This document shows, piece after piece, positions 1 to 64,000 of a DNA stretch of 64,000 bases (within the stretch, counting starts at the first letter, position 1; every line of letters begins with the position of its first letter). The stretch is from an uncultured Alphaproteobacteria bacterium. GTDB taxonomy: Bacteria; Pseudomonadota; Alphaproteobacteria; HIMB59. Under the pieces are notes generated by a model. It was not told the origin of the DNA, made no database searches, and worked only from the letters and a program-made list of their open reading frames with translations. A program made the position numbers and the translations under genes. The stretch covers positions 1 to 64,000 of the forward strand of contig CABWYP010000003.1 of NCBI GenBank assembly GCA_902509695.1, in the 5' to 3' direction.

Positions 1-189
1 TGGAAATTTTATTTTTTCTATGACACTCATCGAAGAAAAAATTAAAAAAAAAGGAAAACTTAAAACCATTCTGTAAAATGCCGTCATAATAGGATCGACG
101 TCAGAAATCCTTACAAAAATAGGGGAAAATGCTATCATTAATGCACCCAATACTAAAATAAATAGAGGATTTATCTTAAATTTAAGCAA
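1..189 (-). CDS. EamA/DMT-family transporter, N-terminal part, truncated by window edge
   Basis: Minus-strand translation from a TTG at 189: MLKFKINPLFILVLGALMIAFSPIFVRISDVDPIMTAFYRMVLSFPFFLIFSSMSVIEKIKFP..., typical EamA N-terminus; start codon uncertain. Confidence 0.6.
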   Translation of the reverse strand, partial: MLKFKINPLFILVLGALMIAFSPIFVRISDVDPIMTAFYRMVLSFPFFLIFSSMSVIEKIKFP

Positions 190-1378
190 ATACTTCTTCA
201 GATTTTTCTTTTTCTATAATGGGAAAATGTATAAATGCAGAAAATAATGAAATCACTATAGCCATTATCCAAGCGACATCTAAGGACCCATAAATGTCAA
301 TTACTAACCCTCCAACAAAAGCACCTACAAATGCACCCATTTGATGTGACACCATCACTATACCGAATAGAGTTGAGAGGTACCGTGTTCCAAATCTATT
401 GGCAACAATTCCTGATGTAGGTGGAACTGTCGAAAGCCATAAAAGCCCTATTACACAGCTGAATGATATAATTATAAAATTAGTAGTTGGTAGCACCAAC
501 AATAAAAATATAGCAATGCTTCTTGTGAAGTAGATAAAAGATAATATAAATTTTTTTTTGATTATTCCTGAAACTTTTCCAGAGATTAAAGTGCCTATCA
601 TATTAAAAATTCCAACCAAAGTTAGTCCAGTTGCAGCAATTGACGTTTCAAGACCATTTAATTTAGCAAAAACAGGAAGGTAATTTGAAATTAATGCAAC
701 GTGTAATCCGCACACAAAAAATCCTAATATTAAAAACCTATAACTTTTATCTTTTAATGCCTGCTTAATTACATCAGAAATTTTTCTTTCAGAGAATGCT
801 TTTTTATTTTTTTTATGGGATTTAGGTAGGAAAAAAATAAATGATAATGGGATCATAAATAAAAAAAAGATAGATGTTATTTGAAAAGATAAGCTCCATT
901 TAAAAGTAGTTACCAGATATTGATTTATAGGGGTGAAAATGAACATTCCGGATGCAGCAATTGACATTAATATTCCAGTTACAGTACTTTGAGTCTTGTC
1001 ATCATCAAAATATTTTGATACCCCACCAATTATGACCGGCACTGATATAACCCCAGCTGAAAGACCACCAATAACTCCTAATCCAACTAAAAAATGTATG
1101 GGATCAATGGCATGTGAGGATACATAGAAGCTAAGAGATACACCTATAAATCCAACAGATAATGTTTTTACATATCCTTTTTGCTCAGCAAATGCTCCAG
1201 CAATTGGCGACATTGATCCCCAAAGTAGATTGAAAATTCCATAAGTTAGACCTATGAGAGATGCCCCAAAAACAGTTGATCCTAGAAGATCTGGAAAGTA
1301 AATACCCAGTGACATTCTAAAACCATTACCTACGCACAAAATTAATCCGGCAAAAAGTACGAGAAAAAACGTTTTCAT
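182..1378 (-). CDS. MFS transporter
   Basis: 398 aa, about 12 hydrophobic segments, MFS-like pattern. Confidence 0.85.
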   Translation of the reverse strand: MKTFFLVLFAGLILCVGNGFRMSLGIYFPDLLGSTVFGASLIGLTYGIFNLLWGSMSPIAGAFAEQKGYVKTLSVGFIGVSLSFYVSSHAIDPIHFLVGLGVIGGLSAGVISVPVIIGGVSKYFDDDKTQSTVTGILMSIAASGMFIFTPINQYLVTTFKWSLSFQITSIFFLFMIPLSFIFFLPKSHKKNKKAFSERKISDVIKQALKDKSYRFLILGFFVCGLHVALISNYLPVFAKLNGLETSIAATGLTLVGIFNMIGTLISGKVSGIIKKKFILSFIYFTRSIAIFLLLVLPTTNFIIISFSCVIGLLWLSTVPPTSGIVANRFGTRYLSTLFGIVMVSHQMGAFVGAFVGGLVIDIYGSLDVAWIMAIVISLFSAFIHFPIIEKEKSEEVFA

Positions 1379-1451
1379 AGGGTAAAAATATATGAAAGAA
1401 ATTAAAAAAATATGTTTATTTTTCAGACCAATATCAATATAGTGCCTCGCT

Positions 1452-1535
1452 ATGGGTTATCCAAAAAAACATCGTGGGCGCAGAAAAATAGGCTCACGTA
1501 AGCGAAGAGCTAAAAGAAGAGCTAAAAAGAAGTAA
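1452..1535 (+). CDS. Putative 27-aa very basic microprotein MGYPKKHRGRRKIGSRKRRAKRRAKKK
   Basis: Short ORF absent from supplied track; 14 bp antiparallel overlap with the TPR CDS 3' end; no clear SD. Confidence 0.4.
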   Translation: MGYPKKHRGRRKIGSRKRRAKRRAKKK

Positions 1536-1962
1536 TTAATTTATCAAGCTCTATAAATTCTTCGCTATCTTCACCAGCATGCATTTTTATTCTAGCTAAT
1601 AGAACTTTAGCCTCATCAACTCGATCAGTCTGAATGTAAAGCTCACCAAGATATTCAAGAGCGCCAATATGGTTGTTATCTATTTCAAGGGCTTTTAAAT
1701 AATAATTTTCAGCTAGTTTATAGTCAGGTTTAGACTGTTTTCTTGAGGCAAAACCCAGATAGTTGTAGAGATCTGCTTTAGTGTATCCTTGGGGGTCTTC
1801 GTCAATTAAGTCTAAAAGAACATCAATAGCAATTTCAAATTTTTGATTTTTTATTAGTTTTTCAGCTTTCTGATATTCTGCACTTGCATCGACTGTTTCG
1901 TAATCCCCAGCTGAAAACGCATTCAGATGGATAAAAAATAAAAAAGATATTAGATATTTCAT
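1522..1962 (-). CDS. Secreted TPR-repeat protein
   Basis: Signal peptide plus TPR-like repeats (YNYLGFASRKQ..., ALEYLGELYIQ...). Confidence 0.7.
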   Translation of the reverse strand: MKYLISFLFFIHLNAFSAGDYETVDASAEYQKAEKLIKNQKFEIAIDVLLDLIDEDPQGYTKADLYNYLGFASRKQSKPDYKLAENYYLKALEIDNNHIGALEYLGELYIQTDRVDEAKVLLARIKMHAGEDSEEFIELDKLITSF

Positions 1963-2455
1963 GGTATTTTTTTATACTATTTTTTATATGATTAGATTAG
2001 AACGAAGAGCATTTTTATTTTTTTCAATAAGTGCTCTTTTTTCAGTGGTTAAACCAGTTATGTCAATTGAAAAAATAAATTTATCAGATAGCGAGTGGCA
2101 AGAGAAATTAAATGATCAAGAATATTATGTATTAAGAAAACACGGGACTGAAAGACCTGGAAGTAGTGTTTTAAATGATGAAAAGAGAAAAGGAATTTAT
2201 CAATGTGCAGGATGTGATTTACCTCTTTTTAATTCAGATATGAAATTTGATAGTGGAACTGGATGGCCTTCATTTTTTGACTATTTGCCTAATGCCTTAA
2301 GTTTTAAAAATGACTTTAAATTAGTTATCCCTCGAAAAGAATATCATTGTTCAAGGTGTGAGGGGCATCATGGCCATGTCTTCAAAGATGGACCTGAACC
2401 TACAGGTTTAAGGTATTGTAATAACGGTATTGCTTTAAATTTTATACCTGATTAA
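1961..2455 (+). CDS. msrB: Peptide-methionine (R)-S-oxide reductase
   Basis: YQCAGCDLPLF, SGTGWPSF, CSRCEGHHGHVFKDGP...GLRYCNNGIAL are MsrB hallmarks; N-terminal export-like segment. Confidence 0.93.
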   Translation: MVFFYTIFYMIRLERRAFLFFSISALFSVVKPVMSIEKINLSDSEWQEKLNDQEYYVLRKHGTERPGSSVLNDEKRKGIYQCAGCDLPLFNSDMKFDSGTGWPSFFDYLPNALSFKNDFKLVIPRKEYHCSRCEGHHGHVFKDGPEPTGLRYCNNGIALNFIPD

Positions 2456-3000
2456 TTTTTTTTAATTAACAAATATGAAATAGAGATGGCTAAAGCTATT
2501 TTTAATAATTCACTATAGATAAAAGGATAGAGGCCAGCAGTAAGGGCTTTGTCTAGGCCTATAAAACTTGCTAGATGAATAATACCACAAATAAATACAA
2601 TTGAAGCTCCAACAAAAACCGCAAAAATTAATTTAAATAATTTTTTATTAAATAAATCTTTTGATAAAAAGGCTATGGTAAATGAAGCTAAAATCATTCC
2701 ATATAGAAAACCAAAAGTAGGTGACATTACATAGCCGATGCCTCCCCCAACTGCAAAAATTGGAAGACCCATTAGACCCAAAGCTACATAAGATATTGTT
2801 GAATAAAATCCAATTAATCCCATGGAAGCCGCAATGAAATAAACAACAAAAGTTTGTAACGTCATTGGAACAGGAAAGAAAGGTATAGATACTTTACTGG
2901 ACACTGACAGTAAAATTATTCCAAGAAGATAAAAGGCTATTTTTGAGAAAGTCCCAGATGTGTACTGGTCTAAAATTGATAAGTTGTTTCTAAATTTCAT
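2452..3000 (-). CDS. bioY: Biotin transporter BioY (ECF S component)
   Basis: SVSSKVSIPFFPVPMTLQTFVVYFIAASMG..., BioY signature. Confidence 0.88.
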   Translation of the reverse strand: MKFRNNLSILDQYTSGTFSKIAFYLLGIILLSVSSKVSIPFFPVPMTLQTFVVYFIAASMGLIGFYSTISYVALGLMGLPIFAVGGGIGYVMSPTFGFLYGMILASFTIAFLSKDLFNKKLFKLIFAVFVGASIVFICGIIHLASFIGLDKALTAGLYPFIYSELLKIALAISISYLLIKKN

Positions 3001-3037
3001 ATTTACTTTTATAATTTTGATAGATATTTGGCAATAA

Positions 3038-3997
3038 TTATAATTGAGACTTAATAAGATCTTTTAATTTAAGCATATCTTTATTAAAAAGACGAATTCC
3101 TTCAGCTAGTTTAAATGATGCCATTTGGTTTTCATTCAAATGCCATCTAAATGAGCTTTCATTAACATTAATTCTATCTATATCAAGATTATCTGCTTGT
3201 AATTTGGTTAACTTAGGCTCAAAAAGATCTTTAGACAGGCTTAGCTCCTCTAGCAACGCTGGGCTAATTGTTAGTTTATCGCAACCAGCTAAATTTATAA
3301 TTTCATCCTTATTCCTAAATGAAGCCGCCATGACAATAGTGTTAAAATTATATTTCTTAAAATAATTATATATTTTAGCAACACTCTCTACTCCAGGGTC
3401 ATTAGAACTATCATAATCATGTGAGGTATTTGATTTAAACCAATCTAAAATTCTTCCAACGAAAGGGGAAATTAGGAACGCCCCTGCCTCAGCACAAGCC
3501 ACAGCTTGGGTGAGAGAAAAGATTAAAGTACAATTACACGATATTCCCTCAGCTTCTAATTTTTTAACTGCCTGAATTCCCTCCCAAGTTCCCGCAACTT
3601 TGATTAAGATTCTATTTTTGGGAACACCTGACTGCTCATAGCTATTAATTATTTGTTTAGCTTTTTCTATGGTACCGCTAGTATCAAATGACAGATCAGC
3701 ATCAACTTCAGTAGATACATATCCTGGGACAATCTTAGTTAGCTCTATACCAAAGGCGATTGCTAACTGATCAGAAATATAATCAATTTGCTCAGTCAAA
3801 ATATTAAATTTGCGACTTTTAGAGTTTGTAATAACTTCATTTACTAATTTAGAGTATTTGTTTGATTGGACTGCTTTGTAAATTAATGATGGATTAGTAG
3901 TACAATCATCAGGGCTAAATTTCTGTATACTATCGATATCACCAGTATCTGCGACAACCGAAGAGTATGTTTTTAAAATTTCTAATTGTGTTGACAT
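3038..3997 (-). CDS. tal: Transaldolase
   Basis: DDCTTNPSLI, RILIKVAGTWEGIQAVKKLEAEGI, NCTLIFSLTQAVACAEAG..LISPFVGRILDW. Confidence 0.95.
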   Translation of the reverse strand: MSTQLEILKTYSSVVADTGDIDSIQKFSPDDCTTNPSLIYKAVQSNKYSKLVNEVITNSKSRKFNILTEQIDYISDQLAIAFGIELTKIVPGYVSTEVDADLSFDTSGTIEKAKQIINSYEQSGVPKNRILIKVAGTWEGIQAVKKLEAEGISCNCTLIFSLTQAVACAEAGAFLISPFVGRILDWFKSNTSHDYDSSNDPGVESVAKIYNYFKKYNFNTIVMAASFRNKDEIINLAGCDKLTISPALLEELSLSKDLFEPKLTKLQADNLDIDRINVNESSFRWHLNENQMASFKLAEGIRLFNKDMLKLKDLIKSQL

Positions 3998-4053
3998 GAA
4001 AATAAATAATCTTTCTTAAACTTGCTTTAAGCTATATATTATTAAAATATTAC

Positions 4054-4560
4054 ATGCAAAAAAAAATTATTATATGCGGCTTAGCTGATATTCAAAACTG
4101 TGTCGATAGATATAATCCGGATAAAATGCTGACAATTATCAATAAAAATTTTTCACCTGATACGCCAAAGGGAATGGATGAGAACAGACACGTGAGGATG
4201 TTGATAGATGATATATCTGAACCGAGAGAGGGTTTTATCTTACCAGAAAAACATCATGCTCAAACATTGCTTGATTTTACAGATGATTGGGATGTTTCAA
4301 AGCCGCTTCTTGTACACTGCCATATGGGCATAAGCAGGTCTACAGCTACTTCATTAGGTGTTGCAGCTAAATTTGACCCTGAAAATATTGAGATAATAAT
4401 TGAGAAGTTAAAAGAAATAGCCCCTCATGCAAGCCCAAATAAGATTATGATGCAATACTATGATGAAATTTTAGGTCTAAATAACAGACTTTTCTCTTCT
4501 TTAGATTATTTTCACCCTGAGCCTATTGAAGAAAGCAGAGTTGTGGAGCTTATCTTTTAA
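4054..4560 (+). CDS. Dual-specificity/tyrosine phosphatase-like protein
   Basis: HCHMGISRST = HCx5R(S/T) catalytic loop. Confidence 0.75.
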   Translation: MQKKIIICGLADIQNCVDRYNPDKMLTIINKNFSPDTPKGMDENRHVRMLIDDISEPREGFILPEKHHAQTLLDFTDDWDVSKPLLVHCHMGISRSTATSLGVAAKFDPENIEIIIEKLKEIAPHASPNKIMMQYYDEILGLNNRLFSSLDYFHPEPIEESRVVELIF

Positions 4561-4569
4561 TAAAAGATT

Positions 4570-4731
4570 ATGGCCCTATATAAATGTGAGATATGTCAAA
4601 ATAAAATAGACGAGCCTTTATACTGGGCTGATCCAAAATTCTACGATATTACAAAAAAAGTTTTCTTTTGTAGTGCTCAATGCTCTCTTAAATTCTTTGA
4701 AAAAATTAAAGATTTATTTAAAAATCAATAA
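4570..4731 (+). CDS. 53-aa putative zinc-ribbon microprotein
   Basis: MALYKCEICQNKIDEPLYWADPKFYDITKKVFFCSAQCSLKFFEKIKDLFKNQ; CxxC...CxxxC; immediately downstream of the phosphatase. Confidence 0.6.
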   Translation: MALYKCEICQNKIDEPLYWADPKFYDITKKVFFCSAQCSLKFFEKIKDLFKNQ

Positions 4732-4823
4732 TTTCAAGATTTTAGCTATGCCAAAAATGCACAGCTGTTAGTAATTATCAGCAATTTAATCGAACTATAA
4801 ATAAACGTATAAAAACATAATTC

Positions 4824-4877
4824 AAAACTAGCTCCACCCTATTCCTATCCTTACTTATTCCTCCGGAGCTAGTTTTT
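4824..4877 (+). ncRNA. Stem-loop with pyrimidine-rich loop and U-tail; candidate sRNA or terminator
   Basis: Perfect 12-bp inverted repeat AAAACTAGCTCC (4824-4835) / GGAGCTAGTTTT (4865-4876) enclosing ACCCTATTCCTATCCTTACTTATTCCTCC. Confidence 0.5.
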
Positions 4878-4943
4878 AACTTACATATATCTTGAGAATT
4901 TTTTTCATTTACATTCCATGAATAAATTGAGAAATTTTAATCT

Positions 4944-6374
4944 ATGAACAACCAATATATTTTTTGGGATTTAGAAACTACTGGTAGAAATGACAAATTT
5001 GATCAAATTACACAAGTTGGCGCTGTTTTAACTAATCATAATTTTGAAGTTAAAGATAAGTTAGAAATTCATTGTAAGCTTAGAGAGGGAAAATGGTTTG
5101 AGCCAGGAGCTTTAATAACTACAGGAGTAGACCCTATAAGTTTATTTCAAAATAATTATCCAAATTATTATGAAGCAAGTGCTCAACTTTATGAGACATT
5201 TCAACAATGGTCGTCATCACCAACAACCTTTATTGGATTTAATAATGTTAATTTTGATGAGCCCTTCTTAAGACAAGCACTTTATCAAAACTTAATGCCT
5301 GAAATCTATATGACAGTTACTAATAACAATTCTCGAATGGACGTTTTTGATATTTTAAGACTTGTGTCAGTTTATAGCCCTGAACATATAAAATTTAATG
5401 TAGATGACCAAGGATATCCAATTTTAAAATTAGAAGAAATATTTAAAAAAAATAATATTTCTATTAGCTACGAAGCAGGTCCTCATGATGCAGTATTTGA
5501 TAGCTTAGTTACATTAGAACTTAATAAAATTCTTTCAATTAGATGTCCAAAAATTTGGAATGCAGCTTACGACTTTCGTCTTAGAGATACTCCTAAAAAA
5601 TTTATGCTCGAGAATCTTGTTTTTACTAATACTACCTTTTGGGGAAGGAGACCAACTATTAAGGCACAAACTTTAATCGCTGGTATTCCAGGAAGAAATC
5701 ATAATTATTTAGTTTTCAATTTACTTTCAGACCCAAAAAAGCTTCAAGATTTAAATGATGATGAATTAACAAAAAAAATGAATGATGGAACGAAAAGAAT
5801 ATGTGAAGTATTTGATGGATCAAAGTCAAAAACATTATTAAATGAAAGCTATTGCTTCAAGGACAATAAATACGCTGAAATAGGAGTTGACGAACTTAGA
5901 ACGAGGGCAAATTTTATAAAAAAGAATGAAGATCTATGTTCTCGTTTAATTAATTTACATGTAGCTAATCAAAAAGAATGGCCCGAACCCTTTCATGTAG
6001 AGGAACGCATATTTGAAAGTTTTCCCTCACATCAAGATAAGAAGCTCATGATCGATTTTCATACAGCTCCTAATAATAAAAAATTTGAAATATCTCAACA
6101 ATTTAAAGATAGTCGTTACAAAGAAATTGCAATACGTATTTTATTTGAGATCGCACCTCAAACTTTACCGGAAAACGATAAGAGAAATTATGAATTAGAA
6201 ATTAGAGAAAGATATAATGATGATGATAAAGTCAAATGGAATTCAAAGAATAAAATTTTAGCTAGTCTTGAAACAGATATTGATAAAATGATGAAAAATG
6301 AAGATGAGAAAGTTCAATTTAAACAAAGGGTAATAACTTTCTTGAATACTGAGTCAGCCAAGTGGGGCGAATAG
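4944..6374 (+). CDS. sbcB: Exodeoxyribonuclease I
   Basis: FWDLETTGRNDKFDQITQVGAV (ExoI motif), GFNNVNFDEPFLRQALY, HDAVFDSLVTLEL; full-length ExoI architecture. Confidence 0.9.
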   Translation: MNNQYIFWDLETTGRNDKFDQITQVGAVLTNHNFEVKDKLEIHCKLREGKWFEPGALITTGVDPISLFQNNYPNYYEASAQLYETFQQWSSSPTTFIGFNNVNFDEPFLRQALYQNLMPEIYMTVTNNNSRMDVFDILRLVSVYSPEHIKFNVDDQGYPILKLEEIFKKNNISISYEAGPHDAVFDSLVTLELNKILSIRCPKIWNAAYDFRLRDTPKKFMLENLVFTNTTFWGRRPTIKAQTLIAGIPGRNHNYLVFNLLSDPKKLQDLNDDELTKKMNDGTKRICEVFDGSKSKTLLNESYCFKDNKYAEIGVDELRTRANFIKKNEDLCSRLINLHVANQKEWPEPFHVEERIFESFPSHQDKKLMIDFHTAPNNKKFEISQQFKDSRYKEIAIRILFEIAPQTLPENDKRNYELEIRERYNDDDKVKWNSKNKILASLETDIDKMMKNEDEKVQFKQRVITFLNTESAKWGE

Positions 6375-6381
6375 AAATAAT

Positions 6382-7269
6382 TTAGTTATTTAAATTATCT
6401 ATATATCTTTTTATAGTTTTGCCGTAATCAGATTTTATAAATTTTTCAGCTAAATTATTTAAATCTGATATGTCAATGAAGCCTTTCTCAAAAGCGGCAA
6501 TTTCATAAGATCCAACCTTAACATGGTTTTCAATTTCATATTTTTTTACATTTTGTGAGGCATCTAACAAGGACTTAGCGTTTCCTGCATCTTGCCATAT
6601 GATTGAGTCATCAAGAATTTCTAAATCTAGGTTTTGATTTTTTAAATAAATTTTTATTAAATCTGTGATTTCTAATTCCCCTCTTGGAGAGAGATTTAAC
6701 TCTTTTACATAATTCTTGGCTTCGGAGTCAAAAAAATACATACCTGGTATGACAAGATTCGTCTTTGGTTTTGATGGTTTTTCTTCAATTCTAGTTATTT
6801 TACCATCTTCATCCAACTCTATAACGCCAAAATTTTCTGGATCAGGGACAGATAAACCAAAAATACTACATCCTCCGTTCTTTATTTTTTTATGAGCCAT
6901 TTCTGCAAAATGAATAAACTTTTTTCCTATGAAGACATTATCACAAAGCGCCAATATAGATGGAGACTCTTCGAGAAATTTCTCTGCAATGATATATGCA
7001 TCAGCTATTCCTTTTTGTTTTTTTTGAATTATGTATGAAAAGTTTAATCCAACATGTTTGCCTGACCCAAAAGTATTTTGAAATACTACAAGATCATCCT
7101 CATGAACAATGAATAAAATATCTTTTACATTTAACCGAATAAGTGTTTCAAGTGGGTAATAAATCATTGGCTTATCGTAAATAGGTAGAAAAGGCTTAGA
7201 TACTGGTAACGTGGCAGGTGTAAGTCTTGTACCCTTGCCTGCCGCAAGGATTATTCCTTTGGCATTCAT
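6382..7269 (-). CDS. galU: UTP-glucose-1-phosphate uridylyltransferase-like nucleotidyltransferase
   Basis: KGIILAAGKGTRLTPATLPVSKPFLPIYDKPMIYYPLE..., GELEITDLI. Confidence 0.85.
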   Translation of the reverse strand: MNAKGIILAAGKGTRLTPATLPVSKPFLPIYDKPMIYYPLETLIRLNVKDILFIVHEDDLVVFQNTFGSGKHVGLNFSYIIQKKQKGIADAYIIAEKFLEESPSILALCDNVFIGKKFIHFAEMAHKKIKNGGCSIFGLSVPDPENFGVIELDEDGKITRIEEKPSKPKTNLVIPGMYFFDSEAKNYVKELNLSPRGELEITDLIKIYLKNQNLDLEILDDSIIWQDAGNAKSLLDASQNVKKYEIENHVKVGSYEIAAFEKGFIDISDLNNLAEKFIKSDYGKTIKRYIDNLNN

Positions 7270-7742
7270 AAATTAAGAAATGGTTTCAATATGAATAAGA
7301 ATGGAATGAACATAAAAATAAATGTAATCAAAATTATATTTAATCTTGTACTACTTCTAACAGAACCTATTAGATCTCTATGAGAGATAAAATTTATTAG
7401 TTTATTTTCACTATCAACCACAGGAAGGTGTCTTATATTATTTTCACCCATAATTTTCATTGCAATATCTGAGGACATTTTTAAATCAATAGAAACAACT
7501 TCCGTGGTCATTATATCTGCAGCTGTTACTAGATCTGGATCTCTACCATTTTTTACACATCTTCTGACGATATCTCTTTCAGAGACCACGCCCAATAAAA
7601 TTTTATTATCATTAAGTATAGGTACAGCTCCAATATTTTTTAAATCCATGCTATCTGCTATTTCACTAATTATAGATTCAGGACCAAAAGATATATATTC
7701 ATCATTTGATACAATTTTTTTGATATCTTTAATTGACGGCAT
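7266..7742 (-). CDS. CBS-domain protein with C-terminal membrane segment
   Basis: Tandem CBS (GVVSERDIVRRC..., ADIMTTEVVSI..., NIRHLPVVD) plus hydrophobic tail. Confidence 0.85.
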   Translation of the reverse strand: MPSIKDIKKIVSNDEYISFGPESIISEIADSMDLKNIGAVPILNDNKILLGVVSERDIVRRCVKNGRDPDLVTAADIMTTEVVSIDLKMSSDIAMKIMGENNIRHLPVVDSENKLINFISHRDLIGSVRSSTRLNIILITFIFMFIPFLFILKPFLNL

Positions 7743-7845
7743 TATCTTATTATACAGATATAAAGACTTAATGATAAATTAAGCGTTTTGAAGCACTTTT
7801 TAACCTTCAAAATTTGATTTTTTTCTAATATTGTAAATCAATAAA

Positions 7846-8841
7846 ATGTTTAGATTTTTTAATTCTAAAAAATGGTTTTTGTGGGCTTGGGCTGGATCTG
7901 CAGCTATTTTAGCAAGTCTTTGGGTACAAGTAGAAATTGATGTTAAAATCAACGAATGGTTTGGGACTTTCTATGACATGATTCAAACAGCTTTAGCAGA
8001 GCCTAATTCGATAACAATTGAAGAATATTGGGCTGGATTGCTATCCTTTATAAAACTTGCAGGAATTTATGTTGCCATAGCGGTTTTGGTTAGTTTTTTT
8101 ACTGCTCATTTTCTTTTTAGATGGAGAACTGCAATGGTTGAGTGGTACCATAGTGTATACAACCATGCTCGTAAAATAGAAGGGGCTGCACAGCGTGTTC
8201 AAGAGGATACAATCAAATTTGGTAGAATTATGGAAGGTCTTGGTACAAGCTTAATTGAGTCTGTAATGGTAATAGTTCAATTTTTACCAATCTTATTAGG
8301 GTTAAGTGCTGGTATTCCCATATTCTTTTTTGGTGACTGGCAGTATGGATTAGTAGTTGGTGCTTTAATCTGGTCAGTAGGCGGTACTATATTTTTAATC
8401 TTGCTAGGGGTATTGCTAAGATTAGTTGGGGTAGAGTATGATTTACAAAAACAAGAAGCTGCATATCGAAAAATGCTCGTTATAGCAGAAGATGATGAAA
8501 CTGTCAGACCTAAAACAATAGAAGAGCTATTTGAAGATGTGAGAAAAATTCATTTTTTATCTTATATCAGATACTTATATTTTAATATTGGAAGGATCGC
8601 CTATCTTCAAGCAAATGTTTTAAGTGCCTATGTTTTCCTTGCTCCAGCCATTGTAGCTGGAGTAGTTACCTTGGGAGTGATGCAACAAATTATCCGTGCT
8701 TTTGGTCGAGTAGAAGGTTCAATGCAATATTTATTAAAATCATGGCCGACAATCATTGAACTTGCTAGTGTATATAAAAGATTAAGAGAGTTTGAGAGAC
8801 AATTAAACGAGTCTAAAGATATTGCCAAGGCGTCTGAATAA
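7846..8841 (+). CDS. SbmA/BacA-like peptide transporter (transmembrane domain only)
   Basis: SbmA/BacA family pattern: RWRTAMVEWYHSVY...IEGAAQRVQEDTIKFGRIMEGLG..., no ATPase domain. Confidence 0.85.
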   Translation: MFRFFNSKKWFLWAWAGSAAILASLWVQVEIDVKINEWFGTFYDMIQTALAEPNSITIEEYWAGLLSFIKLAGIYVAIAVLVSFFTAHFLFRWRTAMVEWYHSVYNHARKIEGAAQRVQEDTIKFGRIMEGLGTSLIESVMVIVQFLPILLGLSAGIPIFFFGDWQYGLVVGALIWSVGGTIFLILLGVLLRLVGVEYDLQKQEAAYRKMLVIAEDDETVRPKTIEELFEDVRKIHFLSYIRYLYFNIGRIAYLQANVLSAYVFLAPAIVAGVVTLGVMQQIIRAFGRVEGSMQYLLKSWPTIIELASVYKRLREFERQLNESKDIAKASE

Positions 8842-8950
8842 AAATTTTAGACATTACATATATTGAACTAAGAGCAATAATTAGAATAACAATCCAAACC
8901 CACCGGTTTTTACTTTCATAATTTTCTCCATTATTGTTTGAATCAGACAT
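8813..8950 (-). CDS. 45-aa putative single-TM protein antiparallel to the SbmA/BacA 3' end
   Basis: MSDSNNNGENYESKNRWVWIVILIIALSSIYVMSKIFIQTPWQYL; not in supplied track. Confidence 0.4.
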   Translation of the reverse strand: MSDSNNNGENYESKNRWVWIVILIIALSSIYVMSKIFIQTPWQYL

Positions 8951-8982
8951 GGTTTATTAAATATTATAAAAATTCATTTAAA

Positions 8983-9417
8983 TCAATCTGGTTTTTTTAA
9001 AAAACTTGTCCTGTGAATTTCTTGATAATTTTTAAAAAGTTTTTGAGCCATAAGATTGCTTTTTTCAACCCCCCTTATAGCAAGGTCTAATTTTTGTTCT
9101 TTTGCTATCGACTCGATTTTATTAATTAATGATCTGGCCACACCAATTTTCCTGAAATCAGGGAGAACATAAAGTAGATCTAGCTCTATAATTTTATGAT
9201 AGTAAGTTTCGTTAACTCTAGCTACCGCAACTCCCATAAATTTGTCTTCATTTTTTGCAGCGAATGCAAAAAAATCATCTTGAAATATAGAAGTCCAGAA
9301 TCTATCGAAATTAATTTTTTCATACCTAAATCGAAAACCATGAGAGGATATACTTTCCTCAACTATCTCTTTCCAGCTTTGGATATGGATTTCTTTTGGT
9401 TTTTCAATTATAAACAT
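8983..9417 (-). CDS. GNAT-family N-acetyltransferase
   Basis: GVAVARVN...ELDLLYVLPDFRKIGVARSLINKIESIAKEQ acetyl-CoA binding motif. Confidence 0.8.
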   Translation of the reverse strand: MFIIEKPKEIHIQSWKEIVEESISSHGFRFRYEKINFDRFWTSIFQDDFFAFAAKNEDKFMGVAVARVNETYYHKIIELDLLYVLPDFRKIGVARSLINKIESIAKEQKLDLAIRGVEKSNLMAQKLFKNYQEIHRTSFLKKPD

Positions 9418-9507
9418 TGTTTAGAGTAACAATAAGATCTTAATATATAAAGTATTTTATCACATTGACTTGATCTTAGCTTTAAAGTCCCTACTTTTAT
9501 TATAGAT

Positions 9508-10098
9508 ATGTTATTATTAGATAATCTAAAAAAATACTTTGAGTCTGTTAAATCCCGAGATCCTGCAGCAACTTCACTTCTTTTGGTTATTTTAACTTAT
9601 CCTGGAGTAAAGGCAGTTTTTTTTCATCGAATAGCTAATTTTATTTGGGGTTTAAATATTAAAATAATTGCTAGAATGATATCCCAGCTATCCAGATTTT
9701 TAACTGGAATAGAAATTCATCCAGCAGCTAAAATTGGTAGAAATTTATTCATAGATCATGGAATGGGAGTTGTTATAGGAGAAACCACAGAAATAGGTGA
9801 TAACGTCACTCTATATCACGGAGTTACCTTAGGAGGAATATCGCCTGCTATTAAATCATCAGAACAGGTTGGTGTTAAAAGACACCCTACTCTAGGAAAC
9901 GATGTCATAGTGGGATCAGGTGCTCAAATTTTAGGCCCAGTATTTGTAAAGGACTGTGCAAGAATTGGCTCTAATGCTGTTGTAACTAAAGATGTTCCTA
10001 AAGGTGGAATTATGGTTGGCATTCCCGCTAAAAATATTAAAGCTCCAAAAGGTAAATTAGACTCTTCTTTTGCTCCTTACGCTGTGACTAAAAAATAA
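9508..10098 (+). CDS. cysE: Serine O-acetyltransferase
   Basis: [44 protein letters not shown] left-handed beta-helix. Confidence 0.92.
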
Positions 10099-10099
10099 C

Positions 10100-11089
10100 T
10101 TATATTTGGTTTATTCGGTTTATTAAGTCCTCAGAAATTTCAATATCACTATTCATATTAGATTGAAAATTTGCTTGACGTTTAGATCCTGGAAGGCGGG
10201 CACCTTCTTGTGTCACTATTGAGTCTATAAGTGTCTGTAATGAGTTTTCATAATTGGAGTTAAATTTTTCTGGATTTATGGCGATAAAAAACTGACCTGT
10301 GCTCGGAGGACCGCCATCTTCTCCGGCAAAAGAGGATGCCTTGGTTCCTAAGTTTCCTCCAGCAATGCAGGCCGTTAAAATCTCAACCATCAAACCTGTC
10401 CCAAATCCTTTGTAACCTCCACTTGGTGCCATTGTTCCTTTTAAGGCTTCTTTGGCATCAGTAGTGCTGTTACCCTGATTGTCAAAAGCCCATCCCTCAG
10501 GTATAGGCTCTCCTGTCTTTGATCTAACTGATATCTCGCTTTTTGCAACAACACTTGCCGACTGATCAATGACAATAGACGCAATGCCTTTATGAGGTGC
10601 AGCGACAGAAAAAGGATTTGTTCCAACCACAGCCTTAACGCCACCTAAAGGCGCTATTGAAGCTGGAGCATTCGTAAAGCCTAAACCCAAATATCCTTTT
10701 TCAGCAATTCTTTTAGTATGGTATCCCAATACACCACAGTTGTATGAATTAAATATCGACATGCTTGATATCCCCTCTTTTGAACACATATCAAAAAGCA
10801 AAGGGAGTCCTTTATTAATTGCACTATGCGCAAATCCATTATCTGCATTAACTTTGATTGAAGAATTAGAAATTTTTTCTAATGAGGGCTGAGAGACTCC
10901 ATTAATTTTCCCAATTTTAAGATGATTACAATAAATGGGTAGGTAATGGAAACCATGACTTTTGATTCCACTGAACTCTGCATCGATTATTCCATCACTT
11001 ATACCTTTAGTGTTTTCTTCAGAACAGCCTGATTTTATTAACTTTTCTTTAGCTAGGGCAAATGCTTCTGATTTAGAATATTTTGGCAT
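10100..11089 (-). CDS. Ldh-family (malate/L-lactate dehydrogenase-like) NAD(P)H oxidoreductase
   Basis: GIKSHGFHYLPIY, APLGGVKAVVGTNPFSVAAP, GGYKGFGTGLMVEIL. Confidence 0.85.
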   Translation of the reverse strand: MPKYSKSEAFALAKEKLIKSGCSEENTKGISDGIIDAEFSGIKSHGFHYLPIYCNHLKIGKINGVSQPSLEKISNSSIKVNADNGFAHSAINKGLPLLFDMCSKEGISSMSIFNSYNCGVLGYHTKRIAEKGYLGLGFTNAPASIAPLGGVKAVVGTNPFSVAAPHKGIASIVIDQSASVVAKSEISVRSKTGEPIPEGWAFDNQGNSTTDAKEALKGTMAPSGGYKGFGTGLMVEILTACIAGGNLGTKASSFAGEDGGPPSTGQFFIAINPEKFNSNYENSLQTLIDSIVTQEGARLPGSKRQANFQSNMNSDIEISEDLINRINQI

Positions 11090-11223
11090 TCAAGGATTAG
11101 ATAATTTTTTTTCTCTTAATCAAGAGAAATTATAACTACATGACAAATTATCCTTAAATTTAATTTGCATGATATTGCTCTAAATGTTTAACTAAATCTA
11201 GATATATCTAAAAAGGAGGAAAT

Positions 11224-12222
11224 ATGTCAATATTTCGTTTATTTACTGCTCTTTTCCTTGCATTAGGGATAACGTCTTTATCAACTAGTGCTAAAGCAGC
11301 AGCTCATTGCGATAATGTAACTATCGCAGAGATGAACTGGGCATCAGCTCAGGTTATCGCTCACATTGATGCCGTTCTCTTAAGAGGACTTGGATGTCAA
11401 GTAGAGTTAATCCCAGGTGATACTATGCCAACATCAACTTCTTTAGTTGAAAAAGGTGAGCCTTCAATTGCTCCAGAATTATGGTCTCAGAACTTAAAGC
11501 AAGTTTTAGATCCAGCCGAAGCAGAAGGTTTAATTAAAAACGTTGGTAAGGTATTTGAAAGTGGTGGAGAAGAAGCTATTTGGATTCCTACATACATTGC
11601 TCAAGAACATGGTATCGTTACGATTGAAGATGCTCTAGCAAGACCAGATTTATTTCCACACCCAGAAGACTCAAGCGTAGCTGGTTTCTACGGTTGTCCT
11701 GCTGGTTGGAACTGTCAAATTACAACAACTCAGATGTTCAAAGCATTTGGTATGGCTGACGCTGGATTTGAATTTATTGATCCAGGTTCAGGTGGAGCTC
11801 TAGCTGGTGCTATGGGTGAAGCTTATAATAAAGGTGAAGGTTGGATGGGTTACTATTGGGGCCCAACAGCTATCCTAGGTAAGTATGACATGACTAAACT
11901 CGATGAAGGAGTTGATCATGATGCTGCAACTTGGATTTCTGAAATTAATGACCTTAATGTAGAAGCTCCAGGAAAGAATAGATATCCTGCATCAACTGTG
12001 GAGACATATGTTGGTAGTGATATGCTAGGTAATGCACAGGTAATGAACTATCTCGAGAAGAGAAGTTTTCCTAACGCTCTTTTAAGTCAAATGCTTGCTT
12101 GGAAAGAAGAAAATCAAGCAGAAGCTGAAGAGACAGCATACTATTTCTTAGAGAACTATTCTAATGTTTGGGGGAACTGGGTTCCTTTTGACCAAAAATT
12201 AGATATTCAAAACTCTTTATAA
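11224..12222 (+). CDS. proX: Glycine betaine/proline-type ABC transporter substrate-binding protein (ProX/OpuAC-like)
   Basis: Signal peptide, NVTIAEMNWASAQVIAHIDAVLLRGLGCQVELIPGDT..., upstream of permease and ATPase genes; strong SD aaggagga. Confidence 0.85.
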   Translation: MSIFRLFTALFLALGITSLSTSAKAAAHCDNVTIAEMNWASAQVIAHIDAVLLRGLGCQVELIPGDTMPTSTSLVEKGEPSIAPELWSQNLKQVLDPAEAEGLIKNVGKVFESGGEEAIWIPTYIAQEHGIVTIEDALARPDLFPHPEDSSVAGFYGCPAGWNCQITTTQMFKAFGMADAGFEFIDPGSGGALAGAMGEAYNKGEGWMGYYWGPTAILGKYDMTKLDEGVDHDAATWISEINDLNVEAPGKNRYPASTVETYVGSDMLGNAQVMNYLEKRSFPNALLSQMLAWKEENQAEAEETAYYFLENYSNVWGNWVPFDQKLDIQNSL

Positions 12223-12248
12223 TTAAGAGATAAGAGGATAAAATTAAA

Positions 12249-12278
12249 ACCTGGGGATCAGTCCCCAGGTTTTTTTTT
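12249..12278 (+). terminator. Intrinsic terminator/attenuator between proX-like and proW-like genes
   Basis: ACCTGGGGA-tcag-TCCCCAGGT, 9-bp perfect stem followed by T-run. Confidence 0.85.
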
Positions 12279-12295
12279 AGGAGGAGAACTTAAAA

Positions 12296-13186
12296 ATGAT
12301 GGACTTTCTTACAAAATTTCCAGAAATGCCTAATAAGGAATTTCGTGAAATGAAAAAAGGTATCGATGCGAGCTATAAAGATTTTGCTCGTGAATGGGGT
12401 GACTTAATTGATGCGATGTTTGATCCTCTCCTAAAAATGTTAGTTTTTTTTGAAAAGACGCTTGTTGCTACACCATGGCCAATTTTTATGATTGTCCTTC
12501 TTGGACTTACATATTGGGGAAGTCGTAGCATCAAGTTAGTCATTGGAACTTTTCTTGCCTTTGTTTTTATAGGTTACTTTAGAATGTGGGATGAAACGAT
12601 GAGTACTATCGCTATCATTCTTACATCAGTCATAATGTCAGTTGCCATTGGTCTACCAACGGGTATTGCTATGTCACGTTCAGATAGAACACAAAAAATT
12701 GTTACTCCAATTTTAGACATAATGCAAACAATGCCACCTTTTGTTTATTTGATACCAATTGTTATGTTAATGGGTATTGGAAAAATACCAGGATTAATTG
12801 CAGTGGTAATTTATGCCATTCCTCCACTTATCAGATTGACTAACCTTGGTATAAGAGAAGTTGATCAAGAGGCTTTAGAGGCTGCTGATGCATTTGGAGC
12901 TACAAAAAGACAAAAACTTTTTCAAGTTCAATTGCCTTTAGCATTGCCCACAATCTTCGCAGGCATAAACCAGACTATTATGATGGCTTTAGCTATGGTC
13001 ATTATCGCATCAATGATAGGTGTAAAAGGCTTAGGTCAACCTGTTCTTCAATCTATATATAACCAATACTTTACAAAAGGTGTGTTGTATGGATTAGCAA
13101 TTGTAATAGTAGCTATCGTGTTTGATAGAGTTTCTCAGTCTTATGGACAGCGTATTCAAAAACACCGTTCTGGAAAGTTGGTGTAA
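12296..13186 (+). CDS. proW: Glycine betaine/proline-type ABC transporter permease
   Basis: Permease with EAA-like loop (EVDQEALEAADAFGATKRQKLFQVQLPLALPTIFAGINQTIMMAL). Confidence 0.9.
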   Translation: MMDFLTKFPEMPNKEFREMKKGIDASYKDFAREWGDLIDAMFDPLLKMLVFFEKTLVATPWPIFMIVLLGLTYWGSRSIKLVIGTFLAFVFIGYFRMWDETMSTIAIILTSVIMSVAIGLPTGIAMSRSDRTQKIVTPILDIMQTMPPFVYLIPIVMLMGIGKIPGLIAVVIYAIPPLIRLTNLGIREVDQEALEAADAFGATKRQKLFQVQLPLALPTIFAGINQTIMMALAMVIIASMIGVKGLGQPVLQSIYNQYFTKGVLYGLAIVIVAIVFDRVSQSYGQRIQKHRSGKLV

Positions 13187-14209
13187 ATGTCAGATGCTAA
13201 AATTCAAATCAAAAATTTATACAAGATTTTTGGTAAAAACCCAAAAACTGCTATGGAATACGTCAAAGAGGGTGTTGGTAAAGATGAGTTATTAGAGAAA
13301 CATAATCATGTTCTTGGTCTCAAAGATATTAATCTAGATATACCAGAGCGCTCTATTCAAGTTGTTATGGGTTTGTCAGGTTCAGGGAAATCAACCTTAA
13401 TAAGACATATCAACCGTTTAATTGAACCTACTGCTGGTAGCGTTACGATTGACGGCGATGAAGTTCTCAAAATGAATGAGGAAGATCTTCGATCTTTTAG
13501 AAGAAGTAAAACAGCTATGGTATTTCAACGATTTGCCCTTTTACCTCATAAAACTGTTCTTCAAAATACTATATTTGGACTTCATATTCAAAAAATTGAT
13601 GATGAAACGGCAAAGAAAAGTGCTCTTCGTTGGATAGATCGTGTAGGTTTATCTGGCTATGAAGATAAATATCCACAGCATTTATCTGGTGGTATGCAAC
13701 AACGTGTGGGTCTAGCTAGAGCTCTTACAAATGATGGAGACATTCTTTTAATGGATGAGGCTTTCAGCGCATTAGATCCTCTCATTCGAAAAGATATGCA
13801 AGATATACTCTTGGAACTTCAAGATGAACTTCATAAGACAGTTGTTTTTATCACTCATGACTTAGATGAAGCATTGAAGATTGGTGATCGTATTGCAATT
13901 CTGAAAGATGGTATCATGGATCAAGAGGGTATACCTGCAGAAATTCTATTAAATCCTCAAACAAAATATGTAAAAGATTTTGTTGAAGATGTAAATCGTG
14001 CCAGAGTTATCAAAGCAAAACATATTATGGATCAGATCAACGGGCAGGATTTAAATAATGCTATGCCTATAAATCAAGATGAATTCATAGACAGATTTAT
14101 CGACAAAGTGATTGCTGAGAAACCAGATAGCTTGTTGATACAAGACAAAGATAAAAATAATGTTGGTTTTCTGTCTTCGAAAAAATTAGCTGAGATTTTA
14201 AAAAGATAG
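13187..14209 (+). CDS. proV: Glycine betaine/proline-type ABC transporter ATPase
   Basis: Walker A GLSGSGKST, LSGGMQQRVGLARAL, ILLMDEAFSALDP, ProV-like N- and C-terminal regions. Confidence 0.92.
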   Translation: MSDAKIQIKNLYKIFGKNPKTAMEYVKEGVGKDELLEKHNHVLGLKDINLDIPERSIQVVMGLSGSGKSTLIRHINRLIEPTAGSVTIDGDEVLKMNEEDLRSFRRSKTAMVFQRFALLPHKTVLQNTIFGLHIQKIDDETAKKSALRWIDRVGLSGYEDKYPQHLSGGMQQRVGLARALTNDGDILLMDEAFSALDPLIRKDMQDILLELQDELHKTVVFITHDLDEALKIGDRIAILKDGIMDQEGIPAEILLNPQTKYVKDFVEDVNRARVIKAKHIMDQINGQDLNNAMPINQDEFIDRFIDKVIAEKPDSLLIQDKDKNNVGFLSSKKLAEILKR

Positions 14210-14212
14210 TAA

Positions 14213-15652
14213 ATGAAATCCTCAAACTTTATTGCAGGCCAATGGGTTGAAGGCGTTGGCTCCATTAAAAATATTAATCCGTCCGATACGTCTGACATAA
14301 TTGATGAATATACATCTGTAACAGCAGATCAATTTGAACAAGCCGTTCAATCTGCAGTAATTGCGCAAAAAGAATGGGAAAAAGTTGGAATTGAAAAAAA
14401 GTCTCAAATATTAATTAAAATTGGAGATGAATTAATTCAAAATTCTAAAGAAATTGGTGAACTACTGTCTCGTGAAGAGGGCAAGCCTCTTGCAGAGGGT
14501 ATTGGTGAAGTTTTTCGCTCTGGTCAACAGTTTCAATATTATGGATCAGAGTGTTTGCGTCTTTATGGTGAAAAAATTCCATCCACTAGGCCCGGATTTC
14601 AAGTAGAGATTTCTAGAGAGCCCTTAGGTGTTATAGGAATAATTTCTCCATGGAATTTTCCGATAGCCATACCCGCATGGAAAGCAGCACCAGCTATGAT
14701 GTGTGGTAACGCTGTTATTTTAAAGCCTGCTTCTTTAACAGCCGCTAGTGCGATAGCCTTAACTGAAATAATTTCTAAACAAGATATACCTAAAGGCTTA
14801 TTCAATTTAGTCTTAGGATCTGGGAGTGATATTGGAAATAAAATTGCTACTCATCCAGATATTGTTGCTATTACTTTCACTGGTTCAGTTGAAGTAGGAA
14901 GACAGCTTTATAAAGACTCGTCTCTTTTGCTAAAAAAAATGCAAATGGAGATGGGTTCTAAAAATCCCTTAGTTGTGATGGATGATGCCGATCTTACTAC
15001 TGCTATTAACTGCGCCACTAATGGTGCATTTGGCGGAACAGGTCAAAAATGTACTGCATCCTCTAGATTGATTGTTCATGAAAATATTTATAAGGAATTT
15101 GTAGATGGCTTAGTTGAAAGTATCAAGAAGTTAAAAGTTGGTCACGCATTAGATGAGGGAACTAATATGGGCCCTGCCTCTAATCAATCTCAATATGAGT
15201 CTAACTTAAATTATGTAGAGGTGGGAAAGAGTGAAGCTAAATTAATTTTTGGTGGAAATCCCATGAATATGAGGACTCCTGGATATTACATGGAACCTAC
15301 TTTGTTTATAGATGGGGATAATAAATCTCGTATTAACCAAGAAGAAATGTTTGGACCAATAGCTTGTGTTATACCTACTAAAAATTTGGACAATGCTCTT
15401 GAGATAGCAAACGACACAGAATTTGGATTATCTAGTGGTATCATTACCCAATCATTAGCAAAGGCAGAGTATTTTAAACAAAATATTAAAACTGGAGTAT
15501 CAACAGTTAATTTACCAACAGCTGGTTTAGACTACCATGTTCCTTTTGGTGGAAGAAAAGCTTCTAGTTTCGGGCCTCGTGAGCAAGGGACTTACGCTAG
15601 AGATTTTTACTCTCAAGTAAAAACTTCCTACATTAATTCTGGTTCAATATAA
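14213..15652 (+). CDS. NAD(P)-dependent aldehyde dehydrogenase (succinate-semialdehyde/ALDH family)
   Basis: PWNFPIAIPAWKAAPAMMCGNAVILKPAS, FTGSVEVGRQ, EMGSKNPLVVMDDADL, GQKCTASSR. Confidence 0.92.
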   Translation: MKSSNFIAGQWVEGVGSIKNINPSDTSDIIDEYTSVTADQFEQAVQSAVIAQKEWEKVGIEKKSQILIKIGDELIQNSKEIGELLSREEGKPLAEGIGEVFRSGQQFQYYGSECLRLYGEKIPSTRPGFQVEISREPLGVIGIISPWNFPIAIPAWKAAPAMMCGNAVILKPASLTAASAIALTEIISKQDIPKGLFNLVLGSGSDIGNKIATHPDIVAITFTGSVEVGRQLYKDSSLLLKKMQMEMGSKNPLVVMDDADLTTAINCATNGAFGGTGQKCTASSRLIVHENIYKEFVDGLVESIKKLKVGHALDEGTNMGPASNQSQYESNLNYVEVGKSEAKLIFGGNPMNMRTPGYYMEPTLFIDGDNKSRINQEEMFGPIACVIPTKNLDNALEIANDTEFGLSSGIITQSLAKAEYFKQNIKTGVSTVNLPTAGLDYHVPFGGRKASSFGPREQGTYARDFYSQVKTSYINSGSI

Positions 15653-15659
15653 TTTTCAA

Positions 15660-16628
15660 ATGAATTTTAGGGTTGATAACCTACAGTATTGCAACTGGTC
15701 AAGAGAAATTTTCCAGATTAATCATGATGCAAAATTAGATGCCCTTCATGCCACAATTTGTTACCACGAGGACTTTGATGAACTTCAAGTTAATATTCGA
15801 CAATGGAATAAATTTTTTGAAGAAAATTCTGATTTAATTTTCCAAGGAAAAAATTCTTCTGATATTAAAAAAGCAAGAGAAGAAAATAAAACCGCTGTAT
15901 TTTACGGTCTTCAAAACTGCTCCCCTATTGAGGATAATATTGAATATGTTGAAATCTTAAAAAATCTTGGGGTCTTATTTATGCAATTAACATATAATAA
16001 TCAATCTCTGCTTGCGACAGGTTGTTATGAAAAACGTGATACAGGTATTACGAGGATGGGCAAAGAAGTAATAAAGGAAATGAACAGAGTAAAAATGATA
16101 ATTGATATGTCACACTCTGCTGAACTTTCTACTCTTGAAGCAATTGAGATTTCAGATCAACCAATTGTTGTGAGCCATGCTAATCCCCTCTTCTGGCATG
16201 AAGGTCTCAGAAATAAATCTGATATTGTTTTAAAGGAGCTTAATAATAGTGGAGGCATGATAGGCTTTTCTCTTTACCCACATCATCTTAAAGGTGCCTC
16301 TAATTGTACTTTAAGATCTTTTTGTGAAATGATTGCAGAAACTACAAAAAAAATTTCTATAAATCAGATTGGTATTGGATCGGACTTATGCATACGACAT
16401 CCTGATAGTATTGTTGAATGGATGCGTAATGGAACATGGACAAAAACAAAAGATTTTGGAGAAGGGTCAGCTGGTAATGCTGGTTTTCCTCCTCAGCCAT
16501 CATGGTTTGAGGATGCTAGAGGTTTTGACAATTTAGACAGAGGGCTTAGAGAGGTAGGATTTAGTGAAAATGAGACGCACGACATCCTTGGAAATAATTG
16601 GTACAATTTCTACCAGAAATTTGATTAA
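15660..16628 (+). CDS. Membrane dipeptidase-like amidohydrolase (peptidase M19)
   Basis: LMQLTYNNQSLLATGC, MIIDMSHSAELSTLEAIEISDQPIVVSHANP, IGIGSDL; M19 pattern. Confidence 0.85.
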   Translation: MNFRVDNLQYCNWSREIFQINHDAKLDALHATICYHEDFDELQVNIRQWNKFFEENSDLIFQGKNSSDIKKAREENKTAVFYGLQNCSPIEDNIEYVEILKNLGVLFMQLTYNNQSLLATGCYEKRDTGITRMGKEVIKEMNRVKMIIDMSHSAELSTLEAIEISDQPIVVSHANPLFWHEGLRNKSDIVLKELNNSGGMIGFSLYPHHLKGASNCTLRSFCEMIAETTKKISINQIGIGSDLCIRHPDSIVEWMRNGTWTKTKDFGEGSAGNAGFPPQPSWFEDARGFDNLDRGLREVGFSENETHDILGNNWYNFYQKFD

Positions 16629-18283
16629 TGGAAATAAATCTTAGAAAACCTGAGTTTGTTATGAAATTAGATCGTTTGGGATCGTTTCACCAGTCTAAAT
16701 TATCTTTTTTAAGAAGTTTTATTCGTGAATTCAAAGATTGGGATTTTTATAATCATGAATTAATCCTTGATAATAAGGGTTTTGGTCATGGCATCTATGT
16801 TGTTCAAAAAGATGAAAAACAATATTCTCTGGTATGTTTCTCCAATCATCTCAATGATAACGATAGATCTGATCGAGTTATAGCCACTAAATGGGATGCA
16901 TCGTTTGTTCTTTTTGACGGTATTCCCACCCAAGAAGACATTCAAAGATTAAAAGAAAACGTTCCCCTTCAAGAACAGGGTCGTGTTAGTGAAAAAGAAC
17001 TTTGTCTTTCAAGAGCTAATAAATCTGTTCGGGTGTTTGAACACGTCGTTGATAGTTTATCAAAAGGTCAGCAACCAGATACATCTCTTTTATATGATGT
17101 AGGATATTTATATAGAACAACTGCTGTTTATGGTTCTGGAAAGTTTGGTTTAGCAGATCGTATAAAAATTCAAGATCGGGGTGAATTAAAAGGACCTTTT
17201 AGATTGGAAATGATGCTTGTATATTTAGCTCGTCAATTTACTTTTGATATTGTCAATCATGTAGCGTATGAGAGATCACCTAAGGATGCGGTCAAGCTTA
17301 GTGATGACATAGCAAGGAATCTAGGTATAGGTAATTCAACAGGATTAGGAATGGCCCCATTTATAGTCAATCATCCGGCTCTTTTAAATCAGTGGATTAG
17401 GGCAAAAGAAAAAGCCCTTCAAGCTATAAGGTTAATTTCTACAATCGAAGAAAATGAAAAAAAGACTTTTCAATCATATTTAACAACTATTCAAGAAAAT
17501 ATAAAATATTGGAAGACAGATAGCCCGTACCAAATTGAAAAAAACAATCAACTTTTAAAAGACTTAAAAGAGTTTCAAGAATATTTTTTAAATCTTCCAA
17601 TAGAAAAATCTTTCTGGAATACAGTTTACCTATGGGCTGAGCAAAATACTAAACCTGAATGTTGTGAATTTATTGTTTCATTAATGATGGAAGTGTATCC
17701 TGATATCGTAGAACCCCTTAGTTATGAAATGTCTATAGACGAAGAAGAGTACTTTGATATTGATTCTTCAAGAAATGTTGATGATGTATGTAAGTTAATT
17801 GAACAACAATATGCTTGGCTTCTTGATATAAATTTTAATCAAAAAGAAAATATCTTTAATTTTTGGTATTATTCTAAAAACAAACAAGAGCCTAGAATGT
17901 CAGACAGATTTAGTGAAGAAGGCTCAGATCTTGAGCTTCCTCTGGCAATCGCTCGTGATATTCAATCACTTTACAGAGAGCTTAAAACAATGAAAAGTGG
18001 TAGTGATGTAGGATCTTACTTATCAAAAAACCAACAATATAGACATGTTTTAAGAAGAGTTTTTATATGTGAGAAACTTCCTTATTCTGAAATTCAAGAT
18101 AATACCATATCTAAGTCTCTTATCCCTGTTGACATGCTTAGATTAAAGTTATCTTTTTTTGGGGCAACTCGATTTGATCCTCGATCAGATCGATGGGTAA
18201 GAATTACAATGTATCAAGGAGCACCTTTAATGAAAGAGATAAAGAAATCGAATGATACTTGGTCCTATAAAAAAATCGCTTAA
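16628..18283 (+). CDS. Conserved hypothetical protein, 551 aa
   Basis: Long intact ORF; its ATG overlaps the M19 stop (TAATG); no family recognised. Confidence 0.8.
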   Translation: MEINLRKPEFVMKLDRLGSFHQSKLSFLRSFIREFKDWDFYNHELILDNKGFGHGIYVVQKDEKQYSLVCFSNHLNDNDRSDRVIATKWDASFVLFDGIPTQEDIQRLKENVPLQEQGRVSEKELCLSRANKSVRVFEHVVDSLSKGQQPDTSLLYDVGYLYRTTAVYGSGKFGLADRIKIQDRGELKGPFRLEMMLVYLARQFTFDIVNHVAYERSPKDAVKLSDDIARNLGIGNSTGLGMAPFIVNHPALLNQWIRAKEKALQAIRLISTIEENEKKTFQSYLTTIQENIKYWKTDSPYQIEKNNQLLKDLKEFQEYFLNLPIEKSFWNTVYLWAEQNTKPECCEFIVSLMMEVYPDIVEPLSYEMSIDEEEYFDIDSSRNVDDVCKLIEQQYAWLLDINFNQKENIFNFWYYSKNKQEPRMSDRFSEEGSDLELPLAIARDIQSLYRELKTMKSGSDVGSYLSKNQQYRHVLRRVFICEKLPYSEIQDNTISKSLIPVDMLRLKLSFFGATRFDPRSDRWVRITMYQGAPLMKEIKKSNDTWSYKKIA

Positions 18284-18879
18284 TGCAGTCTTTATATGAA
18301 ATTGAGACAACAATTAAAAGAGTTTCTAAATCTCAGGGCTTAAGCTGGGGTATCTCCGAAGAGGCCGGTAAAGCAATTAGGTCTCTTGAACAATCTAATT
18401 TGAATGGCCTTGAAAGCTTTAAGAGACTAATTGATTATGGATTTAATAATTTGACTAAACTCCTTCAAACAGATCAAACCAATACTCAAAACTTGTGTCC
18501 AATTCATTTTGGCTTATTTTTTTATGATCAATCACATAAAAAAGAAATACATAAAACTTTTAATTTTTATGAATTAAGAGAGCCTCTTATTATTATTCCC
18601 TTTATCCTAAAAGCAGCAAAAAGAAATCTTGTTTATTTTAAATTAAATTCAAAAGATTTTAGTTTATCGATAACGCCTGGAAATATTTTTTCTCTTACTA
18701 AAGGTGAAATACCTCAGAGCTTATCAGATTTTACTCTTTCAGTAATTCCACAAAGGGAAGTTAACTATTCTGAGAAGACTTGGGATGAATTATACCAATT
18801 ATCCTTAGATACCTTTGTTGATGAGTCTGAAGAAAAAAAACTATCTGGTGCAGGTGCTGGATTGACAGATAACGATTAA
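18283..18879 (+). CDS. Conserved hypothetical protein, 198 aa (DUF3726-like architecture suspected)
   Basis: ATG overlaps stop of previous CDS (TAATG); polar protein, no recognised domain with certainty. Confidence 0.75.
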   Translation: MQSLYEIETTIKRVSKSQGLSWGISEEAGKAIRSLEQSNLNGLESFKRLIDYGFNNLTKLLQTDQTNTQNLCPIHFGLFFYDQSHKKEIHKTFNFYELREPLIIIPFILKAAKRNLVYFKLNSKDFSLSITPGNIFSLTKGEIPQSLSDFTLSVIPQREVNYSEKTWDELYQLSLDTFVDESEEKKLSGAGAGLTDND

Positions 18880-19427
18880 ATCGTTTTTTCTAAAGATTTT
18901 AATTTTTCTATAATAGTCTCATCATAGGGTAAAATTTTATGAAGCTTAGTATAAATATTTATAGCTTCTGTTCTTTTATCTTGTTTTTCGAGAATAAAAC
19001 CTAAAACTTTTAAAGCATCAAAGTGCCGTGGCTCAAGGGCTAGAGTCTTATATAAATCATCTTGGGCATTTAATATTTCTCCTTGATAATAATGAACGAT
19101 AGCTCTTTTGTAATATGCATCAAGAAAATCCTCTTGTTCCATAATTATTTCGGTTAATAAGTCTTCTGCTCCTTGATATTGATGAAGGTTAATAAAATGG
19201 CCGATGCTATTGATCTTTTCCTGTATTTGTGAGCTTTTTGATATAGCCCAAATTCTAATAATTGCACCTTTGATCTCTTGTTGTGAGTCATAATCTAAGG
19301 GATTTTGAAGTTGCTCCAAGAGGTAGTCTACTCTCTCAGCATTACTCTGAGAGTTTAAAGGAAAAGTAATAGACAAAGGAACAATAAGAAAAAATACAAA
19401 AAATAAATTACGATTGATTTGTTTCAA
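18876..19427 (-). CDS. Secreted TPR protein
   Basis: Signal peptide plus TPR repeats (AYYKRAIVHYYQGEILNAQDDLYKTLALEPRHFDALKVLGFILEKQ). Confidence 0.75.
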   Translation of the reverse strand: MKQINRNLFFVFFLIVPLSITFPLNSQSNAERVDYLLEQLQNPLDYDSQQEIKGAIIRIWAISKSSQIQEKINSIGHFINLHQYQGAEDLLTEIIMEQEDFLDAYYKRAIVHYYQGEILNAQDDLYKTLALEPRHFDALKVLGFILEKQDKRTEAINIYTKLHKILPYDETIIEKLKSLEKTI

Positions 19428-19456
19428 GAATACATATTATATAAATCCGAAATTTA

Positions 19457-20563
19457 ATGAACTCATTTATTGCCAAAAGCGCCAGACTGCGATCAACCCC
19501 TTTCTCTGAACGTATTGATGCCTATGGAGTTCAATCATATACGGTTTATAATCATATGTTATTACCTGCTTCGTTCAAAGGCGTAGTGGAAGACTACGAA
19601 CATTTAAAAAAAAATGTTCAAATTTGGGACGTTTCAGTTGAAAGACAAGTCCAAGTTAAAGGTCCAGATGCATCAAATTTAACACAACTAATGACCTGTC
19701 GAGATTTATCAAAGGCCAAAGATCACATTTGTTATTATGCCCCAATTGTAGACGATAAAGGAAAAATTTTAAACGATCCGTTAATTATGAAAGTTGCCTC
19801 TGATACATGGTGGATTTCTATTTCTGATACAGATGTCCTTCTTTATGCTAAAGGTCTAGCAATAGGAAAAAATTTAGATGTTGAGGTTACTGAGCCAAAT
19901 GTAAATCCTCTTGCAGTTCAAGGACCTAAGTCATTTGATTTAATGAAAAGAATATTTGGTGAGGAGATTTTAAAGATGAAATTTTTTCATTTTAATAGGT
20001 TTTTATTTGCTGGTCATAAATTTCTAATTGCAAGATCAGGCTGGTCAAAGCAAGGTGGTTTTGAAATCTATGTTGATAATGACGAAAAAGGCCTTGAACT
20101 TTATGATGCTTTAATTCAAAAAGGACAGGATTTAAATGTTCGTCCTGGCTGTCCCAATCTTATTGAAAGGATTGAGGGTGGTCTATTATCTTACGGAAAC
20201 GATATGGATATACACGATACTCCTTTGGAGTGTGGATTGGATGCATTTGTATCTTTCAACCCTGAGATAAAATACTTGGGAAAAACAATTTTAGAAAAGC
20301 AACATAAAGAAGGAGTGAAAAGATGCTTAGTAGGTCTTAAACTTAAAATGGATAAAATTTCTATTACTAGATTTATTCCTATTTATAGTGGATCTAAAAA
20401 GATCGGTGAACTTCGCTCAGCCTGTTTTAGTCCAGCATTTCAGTGTTGTTTAGGAATTGCAATGGTAGATATTTCTGAACAAAATTTTTCCAGTACTTGT
20501 AATCTTTCAATCGATGGGAGAGAAATTATGACTGAAATGACAAAACTTCCCTTCATAAAATAG
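19457..20563 (+). CDS. dmdA: Dimethylsulfoniopropionate demethylase
   Basis: GcvT fold with DmdA-typical blocks recalled from Ruegeria DmdA: TPFSERIDAYGVQSYTVYNHMLLP, WDVSVERQVQVKGPDA, RSGWSKQGGFEIYV, LNVRPGCPNLIERIEGGLLSYGNDM. Confidence 0.82.
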   Translation: MNSFIAKSARLRSTPFSERIDAYGVQSYTVYNHMLLPASFKGVVEDYEHLKKNVQIWDVSVERQVQVKGPDASNLTQLMTCRDLSKAKDHICYYAPIVDDKGKILNDPLIMKVASDTWWISISDTDVLLYAKGLAIGKNLDVEVTEPNVNPLAVQGPKSFDLMKRIFGEEILKMKFFHFNRFLFAGHKFLIARSGWSKQGGFEIYVDNDEKGLELYDALIQKGQDLNVRPGCPNLIERIEGGLLSYGNDMDIHDTPLECGLDAFVSFNPEIKYLGKTILEKQHKEGVKRCLVGLKLKMDKISITRFIPIYSGSKKIGELRSACFSPAFQCCLGIAMVDISEQNFSSTCNLSIDGREIMTEMTKLPFIK

Positions 20564-20601
20564 CTATTGCTTTCCAAAATTAAAGGTTTAGAAATGCGCG
20601 A

Positions 20602-21867
20602 ATGTTTGGAACGATAATAAGTTCGTGGGCTCTCTTTACTGGGTTTGGGTTAATTATGTTAGCTCATGCGCTTCAAGGAACTTTATTAAATATTAATGCT
20701 GTTTTATTTAATTTCTCAGACTTTGAAATTGGATATGTTTTTACTGGATATTTTATTGGATTTTTATTTAGTTCAATTCAATGTCCAAAGCTAATTAAAA
20801 ATGTTGGACATATAAGAGTTTTTGCAGCATTCGCTTCTCTTGGCTCAATAGCTATCTTACTACATTGGGTATTTGTTCATCCTTATGCCTGGTTAGTATT
20901 TAGGATGATTACAGGTTTTTCTTTTGCGGCAATCTATATTGTTTGTGAGAGTTGGCTTAATGATCGAGCTGACAACCAATCTCGAGGACAGCTAATAGGA
21001 TTTTATATGATTGTTTTATACTTCTCAAATAGCGCAGGTTTCATGTTAATTAACTTGAGGAGCACTACTGAAGCCCACCTTTACATTCTGACATCTTTTC
21101 TTATCTCATTGGCTCTTGTTCCAATATTGTTGACAAAAAAGCCAGCTCCAGATTTTAATACACCAAAATTTTTGTCATTAAAGGAATTATACTATAAGTC
21201 TCCTATGGCCTTTGTTGGGTCTTTTTCTATAGGTACAATTTATAGTGGTTTATTTGGATTGCTTGCAGTATTTGGAGCAAAAATTGATTTAACAATTTTT
21301 CAAATTTCAATTTTATCATTTGTGAATGTTTTTCTTGGTGCCATTTTCCAATATCCAATTGGAAAAATTTCAGACAAGTATGATCGAAGATCAATACTTT
21401 TAGTATTAAATTTAATTGCCATAGGGTCCTTGATAATGGCTTTTTTATTTGGGGCTGTTTCATTTAAAATACTTTTAATATGCATAGGAATTCATTCTGC
21501 TGTATCTCTTCCTTACTATGCAGTTGTAATTTCTCATATGAATGACTTTTTAGAGAAAGAGGAAATTGTTTCAGCAAGCTCCACTCTAACTCTTGTCAAT
21601 GCATTGGGATTGGTAATGGGTCCTATGCTAGCATCAGCCTCAATGGCTTTTTTTGGACCATATGGTTTTTTCATATATATGATTTTAATTTATACTTTTG
21701 TTGCAATATATAATTTCCATCGTATTCGCATTGGAAGAACTAGTGATATCTATGAAGATAATACACCTTCAATGATTGTCCCAAGAACTACTTCGCCTAT
21801 TGGAATGCAGTTGGCAAGTGATCAAATTATTACTAAAATTGAGGAAGAGGAGGAGAAAAGTTCTTGA
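20602..21867 (+). CDS. MFS transporter
   Basis: 421 aa, 12 hydrophobic segments, YcaD-like pattern (CESWLNDRADNQSRGQLIGFYMIV). Confidence 0.85.
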   Translation: MFGTIISSWALFTGFGLIMLAHALQGTLLNINAVLFNFSDFEIGYVFTGYFIGFLFSSIQCPKLIKNVGHIRVFAAFASLGSIAILLHWVFVHPYAWLVFRMITGFSFAAIYIVCESWLNDRADNQSRGQLIGFYMIVLYFSNSAGFMLINLRSTTEAHLYILTSFLISLALVPILLTKKPAPDFNTPKFLSLKELYYKSPMAFVGSFSIGTIYSGLFGLLAVFGAKIDLTIFQISILSFVNVFLGAIFQYPIGKISDKYDRRSILLVLNLIAIGSLIMAFLFGAVSFKILLICIGIHSAVSLPYYAVVISHMNDFLEKEEIVSASSTLTLVNALGLVMGPMLASASMAFFGPYGFFIYMILIYTFVAIYNFHRIRIGRTSDIYEDNTPSMIVPRTTSPIGMQLASDQIITKIEEEEEKSS

Positions 21868-22325
21868 GGATTGAAGATCAGTTAGAAAGGTTAGGTTTAA
21901 AACTACCCGATCCAGCCAAACCTGCTGGAAGCTATAAACCTTGTATTATCTCTGATAACAACGCTTATGTATCAGGCCAAGGCCCATTACTAGAAGACGG
22001 AACATTTGCCAAAGGCGTTGTTGGTAAGGATATAGATTTAGAAACTGCTCAAATACACGCTCAAAAATGTGGTCTGGCAATATTATCAGCCCTAAAAGCA
22101 GAGATTGGCGACCTCAACAAAGTCCAACAACTTATTAAAATTACTGGATTTGTGAACTGTACAAACGATTTTGAAAAACAACCATTAGTGATTAATGGAT
22201 GCTCTGATCTTATGAAAGAAGTTTTTGGAAATAAAGGCGTTCATGCTCGAGCTGCTGTAGGAGTTAACTCACTTCCTCTTGGCTTTTCAGTTGAAATTGA
22301 AGCTATCTTTAAGATTCAAGTATAA
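21864..22325 (+). CDS. RidA/YjgF-family protein
   Basis: YVSGQGPLLEDGTFAKGVVGKDIDLETAQIHAQKCGLAILSALKAEIGDL...; TTG start overlaps MFS 3' end. Confidence 0.85.
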   Translation: MRIEDQLERLGLKLPDPAKPAGSYKPCIISDNNAYVSGQGPLLEDGTFAKGVVGKDIDLETAQIHAQKCGLAILSALKAEIGDLNKVQQLIKITGFVNCTNDFEKQPLVINGCSDLMKEVFGNKGVHARAAVGVNSLPLGFSVEIEAIFKIQV

Positions 22326-22393
22326 CTTCCCGATTGACAAATTAGTAAATTTAGAAAAATATCCTCTTAGGAATATATTTTGGGGGTAGTGCC

Positions 22394-23500
22394 ATGCAGG
22401 TACAATTTCAAAAGAACTCACTCAGCGTGAGTCATCAAGATAATGTTTTTCAATTACATCCAGTTTGGTTAAGAGAACGTCTTCCAGGTGAAGAGTACTT
22501 TGATATCGATACTCATCAAAGACTTTATGAACCATCCTCTATTCACCTAGAGTTACAAATCACAAAAGCAGAATTAGTCGATACCCAACTCAGTATTGAG
22601 TTTAACGATGGTATTAAAGGCAGTTATAATATTAATGATATTATCAAAGAACTAGATGAAAAACAGAATAAAAAAGGACCTATCCCTGATCGCATTCTAT
22701 GGAATGCTAAATTAAAGAAATTTCCAGAAGCTCAATTTGAGGTTGATATGATAGATAAAAAGTCCATGTACAATTTACTTATGGATTTTTATAAATATGG
22801 TTTTGTAATTATTAAGAATGTTCCAACAGAGAATAAATATTTATTAAAGTTTGTTAATTCTATTGGACCAGTAAAGGCTACTAATTTTGGTGAATATTTT
22901 GATGTTATATCAAAACCTAATCCTAATGACCTTGCCTATAAACCTATTGCTCTTCCTCCCCATACAGATAACCCATATCGCAAGCCAGCGGCACCTGGTA
23001 TTCAATTTTTGCATTGCCTTAAGAATGAAGTCTCCGGTGGATTTTCTACTCTTGTTGATGGATTTGCAGTTGCTGAGCATATTAAAAAAAATAACCCTGA
23101 GGCTTTTGAGTCTTTGACTTCTACAAATCTTCGTTATCAGTTTCAAGACAAAGATATAATCCTTGAAAACTGGGGAGAGCTTATTGAGCTAGACAAGGAT
23201 GGTGACTATAAACAAGTGCGATATAGCACAAGAGTAGACTATGTTCCTCCAATTGAGACTGAGAAATTAGAAATTTTTTATCAAGCTCGAAAAGTAATAA
23301 GTGAATTATATTGTTCCTCAGAATTTGAACTCAAATTTAAATTACAGCCTGGTGATATTATGATGTTTGATAACCATCGTCTTCTTCATGGTCGAACTGC
23401 TTATGACGCAAATGAGGGAATGAGACATCTGCAAGGTTGCTATCTAGAATTTGACTCAACTGACGGCAAGCTCCGCCACTTAGCTCGAAAGTTTCAATAA
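22394..23500 (+). CDS. Gamma-butyrobetaine dioxygenase-like 2OG-Fe(II) oxygenase (TauD superfamily, N-terminal GBBH-like domain)
   Basis: HPVWLRERLPGEEYFD N-terminal domain; LPPHTDNPYRKPAAPGIQFLHCL (HxD) and FDNHRLLHGRTAYD (distal His/Arg). Confidence 0.85.
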   Translation: MQVQFQKNSLSVSHQDNVFQLHPVWLRERLPGEEYFDIDTHQRLYEPSSIHLELQITKAELVDTQLSIEFNDGIKGSYNINDIIKELDEKQNKKGPIPDRILWNAKLKKFPEAQFEVDMIDKKSMYNLLMDFYKYGFVIIKNVPTENKYLLKFVNSIGPVKATNFGEYFDVISKPNPNDLAYKPIALPPHTDNPYRKPAAPGIQFLHCLKNEVSGGFSTLVDGFAVAEHIKKNNPEAFESLTSTNLRYQFQDKDIILENWGELIELDKDGDYKQVRYSTRVDYVPPIETEKLEIFYQARKVISELYCSSEFELKFKLQPGDIMMFDNHRLLHGRTAYDANEGMRHLQGCYLEFDSTDGKLRHLARKFQ

Positions 23501-23507
23501 AAAAGTT

Positions 23508-24656
23508 ATGGCCGAGTTAGATATTATCTCGGCAGAGGTATTTGCATGCAAGTCTGATGCCCCTCAAATTATATGGGCTAAAGATATGTCTCCCATGTTT
23601 GAAGCTAATATTATTGTTAAATTAGAAACAGAGTCAGGCATTGAATGTGTAGGTGGGGTTCTTATTCCAACCGAACATTTTTATGATCACTCAATGGTTG
23701 AGGCTTGTAGAAATTTATTTCCAGAGATTATAGGTAAAAATATTGAACACAGAGTACAATTAACACAATTTATGCTCACACGATGTGTTCCATTAAATCC
23801 CTTAGCGGTTTCGTCAATTGATATTGCAATGTGGGATGGCTATGCCAAACATTTGAATAAACCTCTTTGTGATGTTTTAGGAAGGAAGAGAGAAAGTATA
23901 GCCTCTTATGCCTCAACACCTCTTTTAAATTCTATAAGTGAATACTATTATTTTATAAAAGAAATTCAGGAGCAAAATTTTAATACCATCAAATTTCATA
24001 CATGGTGCGATATTAAATTTGATTTGAAAATGGTCTCTGAGGTCTGTCCTCATTTTCCTAATTTAAATTTTATGATTGACTGTGAACAACGCTACAACCG
24101 TGAAGATGCTCTCACACTGGGAAGGCAATTAGATAATTATGATTTTGTTTGGTTTGAAGCTCCTTTTAATGATTTTGATTGGGATAGCTATAAATGGCTT
24201 CGCGAACAAATTAAAACACCAGTCATTGGAGCCGGAAATTCTATACTTAATCCTTTTGAGATAGAGCAATCACTTAAGCTCGATGTGTTTCATCATGCTC
24301 GTGTTGATGCCACATATGTTGGTGGTATAACTAAAATTCTAGAAATTATGAGAGTTGCTCATAAGTTTGATAAAAATGTTGAGCTTCAATCTTGGTCTTA
24401 TCCATTAGGTCAGGCAGCTAATCTTCACATTATGCTTAGCCATGAGAATTGTGATTATTTTGAACAGGTTGTTCCTTATGAGGATCATGAACATGGTGCT
24501 AAAAATTATATTAGAACTGACTCCAAAGGATATGTTTCATCGAATTCTAGGCCAGGCCTTGGTATAGAAATTGATTGGGAAATAATCAATCGTGATTGGT
24601 ACTCATATTTAAAGTTAGACGATAAGGGTTTAATTAGCAAAAAACGATCGATCTAG
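23508..24656 (+). CDS. Enolase-superfamily (mandelate racemase/muconate lactonizing enzyme-like) protein
   Basis: PLAVSSIDIAMWDGYAKHLNKPLCDVLG, FMIDCEQRYNREDAL, FVWFEAPF, QSWSYPLGQAANLHI. Confidence 0.88.
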   Translation: MAELDIISAEVFACKSDAPQIIWAKDMSPMFEANIIVKLETESGIECVGGVLIPTEHFYDHSMVEACRNLFPEIIGKNIEHRVQLTQFMLTRCVPLNPLAVSSIDIAMWDGYAKHLNKPLCDVLGRKRESIASYASTPLLNSISEYYYFIKEIQEQNFNTIKFHTWCDIKFDLKMVSEVCPHFPNLNFMIDCEQRYNREDALTLGRQLDNYDFVWFEAPFNDFDWDSYKWLREQIKTPVIGAGNSILNPFEIEQSLKLDVFHHARVDATYVGGITKILEIMRVAHKFDKNVELQSWSYPLGQAANLHIMLSHENCDYFEQVVPYEDHEHGAKNYIRTDSKGYVSSNSRPGLGIEIDWEIINRDWYSYLKLDDKGLISKKRSI

Positions 24657-24682
24657 TTTTTCATAAATAAGTATAACTGATC

Positions 24683-25204
24683 ATGAGACTTCTTACTATT
24701 TTACTAAGTGTCTTTTTTATAAGTACAAATATTATGGCTCAAAATCTTTATAATTTTTCAATTACTGACATTGATGGTAACGAAATTATGTTAAGTAATT
24801 TCAAGGGGAAGCCTATCCTTCTTGTTAATACAGCTAGCAGGTGTGGTTATACTAAACAATACACAAATCTATCTAACCTTCACCGTGAATATTTAGACAA
24901 AGATCTAATTATAATTGGTACTCCCTCTAATAGCTTTTTTCAAGAATTAAGTAGGGAAGAAGATGTTAAAGAATTCTGCTTAGTTAATTATCAAACAAAA
25001 TTTATCATTACGGAAATAGTTGATGTTAGAGGTGCAAAAGCACATCCAATATACGATTGGATTTCTAACACTTATGGGAAAACCCCTAAGTGGAATTTTT
25101 ATAAGTTTTTATTTGATGGCAATGGAAACCTTGTAGAAAGTTGGTCATCCATGACAAAGCCAGATAGTTCTAAAATTACAAATAAGATAGATAAACTTAT
25201 CTAA
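24683..25204 (+). CDS. Glutathione peroxidase-family (Cys-type) protein, exported
   Basis: NTASRCGYTKQYTNL active-site block, PKWNFYKFLFDGNG; N-terminal signal peptide. Confidence 0.88.
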   Translation: MRLLTILLSVFFISTNIMAQNLYNFSITDIDGNEIMLSNFKGKPILLVNTASRCGYTKQYTNLSNLHREYLDKDLIIIGTPSNSFFQELSREEDVKEFCLVNYQTKFIITEIVDVRGAKAHPIYDWISNTYGKTPKWNFYKFLFDGNGNLVESWSSMTKPDSSKITNKIDKLI

Positions 25205-25245
25205 AATATCACTAGATAATAATTTTACGATTAAAAAAAATTAGA

Positions 25246-25271
25246 ATAAAGGCGCTCAAAGGCGCCTTTAT
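25246..25271. terminator. Bidirectional intrinsic terminator between convergent gpx-like and amtB genes
   Basis: ATAAAGGCGC-tcaaag-GCGCCTTTAT. Confidence 0.75.
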
Positions 25272-25294
25272 CAAGTAGTACTTATGTTTAAAAT

Positions 25295-26602
25295 TTAATT
25301 GAACTCAGGGTAAGCTATTGTAGTTAACTCAGCTTTATCGAGACCTACTGCTTCGGTTTCTTCATCAACACGAAGTCCTGTTGTGGCTTTCAATATATAA
25401 AACCCGATAAGACTTAGAGGCACTACAAGAGCACCCGCCGCAGCGATACCAATAACCTGAACGATGAAGTCTCCTGCGCCAAAGATACCAACTGCTAATG
25501 TTCCCCAGATACCAGCCACTAAGTGAGCTGAAATAGCACCGACAACATCATCAATTTTCATTTTATCGAGCATTGGGATGGCAATCGTACAAAGAATACC
25601 TCCAATTGCACCTATGATCATTGATAAAAAGTGGTTGCTTAAATCAGGTCCAGCTGTAATTGCAACAAGACCTGCTATTGCACCATTAAGAGCAATTGAT
25701 AAGTCAATTTTCTTGTACATAAACTGAGAGAGAATTATTGCTGCAACAACACCGCCACACGCGGCCATATTTGTATTCACAACTACAATTGAAATAGCAA
25801 TTGCATCTAGAGCGCTGCCTAATGCTAACTGTGATCCTCCGTTAAAGCCGAACCAGCCAAACCAAAGAATAAATGTACCGAGAGCTGCAAGTGGCATATT
25901 AGCTCCAGCTATTGGTGTAATTTTACCGTCTTTACTGTATTTTCCAGCTCTTGGACCTAAGATCAAACAACCAACCAAAGCAGCCCAACCTCCAACGGAG
26001 TGAACTATAGTAGAACCAGCAAAGTCTGAAAAACCCATTTCGGATAACCATCCACCGCCCCATGTCCAAGAACCGTAGATAGGATAAATAATTCCAGTCA
26101 TGATTGCAGCAAAAATCATAAATGGCCAAACTTTAATTCTTTCAGCACAAGCACCAGATACAATAGAAACTGCTGTAGCACAGAATACCATTTGAAAAAA
26201 CCAATCTGAAGCAACAGAATAGCCTGTATCTGCAATCGTATCTAAGTTTTCTGCTCCCTCTAGAAGTGCGATTTCATCTGCTGAAGGGTTGTAAAACATC
26301 CCACCTAAAGATCCAATCCATCCTGATACATCAACATACATTAAACTGTATCCAACTAGGTAAAACATGATACCTGCGATTGAGTATAGCGCGATATTTT
26401 TTAATAAAATAGCAGATGTGTTTTTCTTTCGAACAAAACCTGCCTCAAGCATGGCAAAACCAAGTGCCATGAACATTACAAGAATTCCACCAAATATAAA
26501 CAGGAATGTATTAAAGACAAAAGCTGTCTCTGCTGAAACCTCAGCACTTGCTACTCCTGATATTAATAAAGCTGGAAAAAGAAATGATAAAATTTTTTTC
26601 AT
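25295..26602 (-). CDS. amtB: Ammonium transporter
   Basis: 435 aa, GFAMLEAGFVRKKN, DFAGSTIVHSVGGWAALVG, GWFGFNGGS; next to glnK. Confidence 0.95.
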   Translation of the reverse strand: MKKILSFLFPALLISGVASAEVSAETAFVFNTFLFIFGGILVMFMALGFAMLEAGFVRKKNTSAILLKNIALYSIAGIMFYLVGYSLMYVDVSGWIGSLGGMFYNPSADEIALLEGAENLDTIADTGYSVASDWFFQMVFCATAVSIVSGACAERIKVWPFMIFAAIMTGIIYPIYGSWTWGGGWLSEMGFSDFAGSTIVHSVGGWAALVGCLILGPRAGKYSKDGKITPIAGANMPLAALGTFILWFGWFGFNGGSQLALGSALDAIAISIVVVNTNMAACGGVVAAIILSQFMYKKIDLSIALNGAIAGLVAITAGPDLSNHFLSMIIGAIGGILCTIAIPMLDKMKIDDVVGAISAHLVAGIWGTLAVGIFGAGDFIVQVIGIAAAGALVVPLSLIGFYILKATTGLRVDEETEAVGLDKAELTTIAYPEFN

Positions 26603-26619
26603 ATTGTCTCCTTATCTAA

Positions 26620-26961
26620 CTACTTAATTGCCTCAGCATCACGTTCACCCGTACGAATTCGCACGACTTCAGATACTTCTGTTACAAATATTTTGCCGTC
26701 TCCAATTTTACCTGTTTTAACGGCATCAGAAATTGTTGTGATAACTTTTTCTACATCTGCAGAGTCTACCAATACTTCCGCCCTAGACTTGGGAAGAAAG
26801 TGTACCTCATATTCTGCGCCTCGATACAGTTCGGTGTGACCTTTTTGGCGCCCATATCCTTTTGCCTCGACAATTGTTAATCCCTGAATATCAACACCCG
26901 TTAGTGCCTGTCTCAGAGCTTCAACTTTATCTGGCTTGATAATTGCTGTTACTAGTTTCAT
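26620..26961 (-). CDS. glnK: P-II nitrogen regulatory protein
   Basis: MKLVTAIIKPDKVEALRQAL...GYGRQKGHTELYRGAEYEVHFLPK...IGDGKIFV. Confidence 0.96.
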   Translation of the reverse strand: MKLVTAIIKPDKVEALRQALTGVDIQGLTIVEAKGYGRQKGHTELYRGAEYEVHFLPKSRAEVLVDSADVEKVITTISDAVKTGKIGDGKIFVTEVSEVVRIRTGERDAEAIK

Positions 26962-27109
26962 TTTTACCTCACTAAATTTTTAAAAAGTAATAAGAGGTTT
27001 ATAAATAGTTAAGCAAAGATAAAATAATGCTAAGAAGTAAGAGAGACTATGCGCTCAGTGAATAACACTAAAAATGTCAATAAATTCAGTGATTTAAGAA
27101 GTATTTTTT

Positions 27110-28249
27110 TTACGAATTGGGTAGGGATTTTTTAGGATCATAAAATGGCTTTTGGATAACTGTTCCCAGTTGGTTCCCAAAGTTTGTGAGAATTTCAACT
27201 TTTTGTCCTAGATCTGTATAGTTAATATCCATCATTGCTAGAGCAATATTCTTTTTAAGTCTTGGTGAATAAACTGCCGATGTCACTTTTCCAAGTATTT
27301 TTCCTTCAACAGCCACTGGCCAAAAGATAGTGTTGGGTCCCTGTAATGGATTACATTTAATTTCTAGTCCCACTTGTTTCCTTGTAATTCCTTTTTTTTT
27401 TATTTTCTGAAGTGCTTCTTTGCCAATAAAATTATTACTACTTTCTAAGTGCACAAGCCGATCTAAACCAACTTCAAATGGATTAGTATTAATATCTGCA
27501 TCGGCATGATAAGAAAGCATCCCACCTTCAATACGCCTAATGCTTGAAGTATGACCAGGTTGCAAGCCATAATCTTTTCCTGCTTGCATTATTGTTTCCC
27601 AAAGTTGATCTCCTTTACTGCCATCCCGAAGAAATAATTCGTAACCTAGTTCGCTAGACCAACCAGTTCGAGAAACAACTAGAGGAATTCCTTCAAGTTC
27701 TAATTCAAGTAACCAGTAATATCTTAAATCTCTAATGCTTTCTCCAAAAAGCTTAACCATAATTTCACCTGATTTTGGTCCCTGAAGCTGAAGGGGGGAT
27801 ACATCAGGCTCTTGAATAGTAACGTTCATTCCTGAATTTACTGCTACTCCTTGCGCCCAAAATAAAATATCACTATCTGATAATGATAGCCAAAAATGAT
27901 TTTCAGCTAGCCTAAGTAAAACAGGATCGTTAAGAATTCCTCCTTTTTCATTTGTAATAAGAACATATTTGCATTGTCCAATTGCCAAATTGCTAAGGTC
28001 TCGAGGGGTAAGTAATTGAATGAACTTCTTTGCATCCGGCCCGATAATTTCTACCTGTCTCTCAACTGCTACATCACAAAGAATAGCATCATTTACTAAG
28101 TTCCAAAAATTTTGCTCAGGACTTCCAAAATCTCTTGGAATATACATGTGATTATAAACTGAAAAACCGGTTGCACCCCATCGAACTGTTGCATCAAAAT
28201 AGGGTGATTTACGAATTTGGGTACCAAAACCAAAGTTCTTATGTGTCAT
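27110..28249 (-). CDS. GcvT/DmdA-like aminomethyltransferase-fold protein (second paralog)
   Basis: FSVYNHMYIP, CDVAVERQVEIIGPDAKKF, SRTGWSSELGYELF, IRRIEGGMLSYHADAD. Confidence 0.85.
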   Translation of the reverse strand: MTHKNFGFGTQIRKSPYFDATVRWGATGFSVYNHMYIPRDFGSPEQNFWNLVNDAILCDVAVERQVEIIGPDAKKFIQLLTPRDLSNLAIGQCKYVLITNEKGGILNDPVLLRLAENHFWLSLSDSDILFWAQGVAVNSGMNVTIQEPDVSPLQLQGPKSGEIMVKLFGESIRDLRYYWLLELELEGIPLVVSRTGWSSELGYELFLRDGSKGDQLWETIMQAGKDYGLQPGHTSSIRRIEGGMLSYHADADINTNPFEVGLDRLVHLESSNNFIGKEALQKIKKKGITRKQVGLEIKCNPLQGPNTIFWPVAVEGKILGKVTSAVYSPRLKKNIALAMMDINYTDLGQKVEILTNFGNQLGTVIQKPFYDPKKSLPNS

Positions 28250-28351
28250 AAATTTAATATTTATAAGGCTTTTTCATAATTAATTGCCTTTATCTCCCCT
28301 AAATAAGGCGAAACACTAAACTATTAAAATAAGTTGAACAAGCCTCAAAAA

Positions 28352-29500
28352 CTAAGACTTAAAAAGTTGAGAGCTAAGATTTGTGACATCTTCATTCCAA
28401 AAAACATCTCTTTTAATTTTTTCAAAATCTGTATTAAAGACAGAAGACATTGCAGAGGCATAAACGGAACGAGCATCAATAGTGCTGAGTAAGTCTCTTC
28501 CCTCAAATAAATTACTTTTATTTAGACCTGGCCAATCTGTATAGACTTGAGATTTTTTTAAAATCCCTCCTGCCATTAATATAGCTGAACCATAACCGTG
28601 CTCTGTTCCATTTCCACCATTTTGTTCAACAGTTCGACCAAATTCAGTTAAGGTCATTATCAATGTATTATTAAAATCAGAACCAAGTCCCTCAAAAAGA
28701 TTTTTAATAATCAAATCAATATCTTGAAGGTTTTCTGCATGTTCGCCACTTTCATTTCCCTGGGCTGTGTGTGTATCAAAACCTTCTAAATCAAAAACAG
28801 CTACTTTTGGACCAAGTGGGTCTTTTAGTATTGACGCAGTTCTTTTTGATAAGCTATCTAAAGACTCATCTCCTCCTTGCATTGTCAACGGCCTGTTAAG
28901 AATAACATTATAAATTTCTTGTAGCTTGTCCCTATCAACTCCATCGTATGCTCTTGTGATAATTTCAATTATTTCTCTTTTTGGAAGGGACATCCAAGTA
29001 GGATAATAGTTATTATTTTTTTCTATACCCCTAAGCAAAAGAGGCATAGGTAAACTCAAAGCAAGACCAGACTCATAAAGACCTGCTGATTTCATCCCTC
29101 TTCCAAGCCATCCTGTTTTTTGGGTGTAAGCTTTTAAAGATCCTGTCTGCATTATATTTTGGCCATCAAAATGAGATCTGTTTGTATAAGGAATATTCGT
29201 TGCATGAACAACAGATGCTAAATTTTTAGACCATAGAGAGTGTAAGGTCTTCAACTTAGGGTGAAGAGAGAAATCGCTGTCTATTTTTAATTTTTCATTC
29301 AAGATTAATTCAGATCTATATTTATTAATCAAAGGATCTGAAATAGGAACTGCAGCTAGACCGTCCATACCTCCTCTTAAACTAATAATAACTATATTTT
29401 TTTTGGGGGATTGAATTGATCCGTGTAAGGGAATATTAAAATTAGAGAAAAATATAGTAGCCAGACTTCCCTTTAAAAAACTTCTTCTTGTGCAGTTCAT
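28352..29500 (-). CDS. DUF1501-family protein with Tat-like signal
   Basis: TRRSFLKGSLATIFF N-terminus; ISLRGGMDGLAAVPI; ALIMTLTEFGRTVEQNGGNGTEHGYGS region. Confidence 0.88.
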   Translation of the reverse strand: MNCTRRSFLKGSLATIFFSNFNIPLHGSIQSPKKNIVIISLRGGMDGLAAVPISDPLINKYRSELILNEKLKIDSDFSLHPKLKTLHSLWSKNLASVVHATNIPYTNRSHFDGQNIMQTGSLKAYTQKTGWLGRGMKSAGLYESGLALSLPMPLLLRGIEKNNNYYPTWMSLPKREIIEIITRAYDGVDRDKLQEIYNVILNRPLTMQGGDESLDSLSKRTASILKDPLGPKVAVFDLEGFDTHTAQGNESGEHAENLQDIDLIIKNLFEGLGSDFNNTLIMTLTEFGRTVEQNGGNGTEHGYGSAILMAGGILKKSQVYTDWPGLNKSNLFEGRDLLSTIDARSVYASAMSSVFNTDFEKIKRDVFWNEDVTNLSSQLFKS

Positions 29501-30957
29501 GCTCTCATCATCTCCGGATAATTAGCAAATACCACAAATCTATCTGAGTAAAATTTTGCTGAGTCCATTAGTTTTAAAAATTTCTCTGGTTTGTCAAAAT
29601 TGGAAATAATAACTTTTTCAAAAAAATCGTTATCATAATTTAGGTTTGGATTTGCTATATCGGTAAATTTCCTAGCCGAAGCAAGTCTTCTGATTATTAA
29701 CTCAGGTGAAAGCCATTCATCTTCAAGGTCAATATAGCCATTAGGTTGTTTTGCCCTAAATATAGGATGACCTAATTCATAAAGAATATCCTTTAATAGT
29801 TTCTGTCTTCTATTTGGTGATGCGCCCTTAAACTCAAAACCCTTTGGATAAGAATAAAGATAATTTAAATCTAACATTTTTGCATTCTGCAAAAGCCATA
29901 ATTCTGGCATTGAAAACTTTTTAAAATCATTTCCGTATTTAAAAGCAACCTCCATTGTTGCTTTATGTATTTCAATCAAACTTCCATCATTTTTATTCCA
30001 TGAATCAATAATAACATTGATCATTTCTTCATTTGGATCATCACATATAAAATGTTGGCATAATTTTCTAGATATATGTTTTTTTGTAGAAGGATGATTA
30101 GCCAAATCTTTGATTATTACTTTTAATTCTTTTCCTTGGGACACTGTATTAAAATCTTTAATGTCATAGATTTTATTCAATATTTTATAAGGTCCATTTT
30201 CATGATATTCATCTTGAAATTTTATAGGACCTGCTTCTAAATCTTTTTCATTCCAAAGATATCTCCAACCCGTCATTGCCTTTGCCATTTCAATTACATC
30301 TTCTTGGCTGTAGTTGGCCTCAGGAGAAACGGTGTGAAGCTCTAATAATTCTCTTGCATGATTTTCATTCAAACCCACTTTGCTCTTTTCGTTAGGGTCA
30401 TTATTAATTGAGATGCCTCTTTTAGAGGATGGGCCAATATTTTCACTATTATCTAAATGATGTAGCATACACCAAGATGTGGTTACATCGTAGACAAGGT
30501 CTTCAAAAGTTTTAACCATGTTAGGTCTGATAACTTCTCTTTGATATACACCAGTTGAAAAACTAGCTAAAAAGTCTTTTTCGCTAATTGCAAAAAAATT
30601 TCCCCAAAAATGCCACATTCTCTCAAAAGCAGGAGATTTAGATGCTAAGGCAGAAGTATGTCGAATTGATAATTCAAGTGACTCATAAAATTTTTCACCT
30701 GTTTTTTTTCTTAGTTGATCTTTTGCATTTTCATACTTTAAACGGTCTTTTTTAAATTTTTGTCTTAAAACTTTTCTATCTCCATAAACCCATTCCCCAT
30801 ATCTTTTTCTTTGATCTTCTAAAGAAGGAAGGTCATAGCCCCAAATTAAATTAGGATTTTGGTCAAATTGATTTTTTGCCCAATCTAATGGGTCGTTAGG
30901 CATATCCTCTTCAATACCAATGCCAAATGAAACTTTTCTGATGTAATCTCTATACAA
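29497..30957 (-). CDS. DUF1800-family protein
   Basis: NENHARELLELHTVSPEANYSQEDVIEMAKAMTGWRY is the DUF1800 signature; start overlaps region adjacent to gdhA. Confidence 0.88.
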   Translation of the reverse strand: MYRDYIRKVSFGIGIEEDMPNDPLDWAKNQFDQNPNLIWGYDLPSLEDQRKRYGEWVYGDRKVLRQKFKKDRLKYENAKDQLRKKTGEKFYESLELSIRHTSALASKSPAFERMWHFWGNFFAISEKDFLASFSTGVYQREVIRPNMVKTFEDLVYDVTTSWCMLHHLDNSENIGPSSKRGISINNDPNEKSKVGLNENHARELLELHTVSPEANYSQEDVIEMAKAMTGWRYLWNEKDLEAGPIKFQDEYHENGPYKILNKIYDIKDFNTVSQGKELKVIIKDLANHPSTKKHISRKLCQHFICDDPNEEMINVIIDSWNKNDGSLIEIHKATMEVAFKYGNDFKKFSMPELWLLQNAKMLDLNYLYSYPKGFEFKGASPNRRQKLLKDILYELGHPIFRAKQPNGYIDLEDEWLSPELIIRRLASARKFTDIANPNLNYDNDFFEKVIISNFDKPEKFLKLMDSAKFYSDRFVVFANYPEMMRA

Positions 30958-32373
30958 CTATAATCCTAAATTTAAATGAGTCTTTTCCAGTCTTTTCAGA
31001 GCTAAAATATACGTAGCATCTCTAAAAGAAAAAGTTTTATTATTATTTTTTATTTTACAAATATCTATAAAGGCATTTCTCATTGCATCTTCTAATCCTG
31101 AACGAACATAGTCAAGCTCACTAGCTCCATGGATAATTTTATCTCTTAGAAATGGAGGCAATTTTTTTTTAGTAGTTTGTTCAATTGCACTAACTATACT
31201 AGATTCTCTATCCTCATCAAAACGTTTACGCAGACGTCCAAAACGTATTTGAGAAATGTTTTTTACCCACTCAAAGTAAGAAACGACCACACCACCTGCA
31301 TTAATATAAATATCTGGTAAAACTGTAATGCCTCTTTTTCTTAATATTTGGTCACCATTAAATGTAACAGGCCCATTTGCAGCCTCGATAATTAACTTAG
31401 TTTTAATAATTTTTGCAATTTTTTGATCGATGACATTTTCTTTAGCGCAAGGAACTAATATATCACATGGGAATTTTTCAATAGCATTTTCATTTTGAAA
31501 TTTGGTTTTTGGTATTTTTATTTTTGATATATCTTTTTGTGACTCATATTTTTTAAGAAATAAAGGAATGTCTATTCCTTCAGGGCTAATTAAAGATCCA
31601 TTATGTTCAAGTATAGCTATGATCTTACAATTAGGGTAAAGATGAAAGAGGCTTTTTAAAAAGTGATAACCCACTTTTCCAACACCTTGAATAACTATGG
31701 AGTTATCTTTGAGAATATTATTAAGTTTTGACTTTTTTACCTCTTTTAAATGTCTAAAAAATTCAATTAATGCTTCTGCTACCCCTCTTCCTGTGGCCTC
31801 ATCTCTTCCAACTATTCCTCCGAGCTCAACGGGCTTTCCTGTAACACAAGCAGTATGATTAATATCCTCTGAATGAAGAGACTTATAGCCCTCTACGAAC
31901 CAAGCCATTTCCTGAGCACCTGTACCTACATCAGGAGCTGGGACATTTGTTGCTGGAGATAAAAAACCTGATTTAGTTAATTCAACTGAAAACTTCTTTG
32001 TAATTCTCTCTAGATCTGATTTTTGGTATTTAGATTTGTCAATCAATAAACCTCCTTTAGACCCTCCAAAAGGAACTTCAACTACCGCGCATTTATATGT
32101 CATTAGTGCCGCCAGCGCTTCAATAGTATTTGGGTTGACAGTTGGCGCATATCTAATACCACCTTTAGATGGAAGTTTATGTAAAGTATGTACAGATCTG
32201 TATCCAGTAAACATTTGAGTTTTATTTTTTACCATCACAGGGAAATTGAGTTTGATTGTAGAATGGTTTTTTGAGAGTAGCTCAATAAAATTTTGAGAAA
32301 ATCTACTTTTGTTTACAGCATTATTTACCATTAAATTTACATTTTCTGTAAAAGAAGGTTTTTTGTTAAGCAT
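30958..32373 (-). CDS. gdhA: Glu/Leu/Phe/Val (glutamate) dehydrogenase
   Basis: YRSVHTLHKLPSKGGIRYAPTVNPNTIEALAALMTYKCAVVEVPFGGSKGGL, APDVGTGAQEMAW. Confidence 0.93.
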   Translation of the reverse strand: MLNKKPSFTENVNLMVNNAVNKSRFSQNFIELLSKNHSTIKLNFPVMVKNKTQMFTGYRSVHTLHKLPSKGGIRYAPTVNPNTIEALAALMTYKCAVVEVPFGGSKGGLLIDKSKYQKSDLERITKKFSVELTKSGFLSPATNVPAPDVGTGAQEMAWFVEGYKSLHSEDINHTACVTGKPVELGGIVGRDEATGRGVAEALIEFFRHLKEVKKSKLNNILKDNSIVIQGVGKVGYHFLKSLFHLYPNCKIIAILEHNGSLISPEGIDIPLFLKKYESQKDISKIKIPKTKFQNENAIEKFPCDILVPCAKENVIDQKIAKIIKTKLIIEAANGPVTFNGDQILRKRGITVLPDIYINAGGVVVSYFEWVKNISQIRFGRLRKRFDEDRESSIVSAIEQTTKKKLPPFLRDKIIHGASELDYVRSGLEDAMRNAFIDICKIKNNNKTFSFRDATYILALKRLEKTHLNLGL

Positions 32374-32445
32374 CTAAATTATAACCATATACAGTTTAAG
32401 ATTATAAGAATGGCCATAAGCATTCAACGGAATTAAAAAGATTAA

Positions 32446-32991
32446 TTATTCAAATTGAACTAGATACATGGCCTCATTGCGACGAAGCTGAGGGAGGGTA
32501 AAAGGCCCGTTATATGTTGCTTTTATTGGCTGTCCTAATGTTAAAATTTTTTCATTGTCTAAGGATTTTTTAAGAATTTGTGAATGTTTGTAAAAATTTT
32601 TGTCAGATGCAAATCCTGAGTACCGAATGACTGCAAAATATCCAGCATTTATTGTTGCAATTTCTAGTGAATTATCTGCAGGCAATGGTGCTGAATTAAT
32701 ATTAAATCTAGAGGGAAGATAAAATTGCATTACCATTTGGTCATTATCCTGAAGAACAGTTACAGGGGTTGTCATTTCAATTTTTTTTTCATCTTTATTT
32801 TGTCCAGAAATATAATTAAAAAGTTTCCTAAAACTACTATTTCCACTTTTAGATCTAGCTTGTATTACAATTCTTTCTTCATAGTAGCGTATTTCAAAAT
32901 TGTCACTTTCATGGACAACTTTATATCCTGCTTCTTCATAGCTCATAACATTTTGTATCACGAATAAAAAAATTAGTATGTATTTAATCAA
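32446..32991 (-). CDS. SOUL-family heme-binding protein
   Basis: YKVVHESDNFEIRYYEERIVIQARSKSGNSSFRKLFNYISGQNKDEKKIEMTTPVT. Confidence 0.88.
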   Translation of the reverse strand: MIKYILIFLFVIQNVMSYEEAGYKVVHESDNFEIRYYEERIVIQARSKSGNSSFRKLFNYISGQNKDEKKIEMTTPVTVLQDNDQMVMQFYLPSRFNINSAPLPADNSLEIATINAGYFAVIRYSGFASDKNFYKHSQILKKSLDNEKILTLGQPIKATYNGPFTLPQLRRNEAMYLVQFE

Positions 32992-33514
32992 AATCTTTTT
33001 CCATTTTCTGAGAACTACTTCCCCAAACTCTTTTGTCTCTAGGAATCCATCCTTTTATTTCTTTTCGTTTTCCATCATCAATACTTATTTTAAACATATC
33101 TGGGGTTACCTCTAAGAGATTGACTATTTTTGGGGATAAAATTTCTCCTTTTTTAATAGTTAATAAAGAATTGGGATCCTTGGACTCTAAAGCATAAAGC
33201 TCTGTATTTTCTAATATTAATAGAGAACGTTTCCTTGTTAATTGTGTATGATACATCCATCCTTTTATGCCATTGAATAATTCTATTTGGTACCAATCAA
33301 TGTAATTACTTCCGATGCTTTGATGTTCTTGGATGACTTTAACAGGCATTCTCTTTTGAGTTAATAAAAATTTTTCTGTTTGTTCTTTGAAATCTTGTAT
33401 ATCTGGGTAATGACGAAGCCAAGACTCATTTTTGGATAAGGATTTATAATAGGGTAAATGACTATCAGCTAAAATTGAAAAAGGGAATATTAGTAAAATC
33501 AAAAATTTAATCAT
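32984..33514 (-). CDS. Exported SH3-domain protein
   Basis: SH3-like (MPVKVIQEHQSIGSNYIDWYQIELFNGIKGWMYHTQLTRKRSLLIL) with signal peptide. Confidence 0.75.
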   Translation of the reverse strand: MIKFLILLIFPFSILADSHLPYYKSLSKNESWLRHYPDIQDFKEQTEKFLLTQKRMPVKVIQEHQSIGSNYIDWYQIELFNGIKGWMYHTQLTRKRSLLILENTELYALESKDPNSLLTIKKGEILSPKIVNLLEVTPDMFKISIDDGKRKEIKGWIPRDKRVWGSSSQKMEKDFD

Positions 33515-35173
33515 TTAACGTTGTGTTTTTTCCCATTCCGGGTGAGTAAAAGGTTTTAATGTAGAGGGGCTGAGTGGGGTTTTTCCGAGAATATGATCAG
33601 CGGCTTTTTCACCAGTCATTATTGATGGAGAATTTAGATTTCCATTACATATACGGGGAAAGATTGAAGAGTCAGCTAGGAAAAAGTTGCTAAAACCCTT
33701 TACTTTACAATCATTTTGAACCACTGTTGTGGGATCGTCAGAGCTACCCATTCGACAAGTACCGCAAGGATGATATGCGCTCTCGCAGTTATTCTTAATA
33801 AATTCATCTAGACCATCATCAGAAACTACGTTGTTACCAGGTTGTATTTCGCCACCATTGAAAGGACTCATGGCTCTTTGAGATAAGATTTCTCTGCTTA
33901 AACGAAGAGCTTTGCGAAAAATTTTAAAGTCATTTTCATGTGTCATATAATTAAATTTTATAGTTGGTGCTTCAGAATAATTTGAAGATTTAATTTTAAC
34001 AAAACCTCTAGACTCTGATCTCATAGGCCCTACATGAAGTTGGAATCCATGACCCTCACTAGGAGCTTTTCCATCATAACGAATTGCAACAGGTAAAAAA
34101 TGAAACTGTATATCCGGGTATGAAATATTTTTATCTGATCGAATAAAACCTAAAGTTTCAAATTGATTTGTAGCACCAGGACCATTTTTAAAGAACATCC
34201 ACTGCATACCAATTAGTAACTTAGAAATTGGATTCAAGTACTTATATAATGTTATTGGTTGAAGGCATTTTACTTGGAAATAAACTTCTAAATGATCTTG
34301 AAGATTTTCACCGACTCCAGGTAAATGACTTTTTACGTCTATGCCCAACTCTTTTAGATGGTCTCCATTGCCTATTCCTGACCTTTGAAGAATAGTGGGG
34401 CTATTAATTGCTCCCGCTGATAGAACAATATCCTTTTTTACTTTTATTATTTTTTTTTTACCATGATGAAAAAACTCTACCCCAACAGCTTTATTTCCTT
34501 CAAAAATAATTTTATTAACTAGGGCTCGGGTGATGAGTTGAACATTCTTTTTTGCTAAAGCAGGCTTTAGATAAGCCTTTGCAGTTGAAAATCGAGACCC
34601 TTGAAAAACCGTCATATCAGCCGGGCCAAATCCCTCTTGACGATAACCATTGTAGTCCTCTGTTTCATAATACCCTGCTTGTTTTGCTGATTGAACAAAG
34701 GCCTCATGGAGAGGGTTATCTCTTTTTCCATGAGTGACATGAAGTGGGCCGTTCTTTCCTCGAAATTCAGATAAACCCCCATGGCTTGTTTCCATTTTTT
34801 GAAAATATGGAAGGACATCCTCATAATCCCAACCTTTTGCACCACTTCTAGCCCATTCATGATAATCACCAGGATTACCACGAACATAAATCATTCCATT
34901 AATTGAAGAAGAGCCACCAATGACTTTTCCTCTTGGGCAAACAAGAGATCTTCCATTAAGCATTGGTTCAGGCTCTGCTTTGTAGCCCCAATCAAATTGA
35001 GACATATTCATGGGATATGAAAGTGCTGCTGGCATTTGAATAAATGGACTAAAATCTGATCCGCCAAATTCTAACACGAGCACTTGATGTTGAGGGTTTT
35101 CTCCTAATCTATAGGCAATTGTAGATCCAGCAGATCCAGATCCTATAACTATATAATCAGGGTTATCAAACAT
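33515..35173 (-). CDS. betA: GMC-family oxidoreductase (choline dehydrogenase-like)
   Basis: DYIVIGSGSAGSTIAYRLGENP, GGSSSINGMIYVRGNPGDYHEWA, LSAGAINSPTILQRSGIG, AYHPCGTCRMG. Confidence 0.85.
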   Translation of the reverse strand: MFDNPDYIVIGSGSAGSTIAYRLGENPQHQVLVLEFGGSDFSPFIQMPAALSYPMNMSQFDWGYKAEPEPMLNGRSLVCPRGKVIGGSSSINGMIYVRGNPGDYHEWARSGAKGWDYEDVLPYFQKMETSHGGLSEFRGKNGPLHVTHGKRDNPLHEAFVQSAKQAGYYETEDYNGYRQEGFGPADMTVFQGSRFSTAKAYLKPALAKKNVQLITRALVNKIIFEGNKAVGVEFFHHGKKKIIKVKKDIVLSAGAINSPTILQRSGIGNGDHLKELGIDVKSHLPGVGENLQDHLEVYFQVKCLQPITLYKYLNPISKLLIGMQWMFFKNGPGATNQFETLGFIRSDKNISYPDIQFHFLPVAIRYDGKAPSEGHGFQLHVGPMRSESRGFVKIKSSNYSEAPTIKFNYMTHENDFKIFRKALRLSREILSQRAMSPFNGGEIQPGNNVVSDDGLDEFIKNNCESAYHPCGTCRMGSSDDPTTVVQNDCKVKGFSNFFLADSSIFPRICNGNLNSPSIMTGEKAADHILGKTPLSPSTLKPFTHPEWEKTQR

Positions 35174-35229
35174 ATGGTTTTAGCATAATACCAAATTTAA
35201 CTGGTATATTAACTAGGAAATAAATAAGC

Positions 35230-35991
35230 CTAAAATTTAATTTTGTAGCCTTTAGAGAAAATATAAGAAATTGCGGTGATATTCATTAAGCAAAAAATAA
35301 TGATCATCGACAAACTTATAAAAATACTAACATCTGACATTTCGTAAAAGCTCCAACGAAAACCACTTACTAAATATAAGACAGGGTTAGCCAAAGATAC
35401 TTTTTGCCAAAACTCTGGAAGCCATGCTATTGAATAAAGGGAACCTCCTAAAAATACCATAGGGGTAATAATAATCGTAGGGATTAGAGATAGTTGTTCC
35501 CAATTAGTAGAAACTACACCAATAAGAAATCCCAAAAGACTAAATGTTAAAGCTGTGAGTATTAACATTAAAATCATAACTAAAGGATGAGCAATATGTA
35601 TTTCCACAAACATACTTGCTGTAAATAAAATTAGAAGTCCAAGAATGATGGATTTAGAAGTGGCCGCACCCACAAATCCTAATACGATTTCAAATGTTGA
35701 AAGAGGTGCTGCATAGATTTCATTTATGGTTCCTAAAAACTTTGGGAAGAAAATTCCTGATGCTGCATTCGACAAACTTTGTGTCAATAAAACTAACATC
35801 ATAAGTCCTGGAACAATAAACGAACCATAACTAACATCATCAATAAGAGGGATCCTAGATCCTATTGCAGATCCAAAAACTACGAAATACAGTGATGTAG
35901 ATATTACTGGGGAGAGAATACTTTGAATAATTGTTCTTCTCATTCTATCCATTTCATGGAGATATATTGCCCTAGCACCTATCCAGTTCAT
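35230..35991 (-). CDS. ABC-2 type transporter permease
   Basis: 253 aa, SFIVPGLMMLVLLTQSLSNAASGIFFPKFLGTINEIYAAP; paired with ATPase. Confidence 0.88.
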   Translation of the reverse strand: MNWIGARAIYLHEMDRMRRTIIQSILSPVISTSLYFVVFGSAIGSRIPLIDDVSYGSFIVPGLMMLVLLTQSLSNAASGIFFPKFLGTINEIYAAPLSTFEIVLGFVGAATSKSIILGLLILFTASMFVEIHIAHPLVMILMLILTALTFSLLGFLIGVVSTNWEQLSLIPTIIITPMVFLGGSLYSIAWLPEFWQKVSLANPVLYLVSGFRWSFYEMSDVSIFISLSMIIIFCLMNITAISYIFSKGYKIKF

Positions 35992-36920
35992 GAATTCTCC
36001 TTAAGTAATTGTTCAAAAATATTCTCTAAAGAAGTTTGAGATGATTTTAAATCTTTTAATTTCAAACCTGATTGTTTTATTTCTTGTAAAAGTCCTGTAA
36101 TGCCAGTGGTTTCAGACTGAGAGTTATAACTAAAAGATAGCTCATGACCATTTTTGCTTAATAAGAGATTATAAGACGCTAAAGATGAAGGAATTTCTGA
36201 AATAGAGTCTTGAATTTCAATTGTCAAAAGTTTTTGACCCATCTTTCTCATTAAATCCTCTTTATTTTCAGTAATTATAATTTCACCATTATTTATTACT
36301 GATACTCGATCAGCAATAGCTTCAGCTTCCTCAATATAATGCGTTGTTAGAATTATCGTTACTCCATTTTCTTGAAGTTGTTTTACTACTCGCCACATGT
36401 CTCGTCTTAAGTTTATATCAACGCCAGCAGTAGGCTCATCTAAAAATAAAATCTTAGGTTCATGGCTTAGTGCCTTGGCTATAAGAGCTCTTCTTTTCAT
36501 ACCACCAGAAAGCTCTCTTAGCCGGCTATCTTTTTTATCCCAAAGGCTTAAGTCTTTTAAAATTTTTTCTATATATGATGGATCTTTACTTTTCCCATAA
36601 AGGCCTCTTGTATAGGAAACATTTTGGAATACCTGCTCAAAAGCTTCTAATTGAATTTCTTGTGGAACAAGTCCGATTAAAGATCTTGTTTTTCGATAGT
36701 CTTTTATAACATCGTATCCATCAACTGTAATCTGACCAGAGGTTGGTATCACAACACCACATATAGCATTAATCAAAGTTGTCTTGCCCGCTCCATTAGG
36801 GCCCAATAAGGCAAGGATCTCTCCTTTATTTATTTCTAAATTAACACCCTTCAAGGCTTTAAGACCAGTAGAGTAAGATTTGGTAACTTCAGAGATTTTA
36901 ATGAATGTTTCAGAGGGCAT
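35988..36920 (-). CDS. ABC transporter ATPase (ABC-2 exporter type)
   Basis: GPNGAGKTTLINAICG, LRELSGGMKRRALIAKALSHEPKILFLDEPTAGVD. Confidence 0.93.
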   Translation of the reverse strand: MPSETFIKISEVTKSYSTGLKALKGVNLEINKGEILALLGPNGAGKTTLINAICGVVIPTSGQITVDGYDVIKDYRKTRSLIGLVPQEIQLEAFEQVFQNVSYTRGLYGKSKDPSYIEKILKDLSLWDKKDSRLRELSGGMKRRALIAKALSHEPKILFLDEPTAGVDINLRRDMWRVVKQLQENGVTIILTTHYIEEAEAIADRVSVINNGEIIITENKEDLMRKMGQKLLTIEIQDSISEIPSSLASYNLLLSKNGHELSFSYNSQSETTGITGLLQEIKQSGLKLKDLKSSQTSLENIFEQLLKENS

Positions 36921-36967
36921 ATTTTTGTTGGAGTACTCTATATTATAGCGAGAAAGTATAAAATAGA

Positions 36968-37858
36968 TTAATTAGGATTTTTGGTTTTTTTACTTTTTTC
37001 AATTAGATATGTACTTATTAAGACAGCGATAAGAGCTATAATAATTTTATAAGTAATTTTCTCCTGTAGAAAGATATATCCAAAAATTAAACCAAAAATA
37101 GGGATGATGTAAGCAACTTGGGACTGAAAAACTAATCCATTGTTCTGCAAGATATAAAATCTCATCAACCAAGCAATTGCTGTGGCAACTACCCCCAAGT
37201 AAAACAAAGAGATGGTACTTCCCCAAGAAGGCCGTAATTCTGTTGGATTTTCAAAGAAAAACATCACTGGTAACAATATAATCACAGCCCAAACTAATAT
37301 GCTTGAAGTGAGAACTTCGTTTTTGATATGTTTTAGCTTCAATGAAAAAAGTCCGCCAAGAGTATAAAAAAATGGACCTAGAACGACCATAAATGCATAA
37401 AAAATATTTGATTGATTTATTAAAAGGTCATCAGAGAAAAGAAAGACAACACCTAAGAAACCGATAAAGACTCCTAAAAACTTTAAAAGATTAATTTTTT
37501 CATCTTTGATAAATAAATGACCTAGAATTGTTGCATAAAGAGGTGCGGTAGACATCAAAATTGCTGCCATATTGCTTTGAACTTTAATAATCCCAAAAGA
37601 AATAAAAAAAAATGGCAGAACTAAGTTAATAAGTCCTATAGTAGCGTACCACATCCAGTTTTCACCAAAGGCCTCAATTCGAATACCTCTGATTAAACAA
37701 TAAATTACCATGACTAGGGCAGCAAAAAAAATACGGCCAAATGCTAAGGCCATGGGAGTATAATCTGCTGAGGCTATTTTTATGTTGAAAAAAGCACTGC
37801 CCCATATAGCTGCTAATGTAATGAGGAGAATGAAATCTTTTAAAGAAGCTTTATGCAT
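36968..37858 (-). CDS. EamA/DMT-family transporter
   Basis: LAAIWGSAFFNIKIASADYTPMALAFGRIFFAA...; two EamA halves. Confidence 0.88.
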   Translation of the reverse strand: MHKASLKDFILLITLAAIWGSAFFNIKIASADYTPMALAFGRIFFAALVMVIYCLIRGIRIEAFGENWMWYATIGLINLVLPFFFISFGIIKVQSNMAAILMSTAPLYATILGHLFIKDEKINLLKFLGVFIGFLGVVFLFSDDLLINQSNIFYAFMVVLGPFFYTLGGLFSLKLKHIKNEVLTSSILVWAVIILLPVMFFFENPTELRPSWGSTISLFYLGVVATAIAWLMRFYILQNNGLVFQSQVAYIIPIFGLIFGYIFLQEKITYKIIIALIAVLISTYLIEKSKKTKNPN

Positions 37859-38541
37859 TAACTTAAAGTAAACTGAATGCGCTTATTCATTTTTCCCTTG
37901 CTCTCATATTTAATAAACTTAAATTCTTCAATCTCTTTAGTATTTGCTACATGAGTTCCGCCGCAAGGTTGTAAGTCGATAGTCCCAATTTTTACTAATC
38001 GAATTTTGTTGCTAGTTCGAGGTGGTTTTACTGAGAGCGTTCGAACTAGCTCTGGTTGTTGGTCTAGTTCTTCATTAGTGATCCATTGATATGAGATAGG
38101 ATGAGCCTGTTGAATAAATTCATTAATAATAGTATTTAAGGTTTTATATTCAAAAGTCTCTTCACCTAGGTCAAAATCAATACGGCTTTTCTCCAGACCA
38201 ATTGATCCTCCCGTTACAAAAAATGGCAAGGCAGCACAAAGCAAATGCATTGTTGTATGCATTCTCATCAAACGGAAACGATGGTTCCAATCTATAGTAC
38301 CCAAAACCTCTCCTGAAGTTATCTCCAATGGTTGATCGCAAACATGAGCAATACCTAATTCATGTTTAATAGTATTGATAACATTGAATTTTTTACCATT
38401 AATCTCAATGATGCCTTTGTCGCCTGGTTGACCCCCGCTTTGAGCATAAAAGCAACTATCTGCTGTAACCACTTTATCGCCATCAACTATTTTAATAGGC
38501 GCTTGGAATTCTTTCATATAACTATCATTTAAAAAAATCAT
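37858..38541 (-). CDS. Alanyl-tRNA editing protein (AlaX-like)
   Basis: DSCFYAQSGGQPGDKGII; HTTMHLLCAAL; LQPCGGTHVANTKEI. Confidence 0.9.
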   Translation of the reverse strand: MIFLNDSYMKEFQAPIKIVDGDKVVTADSCFYAQSGGQPGDKGIIEINGKKFNVINTIKHELGIAHVCDQPLEITSGEVLGTIDWNHRFRLMRMHTTMHLLCAALPFFVTGGSIGLEKSRIDFDLGEETFEYKTLNTIINEFIQQAHPISYQWITNEELDQQPELVRTLSVKPPRTSNKIRLVKIGTIDLQPCGGTHVANTKEIEEFKFIKYESKGKMNKRIQFTLS

Positions 38542-38711
38542 TTATTTGCCTCCTCAATTTTATATTGAACACAAGCTTCTATTCCTCCTTGAGAGGTGCT
38601 TTCTTTTTCACACTCACTATAATAGCCATGATATTCAAAAGTTGAGGCAACATACAAACCCAAACCAATGATACTAAAAACCACTACGGTGTACAAAATT
38701 TTCTTTCCCAT
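38538..38711 (-). CDS. 57-aa membrane-anchored small protein
   Basis: MGKKILYTVVVFSIIGLGLYVASTFEYHGYYSECEKESTSQGGIEACVQYKIEEANK; stop overlaps next ATG (ATGA). Confidence 0.6.
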   Translation of the reverse strand: MGKKILYTVVVFSIIGLGLYVASTFEYHGYYSECEKESTSQGGIEACVQYKIEEANK

Positions 38712-40025
38712 TTATATTAAACGATCTTGGAAGCCTATCAGTTGATTATTGACAATGATATCCGATTTTTTAATAGGCCTGAGAAGTTCAATGCCCTCCA
38801 AGCTGATACAACGACTAAGAGCAACATAAAGTTGCCCAGGCGCAAAAGATCCTTGGCTCATATCAATAATGACTTTTTCAAAGGTCTGTCCCTGACTTTT
38901 GTGAATTGTAATGGCCCATGCCAGTCTCATAGGGTATTGCTTAAATGATCCTGTAATATCTTCTTGGACTTCTTGCTGGTCATCATCATAGGTATACTGA
39001 ATTCGATCCCATTTTTCTTTTTTTACTTCATAGATTTTATGGTTAATCTTCACTTTAATTTTCTTTTGAGCTATTTCGTGAATAGTTCCAATTGATCCAT
39101 TGACCCATCTTTTCTCAGAGTCATTTTTAATCATAATTACTTGAGCTCCTTTTTTTAATTTAAGAACTTCATCAGTTGGAAATAGTTCTTTATAAAATTG
39201 GCCAGTAGCCTGACCACGATAAGAAAACTCTTCAGCATCAAGTTGTGTTAGGTATTTTTGATTAATACTGCTGGCACGAGCATTAGTAGTCGTTAATATA
39301 ATTTTACCTTCATCCATCTCAATATGGCTTATCAAGGAGTCATTAACATTTTCTAGCTGAGAGGATGTAATGGAGCCATCTCTTACAGAATTTAGAATAT
39401 GTATAAAATGATCATCTTTTTGACGATAAATGCTTTGTAATTCAAGGGTTTTAAATTGTGCATCTTGGAAGATATTTGAGTGAAAAAAGAAATAACCCCT
39501 AGGATATATTCTTTGTAGTAACCCTGTCTCATCCATATTAACTACTGGTGGCAATTGAAATAAATCACCAAAGACAATTAACTGAACTCCGCCAAAGGGT
39601 TGGGTTAGTTTTTTGCGATGAACTCGGAGACTATAGTCAATGGCATCAAAAACGTCAGCTCGCACCATAGAAATTTCATCAATAATCAATGTCTCAAGAT
39701 TTTGGAGAACTTCAATTTGTCTTACTTTTTTAATATGACGAGTTTGAATAACCTTAGGGGGAAAACCAAAAAAAGAGTGGATAGTTTGTCCTTTGACTCT
39801 TATGGCAGCAACACCCGTTGGAGCTAAGACAGCTGTATTTTTTTGAGTAATAGATCGAAAATAGGCCAGTAAAGTAGACTTACCACTTCCCGCTTTTCCT
39901 GTAATATAAAAATGGTCTTTGGTATTTTCTAACTGCTCTGTGATTTCTCTAAATTCATCACTGAGCTCAAAGTCATCTGGTAGAAGACTGTTATAATTTT
40001 TTTTATAAGCCATGGATAATATCAC
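38712..40025 (-). CDS. PIF1/RecD-like AAA ATP-dependent DNA helicase
   Basis: GKAGSGKSTLLAYFR, LIIDEISMVRADVFDAID, FGDLFQLPPV, AITIHKSQGQTFEKVIID, YVALSRC. Confidence 0.88.
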   Translation of the reverse strand: MILSMAYKKNYNSLLPDDFELSDEFREITEQLENTKDHFYITGKAGSGKSTLLAYFRSITQKNTAVLAPTGVAAIRVKGQTIHSFFGFPPKVIQTRHIKKVRQIEVLQNLETLIIDEISMVRADVFDAIDYSLRVHRKKLTQPFGGVQLIVFGDLFQLPPVVNMDETGLLQRIYPRGYFFFHSNIFQDAQFKTLELQSIYRQKDDHFIHILNSVRDGSITSSQLENVNDSLISHIEMDEGKIILTTTNARASSINQKYLTQLDAEEFSYRGQATGQFYKELFPTDEVLKLKKGAQVIMIKNDSEKRWVNGSIGTIHEIAQKKIKVKINHKIYEVKKEKWDRIQYTYDDDQQEVQEDITGSFKQYPMRLAWAITIHKSQGQTFEKVIIDMSQGSFAPGQLYVALSRCISLEGIELLRPIKKSDIIVNNQLIGFQDRLI

Positions 40026-40482
40026 TAGCCATCTGGAAGCACTGCTTTACAGTACCCTTTTGAATTTGTGCTCTAGATAATTTTGAATTAAATTTTAATT
40101 GTTCAACATAAATATTTTTTTGAAAATAAATACCAATATAAACTAAACCAACGGGCTTTGATCTAGATCCTCCCCCAGGCCCGGCAATACCTGTCGTAGA
40201 AAATGTTAATTGGCATTTAGATATTTTATGTAAGTTCAAACACATTTGAGAGCAAATCTGGCGACTTACTGCTCCGTGGCGTTTTAAATTTGAAGTTGAA
40301 ACTTTGAGATATTTTACTTTTGCCTCATTAGAATAAGTAATCAATCCTGTTTGATATATTCGTGAAATACCAGATTTTGAAGTGAACCTAGAGGCTAGCA
40401 AGCCTCCCGTACAAGACTCAGCAGTAGCCACTGAAATATCGTTGTCGAGTAGATATTGAATAGTTTTGGATTCGATACTCAT
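40003..40482 (-). CDS. pncC: CinA C-terminal family (nicotinamide-nucleotide amidohydrolase-like)
   Basis: VATAESCTGGLLASRFTSKSGISRIYQTGLITYSNEAK, TGIAGPGGGS; probable start is internal to the listed ORF (MSIESKTIQYL at 40482). Confidence 0.85.
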   Translation of the reverse strand: MSIESKTIQYLLDNDISVATAESCTGGLLASRFTSKSGISRIYQTGLITYSNEAKVKYLKVSTSNLKRHGAVSRQICSQMCLNLHKISKCQLTFSTTGIAGPGGGSRSKPVGLVYIGIYFQKNIYVEQLKFNSKLSRAQIQKGTVKQCFQMASDIIHGL

Positions 40483-40671
40483 TTGATAGATATACTTATT
40501 ATATGGGCTAACAAATAACAATGGCCCTTTAAGTATTACTAAATTGCATAAATTGCCCACAAATAATGCCAATAATTGAAATATTCATGCCTTAATACAA
40601 TCTAAATATGCATTAATTGCATAATGAAGACAAATATTTTATTCTATTTAAAAGAATCAAGGAGAAGAGAC

Positions 40672-40749
40672 ATGATGATGGGCGGATATTATCCTTTTGT
40701 AATTATGATCATTTGGTTGCTTGTCGGTATTGCCGGAGCGCGAATGTAA
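40672..40749 (+). CDS. 25-aa hydrophobic microprotein MMMGGYYPFVIMIIWLLVGIAGARM
   Basis: Preceded by strong SD (aaggagaagagac); single TM helix; followed by hairpin. Confidence 0.5.
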   Translation: MMMGGYYPFVIMIIWLLVGIAGARM

Positions 40750-40757
40750 ATTTAATT

Positions 40758-40790
40758 TTAAGGGTAGTGCTAGTCATTCACTGCCCTTAA
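40758..40790. terminator. Hairpin between convergent microprotein ORF and acyl-CoA synthetase
   Basis: TTAAGGGTAGTG ... CACTGCCCTTAA, 12-bp stem with one G-U/mismatch. Confidence 0.6.
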
Positions 40791-42430
40791 GCACCTACTA
40801 GATTTTTTGCTTTATCCCTTAAAACATATTTTTGAATTTTACCTGTAGATGTTCTGGGTATGTCCTCAAAGAAATAATATTTAGGAACTTTGAAAGAGGC
40901 TAAATTATCCTTACACCATTGTTTTGCTTGGATATCAGATAATGGCTTATGGGGTTTGAGCTCTACAAAAGCACAAGGGACCTCTCCCCATTTTTCATCT
41001 ACCACAGCTATGACTGCCGCTGCACTGACACAATCATTTTTTAAAAGAGCTTCTTCAATTTCTATAGAAGAAATATTCTCACCACCAGAGATAATAATAT
41101 CCTTAGATCTATCTTTAAGTTGGATATACCCATCAGGATGAAGAACAGCTAAATCTCCAGAATGAAACCAACCTCCAGCAAATGCTTTCTGATTAGCAGT
41201 TTTATTTTTTAGGTATCCTTTCATCACAATATTTCCCTGAAACATTACCTCGCCAATTGTACGACCATCTGCAGGTACTGATTTCATAGTATCAGGATCC
41301 ATGACACTCAGATGCTCTAAAGGAAGATATCGAACACCTTGCCTAGCCTTTAGGGAAGCTTGATTGGTTATATCTAAAGAGTCCCATTCTTGATGCCACT
41401 CATTGATAACTGCGGGACCATAAGTTTCAGTTAAACCGTAAAGATGTGTTACTAAAAATCCTGCCTTTTGCATTTGCTTTAAGACACTTTCGGGAGGCGG
41501 TGCCGCAGCTGTAAAAAACTGAACTTGATGTGAAGGTTTATAATCTTGTTGATTTTCTAAAGATAGAATAACTGACATGACGATAGGAGCACCGCATAAG
41601 TGACTAATTTTATGGGTTTTTATACTCTCCCAAATAGGTTCTGCTCTGACTTGTCGAAGACAAACGTGGGTTCCTATTATTGCTGACATGGTCCAAGGAA
41701 AACACCAACCATTACAGTGAAACATGGGAAGGGTCCAAAGGTATACTGAATGTTTGGGCATGGAAGCCACCATCGCGTTACCCTGAGCTAGAAGGTAGGC
41801 GCCTCGATGATGAGAAACTACACCTTTGGGATCTCCCGTGGTACCTGAGGTATAACCCACAGAAATTGCATCCCACTCATTTTCTGGCATCAACCACTGA
41901 TAGCTATCATCTCCTTTTTCAAGAAATATTTCATAGTCAACTACCTCTAAATCTGAGGAAGTCATAGATCCATAGTCATACTCACTATCGACATATTCAA
42001 TTAAGGAGGGTTTACTCTCACACAATTGAAGTGCCTCAGCCACAACGCTAGATAACTCCCTATCGAAGAAAAGTATCTGGGAGTTCGCGTGGTCTAGCTG
42101 AAAGGCGATGGTTGCTGGATCGAGTCGAGTATTAATAGCATGGATAACAGCACCACACATTGGGATACCATAATGAGCCTCGAGCATGGGAGGAGTATTT
42201 AGCAATAAGGTAGATACAGTGCTTCCTCGAGTCATGCCCTTTTGAGATAGGGCTGAAGCTAGTTTTTTAGATCGAAGATAAAACTCGCCATAGGACCTTC
42301 GAAGGTTCCCGTGAATGATAGCGGTGAATTCTGGAAAAACGTCAGCCGCTCTTTCTAAAAAGGAGAGAGGGGTAAGAGGTTGATAATTCGCAGGGTTTTG
42401 GTCCAAGTCCTGATTGTAGGGATTTGACAT
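40787..42430 (-). CDS. AMP-dependent acyl-CoA synthetase
   Basis: SVGYTSGTTGDPKGVVSHHRGAYL, GWFHSGDLAVLHPDGYIQLKDRSKDIIISGGENISS, PRTSTGKIQKYVLR. Confidence 0.92.
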   Translation of the reverse strand: MSNPYNQDLDQNPANYQPLTPLSFLERAADVFPEFTAIIHGNLRRSYGEFYLRSKKLASALSQKGMTRGSTVSTLLLNTPPMLEAHYGIPMCGAVIHAINTRLDPATIAFQLDHANSQILFFDRELSSVVAEALQLCESKPSLIEYVDSEYDYGSMTSSDLEVVDYEIFLEKGDDSYQWLMPENEWDAISVGYTSGTTGDPKGVVSHHRGAYLLAQGNAMVASMPKHSVYLWTLPMFHCNGWCFPWTMSAIIGTHVCLRQVRAEPIWESIKTHKISHLCGAPIVMSVILSLENQQDYKPSHQVQFFTAAAPPPESVLKQMQKAGFLVTHLYGLTETYGPAVINEWHQEWDSLDITNQASLKARQGVRYLPLEHLSVMDPDTMKSVPADGRTIGEVMFQGNIVMKGYLKNKTANQKAFAGGWFHSGDLAVLHPDGYIQLKDRSKDIIISGGENISSIEIEEALLKNDCVSAAAVIAVVDEKWGEVPCAFVELKPHKPLSDIQAKQWCKDNLASFKVPKYYFFEDIPRTSTGKIQKYVLRDKAKNLVGA

Positions 42431-42442
42431 AATGATGTATTT

Positions 42443-43246
42443 TTATTTTTTCCAGTTAGGATTTCTTTTTTCTAAGAACGCTTCAATACCTTCTTTGGCA
42501 TCTTGGTCCATCATGTTCTCTACCATTACCTGGGAGGCATATTCATAAGCCTGATCAAGGGGCATTTCAATTTGGCGGTAAAAAGCTTTCTTGCCAATCT
42601 TGAGGGTCGTACTTGATTTAGAGCTGATTTTCTTGGCTTTTTCTAATATATAGTCTTCTAGTTCTTCTCCAGAGAGACTCTTATTAATAAGACCTTTTTG
42701 CTCCGCTTCGTCTGCAGAAATCAAATCTCCGGTCAACAACATCTCCATCGATTGTTTTGATGAAGCATTTCGAGATAGTGCCACCATCGGGGTAGAGCAA
42801 AATAGTCCAATGTTGACTCCGGGAGTAGCAAACCTAGAAGTAGAGCTGGTATAGACCAAATCGCAGCTCAGTGCTAATTGACATCCAGCCGCTGTGGCCA
42901 CACCCTCTACTTGGGCAATCACAGGCTTAGGGTGATTAATAATGGTCTGCATCAGAGTTGAGCATTTTTTTAAAATAAACTGAAAGTACTCTTTTCCCTG
43001 ATCAGAATTTGAGCGAGCTGCCTTAAGTTCTTTGAGATCGTGACCTGCAGAAAAAACTTTTCCCGTAGAAGACAAAATAAGAACTCGACTAGGGCCCGTA
43101 CTAAGGTCATCAAAGGTTGACTGAAGTTCATCTATCATTTTCTCAGAGAGAGTATTTTGATGGCTAGGATCGTTCAGGGTGATTTTGACAATACCTTGAC
43201 CTAGATCAATGGCTTCAACCAGCGATGAAGAATTTTTTGGGCTCAT
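42443..43246 (-). CDS. Enoyl-CoA hydratase/isomerase-family protein (ECHDC3-like)
   Basis: SSTGKVFSAGHDLKEL, AQVEGVATAAGCQLALSCDLVY, FATPGVNIGLFCSTP. Confidence 0.9.
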   Translation of the reverse strand: MSPKNSSSLVEAIDLGQGIVKITLNDPSHQNTLSEKMIDELQSTFDDLSTGPSRVLILSSTGKVFSAGHDLKELKAARSNSDQGKEYFQFILKKCSTLMQTIINHPKPVIAQVEGVATAAGCQLALSCDLVYTSSTSRFATPGVNIGLFCSTPMVALSRNASSKQSMEMLLTGDLISADEAEQKGLINKSLSGEELEDYILEKAKKISSKSSTTLKIGKKAFYRQIEMPLDQAYEYASQVMVENMMDQDAKEGIEAFLEKRNPNWKK

Positions 43247-43695
43247 AAAATAACTTCAAACCCTACCTCATCGGAGAGGGAGTTTGCAACAAAGCAATAA
43301 CGATGGGATCGATCATGCATCTCTTTCAGCTCTTGATCACCAATAGAGAAATCTCCCTCAAAGCCCACAACAGGATGAAGAGTAATCTTGGTGACAGCCA
43401 TCTGTCCTTTAGAGTTTTTTCCGAGAACAGCATCTGCCTTATCTTCATAAGAACTCACTGGCCATTTCATTTTAGCTGCCAGTGCCAAAAAGGTCATCAT
43501 ATGGCAACTGCTTATAGAAGCGGCTAGAGCCTGTTCGGGATTTGTATTACTAGGGCTGCCTCCCCAGTCAGGTGCGGCGTCCGAGATAATTTTGTAATCT
43601 TGGTTAAAGATAACTTCATGAGAGTTAGGAATTTTACCAGGTGTGAGTTCACCCTCACCCAGACTCCATTTGAGGTTGATAGATAATTCAGACAT
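43243..43695 (-). CDS. OsmC-family protein
   Basis: NPEQALAASISSCHMMTFLALAAKMKW OsmC Cys motif. Confidence 0.88.
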   Translation of the reverse strand: MSELSINLKWSLGEGELTPGKIPNSHEVIFNQDYKIISDAAPDWGGSPSNTNPEQALAASISSCHMMTFLALAAKMKWPVSSYEDKADAVLGKNSKGQMAVTKITLHPVVGFEGDFSIGDQELKEMHDRSHRYCFVANSLSDEVGFEVIL

Positions 43696-43841
43696 TCGTC
43701 AAAATAGTATGAATTATTAGAAAAAACTATAATAAAAAAGGCCTATTTTTTGATATTTTTTATCTATTTGATTATAAGTTTAATAGGTTGTTTTAAAAAA
43801 ATTATTAAATTTCGAAAAAGTTAAAAAATAAATTATCGGGT

Positions 43842-44783
43842 TTAGTTTGGGAATTTAAAAATATTTTTGAAATGCCAGTTAATATAGTTTTGTCGTGACT
43901 CCTCAAAAGAATAGTTGTTATAACTTACAATACTTTTTTTTATAATTGACTCTTGTCTTAATCCTAATATGTGTGAGGAAAAAATTAATTTAGATTTATT
44001 GAAAGACATAAGGCCGCTATCAAATAATTTATGAAAAGTTGGAGTTAAAATTATTCCATTAAAAGAATCGAACTCCTCTTTTTTCTTACAATATCTATGT
44101 GGCTTTATATGGCAAGCTTGTAGCAAGGGTTCAATACTAATTGTTGTAACTATGCATCTACCAAATTCATCTAATAATTTATCTCTATATTTTTTTTGCT
44201 TTATAGCATCTCTTTTCTCAGATTCTTGATTTAAATAAGATAAATTTTTATCTTTTTGATTAATGCTTTTTTCTGCAATAAATTTTCTTTTATCATAGTT
44301 GTAGTCTATAAAAGGTATAAATCTTATTACATTCTCATTTTTATAAGAATATTTAACAATTTGGAAATAACTTATAATAGGAATAAAAATTTCTCTTAAA
44401 AAAAACCAAATTTCATTACTTCCTCTTATATAATATCTACCTTTAGACTTGATAGGACCATCTTCTAAAATTATTTCCTCTTCTTCTTTGAGTTGTTCAG
44501 ATTTAAAAAAATAATCTTTGTAGTTTTCCGATATATTACCAGCGCGATAACCCATTTCTTGATTTGTATACTCATATTTAGCATCCCTTAAATATGTTAG
44601 AATGTCTTTCTTTTTAATAAAAAATTTATTTACATTTTTTTCATAGAAAAAACTATGAGTTTTGTCATTAATAGGAGATATATATAATTTAGCTTCTCCG
44701 TGACCCCTAAAGGATATAGTTTTATTGACTTTTACAAAACTATCAGCAATTTTTACATATTGAATTCTATCAATTTCTTCCAT
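43842..44783 (-). CDS. HNH restriction endonuclease (candidate type II REase)
   Basis: C-terminal GRCIVTTISIEPLLQACHIKPHRYCKKKEEFDSFNGIILTPTFHKLFDSGLMSF = HNH_2-type nuclease; start abuts C5-MTase stop. Confidence 0.82.
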   Translation of the reverse strand: MEEIDRIQYVKIADSFVKVNKTISFRGHGEAKLYISPINDKTHSFFYEKNVNKFFIKKKDILTYLRDAKYEYTNQEMGYRAGNISENYKDYFFKSEQLKEEEEIILEDGPIKSKGRYYIRGSNEIWFFLREIFIPIISYFQIVKYSYKNENVIRFIPFIDYNYDKRKFIAEKSINQKDKNLSYLNQESEKRDAIKQKKYRDKLLDEFGRCIVTTISIEPLLQACHIKPHRYCKKKEEFDSFNGIILTPTFHKLFDSGLMSFNKSKLIFSSHILGLRQESIIKKSIVSYNNYSFEESRQNYINWHFKNIFKFPN

Positions 44784-45910
44784 TATTTAATTTTATCAAA
44801 ATCGATTTGTTTTAACAAAGATATTAGAACGTTAACAACAATACTATTTCCAGCTTGTCTATACATTTGAGTGTCGCTAACGACTTGTTTAAATTTATTA
44901 GGAAACCCCATAAGCCTCAAACATTCCCTTGGAGTTAGTTTTCTAATATTTTCTCCATATGAGATATAATTATCAACACCTGCCCTGTGCATTTTATGCA
45001 TTGTAGAAACTAGTGGACGAGCAATTTCCAAATCTATTTGTGGTTTTGAATAGAAATTTTTTGTTCCTGGTGAAAGAACATATTTTTTAACCTTATCGGA
45101 TAAGAAATATTTATTTTGGTCAATGAAGTCTCCATGCCAATTAAATTGTTGATTGGACTTTTGACAAAGAGCAACGTCACCATTAATTTGAGTGTATCTT
45201 TTTTTAAGGTTTTTATCGCTAGTAACAAACTTTACTCCTTTCTCAGGTAATTTATATTTTGAATTAAATTCAATTTTTTCGAGAAGATTTTGCATTTTAA
45301 TTTTTAGCTTCTGTTTTTCAGGAAAAAAAAAATTATATTTATTTCTAAAACCAATTAAAAATAGTCTTTCCCTATTTTGAGGTACCCCAAAATCTTTTGC
45401 ATTTAATAATGAATAATGAATATCATAATTTAAGTCTTGAAAAGCTTTTAAAATAGTTTGGAACGTATTACCTTTTTGTAAACTTAATAATCCTTTTACA
45501 TTTTCATATATAAATATCTTAGGTCTTGAGTCTTTTACAATTCTAGCAAAGTCATAGAATAAGGTTCCTCTTGTATCTGCTAATCCGCCTCTTTTGCCTA
45601 CCATGGAAAAAGGTTGGCAGGGAGCTCCTCCAACAATTATATCAATTTTATATTTAAACTTTTTTCCATCTATTTTTTTTACATCATCAAACCATTTATT
45701 TTCTGATATTTTGTAATTTGCAAAATACGATTGTTTAACAAATTTGTCATTGTCAGAGGCAAATGAAATTTCATAATCATATTTTAATTTCTGAAAAGCT
45801 TGTTCTATGGCACCAATACCGCTAAAAAGACTGCCTAATCTTATAGTTTTAGTTGGTGCTCTGTTTTTAATATTTTTATTAAATATAGAAAGTTGAATTT
45901 CTTTGTTCAT
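44783..45910 (-). CDS. DNA (cytosine-5) methyltransferase
   Basis: LGSLFSGIGAIEQAF, GGAPCQPFSMVGKRGGLADTRGTLFYDFARI, FIYENVKGLLS, QNRERLFLIGF, LTPRECLRLMGFP, YRQAGNSIVVNV. Confidence 0.95.
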   Translation of the reverse strand: MNKEIQLSIFNKNIKNRAPTKTIRLGSLFSGIGAIEQAFQKLKYDYEISFASDNDKFVKQSYFANYKISENKWFDDVKKIDGKKFKYKIDIIVGGAPCQPFSMVGKRGGLADTRGTLFYDFARIVKDSRPKIFIYENVKGLLSLQKGNTFQTILKAFQDLNYDIHYSLLNAKDFGVPQNRERLFLIGFRNKYNFFFPEKQKLKIKMQNLLEKIEFNSKYKLPEKGVKFVTSDKNLKKRYTQINGDVALCQKSNQQFNWHGDFIDQNKYFLSDKVKKYVLSPGTKNFYSKPQIDLEIARPLVSTMHKMHRAGVDNYISYGENIRKLTPRECLRLMGFPNKFKQVVSDTQMYRQAGNSIVVNVLISLLKQIDFDKIK

Positions 45911-45999
45911 TTTTATTTTGATTCTTTTTTTATTATAGGGAGATATCTAATTAACCAAAGATTGAATTTTACTTCAATAAGATTACTAAATTTTAATAT

Positions 46000-46548
46000 T
46001 TATAATACTAGAGCTGCACATAGGCTGTGAGCTTGATTGAGGTAGTTTTTGATATTTGTGAAGTCCCACTGTTCCTTGGGAATATCAAAATATTGTAAGT
46101 GCTCTCCTGTTATTTGCATTATCATGAGATTGTCTTGAAGCATATCTTCTGTTACATCAATGAAATACTGAGACAAAGGAACTTCTCGTGTAACGTATAT
46201 TCCTGCTATCTGTCCTAGTCCAAACTCCGTGGAATAGTTAAGAAGTGCGGGTAAGGGAGATCCTCCAAAGTTCAAATCAATACTCTTATCTTCATAAATT
46301 TCCGATAAGGGGCTTTGGATATCTTGCATGGTATAGATAAAAAAGAAGACATTAAATTTACATCCATTTTGCTTGTCAAAATTATAGTAAATCTTGTTTC
46401 CATGCTGTATTTCGCCATTTTTAGACAGTGAGATATAGTTCTCGCCTTCTCTAATTTCCCAATCATCTGCCTTTACAGGCAATACTGATAATAATAAGAC
46501 TGTCAGTAAAAAAGTTGTTTGTATTATTTTAATTGTGTTTAGTCCCAA
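46000..46548 (-). CDS. Secreted hypothetical protein, member of a local paralogous family
   Basis: Signal peptide; FDKQNGCKFNVFFFIYTM and FDIPKEQWDFTNIKNYLNQAHSLC shared with 47588..48364. Confidence 0.7.
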   Translation of the reverse strand: MGLNTIKIIQTTFLLTVLLLSVLPVKADDWEIREGENYISLSKNGEIQHGNKIYYNFDKQNGCKFNVFFFIYTMQDIQSPLSEIYEDKSIDLNFGGSPLPALLNYSTEFGLGQIAGIYVTREVPLSQYFIDVTEDMLQDNLMIMQITGEHLQYFDIPKEQWDFTNIKNYLNQAHSLCAALVL

Positions 46549-46988
46549 AGAGCTCCTAGGGAAATATGAAGTTTATTGTGATGACACTTTGGGCAGTGAA
46601 GGCCAGGGACTGTTTCGTTTTCACTATCTTCTGGCATGTAATCTCGATTTTTTTGACAAGGATCACAATAGGACTCGGTCTCAAATAGAAGGTCGCCTTT
46701 GCTATTGTATAAAACTAAATGACACTTATTTTCTAGTGAGTGGCAATTGGAGCATTGATAAAGAGAGTATCCTCTCGAATAATGATGATGAATGGTTTTG
46801 CGATTGTTAAGAAATTGAACAGTCTTTTTGTCTTGACCTTTGAGGCCATGAAGAATGTCATCCACATTTCCAAAAAGAAAACCCACGCCTAGAGTGATCT
46901 CACTTGAGGAATAATCGCATCTAGAACACTCGATAAAATAAGTATGTCCCATGAGAGATATTATATACCTTTTGGATAAGTTGAACAT
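46539..46988 (-). CDS. Zinc-ribbon-rich hypothetical protein
   Basis: ECSRC, QCSNC, YCDPC, HCPKC pairs; true start likely internal (MGHTYFIECSRCDY). Confidence 0.65.
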   Translation of the reverse strand: MFNLSKRYIISLMGHTYFIECSRCDYSSSEITLGVGFLFGNVDDILHGLKGQDKKTVQFLNNRKTIHHHYSRGYSLYQCSNCHSLENKCHLVLYNSKGDLLFETESYCDPCQKNRDYMPEDSENETVPGLHCPKCHHNKLHISLGALWD

Positions 46989-46999
46989 TTTTTAAGTTT

Positions 47000-47088
47000 T
47001 GGCGCAGCCTGACTGGACTCGAACCAGCACCTCCCTCCCCGCATCATAGGTTGGAACTTGGGCGCTCTTCCATTTGAGCTAAGGCCGC
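47000..47088 (-). tRNA. Degenerate tRNA-like sequence (pseudo-tRNA or atypical tRNA-like RNA)
   Basis: Minus strand GCGGCCT TA GCTCAAATGGAAGAGC ... GCTGG TTCGAGT CCAGT C AGGCTGC G CCA: acceptor, D and T arms pair and CCA is encoded, but no 5-bp anticodon stem can be formed and there are about 12 extra nt. Confidence 0.55.
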
Positions 47089-47367
47089 GTAGTTGTGATT
47101 AATTTTTGTTGAGGCTAGTGATTGGATTTCAAGTTTTTGAAAATTGTATTTGATTAAAGTGAGATATCCCTTGGGGCAGTAGATTACATATTCATATAAT
47201 TGGGTTTGTTTAATAATTTTTCCTCCATTCCATCCCACACTATGTTTGGACTGACAACCACAAACGTAGGTATCTAATTTGGAGATGATCTGTGTTTTAA
47301 TATAGCAGGTGTTTTTAATTTTATCCTCAAATGTCTGATTTGTAATAAGTGGCATTTTTCTTCTCAT
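47044..47367 (-). CDS. Hypothetical protein; C-terminus runs into the tRNA-like sequence
   Basis: Likely start MPLITNQTFEDKIKNTC...; last residues AALAQMEERPSSNL are translated tRNA 5' half. Confidence 0.4.
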   Translation of the reverse strand: MRRKMPLITNQTFEDKIKNTCYIKTQIISKLDTYVCGCQSKHSVGWNGGKIIKQTQLYEYVIYCPKGYLTLIKYNFQKLEIQSLASTKINHNYAALAQMEERPSSNL

Positions 47368-47369
47368 AT

Positions 47370-47591
47370 CTATTTAGGATTTGGTAGAGAGGGAGTAGAA
47401 GGCACTTGTGGTTGATCACATTGCTCCCAGTTAGCTGGAAGTTCTTGGTTGGGCCTAGTTACCCAAACGTGCGAGTAAATGGTTCCGTATTCATTACTGA
47501 AGCATTTTTTTCCAAAATGTAGTTGGCTGGGATTTTTTTCATCTGCTACATATAAAAATAGGAAAGCAGCTAAAAAGTGAATAAAAGTCAT
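47370..47591 (-). CDS. Small secreted hypothetical protein
   Basis: 73 aa with signal-like N-terminus; overlaps upstream CDS by 4 nt. Confidence 0.5.
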   Translation of the reverse strand: MTFIHFLAAFLFLYVADEKNPSQLHFGKKCFSNEYGTIYSHVWVTRPNQELPANWEQCDQPQVPSTPSLPNPK

Positions 47592-48364
47592 GTATTTAGT
47601 CCTTTCTGGGAATTCAATGACTGCGAGGCAAGGAGAGGTTCAGGGATGCGACGGCAGTGATATTCTGCTCTCTCCATAACACCTTGGATATCCTCGATGG
47701 CCCATTCATGGGTGGGAATATCAAAGAGGTTAATGAGAGGTATATTATCACCTAGTGGATGCTGGGTGACTGTAACTCGAAATCGTTTATGAAACTGGTA
47801 ATATTTTTGAACATCTTCTTTTTTATAGTGGCCTAAATTGACAAGAATAATATGTCCTCCTTTATGCGGTTGGATATGAATAACCTCTCCTTCAGTTGGT
47901 GATCCATTTTCACGAAGTTTAAGTTCTTTATTCATTAGTTTTTCAAGTTCGGGATGATTGGTCATTGTGTAAATTTCAAAAAATTGAAGAACACGGTCAC
48001 ATCTACCTTTTTGAAATCCAAATGTAAGAATTTGATTGTCTTCAAGATCACGATGGCTCTGGGCAAAAATAAACTCATCATCTAGAAATTGGATATTCCA
48101 ATTCTTAAATGTCTCGAGTGACATTGCCGAGGCCATCGTGGATAGAAACAAAGAAATTAGAGCGGGTAATCCAATCGTAAAAATAAACCTTACGGCAGCT
48201 AAGAAAAGGAAGGAGGAGCGCTGCCATAAGACCGAAAGGAAAAATGAAAAAACCCCCGCTACTCTCCTTCTATTTTTTTTATAACTGTCAAATAAATACC
48301 TGGTAGGGAATGACAGAGCATAGGAGTAGTTAGAAAAGAAAGAAGTTGAGTAAGGTCTTTGCAC
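47588..48364 (-). CDS. Secreted/membrane-anchored hypothetical, paralog of 46000..46548
   Basis: FQKGRCDRVLQFFEIYTM and FDIPTHEWAIEDIQGVMERAEYHC match blocks in 46000..46548. Confidence 0.65.
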   Translation of the reverse strand: MQRPYSTSFFSNYSYALSFPTRYLFDSYKKNRRRVAGVFSFFLSVLWQRSSFLFLAAVRFIFTIGLPALISLFLSTMASAMSLETFKNWNIQFLDDEFIFAQSHRDLEDNQILTFGFQKGRCDRVLQFFEIYTMTNHPELEKLMNKELKLRENGSPTEGEVIHIQPHKGGHIILVNLGHYKKEDVQKYYQFHKRFRVTVTQHPLGDNIPLINLFDIPTHEWAIEDIQGVMERAEYHCRRIPEPLLASQSLNSQKGLNT

Positions 48365-48419
48365 TAACTACAAACTTATTGATTAAATATAAGAAAAAAT
48401 GGGTAGAGTGAGAAAACTT

Positions 48420-49811
48420 TTAGACAGAAATAGGATTAGAAAAGAGAGACCAACCAGTCATTAATCCCCAATATAAAACAGCCATAAGCAGAAAGTAAGA
48501 CACAGGCATTATCCAGCGTAGTTTTTGATCAAGCGTATTGAAGACACCAGTTTGTTTATCTCGATGATAATCCCAATAGCTATAGACAGTAATAAAAGTC
48601 GACAAACCAGCAAAAAAGTATGAAAGTAAAATCCAGGCATCTAAAATGGTGATATAGTTTAATTTAGGAACGTCGTCACCAAAGACAAAATTATAAGCAA
48701 CGAGTGTCAATAAACTGCCCATAGAGACGGCTAACTTGGACTCAAGTTCAATAGCTCGGATGTAGAAAACGCTGAATGACAATAGTACCAAGAAGACAAC
48801 GGGTATCACGATCTTCAAAATATAATAAAAGTACTTTCTCTCTAATTCGAAATTGTAATTAATTTTCTCCAGAGTTCCTTGTTGCCCTCTTGGCTTGGGA
48901 TGACAACAATTTATATGGTGGTCAGTTATCTGCCACTCATAAAGGATCTTATTTCCTTTAATCATATTGAATTCAGGTTCGTAAAGATTAGATATGGTTA
49001 GATCTGAGTCTTGAAATATGAAATCTGATTTAGTGGATATTTTATCAAAAGGAAATTTTTGAAACTCTGATTTATTTTTACTTAAATAGTCGACTTTTTG
49101 AATAAGAGTAAAATTAAAAGGTTTGGTCTCATCATTAGTGATTAGTAAATTTTCATATTTAATATTTTCTATGGATGCACCGGTCAGAGTAGTATCAAAC
49201 CATGGATACCAGATTTTTTTTAGAATATTGTCTAGTTCTTGAGATTTTCTAAATTGACAATTTATAATTTCATCTTTTGGAATATTTAAAATTTTTTCAA
49301 GACGGTGTATTATTTTATCGTTGTTCCATTTAAGATGGATATCTAAGTCTAATTTGGTCTTACTACTTTGATGGGAAATTTCTATATCGTTAAGAATGAT
49401 ATCTGTATCTACTATGGGGTGACCAAAGTAGGAGTCTTTCACTAATTGAAATACCTCTATGCTGCCATCTTGTTTTTTTATATCTAGTTTGATATTTTGT
49501 TTTCCAGGTTTTTCTAATTTGGAGACTATTTTTTGATAAGCTTGTTTTTGATCAATTGGCAAGCGGCTATCATTAATGGCTAAAATCTCATCGCCTGGTT
49601 GTAAGTTGATTTCAGTAGAGGCCGATCCAAAACGAATTTTATCAATAATAGGTTTATTTAAATGAAGGACAATTCCTCCGTCATGATGAACAAGCTTTAT
49701 ATTGCTAGTTTCTCTAAAATCTTCTTTAAGAATTTGTTCACAAAATTGAGAAGCATAAGCAAAAGAAGCAGAAAAAATAAAAAAACTTAATAAAATAGAT
49801 CTTAAAATCAA
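48420..49811 (-). CDS. PDZ-domain fused pentameric ligand-gated ion channel (Cys-loop/pro-loop receptor family)
   Basis: Signal peptide; PDZ-like NLQPGDEILAINDSRLPID; beta-rich extracellular domain with FQKFPFD; C-terminal four TMs with RKYFYYILKIVIPVVFLVLLSFSVFYIRAIELESKLAVSMGSLLTLVAYNFVFGDDVPKLNYITILDAWILLSYFF, ungapped resemblance to GLIC M1-M3. Confidence 0.82.
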   Translation of the reverse strand: MILRSILLSFFIFSASFAYASQFCEQILKEDFRETSNIKLVHHDGGIVLHLNKPIIDKIRFGSASTEINLQPGDEILAINDSRLPIDQKQAYQKIVSKLEKPGKQNIKLDIKKQDGSIEVFQLVKDSYFGHPIVDTDIILNDIEISHQSSKTKLDLDIHLKWNNDKIIHRLEKILNIPKDEIINCQFRKSQELDNILKKIWYPWFDTTLTGASIENIKYENLLITNDETKPFNFTLIQKVDYLSKNKSEFQKFPFDKISTKSDFIFQDSDLTISNLYEPEFNMIKGNKILYEWQITDHHINCCHPKPRGQQGTLEKINYNFELERKYFYYILKIVIPVVFLVLLSFSVFYIRAIELESKLAVSMGSLLTLVAYNFVFGDDVPKLNYITILDAWILLSYFFAGLSTFITVYSYWDYHRDKQTGVFNTLDQKLRWIMPVSYFLLMAVLYWGLMTGWSLFSNPISV

Positions 49812-49812
49812 T

Positions 49813-50277
49813 TCAAACTGATTTTAACACACTCTTAATTTTTGACAACTGATCGTCAATTTTTTGTATGACTTGGTATATTTGCTCTTTTTCAGAGGGT
49901 ACAATTTTAGTACCACCTGAGCTTTTCTCATCCATAGATTCTAAGATACTGTCATTAAGGTCCCCTACACGACCTCCAATGCCCATTACCTCAGAGAGAA
50001 CCTCATGTTCAGTTCTTGGTTTTTCGGTCAGTGGTGTGTTTAGACTATCTTTAAGAAATTGTGAGAAAGGCGTTTTTTGATAAAAGCGCTGCATGGCATG
50101 TTCTAAAGATACAACATCTTTAAAATGAATATGGCGATCATGATCATCAGGGTCAGCACATTTATAAATATATGACTTAGACTTACCTGTAATTTCTTGA
50201 ATATCTTGATCGCTTAAGTTTTTTAAGACTTCTTGGAGTGTGTGCTCGATGGAGATAATTTCTTTTGTTTTAGACAT
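49813..50277 (-). CDS. HTH/phage-CII-like regulatory protein
   Basis: LSDQDIQEITGKSKSYIYKCADPDDHDRHIHFKDVVSLEHAM resembles CII-type HTH; 1 nt upstream of channel gene. Confidence 0.65.
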   Translation of the reverse strand: MSKTKEIISIEHTLQEVLKNLSDQDIQEITGKSKSYIYKCADPDDHDRHIHFKDVVSLEHAMQRFYQKTPFSQFLKDSLNTPLTEKPRTEHEVLSEVMGIGGRVGDLNDSILESMDEKSSGGTKIVPSEKEQIYQVIQKIDDQLSKIKSVLKSV

Positions 50278-50382
50278 AACTTACTATAGCAACTTATGAT
50301 AATGAGGTAATCATCTTTTTGTGTCCAAAATTATTAAAGCTTTAGACTACTGAAATTTAGAAAGAATTTACATAATACCTTT

Positions 50383-50700
50383 ATGAATAAAAATCATATC
50401 GTTCCTACACTGGGAGAAAGCTCATCACCTACCAGGAAAGAACCTCAATCACAATTAGGTGTCGAGCAGTATCTAAGCACCCTATCAAAAACTCGCCAAG
50501 AAAAAGAAATTTCCTTGGAAAAAGTTATAGAAAGTCTCAATTTTTCACGAAGTACGCTTGAGTCTTTGGAGCAAGGTAATTTAAATTTTATCCAGTATCC
50601 CTTAAACTATTTTTTTACTCGCCAATATGCTCAATATCTTAAAGTACCCTTTCCAAAACAATACCTAATGACTCATTTCAAACCGAGGGACAGAAGCTAA
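50383..50700 (+). CDS. RodZ-like helix-turn-helix protein (no TM)
   Basis: EQYLSTLSKTRQEKEISLEKVIESLNFSRSTLESLEQGNLNFIQYPLNYFFTRQYAQYLKV (HTH_25-like). Confidence 0.7.
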   Translation: MNKNHIVPTLGESSSPTRKEPQSQLGVEQYLSTLSKTRQEKEISLEKVIESLNFSRSTLESLEQGNLNFIQYPLNYFFTRQYAQYLKVPFPKQYLMTHFKPRDRS

Positions 50701-51221
50701 TGAAAATATTACTTTTATTCTTAAGTTTATTTATAGCTAGCTGTATAGGCCCCGGCAACGCAAAAGACATACATGAATTTGAAAATTGGGTTCATCGTAG
50801 TGATAGTAATAATAATATTGATTTAGTTTATAATGCTGAAAACCCCTATAAATCAGTAATTTTTGTTGTTGATCCCTCTATCGGATGTGACGCCCGATTG
50901 GTTTATACAAATATTGAGTTAGAAGAAATTGATTTATCCTCACTGAACGGAGAAAAGTTTGATTGGCAATTGTCTGGTGTTCTTTATAAAAGCGAGGATG
51001 CCAGTAAACTTAATACAAATGGCTACACCCGTTTTGAGTTAATTAGTTTTTATAAACATCATTTTGAAGAGCTTGAAGAGCTCCTTGCAACTCAAGGTAT
51101 TATTAGTTTTTCAGTCGTCGATCCTTTAAATAGATTTGAGCCCCAAAGTGTCCAGCATCAAGCTAATGGATTAAGTCAGGCCTTGGGAAATGCTTTGGAT
51201 AGTTGTCAAGGATGGACATGA
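50700..51221 (+). CDS. Putative lipoprotein, distant member of the secreted paralog family
   Basis: Lipobox LFIASC; single internal GCDARLVYTNIEL and C-terminal ...ALDSC block. Confidence 0.65.
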   Translation: MKILLLFLSLFIASCIGPGNAKDIHEFENWVHRSDSNNNIDLVYNAENPYKSVIFVVDPSIGCDARLVYTNIELEEIDLSSLNGEKFDWQLSGVLYKSEDASKLNTNGYTRFELISFYKHHFEELEELLATQGIISFSVVDPLNRFEPQSVQHQANGLSQALGNALDSCQGWT

Positions 51222-51667
51222 TAAAAAAGATTTATTTATCTTTAATAATTATAAGTATGTCATGGCAAGCTTCTTCCCAAAACCTTCAAGGTAAGGTTTA
51301 TGTTTTAGGATCTATTGACCAAGAGTTAAAGTTATTATTTGAAAAAACTATCACTCAAGAACTTCATGATTATGCTCAAAATATCTCTTTGAATTCAAAT
51401 TCTCATATTTATGTATTTCCTTACCAAGATAATCAAAGTTGGAGGGTTGTAAGCTTTCATATTGAGGGAGATCACCACCATGAAGAAATATCTCAATTAG
51501 AACTCCAAGGAATCCCGCTTCAATCACTTGATCAAATTCGAAATATAATTGGACTTGATGGGTCTCTCAAATACATTGGATGGAATGACTACACCGAACT
51601 TCCTCCTGAACAAATTTTTCTAGCATCCAGAGTCATTGCTCAAAACTATTTTTTCTTGCATTTTTAA
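51203..51667 (+). CDS. Secreted hypothetical protein
   Basis: Signal peptide MIKKIYLSLIIISMSWQASS; overlaps preceding CDS by 19 nt. Confidence 0.6.
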   Translation: MSRMDMIKKIYLSLIIISMSWQASSQNLQGKVYVLGSIDQELKLLFEKTITQELHDYAQNISLNSNSHIYVFPYQDNQSWRVVSFHIEGDHHHEEISQLELQGIPLQSLDQIRNIIGLDGSLKYIGWNDYTELPPEQIFLASRVIAQNYFFLHF

Positions 51668-51677
51668 AAGGCTCCCT

Positions 51678-51809
51678 ATGGGGGTGCTAATTTTTATTTT
51701 AACCATGATGTATCAAAGTGGTTTTATACCTATAGTTGTAACTGTAGGAATTTTTATCTATGGAAGTGTTATTGTATTTCTATGCCTGACCTTTAAATCT
51801 AAGAAATAG
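51678..51809 (+). CDS. 43-aa membrane microprotein
   Basis: MGVLIFILTMMYQSGFIPIVVTVGIFIYGSVIVFLCLTFKSKK, two hydrophobic stretches; not in supplied track. Confidence 0.45.
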   Translation: MGVLIFILTMMYQSGFIPIVVTVGIFIYGSVIVFLCLTFKSKK

Positions 51810-51927
51810 TCTGTAAAATCCCTATTTATCAGTAATATTTTGATTGTTCTCTTATGACATAATTACGCTTGCCGAAGTATCTAAGAGGGAATAAAGTTTT
51901 GTTACTAAAAAAGTTTCTGGAGGAACA

Positions 51928-53241
51928 ATGAGTAAACCCAATAACTTGGAATCCTTATGGATGCCATTTACACCAAACAAGACATTTAAAAAAGATCCTA
52001 GAATTATTGTCGGTGCAAAAGATATGCATTTTATTAGTGATGATAATCGAGAAATCCTTGATGGCACAGCTGGATTATGGTGTGTAAATGCTGGACATGG
52101 TAGAAAAACCATTCAAGAGGCGGTCTCCAAACAATTAGAAACACTTGACTACTCTCCTCCTTTTCAATTTGGGCATCCCAAACAATTTGAACTTGCTAAT
52201 CGTTTAGCTGAAATTTTTCCTGAAGGAATGAACCATGTCTTCTTCTCTAATTCAGGTTCTGAAGCCGTAGACAGTGCTCTCAAGATTGCTTTAGCATATC
52301 AAAGAGCAAGAGGGCATTCCTCTAAAACTCGTTTGATTGGAAGAGAGCGAGGATATCATGGAGTAGGTTTTGGAGGGATAAGTGTTGGAGGTATGGTTAA
52401 AAATAGAATGTATTTTGGATCATTGCTCAGTGGTGTTGATCACCTACGACATACTCATAACCACTCATTAAATGCATATTCACATGGTCAACCTGAACAT
52501 GGTGCGGAGCTAGCGGATGACTTAGAGCGCATAGTACAGCTACATGATGCATCGACAATTGCTGCAGTGATAGTTGAGCCTATTGCAGGATCAACTGGAG
52601 TTCTTCCTCCACCAAAAGGTTACTTGCAACGACTACGAGATATTTGCACCAAGCACGATATTCTTTTAATTTTTGATGAAGTCATCTCAGCTTTTGGTAG
52701 ATTGGGAAAAGCCACTGGTTCTGATTACTTTGGTATCACTCCCGATATTATTTGTTGCGCAAAGGGTTTAACTAACGCCACCATCCCAATGGGGGCAACC
52801 GTGGTCCAAGATTATATTTATGAATCAATGCTTGAAAATGCTGACGCTCCTATCGAGCTTTTTCATGGATACACTTACTCAGGCCATCCAGTAGCCTGCG
52901 CTGCGGCATTGGCCACTTTGGACATCTATAGAGATGAAGGGTTGTTTGATAATGCCGCTAAAATGGCTCCTTTAATAGAACAGGCTGCCCATAGTCTAAA
53001 AGGAAGTAAACATGTTATCGACATCAGAAATTTAGGAGTAATAGCTGCTATTGAGCTAGAACCCCGAGGGAATGCAGTTGGAGCCAGAGGTTTTGAAACT
53101 ATGAAAAAGGCATGGGAATTAGGTCTTATGGTTAGAGCTAATGGTGATACTTTAGCATTTTCACCTCCATTAATAGTTAATGAAAGCCAAGTAGATGAAA
53201 TGTTTACTAAAGTAAAACAAGCCCTGGAGCAAGTAGAGTAA
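51928..53241 (+). CDS. Class III omega-amino acid-pyruvate aminotransferase
   Basis: FFSNSGSEAVDSALKIALAYQRARGH, LIFDEVISAFGRLGKATGSDYFGITPDIICCAKGLTNATIPMGA, HGYTYSGHPVACAAALATLDIY. Confidence 0.93.
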   Translation: MSKPNNLESLWMPFTPNKTFKKDPRIIVGAKDMHFISDDNREILDGTAGLWCVNAGHGRKTIQEAVSKQLETLDYSPPFQFGHPKQFELANRLAEIFPEGMNHVFFSNSGSEAVDSALKIALAYQRARGHSSKTRLIGRERGYHGVGFGGISVGGMVKNRMYFGSLLSGVDHLRHTHNHSLNAYSHGQPEHGAELADDLERIVQLHDASTIAAVIVEPIAGSTGVLPPPKGYLQRLRDICTKHDILLIFDEVISAFGRLGKATGSDYFGITPDIICCAKGLTNATIPMGATVVQDYIYESMLENADAPIELFHGYTYSGHPVACAAALATLDIYRDEGLFDNAAKMAPLIEQAAHSLKGSKHVIDIRNLGVIAAIELEPRGNAVGARGFETMKKAWELGLMVRANGDTLAFSPPLIVNESQVDEMFTKVKQALEQVE

Positions 53242-53509
53242 AAACATCACCACTACATCCACTATTTAAATTAAAGGCACCGCTGGGTTGGTAGAGACCA
53301 CAAATCATTATCCACCTATATATAAAGACAATTCCTGGAACAACTATTATAGCGTTTGTTATAAAGAGTGCGGTTGAAAGCATTACTCTAATAAATATTT
53401 TTGTTTTCATGTATTGCTTATAAAAAATTCTAATTATTAAACCTGTAGTAACAGCTGATAGGAGTAAAAAAGGAGCATCAAGATGTGATACTAAAAAAGA
53501 GTAGTACAT
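53207..53509 (-). CDS. Small membrane hypothetical protein
   Basis: 100 aa, several hydrophobic segments; overlaps aminotransferase 3' end by 35 bp. Confidence 0.5.
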   Translation of the reverse strand: MYYSFLVSHLDAPFLLLSAVTTGLIIRIFYKQYMKTKIFIRVMLSTALFITNAIIVVPGIVFIYRWIMICGLYQPSGAFNLNSGCSGDVFTLLAPGLVLL

Positions 53510-53586
53510 GGGTATATCTTACATTGATTTATTTATGTTTTGTAAGAATTTTTTGATATATTAATTTTACATAACAGGGGATTGTA

Positions 53587-54252
53587 ATGAAAAAATATTT
53601 ATCTGAATTTATTGGAACAGCATTTTTAGTTGGAGCTATACTTGGCTCAAATAGTCTAGCTATGAGTATTATGGGAGAGAGTTCTGCTGCGCATCTAGCC
53701 CATGCTCTTTCTATTGGTGGAACTTTAATGGTAATGATAATGGTTTTCGGACCTATTTCAGGTGGTCATTTTAATCCTGCAGTAACAATTTCTTTTTTAG
53801 CAAAGGGAGAGATGAAATTTGATGAAGCACTTCCTTATTTCATTTTTCAAATACTAGGCGGTGTTGCTGGCGCAATTGCAGTTAATTTAATGTATGAAGT
53901 CAACGCGTTACCTGTGTCAGATGTAATAAGAGATGGTTATGGCCAGTATGTCAGTGAATTTATTACAACATTTGGTTTGGTTATGATTATCCATATCCTT
54001 GTAAGCCACAAATCTGAATCTATACACTTAGCTGTAGGTACGTATATTTTTGCTGCAATTACATATTCTAGTTCTACAGCCTTTGCCAACCCTGCTGTTG
54101 CTATTGGTAGAATATTTTCTAATGCAGATGCAAGCATAGATCCACTTAGCGCCGTGACATTTATATTCATACAGATTGCAGCCGCTTTGGTTGCTTTTCA
54201 GGTGTGTAAAATTTTTCTAGCCAAAGAGGCAAAGCCAAAAAGAAAAAAATAA
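53587..54252 (+). CDS. MIP-family aquaporin/glycerol channel
   Basis: SGGHFNPAVTISF and ANPAVAIGR double NPA motifs, six hydrophobic segments. Confidence 0.92.
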   Translation: MKKYLSEFIGTAFLVGAILGSNSLAMSIMGESSAAHLAHALSIGGTLMVMIMVFGPISGGHFNPAVTISFLAKGEMKFDEALPYFIFQILGGVAGAIAVNLMYEVNALPVSDVIRDGYGQYVSEFITTFGLVMIIHILVSHKSESIHLAVGTYIFAAITYSSSTAFANPAVAIGRIFSNADASIDPLSAVTFIFIQIAAALVAFQVCKIFLAKEAKPKRKK

Positions 54253-54362
54253 TTTGATATGCTATTTTGGCATAGAATAAAAATTTAAGTTAGACATAGC
54301 ACTTTTGTCGCTGAGACAAAAGTCGATCAGATTATAGAGCGGTTTGATTATAATTTAGAGTC

Positions 54363-55310
54363 ATGAACAAAATATTTATTGTGGTTTTCTCATTGTTTGC
54401 GACTGCAAATTTATGGGCTGTAGATAACATAAAACTCTCACTTGATTGGGTCCCCCAAGGTGAGCATGGTGGTTTTTTTCAAGCTATCTCTAAAGGTTAT
54501 TATGAGGAACAAAATATTGAGCTGGAAATAATTCCTGGTGGCCCTTCAATAAATACCAAGGCCATGTTAATGGCTGATCAAGTTCAATTTAATATAGGTG
54601 GTAGTGCGGGAGCTTTAAATTATGCTAAGCAAGATTTACCCTTTACTGCTGTAGCTTCGTTCTTTCAAAAAACTCCTCAAGTTCTAATTTCTCACCCTAA
54701 TATGGGAATTGATCATCCGCGAGATTTTCAAGGAAAAACTATTTTTCTTTCAAACTTTGGTAGACTTTCCTTTTGGGGTTTTATCAAACAGAAATATGAC
54801 TTATCTGACGATCAACTAAAAAGTTATAATTTTAATTCACAGCCTTTTATTGACGATCCTCAGTCTATACAACAAGGCTATTTATCTAGTGAACCATTTG
54901 CGATTAAGAAGGTTGCTGGTTTTGAACCAGTTGTTCATTTGTTAGCGGATCATGGTTTTAGTGCTTATGCTAATACCATTGAAGCCTCAGATAAACTTAT
55001 CCAAGAAAATCCTGATCTTATTAGAAGATTTATTAGTGCTTCACAAAAAGGTTGGAAAGATTACTTAGAAAATGACCCTCAACCTGCCTTTGATTTAATA
55101 CAAGAACTTAACCCCGACATGCCTTCAGATAAGTTGGCTTATGCTCATGAAAAGTTAATTGAATACAAAATCGTGACAGGAAATAATCAAAAAATTGGCT
55201 CTATGACTCATGATCGCTGGCAAGAATTTTATGAAATGTCAGTAGAATTGGGAATTTATGACTCTGAATTTGACTACAAAAAAGCTTACACTTTAGAGTT
55301 TTCTAACTAA
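54363..55310 (+). CDS. ABC transporter substrate-binding protein (NMT1/THI5-like)
   Basis: KLSLDWVPQGEHGGFFQAISKGYYEEQNIELEIIPGGPSI... Confidence 0.88.
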   Translation: MNKIFIVVFSLFATANLWAVDNIKLSLDWVPQGEHGGFFQAISKGYYEEQNIELEIIPGGPSINTKAMLMADQVQFNIGGSAGALNYAKQDLPFTAVASFFQKTPQVLISHPNMGIDHPRDFQGKTIFLSNFGRLSFWGFIKQKYDLSDDQLKSYNFNSQPFIDDPQSIQQGYLSSEPFAIKKVAGFEPVVHLLADHGFSAYANTIEASDKLIQENPDLIRRFISASQKGWKDYLENDPQPAFDLIQELNPDMPSDKLAYAHEKLIEYKIVTGNNQKIGSMTHDRWQEFYEMSVELGIYDSEFDYKKAYTLEFSN

Positions 55311-55323
55311 AATAAGCCCCGCT

Positions 55324-56148
55324 ATGACTTTGCGAGTCTTAACAGATACTGACCGTCAATCCAAGCTAGAGGTAGATCAAGAAAAATTGATTGCCCAGCT
55401 TGGTTCGATTAGCAAGAGATTTGCTGGCACTTCAAACAATGCTCTAGAAAATATTAATTTAGAGGTTTTTCAAAAAGACTTCCTGTCTATTGTTGGTCCC
55501 TCTGGGTGTGGAAAAACCTCCATTCTTAAAATAATGTGTGGTTTAATTAAGCCCTCTTCAGGAAGTATTAATTGGCCTACTTCCAATTTTCAAAATTCCC
55601 CTGAGAACCCAGCCAACCTGAGTTTTGTTTTTCAAGAACCCAATCTTTTGCCTTGGATGAATGTTTATGAAAATATCAAAATGCCTTTAAAGATTTTAAA
55701 AGAAGATAATTATAGTGCTGATGAAAAAATTTATGAAATTATTGATTTAGTGGGACTAAAAGGTTTCGAAGGCTATTATCCAAAACAACTATCGGGTGGA
55801 ATGAGCATGCGTGTTTCTATTGCTAGAGCTTTGGTCACCCAACCTAAGGTCTTGTTAATGGATGAACCCTTTAGTGCTCTCGATGAAAATAGAAGATTTG
55901 AATTGAGCCAAGAAATTTTAAAAATTAAAAAAGAAAAAAATCTTACTGTCGTTTATGTAACACACAGTATATATGAGTCTGTATATTTATCTGATCGAAT
56001 TTATGTAATGCAATCTCATCCTGGAAGAATTTTTGAGGAATTAGATTTTTCAGGTATTGATAAAAATGAAGATTATCGTTTTACTCCTGAATTCTATGAG
56101 CAAGCTAAAGTTGTCTCTGACTCACTGAAAAGAGCTCAAATTGTCTAA
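55324..56148 (+). CDS. ABC transporter ATPase (nitrate/sulfonate/thiamine-precursor type)
   Basis: GPSGCGKTSILKIMCG, LSGGMSMRVSIARALVTQPKVLLMDEPFSALDE. Confidence 0.92.
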   Translation: MTLRVLTDTDRQSKLEVDQEKLIAQLGSISKRFAGTSNNALENINLEVFQKDFLSIVGPSGCGKTSILKIMCGLIKPSSGSINWPTSNFQNSPENPANLSFVFQEPNLLPWMNVYENIKMPLKILKEDNYSADEKIYEIIDLVGLKGFEGYYPKQLSGGMSMRVSIARALVTQPKVLLMDEPFSALDENRRFELSQEILKIKKEKNLTVVYVTHSIYESVYLSDRIYVMQSHPGRIFEELDFSGIDKNEDYRFTPEFYEQAKVVSDSLKRAQIV

Positions 56149-56908
56149 ATTACAATCTCCATTAATTATTTTATGTTTTCTTATTTTATGGGAAATCTTA
56201 TTTCATACGTTAAATATTAAATGGTACCTTCTTCCACCTCCCACAATGATTTTAGAGTCTATTTACTCTAATTTCTTTTCCTTAATGGTTTCTTTATCTA
56301 TCACCCTTAAAGTGACTCTTACTGCCCTGGCTGCTTCTATACTTATAAGTCTTTTAATGGCTATAATTTTTTATTTTTCTCAATTTATGGAAAAGGCCAT
56401 GATGCCAGTCACAGTCATTTTGCAAGTCACACCAATAATAGCTATTGCTCCTTTAATCTCTATTTGGGTGGATAATTCTGAAATGGCTACTCTTATTTGT
56501 GCCTTTTTAGTGGCTTTTTTCCCTTTATTAACAAATACGATAGCAGGTTTAAAAAGTACGGAAAAAAACCATTTAGATTTAATGAAGCTCTATCGTGCAA
56601 GTAAAATTCAACTTCTTCGATATGTAGTTTTACCTAATGCTCTTCCTTATTTTCTCTCTGGTTTAAAAATTAGTACTGGACTAGCTTTAATTGGTGCTAT
56701 TGTTGGGGAGTTTGTTATTGGACCTATCTCTGGTCACAGTGGTTTAGCCTATAGAATTATTGAATCAGGGTATCAATTAGAAATTCCAAAAATGTTTGCC
56801 TCAGTATTTCTTATCTCAATAACTGGAATTGTTTTGTATAATCTCGTCAGATTGATCAGTTACTTAATACTCAGAGATTGGCACTCCAGTTATATTCAAC
56901 AAGATTAA
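56141..56908 (+). CDS. ABC transporter permease
   Basis: KLYRASKIQLLRYVVLPNALPYFLSGLKISTGLALIGAIVGEF. Confidence 0.92.
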   Translation: MSKLQSPLIILCFLILWEILFHTLNIKWYLLPPPTMILESIYSNFFSLMVSLSITLKVTLTALAASILISLLMAIIFYFSQFMEKAMMPVTVILQVTPIIAIAPLISIWVDNSEMATLICAFLVAFFPLLTNTIAGLKSTEKNHLDLMKLYRASKIQLLRYVVLPNALPYFLSGLKISTGLALIGAIVGEFVIGPISGHSGLAYRIIESGYQLEIPKMFASVFLISITGIVLYNLVRLISYLILRDWHSSYIQQD

Positions 56909-56923
56909 TATAAATTATTAAAA

Positions 56924-56948
56924 TAGCACCCTAACCTTTGGGGTGCTA
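56924..56948. terminator. Hairpin between convergent permease and iron SBP genes
   Basis: TAGCACCC-taacctttg-GGGTGCTA. Confidence 0.6.
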
Positions 56949-56976
56949 CGGATCTATTTCTAGCGATCAACCTATA

Positions 56977-58044
56977 TTAACCGTCGTAATTAATTTTTTG
57001 TAGAATTTCCAAAACGGCTTTTCTATTTGAGGCAATTTCCTCTAAGTCAATTGGGTCAAACTTAGCATTATTTGCTAATGCCTGTACCCTATCGGATGCA
57101 GAGACACTGGGATTAACAGGAAATTCATTATTGTCATTTGCATAAATTTTTTGAGCTTCATCACTTAATAAAAATTCTAAGAAGTCTAATGATGCTTCAA
57201 AGTTTTTATTATTTATAATTGAAATTCCAGAAATATTCACATGACTGCCATAGGAGTCTTGATTAGGAAAGATAGGAGATACCTTATCAAGCCAGACTAT
57301 TTGATTTGGGTCATCTAGCATTTTAAAATAGTAATAATGATTTCCAATACTCAAATCACAAACTCCTGCATAGATAGCTTTTATCTGATCTCTATCGTTG
57401 CCTTGAGGCTTCCTTGCTAAATTAGATTTTAATTTAACAATATAGTCTTCAAACCATTCCTTTCCATGATGAGCTATAAGTGCTGAAAATAGTGATACAT
57501 TGTAGGGATGAAATCCAGATCTCGTGCATAATTTCCCTTTATATTTTGGTAATACTAAATCTTCGTATGAAATTTCAGATATATCTAAATCGTTGTGAGC
57601 ATAGATGACTCTTGCCCTCATAGTAAGACTTGTCCAATATTTTGATTGTAAATTTTTAGGGACTTTTTCTTGATAGGGGATTTCAAAGTTCGCTTTAGCC
57701 TCAGTGATATCTATTAATCTTGCTATATCAGAGGAGAGAAAAATATCAGCTACTGGATTTGATTTTTCTAAAATAGTCTTTTGAACGAGGCCTTTTTTGG
57801 AAAATATCCATTCTATTTTATTGCCAGTAGTTTTTTGATATTGGTCAATTAATGGACTAATAAGGAAAGGCTGTCTTTCAGAATAAACTTTAATAGTTGT
57901 TTCTGCTTCAGCCTTACTTACAGCGACATACATTGATGTAAGAGCTAATATAATAGCGCCTATTAATACAATTTTAGATTTCATTGATGTATAAGATATA
58001 TGGGTAAAATTCATAATAATATTAATAAATAATATGATATTCAA
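56977..58044 (-). CDS. Fe(III) ABC transporter substrate-binding protein (FutA/FbpA-like)
   Basis: TTIKVYSERQPFLISPLIDQYQKTTGNKIEWIFSKKGLVQKTILEKSNPVADIFLSSDIARL; likely start MKSKIVLIGAI. Confidence 0.88.
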   Translation of the reverse strand: MNIILFINIIMNFTHISYTSMKSKIVLIGAIILALTSMYVAVSKAEAETTIKVYSERQPFLISPLIDQYQKTTGNKIEWIFSKKGLVQKTILEKSNPVADIFLSSDIARLIDITEAKANFEIPYQEKVPKNLQSKYWTSLTMRARVIYAHNDLDISEISYEDLVLPKYKGKLCTRSGFHPYNVSLFSALIAHHGKEWFEDYIVKLKSNLARKPQGNDRDQIKAIYAGVCDLSIGNHYYYFKMLDDPNQIVWLDKVSPIFPNQDSYGSHVNISGISIINNKNFEASLDFLEFLLSDEAQKIYANDNNEFPVNPSVSASDRVQALANNAKFDPIDLEEIASNRKAVLEILQKINYDG

Positions 58045-58050
58045 AAGCAG

Positions 58051-59070
58051 CTATTGTAGACTTTTTTTGAAATATATTTCAGATTTATTTTCCTCCTTTT
58101 TTTTCCGATGAAAAATTAAATAAAATTTTTTTTTGAAAAAACCAAAAAATTCAATTACTGGAATAGTATATAATTCTTTTAGAGTATGTTTTTTTTGATC
58201 ATCTTTGGTACCAAGACCTAAAGTTAAATTATCTGTATCTTCTGAATGATGAAGAGATCCAAAAACCCAATCCCAGATAGCTAAAGCAGCCCCGTAGTTT
58301 TTGTTATAATGTTCCTTAGCTACTGAGTGATGTAAATGATGTTGAGCAGGAGATATCAAAATGTACTCTAACCACTTCCAATATCTAATACCAATATGTG
58401 AATGTCTAAGATTTGAACCAAAAACATTAAATAAAAAAACGAATAAATTCGCACCCAGTATTGTATATAAATCAACCCCTCCTCCAAAAAGATAAACAAA
58501 TGTTGAGATGGTGATACCTTGTGCAATAGCCGATCTTAATGTGAAAACTAATCCCTCTAATGGATGAGTTCTAAATACAGTCATAGGTGTCAGGTTTGTT
58601 GCGGAGTGATGAACTTTATGAAGAGCCCATAAAAAAGGCCATTTATGCATCCATCTGTGGACAATGTATTTAGAAAAATCATCGACAATAAAGTGAGTAG
58701 TAGTGAATAAACCAATAATTAAATACTGTGGGGCATAAGAAAATAAACCCATTTCAATGAAATTAATCTCAAAAAAGAAAAAATATAATGCTGTTGCTAT
58801 TGTAATTTGAGTTAATAAGTGAGGGGAGATTATTAACATAAAAATTTGATTGATAAAAAATACCTTATAGTCACTTTTGGCAGATTTTGAGAAAAAAACT
58901 TTAGGGTTAAATATAAATTTAAAAGAGTCTTTTAAAGATTTTTTTTTATAAAAAATCAACCAACCCGAGGCAATTAAAATTGATAAGAATAAATAAAGTA
59001 TAAAAACTCTTTTTTTAGGATTTGTAAACTGGTCAGCTATATTCTGAAAAATATCAAATAAAAAATCCAT
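58051..59070 (-). CDS. Sterol desaturase/fatty acid hydroxylase-superfamily protein
   Basis: Histidine clusters HRWMHKWPFLWALHKVHHS, HHLHHSVAKEHYNKNYG. Confidence 0.9.
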   Translation of the reverse strand: MDFLFDIFQNIADQFTNPKKRVFILYLFLSILIASGWLIFYKKKSLKDSFKFIFNPKVFFSKSAKSDYKVFFINQIFMLIISPHLLTQITIATALYFFFFEINFIEMGLFSYAPQYLIIGLFTTTHFIVDDFSKYIVHRWMHKWPFLWALHKVHHSATNLTPMTVFRTHPLEGLVFTLRSAIAQGITISTFVYLFGGGVDLYTILGANLFVFLFNVFGSNLRHSHIGIRYWKWLEYILISPAQHHLHHSVAKEHYNKNYGAALAIWDWVFGSLHHSEDTDNLTLGLGTKDDQKKHTLKELYTIPVIEFFGFFKKKFYLIFHRKKKEENKSEIYFKKSLQ

Positions 59071-59088
59071 GTGTTAAATTTATTATAG

Positions 59089-59112
59089 CATGGCCTTCCT
59101 AAGAAGGCCATG
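59089..59112 (-). terminator. Strong hairpin downstream of the DUF4856-like gene
   Basis: CATGGCCTTC-ctaa-GAAGGCCATG, perfect 10-bp stem, weak T-tract. Confidence 0.6.
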
Positions 59113-59151
59113 TATCGTCTCTTTATGTGTCAGTGTAGGAGAAGAGACAAA

Positions 59152-60570
59152 CTAATCGTTCTCTGCAGAGTCAGAAGAACCAATTTTTGATGCGAGATCT
59201 GCCATATCAGCAAGCATATCTTTTGATCTTGCCTTTACACCAAATTCATCAATCATAAGTTTTTGAATTTTAAGCATATGTAACTTAGCGTCATGCATGG
59301 AATAAACCTTACCCATTTCATATTCTGAGGTGATGAATTTTCCATCACTTCCCATCATGCCTTTAATTCCAACTATTTGAGTTTCATCCATTAACATTGG
59401 GCCAAAACCAATCATGCGATTAAGTTTCGTTGCAGTCTCTCCAATATTATTTTTTCCAACTTGAAGAGCCATGGAGAAGCCTTTTAACTCTCCCCAATAT
59501 TTCATGTAATTACTAAACTCTTTGGAAAGATCTTCGTTACTCACAGTTTCTAGGGCTACTAATGACTTATAAGTAGAACCAGCATATTTAAATACTGACT
59601 CAGCTATGACTTTCTCCCAATTAGTTGAGATAACATCTACATACCCCATAAGCTCTGATCTTTGAGCATCTGATAATTTCTCTCCATTAGCTGATGTAAT
59701 TAATTTTCTGCCATCTAAAAAAGCTCTTGTAATGTCTTCCATATAAGATGTTTTTCCACCTTTATCAAAGCTAGAAGCATAATAAGCATGTGCAAATACA
59801 TACTCAGATTTTAGATCAACAACACCGTCGCCGTTAGCGTCTGCAGCAGCTAGATCTTTTCTCTTAGCTACATTGTAATTATCTTCCGCAGAGAGTAATA
59901 GTGAGTGAGCAGCTGCTCCCCAATATCCAAATGCCTCATCCCAGCTATGTTCTTTACCAGTATAACAAGCACCATCCTTGTATGGTTTGTCGTTAGGCTT
60001 AGTGTCCGCACCCATTTTTTCATCAAGATAATTATCTACAGCTTGATTGTAAAAGACAGCTCCCATAATAAACTTTGATAGAAGTTGCTGATAATTTAGA
60101 CCTACGGATACATCTTTAGGATTATCTGCTGCTTTCATCATCCAGAAATCAATAACCTCTGGAGCAGTCATATTATTAGGCCAAGCTGTGATTGTGCCCT
60201 TGTATGTTTTTCCAGATAGATTTTTGCCAGAAGATATTTCATTTACTAATGTTTGCTTAATTTGGAAGTCGTCTTTAGAAGATGGTGCAAGAATTGCTTG
60301 ATCTCCATCAGCACCCACATAATAAGCATTCATATTATCATAGCTTCCTTTTGTTGAAGCTGCTTTAAGACTATCGTGTTGAACGTGTCTTGCTATTTGG
60401 CCACTGTAAGAAACAGTATTTGTGCAATCACCAGAGTAACCTTTTAGAGTTACTGGGAAAGGACCATAGACATCTTCGCTGTGAGCTCCTGCATTTGCAA
60501 GACCGGTTAAACCGAAACTCAAACAAGTAATAGATGCCAAAATTTTTGTTTTTAAATGTAGTTTTTTCAT
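59152..60570 (-). CDS. Exported DUF4856/imelysin-like protein
   Basis: Signal peptide; EHSWDEAFGYWGAAAHS as in DUF4856; EF-hand-like AADANGDGVVDLKSEYVF. Confidence 0.7.
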   Translation of the reverse strand: MKKLHLKTKILASITCLSFGLTGLANAGAHSEDVYGPFPVTLKGYSGDCTNTVSYSGQIARHVQHDSLKAASTKGSYDNMNAYYVGADGDQAILAPSSKDDFQIKQTLVNEISSGKNLSGKTYKGTITAWPNNMTAPEVIDFWMMKAADNPKDVSVGLNYQQLLSKFIMGAVFYNQAVDNYLDEKMGADTKPNDKPYKDGACYTGKEHSWDEAFGYWGAAAHSLLLSAEDNYNVAKRKDLAAADANGDGVVDLKSEYVFAHAYYASSFDKGGKTSYMEDITRAFLDGRKLITSANGEKLSDAQRSELMGYVDVISTNWEKVIAESVFKYAGSTYKSLVALETVSNEDLSKEFSNYMKYWGELKGFSMALQVGKNNIGETATKLNRMIGFGPMLMDETQIVGIKGMMGSDGKFITSEYEMGKVYSMHDAKLHMLKIQKLMIDEFGVKARSKDMLADMADLASKIGSSDSAEND

Positions 60571-60676
60571 AGTGAGACAGAAAATATTGAAAAAAATTTA
60601 TAAAAAAATAAAAAAAAAATTCTTACCGCTAATTGTTATTTATGGAGGTTTATTGGAATAAATTACAGAGAAGAAA

Positions 60677-61099
60677 TTACTTTTTTTTAATATTAATGAC
60701 TAAAGAGTATTCTTCTAAAAGGGCTAAACAGGCTGGTATTGGAAGGTCTTTATGTAATTCAACGCAATCTTTGTAGTCGTATATTTGATTCTCTTCTTGG
60801 TTGAACACGTGAATGTGATCAGTCGTATTTGTGTCGTAGAAAGACTGCTTATCCACTGTGATTTGTTTAAGATATCCTTTTCCTACAAGTGTATTGAGGT
60901 TTTCATAGAGAGTTGTCAGAGAAAAATAACTTCTATTTTCTTTTAAAATCTCATTCATTTGATTGATAGAAAAGTGTTTATCTTTACCGTCAAAAATAGA
61001 TTTTAGCAAAACAACTCTTTGCTTAGTTTGTCTCCATCCACAATCTTGGAGAACAACATCGATTTCTTTTTTTGGAGCTTCAGATAAATTCATTAACAC
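60677..61099 (-). CDS. irr: Fur-superfamily regulator, Irr-like
   Basis: Fur winged helix (RQTKQRVVLLKSIFD...) but FYDTNTTDHIHVFNQEENQIYDY without the CxxC pairs of Fur/Zur, as in alphaproteobacterial Irr. Confidence 0.75.
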   Translation of the reverse strand: MLMNLSEAPKKEIDVVLQDCGWRQTKQRVVLLKSIFDGKDKHFSINQMNEILKENRSYFSLTTLYENLNTLVGKGYLKQITVDKQSFYDTNTTDHIHVFNQEENQIYDYKDCVELHKDLPIPACLALLEEYSLVINIKKK

Positions 61100-61212
61100 A
61101 ATTTAGGGCAAAAAACATTATTTTTCAATACTAATAGAGTTATTAATTTATGACAAAAGCGCACTAGTCTAATTTGTAAAGTATTCCAAAAAACTGGTAA
61201 TTTTGTTTTAAA

Positions 61213-61383
61213 TCAAGATTTCTCAGAATTAGCAGATGTTTGACTCTTATTTTGCATCTCATTTTTTTGAGAATTCAAATAATACATTAAGTTAACTCTG
61301 TCTATAAAGGAAGCAGGAAAGTATCTCTCCTCTACGATTTTTTTTATTTTTTTGTTACAAACCTTATTTAATGTCTTTTTCAT
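61213..61383 (-). CDS. 56-aa small protein
   Basis: MKKTLNKVCNKKIKKIVEERYFPASFIDRVNLMYYLNSQKNEMQNKSQTSANSEKS; upstream of irr, same strand; not in track. Confidence 0.4.
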   Translation of the reverse strand: MKKTLNKVCNKKIKKIVEERYFPASFIDRVNLMYYLNSQKNEMQNKSQTSANSEKS

Positions 61384-61496
61384 AAAACAAATAAAATATT
61401 AATTTCCTATCATGTAAATATCGTTTTTTTTTATATTTGATTTTTATGAATAATAAAAATTAAATGAAATAAATTACAGATTTGCTTAAATGAAAA

Positions 61497-61522
61497 AACC
61501 AGGGATCGGGAAACCCCTGGTT
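61497..61522 (-). terminator. Intrinsic terminator of znuA
   Basis: Minus strand AACCAGGG...CCCTGGTTTTTT: 8-bp stem plus T-run. Confidence 0.8.
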
Positions 61523-61546
61523 CATATTATATTGTATAAGTAGATT

Positions 61547-62812
61547 CTAATTGCAGTTTTTAATTGAATTAGAAATTCCTTTAATTAGTTCTTCATACAT
61601 CCCATTGCTTTTTTCCATATAAGCTCCCAAGGGGTCTATTATGCCAGTCGATATATTCATATCACTTGCTAAGGTCTCTATTATTTTAGGGTTATATTGA
61701 GGCTCAGAGAAAATACATTTTATACCTTTATCGTTAATTAAGTCTTGAATATCTGCAATCTGTTTTGCACCAGGCAATATATCAGGATTTAATGTTAGAG
61801 CACCTGAAGATGAAACGCTAAATCTTTTTTCAAAATATTGGTAGGCATCATGAAATACAATATAGCTCACATCTTTTGGCAGGGAGCTATTAACATCTTC
61901 AATGAGATTATCTAGAGACTTTAATTTTTTATCAGCGTTAGCCTCATAGGTTTCTTTATTTGCAGGATCTAAATCACCTAACTCATGAGCAATCTCATGA
62001 ATCATTTCTTTAGCGTTCATTGGGTCTAACCAAATGTGCGCATCAAACTCACCATGCGCGTGGCCATCGTGTCCATCGTGATCATCGTGTCCTTCATGTT
62101 CATCATCATGTCCATCGTGATCATCATGGTCATCGTGATCGTCATGATCGTCGTCTTTGTGACCTTCGTGATCATCGTGTCCTTCATGTTCATCATCATG
62201 TCCATCGTGATCATCATGGTCATCGTGATCGTCATGATCGTCGTCTTTGTGACCTTCGTGATCATCGTGTCCTTCATGTTCATCATCATGTCCATCGTGA
62301 TCATCATGGTCATCGTGATCGTCATGATCGTCGTCTTTGTGGCCTTCGTGATCATCGTGTCCTTCATGTTCATCATCATGTCCATCGTGATCATCATGGT
62401 CATCATGGTCATCATGATCGTCATGATCGTCATGATCGTCATGATCGTCAAAGATATTTTCTTCTCTAAATTTTAGCTTTTCTATGGAGCTTAATTCCAT
62501 AAAAGCTACTTTTTTGGTATTACCAGCCAGAGAGTCTAATGGTTTTTTCATAAATGCTTCCATATCTTCTCCAACCCAAAAAATGATATCAGCCTCTTCA
62601 AGCATTTTTGCGTGAGAGGGTTTCAAACTGAAATTATGAGGAGAATTACTCCCTTCGATAACCAGAGAAGGCTCTCCAACTCCCTCCATGACACTTGATA
62701 TTAATGAATGAAGAGGTTTAATTGTTGTTACTACGTTAATATCAGCTTTTGCACTAAAACTTATAAAAAATGGGACTAGTCCGAAAATAATTGATTTTTT
62801 GAAGAAATTCAT
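61547..62812 (-). CDS. znuA: Zinc ABC transporter substrate-binding protein with expanded His/Asp-rich loop
   Basis: TTIKPLHSLISSVMEGVGEPSLVIEGSNSPHNFSLKPSHAKMLEEADIIFWVG...FDAHIWLDPMNAKEMIHEIA; DHDDHD repeat region. Confidence 0.93.
   Translation of the reverse strand: MNFFKKSIIFGLVPFFISFSAKADINVVTTIKPLHSLISSVMEGVGEPSLVIEGSNSPHNFSLKPSHAKMLEEADIIFWVGEDMEAFMKKPLDSLAGNTKKVAFMELSSIEKLKFREENIFDDHDDHDDHDDHDDHDDHDDHDGHDDEHEGHDDHEGHKDDDHDDHDDHDDHDGHDDEHEGHDDHEGHKDDDHDDHDDHDDHDGHDDEHEGHDDHEGHKDDDHDDHDDHDDHDGHDDEHEGHDDHDGHDGHAHGEFDAHIWLDPMNAKEMIHEIAHELGDLDPANKETYEANADKKLKSLDNLIEDVNSSLPKDVSYIVFHDAYQYFEKRFSVSSSGALTLNPDILPGAKQIADIQDLINDKGIKCIFSEPQYNPKIIETLASDMNISTGIIDPLGAYMEKSNGMYEELIKGISNSIKNCN
62079..62450. 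repeat. In-frame 90-bp tandem repeat (about 4 copies, grading into 9-bp repeats) encoding the ZnuA His/Asp loop
   Basis: atcatcgtgtccttcatgttcatcatcatgtcc... recurs at 62081, 62171, 62261, 62351 (period 90); ends in gatcgtcat units. Confidence 0.93.
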
Positions 62813-62833
62813 ATTAATTACCTATCTTGAATT

Positions 62834-62864
62834 GTTATATTATTACATAATGTAATATTATAAC
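62834..62864. promoter_or_regulatory. Zur-like operator between divergent znuA and znuC
   Basis: 31-bp palindrome GTTATATTATTACAT-a-ATGTAATATTATAAC with one mismatch per arm. Confidence 0.8.
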
Positions 62865-62889
62865 GATAAGTATGTGTCAATAGTACAAT

Positions 62890-63633
62890 ATGGAAAATTC
62901 TTTAATAGAGCTTAAGAACTGTGGAGTAAACCGAAGCGCAAAGTGGCTGGTTCGTGGTGTTTCATTAAAAGTCTCTGAGGGCCAAATAGTAACATTGATT
63001 GGCCCAAATGGATCCGGCAAATCAACAACAGCAAAAATAGCGCTTGGTATTTTAAAACCAGATGAGGGCACCAATGCAATTAGAAATAATATTAAAATAT
63101 CGTATGTACCTCAAAAAATATCAATTGACTGGTCGCTACCTTTAAGAGTTATAGATTTTATTAACCTTGTAGAAACATATGAACTTAATGAAATTATGGA
63201 CACTCTCTCAATAACTGGTATCAAACATTTACTTTATCAAGATGTTAGAAATTTATCAGGTGGAGAATTTCAAAGATTGCTCATGGCAAGGGCTATAACA
63301 AAAAAACCCAATTTTCTTGTTTTAGATGAGCCGGTTCAAGGAGTTGATTATCCTGGTGAGATAGCTTTATATAAGACGATTCAACAAATAGTGAAAGAAT
63401 TAAATTGCGGTATTCTTTTAATCTCTCATAACCTTCATGTAGTAATGTCTCAAACTGACCATGTTGTCTGTCTTAACGGACATGTTTGTTGCTCGGGTGC
63501 CCCAAAATCAATTGTAGCTGATCCAGAATATATTAAGCTTTTTGGAAAAAATATAGATCCTACTTTGGCTTTCTATCAACATGAACACGATCATAAACAC
63601 CTGCCAGACGGTAGTATTGATAATTCTCATTAA
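62890..63633 (+). CDS. znuC: Zinc ABC transporter ATPase
   Basis: GPNGSGKSTTAKIALG, NLSGGEFQRLLMARAITKKPNFLVLDEPVQGVDY, His-rich C-terminus. Confidence 0.93.
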   Translation: MENSLIELKNCGVNRSAKWLVRGVSLKVSEGQIVTLIGPNGSGKSTTAKIALGILKPDEGTNAIRNNIKISYVPQKISIDWSLPLRVIDFINLVETYELNEIMDTLSITGIKHLLYQDVRNLSGGEFQRLLMARAITKKPNFLVLDEPVQGVDYPGEIALYKTIQQIVKELNCGILLISHNLHVVMSQTDHVVCLNGHVCCSGAPKSIVADPEYIKLFGKNIDPTLAFYQHEHDHKHLPDGSIDNSH

Positions 63634-63641
63634 AACTTAAC

Positions 63642-64000
63642 ATGTTTGATGATTTCTTGTTTAGAGCCTTCATTGCCGGTATCGGACTTGCGTTAATTAC
63701 TGGACCATTGGGATGTTTTATAGTTTGGAGAAGATTATCCTATTTTGGAGATACCCTCTCACACTCGGCCTTATTAGGTGTTGTTGCAGCCTATGCCTTG
63801 AATTTCAATATCATATTATCAGTATTTATAATCTCAGGCCTAATATCATTATCATTATTGTATTTACAAAAGAAAACGAACTTACCTAATGATGCTTTAC
63901 TCGGTCTATTGGCTCACTCCGTTTTAGCCATAGGACTAGTACTTTTAGGATTACTTTCATTTATAAGAATTGATCTTATGGGTCTTCTTTTCGGGGATAT
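63642..64000 (+). CDS. znuB: Zinc ABC transporter permease (truncated by window edge)
   Basis: MFDDFLFRAFIAGIGLALITGPLGCFIVWRRLSYFGDTLSHSALLGVVAAYALNF... Confidence 0.93.
   Translation, partial: MFDDFLFRAFIAGIGLALITGPLGCFIVWRRLSYFGDTLSHSALLGVVAAYALNFNIILSVFIISGLISLSLLYLQKKTNLPNDALLGLLAHSVLAIGLVLLGLLSFIRIDLMGLLFGD

Follow-up and report, generated by a model that had tools for sequence, protein, structure and literature searches.

The stretch of DNA analysed here (the window, 64,000 nucleotides) contains an open reading frame that was originally predicted to encode a PDZ domain fused to a bacterial pentameric ligand-gated ion channel (pLGIC). The predicted frame of 463 aa stands in length and position, and its strand can now be added. 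The gene is read on the minus strand from 49811 to 48420, and the plus strand of this interval is full of stop codons. The locus comprises the following features:

48420..49811 (-), PDZ-pLGIC channel gene, 463 aa, TTG start, stop TAA at 48420-48422 (ORF and homologs)
49749..49811 (-), signal peptide, residues ~1-21 (hydrophobic N-terminus ending in AYAS before Q22, helix in the AF2 model; cleavage site approximate)
49695..49748 (-), N-terminal helix with conserved Cys24, residues 22-39 (conservation of C24, helix in the models)
49434..49694 (-), PDZ domain, residues ~40-126 (PF00595, PDB profile search, Foldseek, order of secondary structure)
48837..49433 (-), pLGIC ligand-binding domain (LBD), residues ~127-325 (AF2, Foldseek; W201/P203, W293 and R325 conserved)
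49044..49064 (-), pro-loop FQKFPFD, residues 250-256 (sequence; F253, P254 and D256 invariant)
48903..48908 (-), vicinal cysteines C302-C303 at the start of loop C (26/26 PDZ-clade sequences)
48459..48833 (-), four transmembrane (TM) helices, residues 327-451 (Neur_chan_memb, LGIC_1, AF2 helices)
48741..48743 (-), Glu357, position -2' of the pore helix (register to GLIC E222 in a gapless alignment; invariant in relatives)
48423..48458 (-), C-terminal tail after M4, residues 452-463, ending in I-S-V (disordered in AF2)
48418..48425 (-), conserved nucleotide element GTCTAAAA, spanning the last codon and the stop
49813..50277 (-), 154-aa partner gene, 1 nt upstream of the channel (ORF; homologs adjoin channels in many loci)
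47588..48364 (-), 258-aa exported or membrane protein downstream of the channel, syntenic, no Pfam/NCBIfam match

The host genome measures 1.0 Mb and is 65% complete. Within the genus, full-length relatives with 50–78% identity and conserved flanks occur in independent single-cell genomes, which excludes an assembly artefact. The host belongs to the HIMB59/AEGEAN-169 group, its same-genus relative AG-891-G06 (L024) being a HIMB59 single-cell genome (PMC10734472). The genomes of the host group are streamlined, and a conserved multi-gene channel locus in them implies a real function.

The make-up originally claimed for the protein (signal peptide, PDZ domain, LBD with the FQKFPFD motif and four TM segments) is borne out by profile searches, AF2 and Foldseek, and we regard it as nearly certain. 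For the channel body, the NCBIfam model LGIC_1 matched residues 249–437 (6.9e-19, under its full-length cut-off), while Neur_chan_memb stayed below cut-off in the window protein and exceeded it in orthologues. Phmmer against the PDB returned DeCLIC (2.6e-14), 6fl9 (2.1e-13) and GLIC (~1e-11). The AF2 model (mean pLDDT 80, pTM 0.71) combines a beta-sandwich LBD with TM helices at residues 327–350, 356–379, 389–418 and 426–451. Foldseek with this model gave 876 hits at E≤0.001, with ELIC as the best (2.6e-17) followed by GABA-A, GLIC, GlyR and DeCLIC. The Cys-loop LBD/TM fold, on which the prediction hinged, was thus found by both HMM and structure searches. P203, F253-P254, D256, R325 (pre-M1), P337 (M1 Pro), E357 (-2') and L368 (9') are invariant in 24 relatives, and W201 is nearly so. 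The cysteines flanking the pro-loop in animal receptors are absent; the mature protein has only four cysteines (C24, C185, C302 and C303), none of which flanks residues 250–256.

The protein had also been laid on GLIC from M1 to M3 without gaps. The GLIC string is exact (PDB residues 220–253) and no gaps are needed (8/34 identities), but the stretch compared begins in the M1–M2 loop and ends where M3 starts, and one of the quoted strings is a residue longer than the other. The GLIC register does place Glu357 at -2', as claimed. The -2' Glu and the anionic P-A-R motif are marks of selectivity in this family, and the presence of the former and absence of the latter fit a channel that is probably cation-selective.

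The window protein alone scores under the Pfam cut-off for PDZ. PF00595 matches 19/20 orthologous fragments at E≤0.1 (best 2.8e-10), and the orthologue L032 lies above cut-off both for PDZ (37.0 vs 23.2 bits) and for Neur_chan_memb. A PDZ-only profile searched against the PDB hit, among others, DegP, harmonin and the tandem PDZs of an RseP homologue, and a full-length profile run over genomes of the class and phylum picked up, at model positions ~27–150, the PDZ segments of CtpA-, RseP- and DegP-type proteases. AF2 modelled the PDZ alone with low confidence (pLDDT 62), and Foldseek returned CtpA/DegS/DegQ/RseP for this model (best E 0.012). Residues ~40–126 are accordingly supported as a PDZ domain by three lines of evidence: the cut-off passed by L032, the PDZ-only profile and the weak PDZ-only model. 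The secondary structure in AF2 follows the PDZ order (E40-42 E47-49 E55-59 H64-67 E75-79 H88-100 E105-112 E118-125). A Gly in the expected carboxylate-binding loop (D-x-G-[IV]) is invariant, and this putative loop and its groove may bind C-termini. The domain is under purifying selection (dN/dS ~0.05–0.17 in the least saturated divergent pairs). The N-terminal regions of the channels L030, L037, L039, L040 and L083 resemble degenerate PDZs by eye; profile tests were non-significant.

The PDZ segment could have been merely the start of the LBD. This is ruled out by L033 and L034, two PDZ-less channels that are syntenic with the window locus, agree with the PDZ channels in N-terminal helix and LBD, and lack exactly this segment of ~85 residues. 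A helix of the 'C..LL....REES' type is common to the PDZ channels and L033/L034. In the tree, the PDZ channels are monophyletic (99/99), and L033/L034 are their sister group (96/93). As PDZ-less sisters exist at the same locus, the core function does not require the PDZ, and channels with and without it at one locus offer a natural control for the effect of the domain. C24 is nearly invariant, and since C24 and C185 are both conserved whether or not the PDZ is present, they probably form a disulfide.

Homologs of the channel were found in 35/163 genomes of the order. The search for proteins with the same domain order showed that the fusion recurs across the genus (HIMB59/AEGEAN-169 marine Alphaproteobacteria), with a clear orthologue in 27/52 genomes plus one fragment in G143. 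No PDZ fusion was present outside the genus among 395 sampled class genomes and 399 phylum genomes. None was seen in phages, which gave no match, or in plasmids, which gave one distant pLGIC. Several long channels in the class and phylum samples have N-termini that look, by eye, like periplasmic-binding proteins. The original prediction knew of no described PDZ-pLGIC fusion, and our literature search, with preprints and most subscription journals outside its scope, likewise returned no report, its matches being animal receptors and general pharmacology. Bacterial pLGICs with additional N-terminal domains are known; the genomes and literature searched suggest that a PDZ in this place is new.

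DeCLIC (PDB 6v4a, 9ftg) is the best PDB sequence match from the pro-loop to M4 and is likewise a bacterial pLGIC with an additional periplasmic N-terminal domain. It had been named as an example of such domains. Its N-terminal domain, with NTD1/NTD2 lobes (PMC12664993), is much longer and has no match to the PDZ region of the window protein, and its M1–M2 loop is 2 residues shorter. GLIC and ELIC share the LBD/TM fold and the pro-loop, and GLIC also the -2' Glu, but both lack an N-terminal accessory domain and a cysteine pair near loop C. Known N-terminal fusions of pLGICs comprise PBP-I, Cache and MCP-N domains besides that of DeCLIC. In the PBP-I, Cache and MCP-N fusions a periplasmic accessory domain also precedes the LBD, yet these domains bind small molecules, whereas a PDZ typically binds peptides or C-termini. 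The PDZs of CtpA, RseP, DegP and DegS match in sequence profile and fold, but are attached to proteases and not to an ion channel.

The channel and the 154-aa gene are probably co-translated, because only one nucleotide separates them. The 154-aa protein has no confident Pfam/NCBIfam match, and its gene, constant at ~154 aa, is a recurrent partner of channels of the order, across families f1 and f2. Small exported proteins of no known family flank the channel in synteny (46000-46548, 47588-48364, 50700-51221 and 51203-51667) and are possible partners of the PDZ. The C-termini of the operon partners were considered as PDZ ligands, and a convincing conserved pattern was not found in them. The 51203-51667 protein is the only neighbour that keeps an aromatic end, [YF]-[FL]-x-[FLY]-x-F.

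At paralogue loci and loci of relatives (L030-L032, L035, L037, L039, L041 and L083), the gene of a PrsW-family intramembrane metalloprotease (PF13367, 1e-25 to 1e-34) adjoins or overlaps that of the channel. This adjacency spans three families of Alphaproteobacteria, and a literature search on a PrsW-pLGIC pairing gave nothing relevant. Genes for PrsW beside pLGICs are:

L030:11915-12739, PrsW
L035:3389-4204, PrsW
L037:2564-3367, PrsW
L039:2631-3299, PrsW
L083:2931-3584, PrsW

PrsW is absent from the window locus, which has the exported proteins without known family instead. It was rejected as an obligate partner of the channel, 8/13 PrsW loci in the genus having no recognisable adjacent channel. 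One recurrent PrsW locus of the genus (L089-L091, L093, L094) has, by eye, apparent ECF sigma/anti-sigma genes and two exported proteins.

We propose that the protein forms an inner-membrane homopentamer of the pLGIC type. Each subunit would carry one periplasmic PDZ, inserted between the Cys-bearing N-terminal helix and the first LBD strand, and the five PDZ modules would most likely be membrane-distal like the N-terminal domain of DeCLIC. Their ligands may be the C-termini or exposed peptides of proteins in the periplasm or envelope, and occupancy of the PDZ by such a ligand would modulate gating, which the LBD would execute. As a whole we give this reading a probability of about 0.45. That peptide binding affects gating is a reasonable inference. 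The fusion further suggests that the ligands belong to the class of peptides or protein tails, which can be screened directly, and that a relative of the neurotransmitter-receptor ion channels with a PDZ in front may be regulated by protein tails in the periplasm.

The PDZ might instead be a tether or assembly module that binds an envelope protein or the operon partners and leaves gating unaffected. The close PDZ-less relatives have the same locus and partner genes, and sequence change is faster in the PDZ than in the pore (32–57% vs 74–94% identity between the window protein and four orthologues), as a partner-binding module might. However, the conservation of C24, before the PDZ, together with C185 of the LBD suggests that the PDZ is anchored on both sides rather than dangling freely, and the N-terminal domain of DeCLIC is reported to speed gating (PMC12664993). 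We find a pure tether somewhat less likely than a role in gating. The protein could also be a non-conducting receptor that uses the pLGIC fold to signal through partners, and related channels of the order do adjoin PrsW proteases, a signalling context. With M1–M3 as the most conserved part, the -2' Glu and 9' Leu invariant as in a working pore, and a window locus devoid of PrsW, we consider this the least probable of all readings.

Two further alternatives concern the C-terminal tail and loop C. The tail ends in [ILV]-x-V in 17/17 full-tail orthologues, the last residue always being V, the -2 residue I, L or V and the neighbours variable. This fits a class II PDZ ligand, and the tail is expected to be periplasmic like the PDZ. 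Binding of the tail by the PDZ might act as an internal latch on M4, within one subunit or between adjacent ones. Yet the final Val codon is always GTC and lies inside GTCTAAAA. GTCTAAA occurs in 19/21 relatives and GTCCAAA in the remaining two, and the element is kept even out of frame (L033) or non-coding (L045-L048), so that the unchanging Val at the end of the protein gives no evidence of selection for a peptide ligand. Moreover, the L045-L048 lineage keeps the PDZ and has no tail, and AF2 leaves the tail unplaced. Self-binding is thus very improbable; GTCTAAAA is possibly a regulatory or RNA-processing element ahead of the downstream gene. In L045-L048 the M4 region is strongly diverged with an early stop, and a tail-like stretch that ends in I-V remains downstream of the new stop, ahead of GTC(T/C)AAA. 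Near loop C, H298-x3-C302-C303 is invariant in H, C and C throughout the PDZ clade despite codon variation (Cys TGT/TGC), and the other two mature cysteines are the likely C24-C185 pair. Gating of the LBD by metal or redox at this motif, with the PDZ secondary, is conceivable, the site itself being a guess from these residues, and we think it distinctly unlikely. Like nAChR alpha, the window protein has a pair of adjacent cysteines between the final two strands of the LBD. With the beta9 Trp and pre-M1 Arg as reference points, its pair lies ~6–7 residues closer to beta9 than that of nAChR alpha, and the cysteines of the Cys-loop are lacking. Homology of the two pairs was judged unlikely on this register, leaving a loose analogy at most. 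The consecutive-cysteine dyad was described by Tasneem et al. as restricted to a subset of animal cation channels (PMC549065).

Modulation of the channel by PDZ-bound peptides could have a wider meaning. The pLGICs of this group might be sensors of envelope stress, where the PDZ-gated channel would read exposed C-termini of proteins in the periplasm like DegS, and its PrsW-adjacent relatives would turn opening into regulated proteolysis. We see this as a long shot. If true, it would be the first physiological role for bacterial pLGICs; a 2016 survey stated that no biological role was known for any pLGIC of a unicellular organism (PMC4795631).

Downstream of the channel locus, the region 43842-45910 (-) holds what looks by eye like a restriction-modification pair, with an apparent C5 DNA methyltransferase and, after it, an HNH-like endonuclease.
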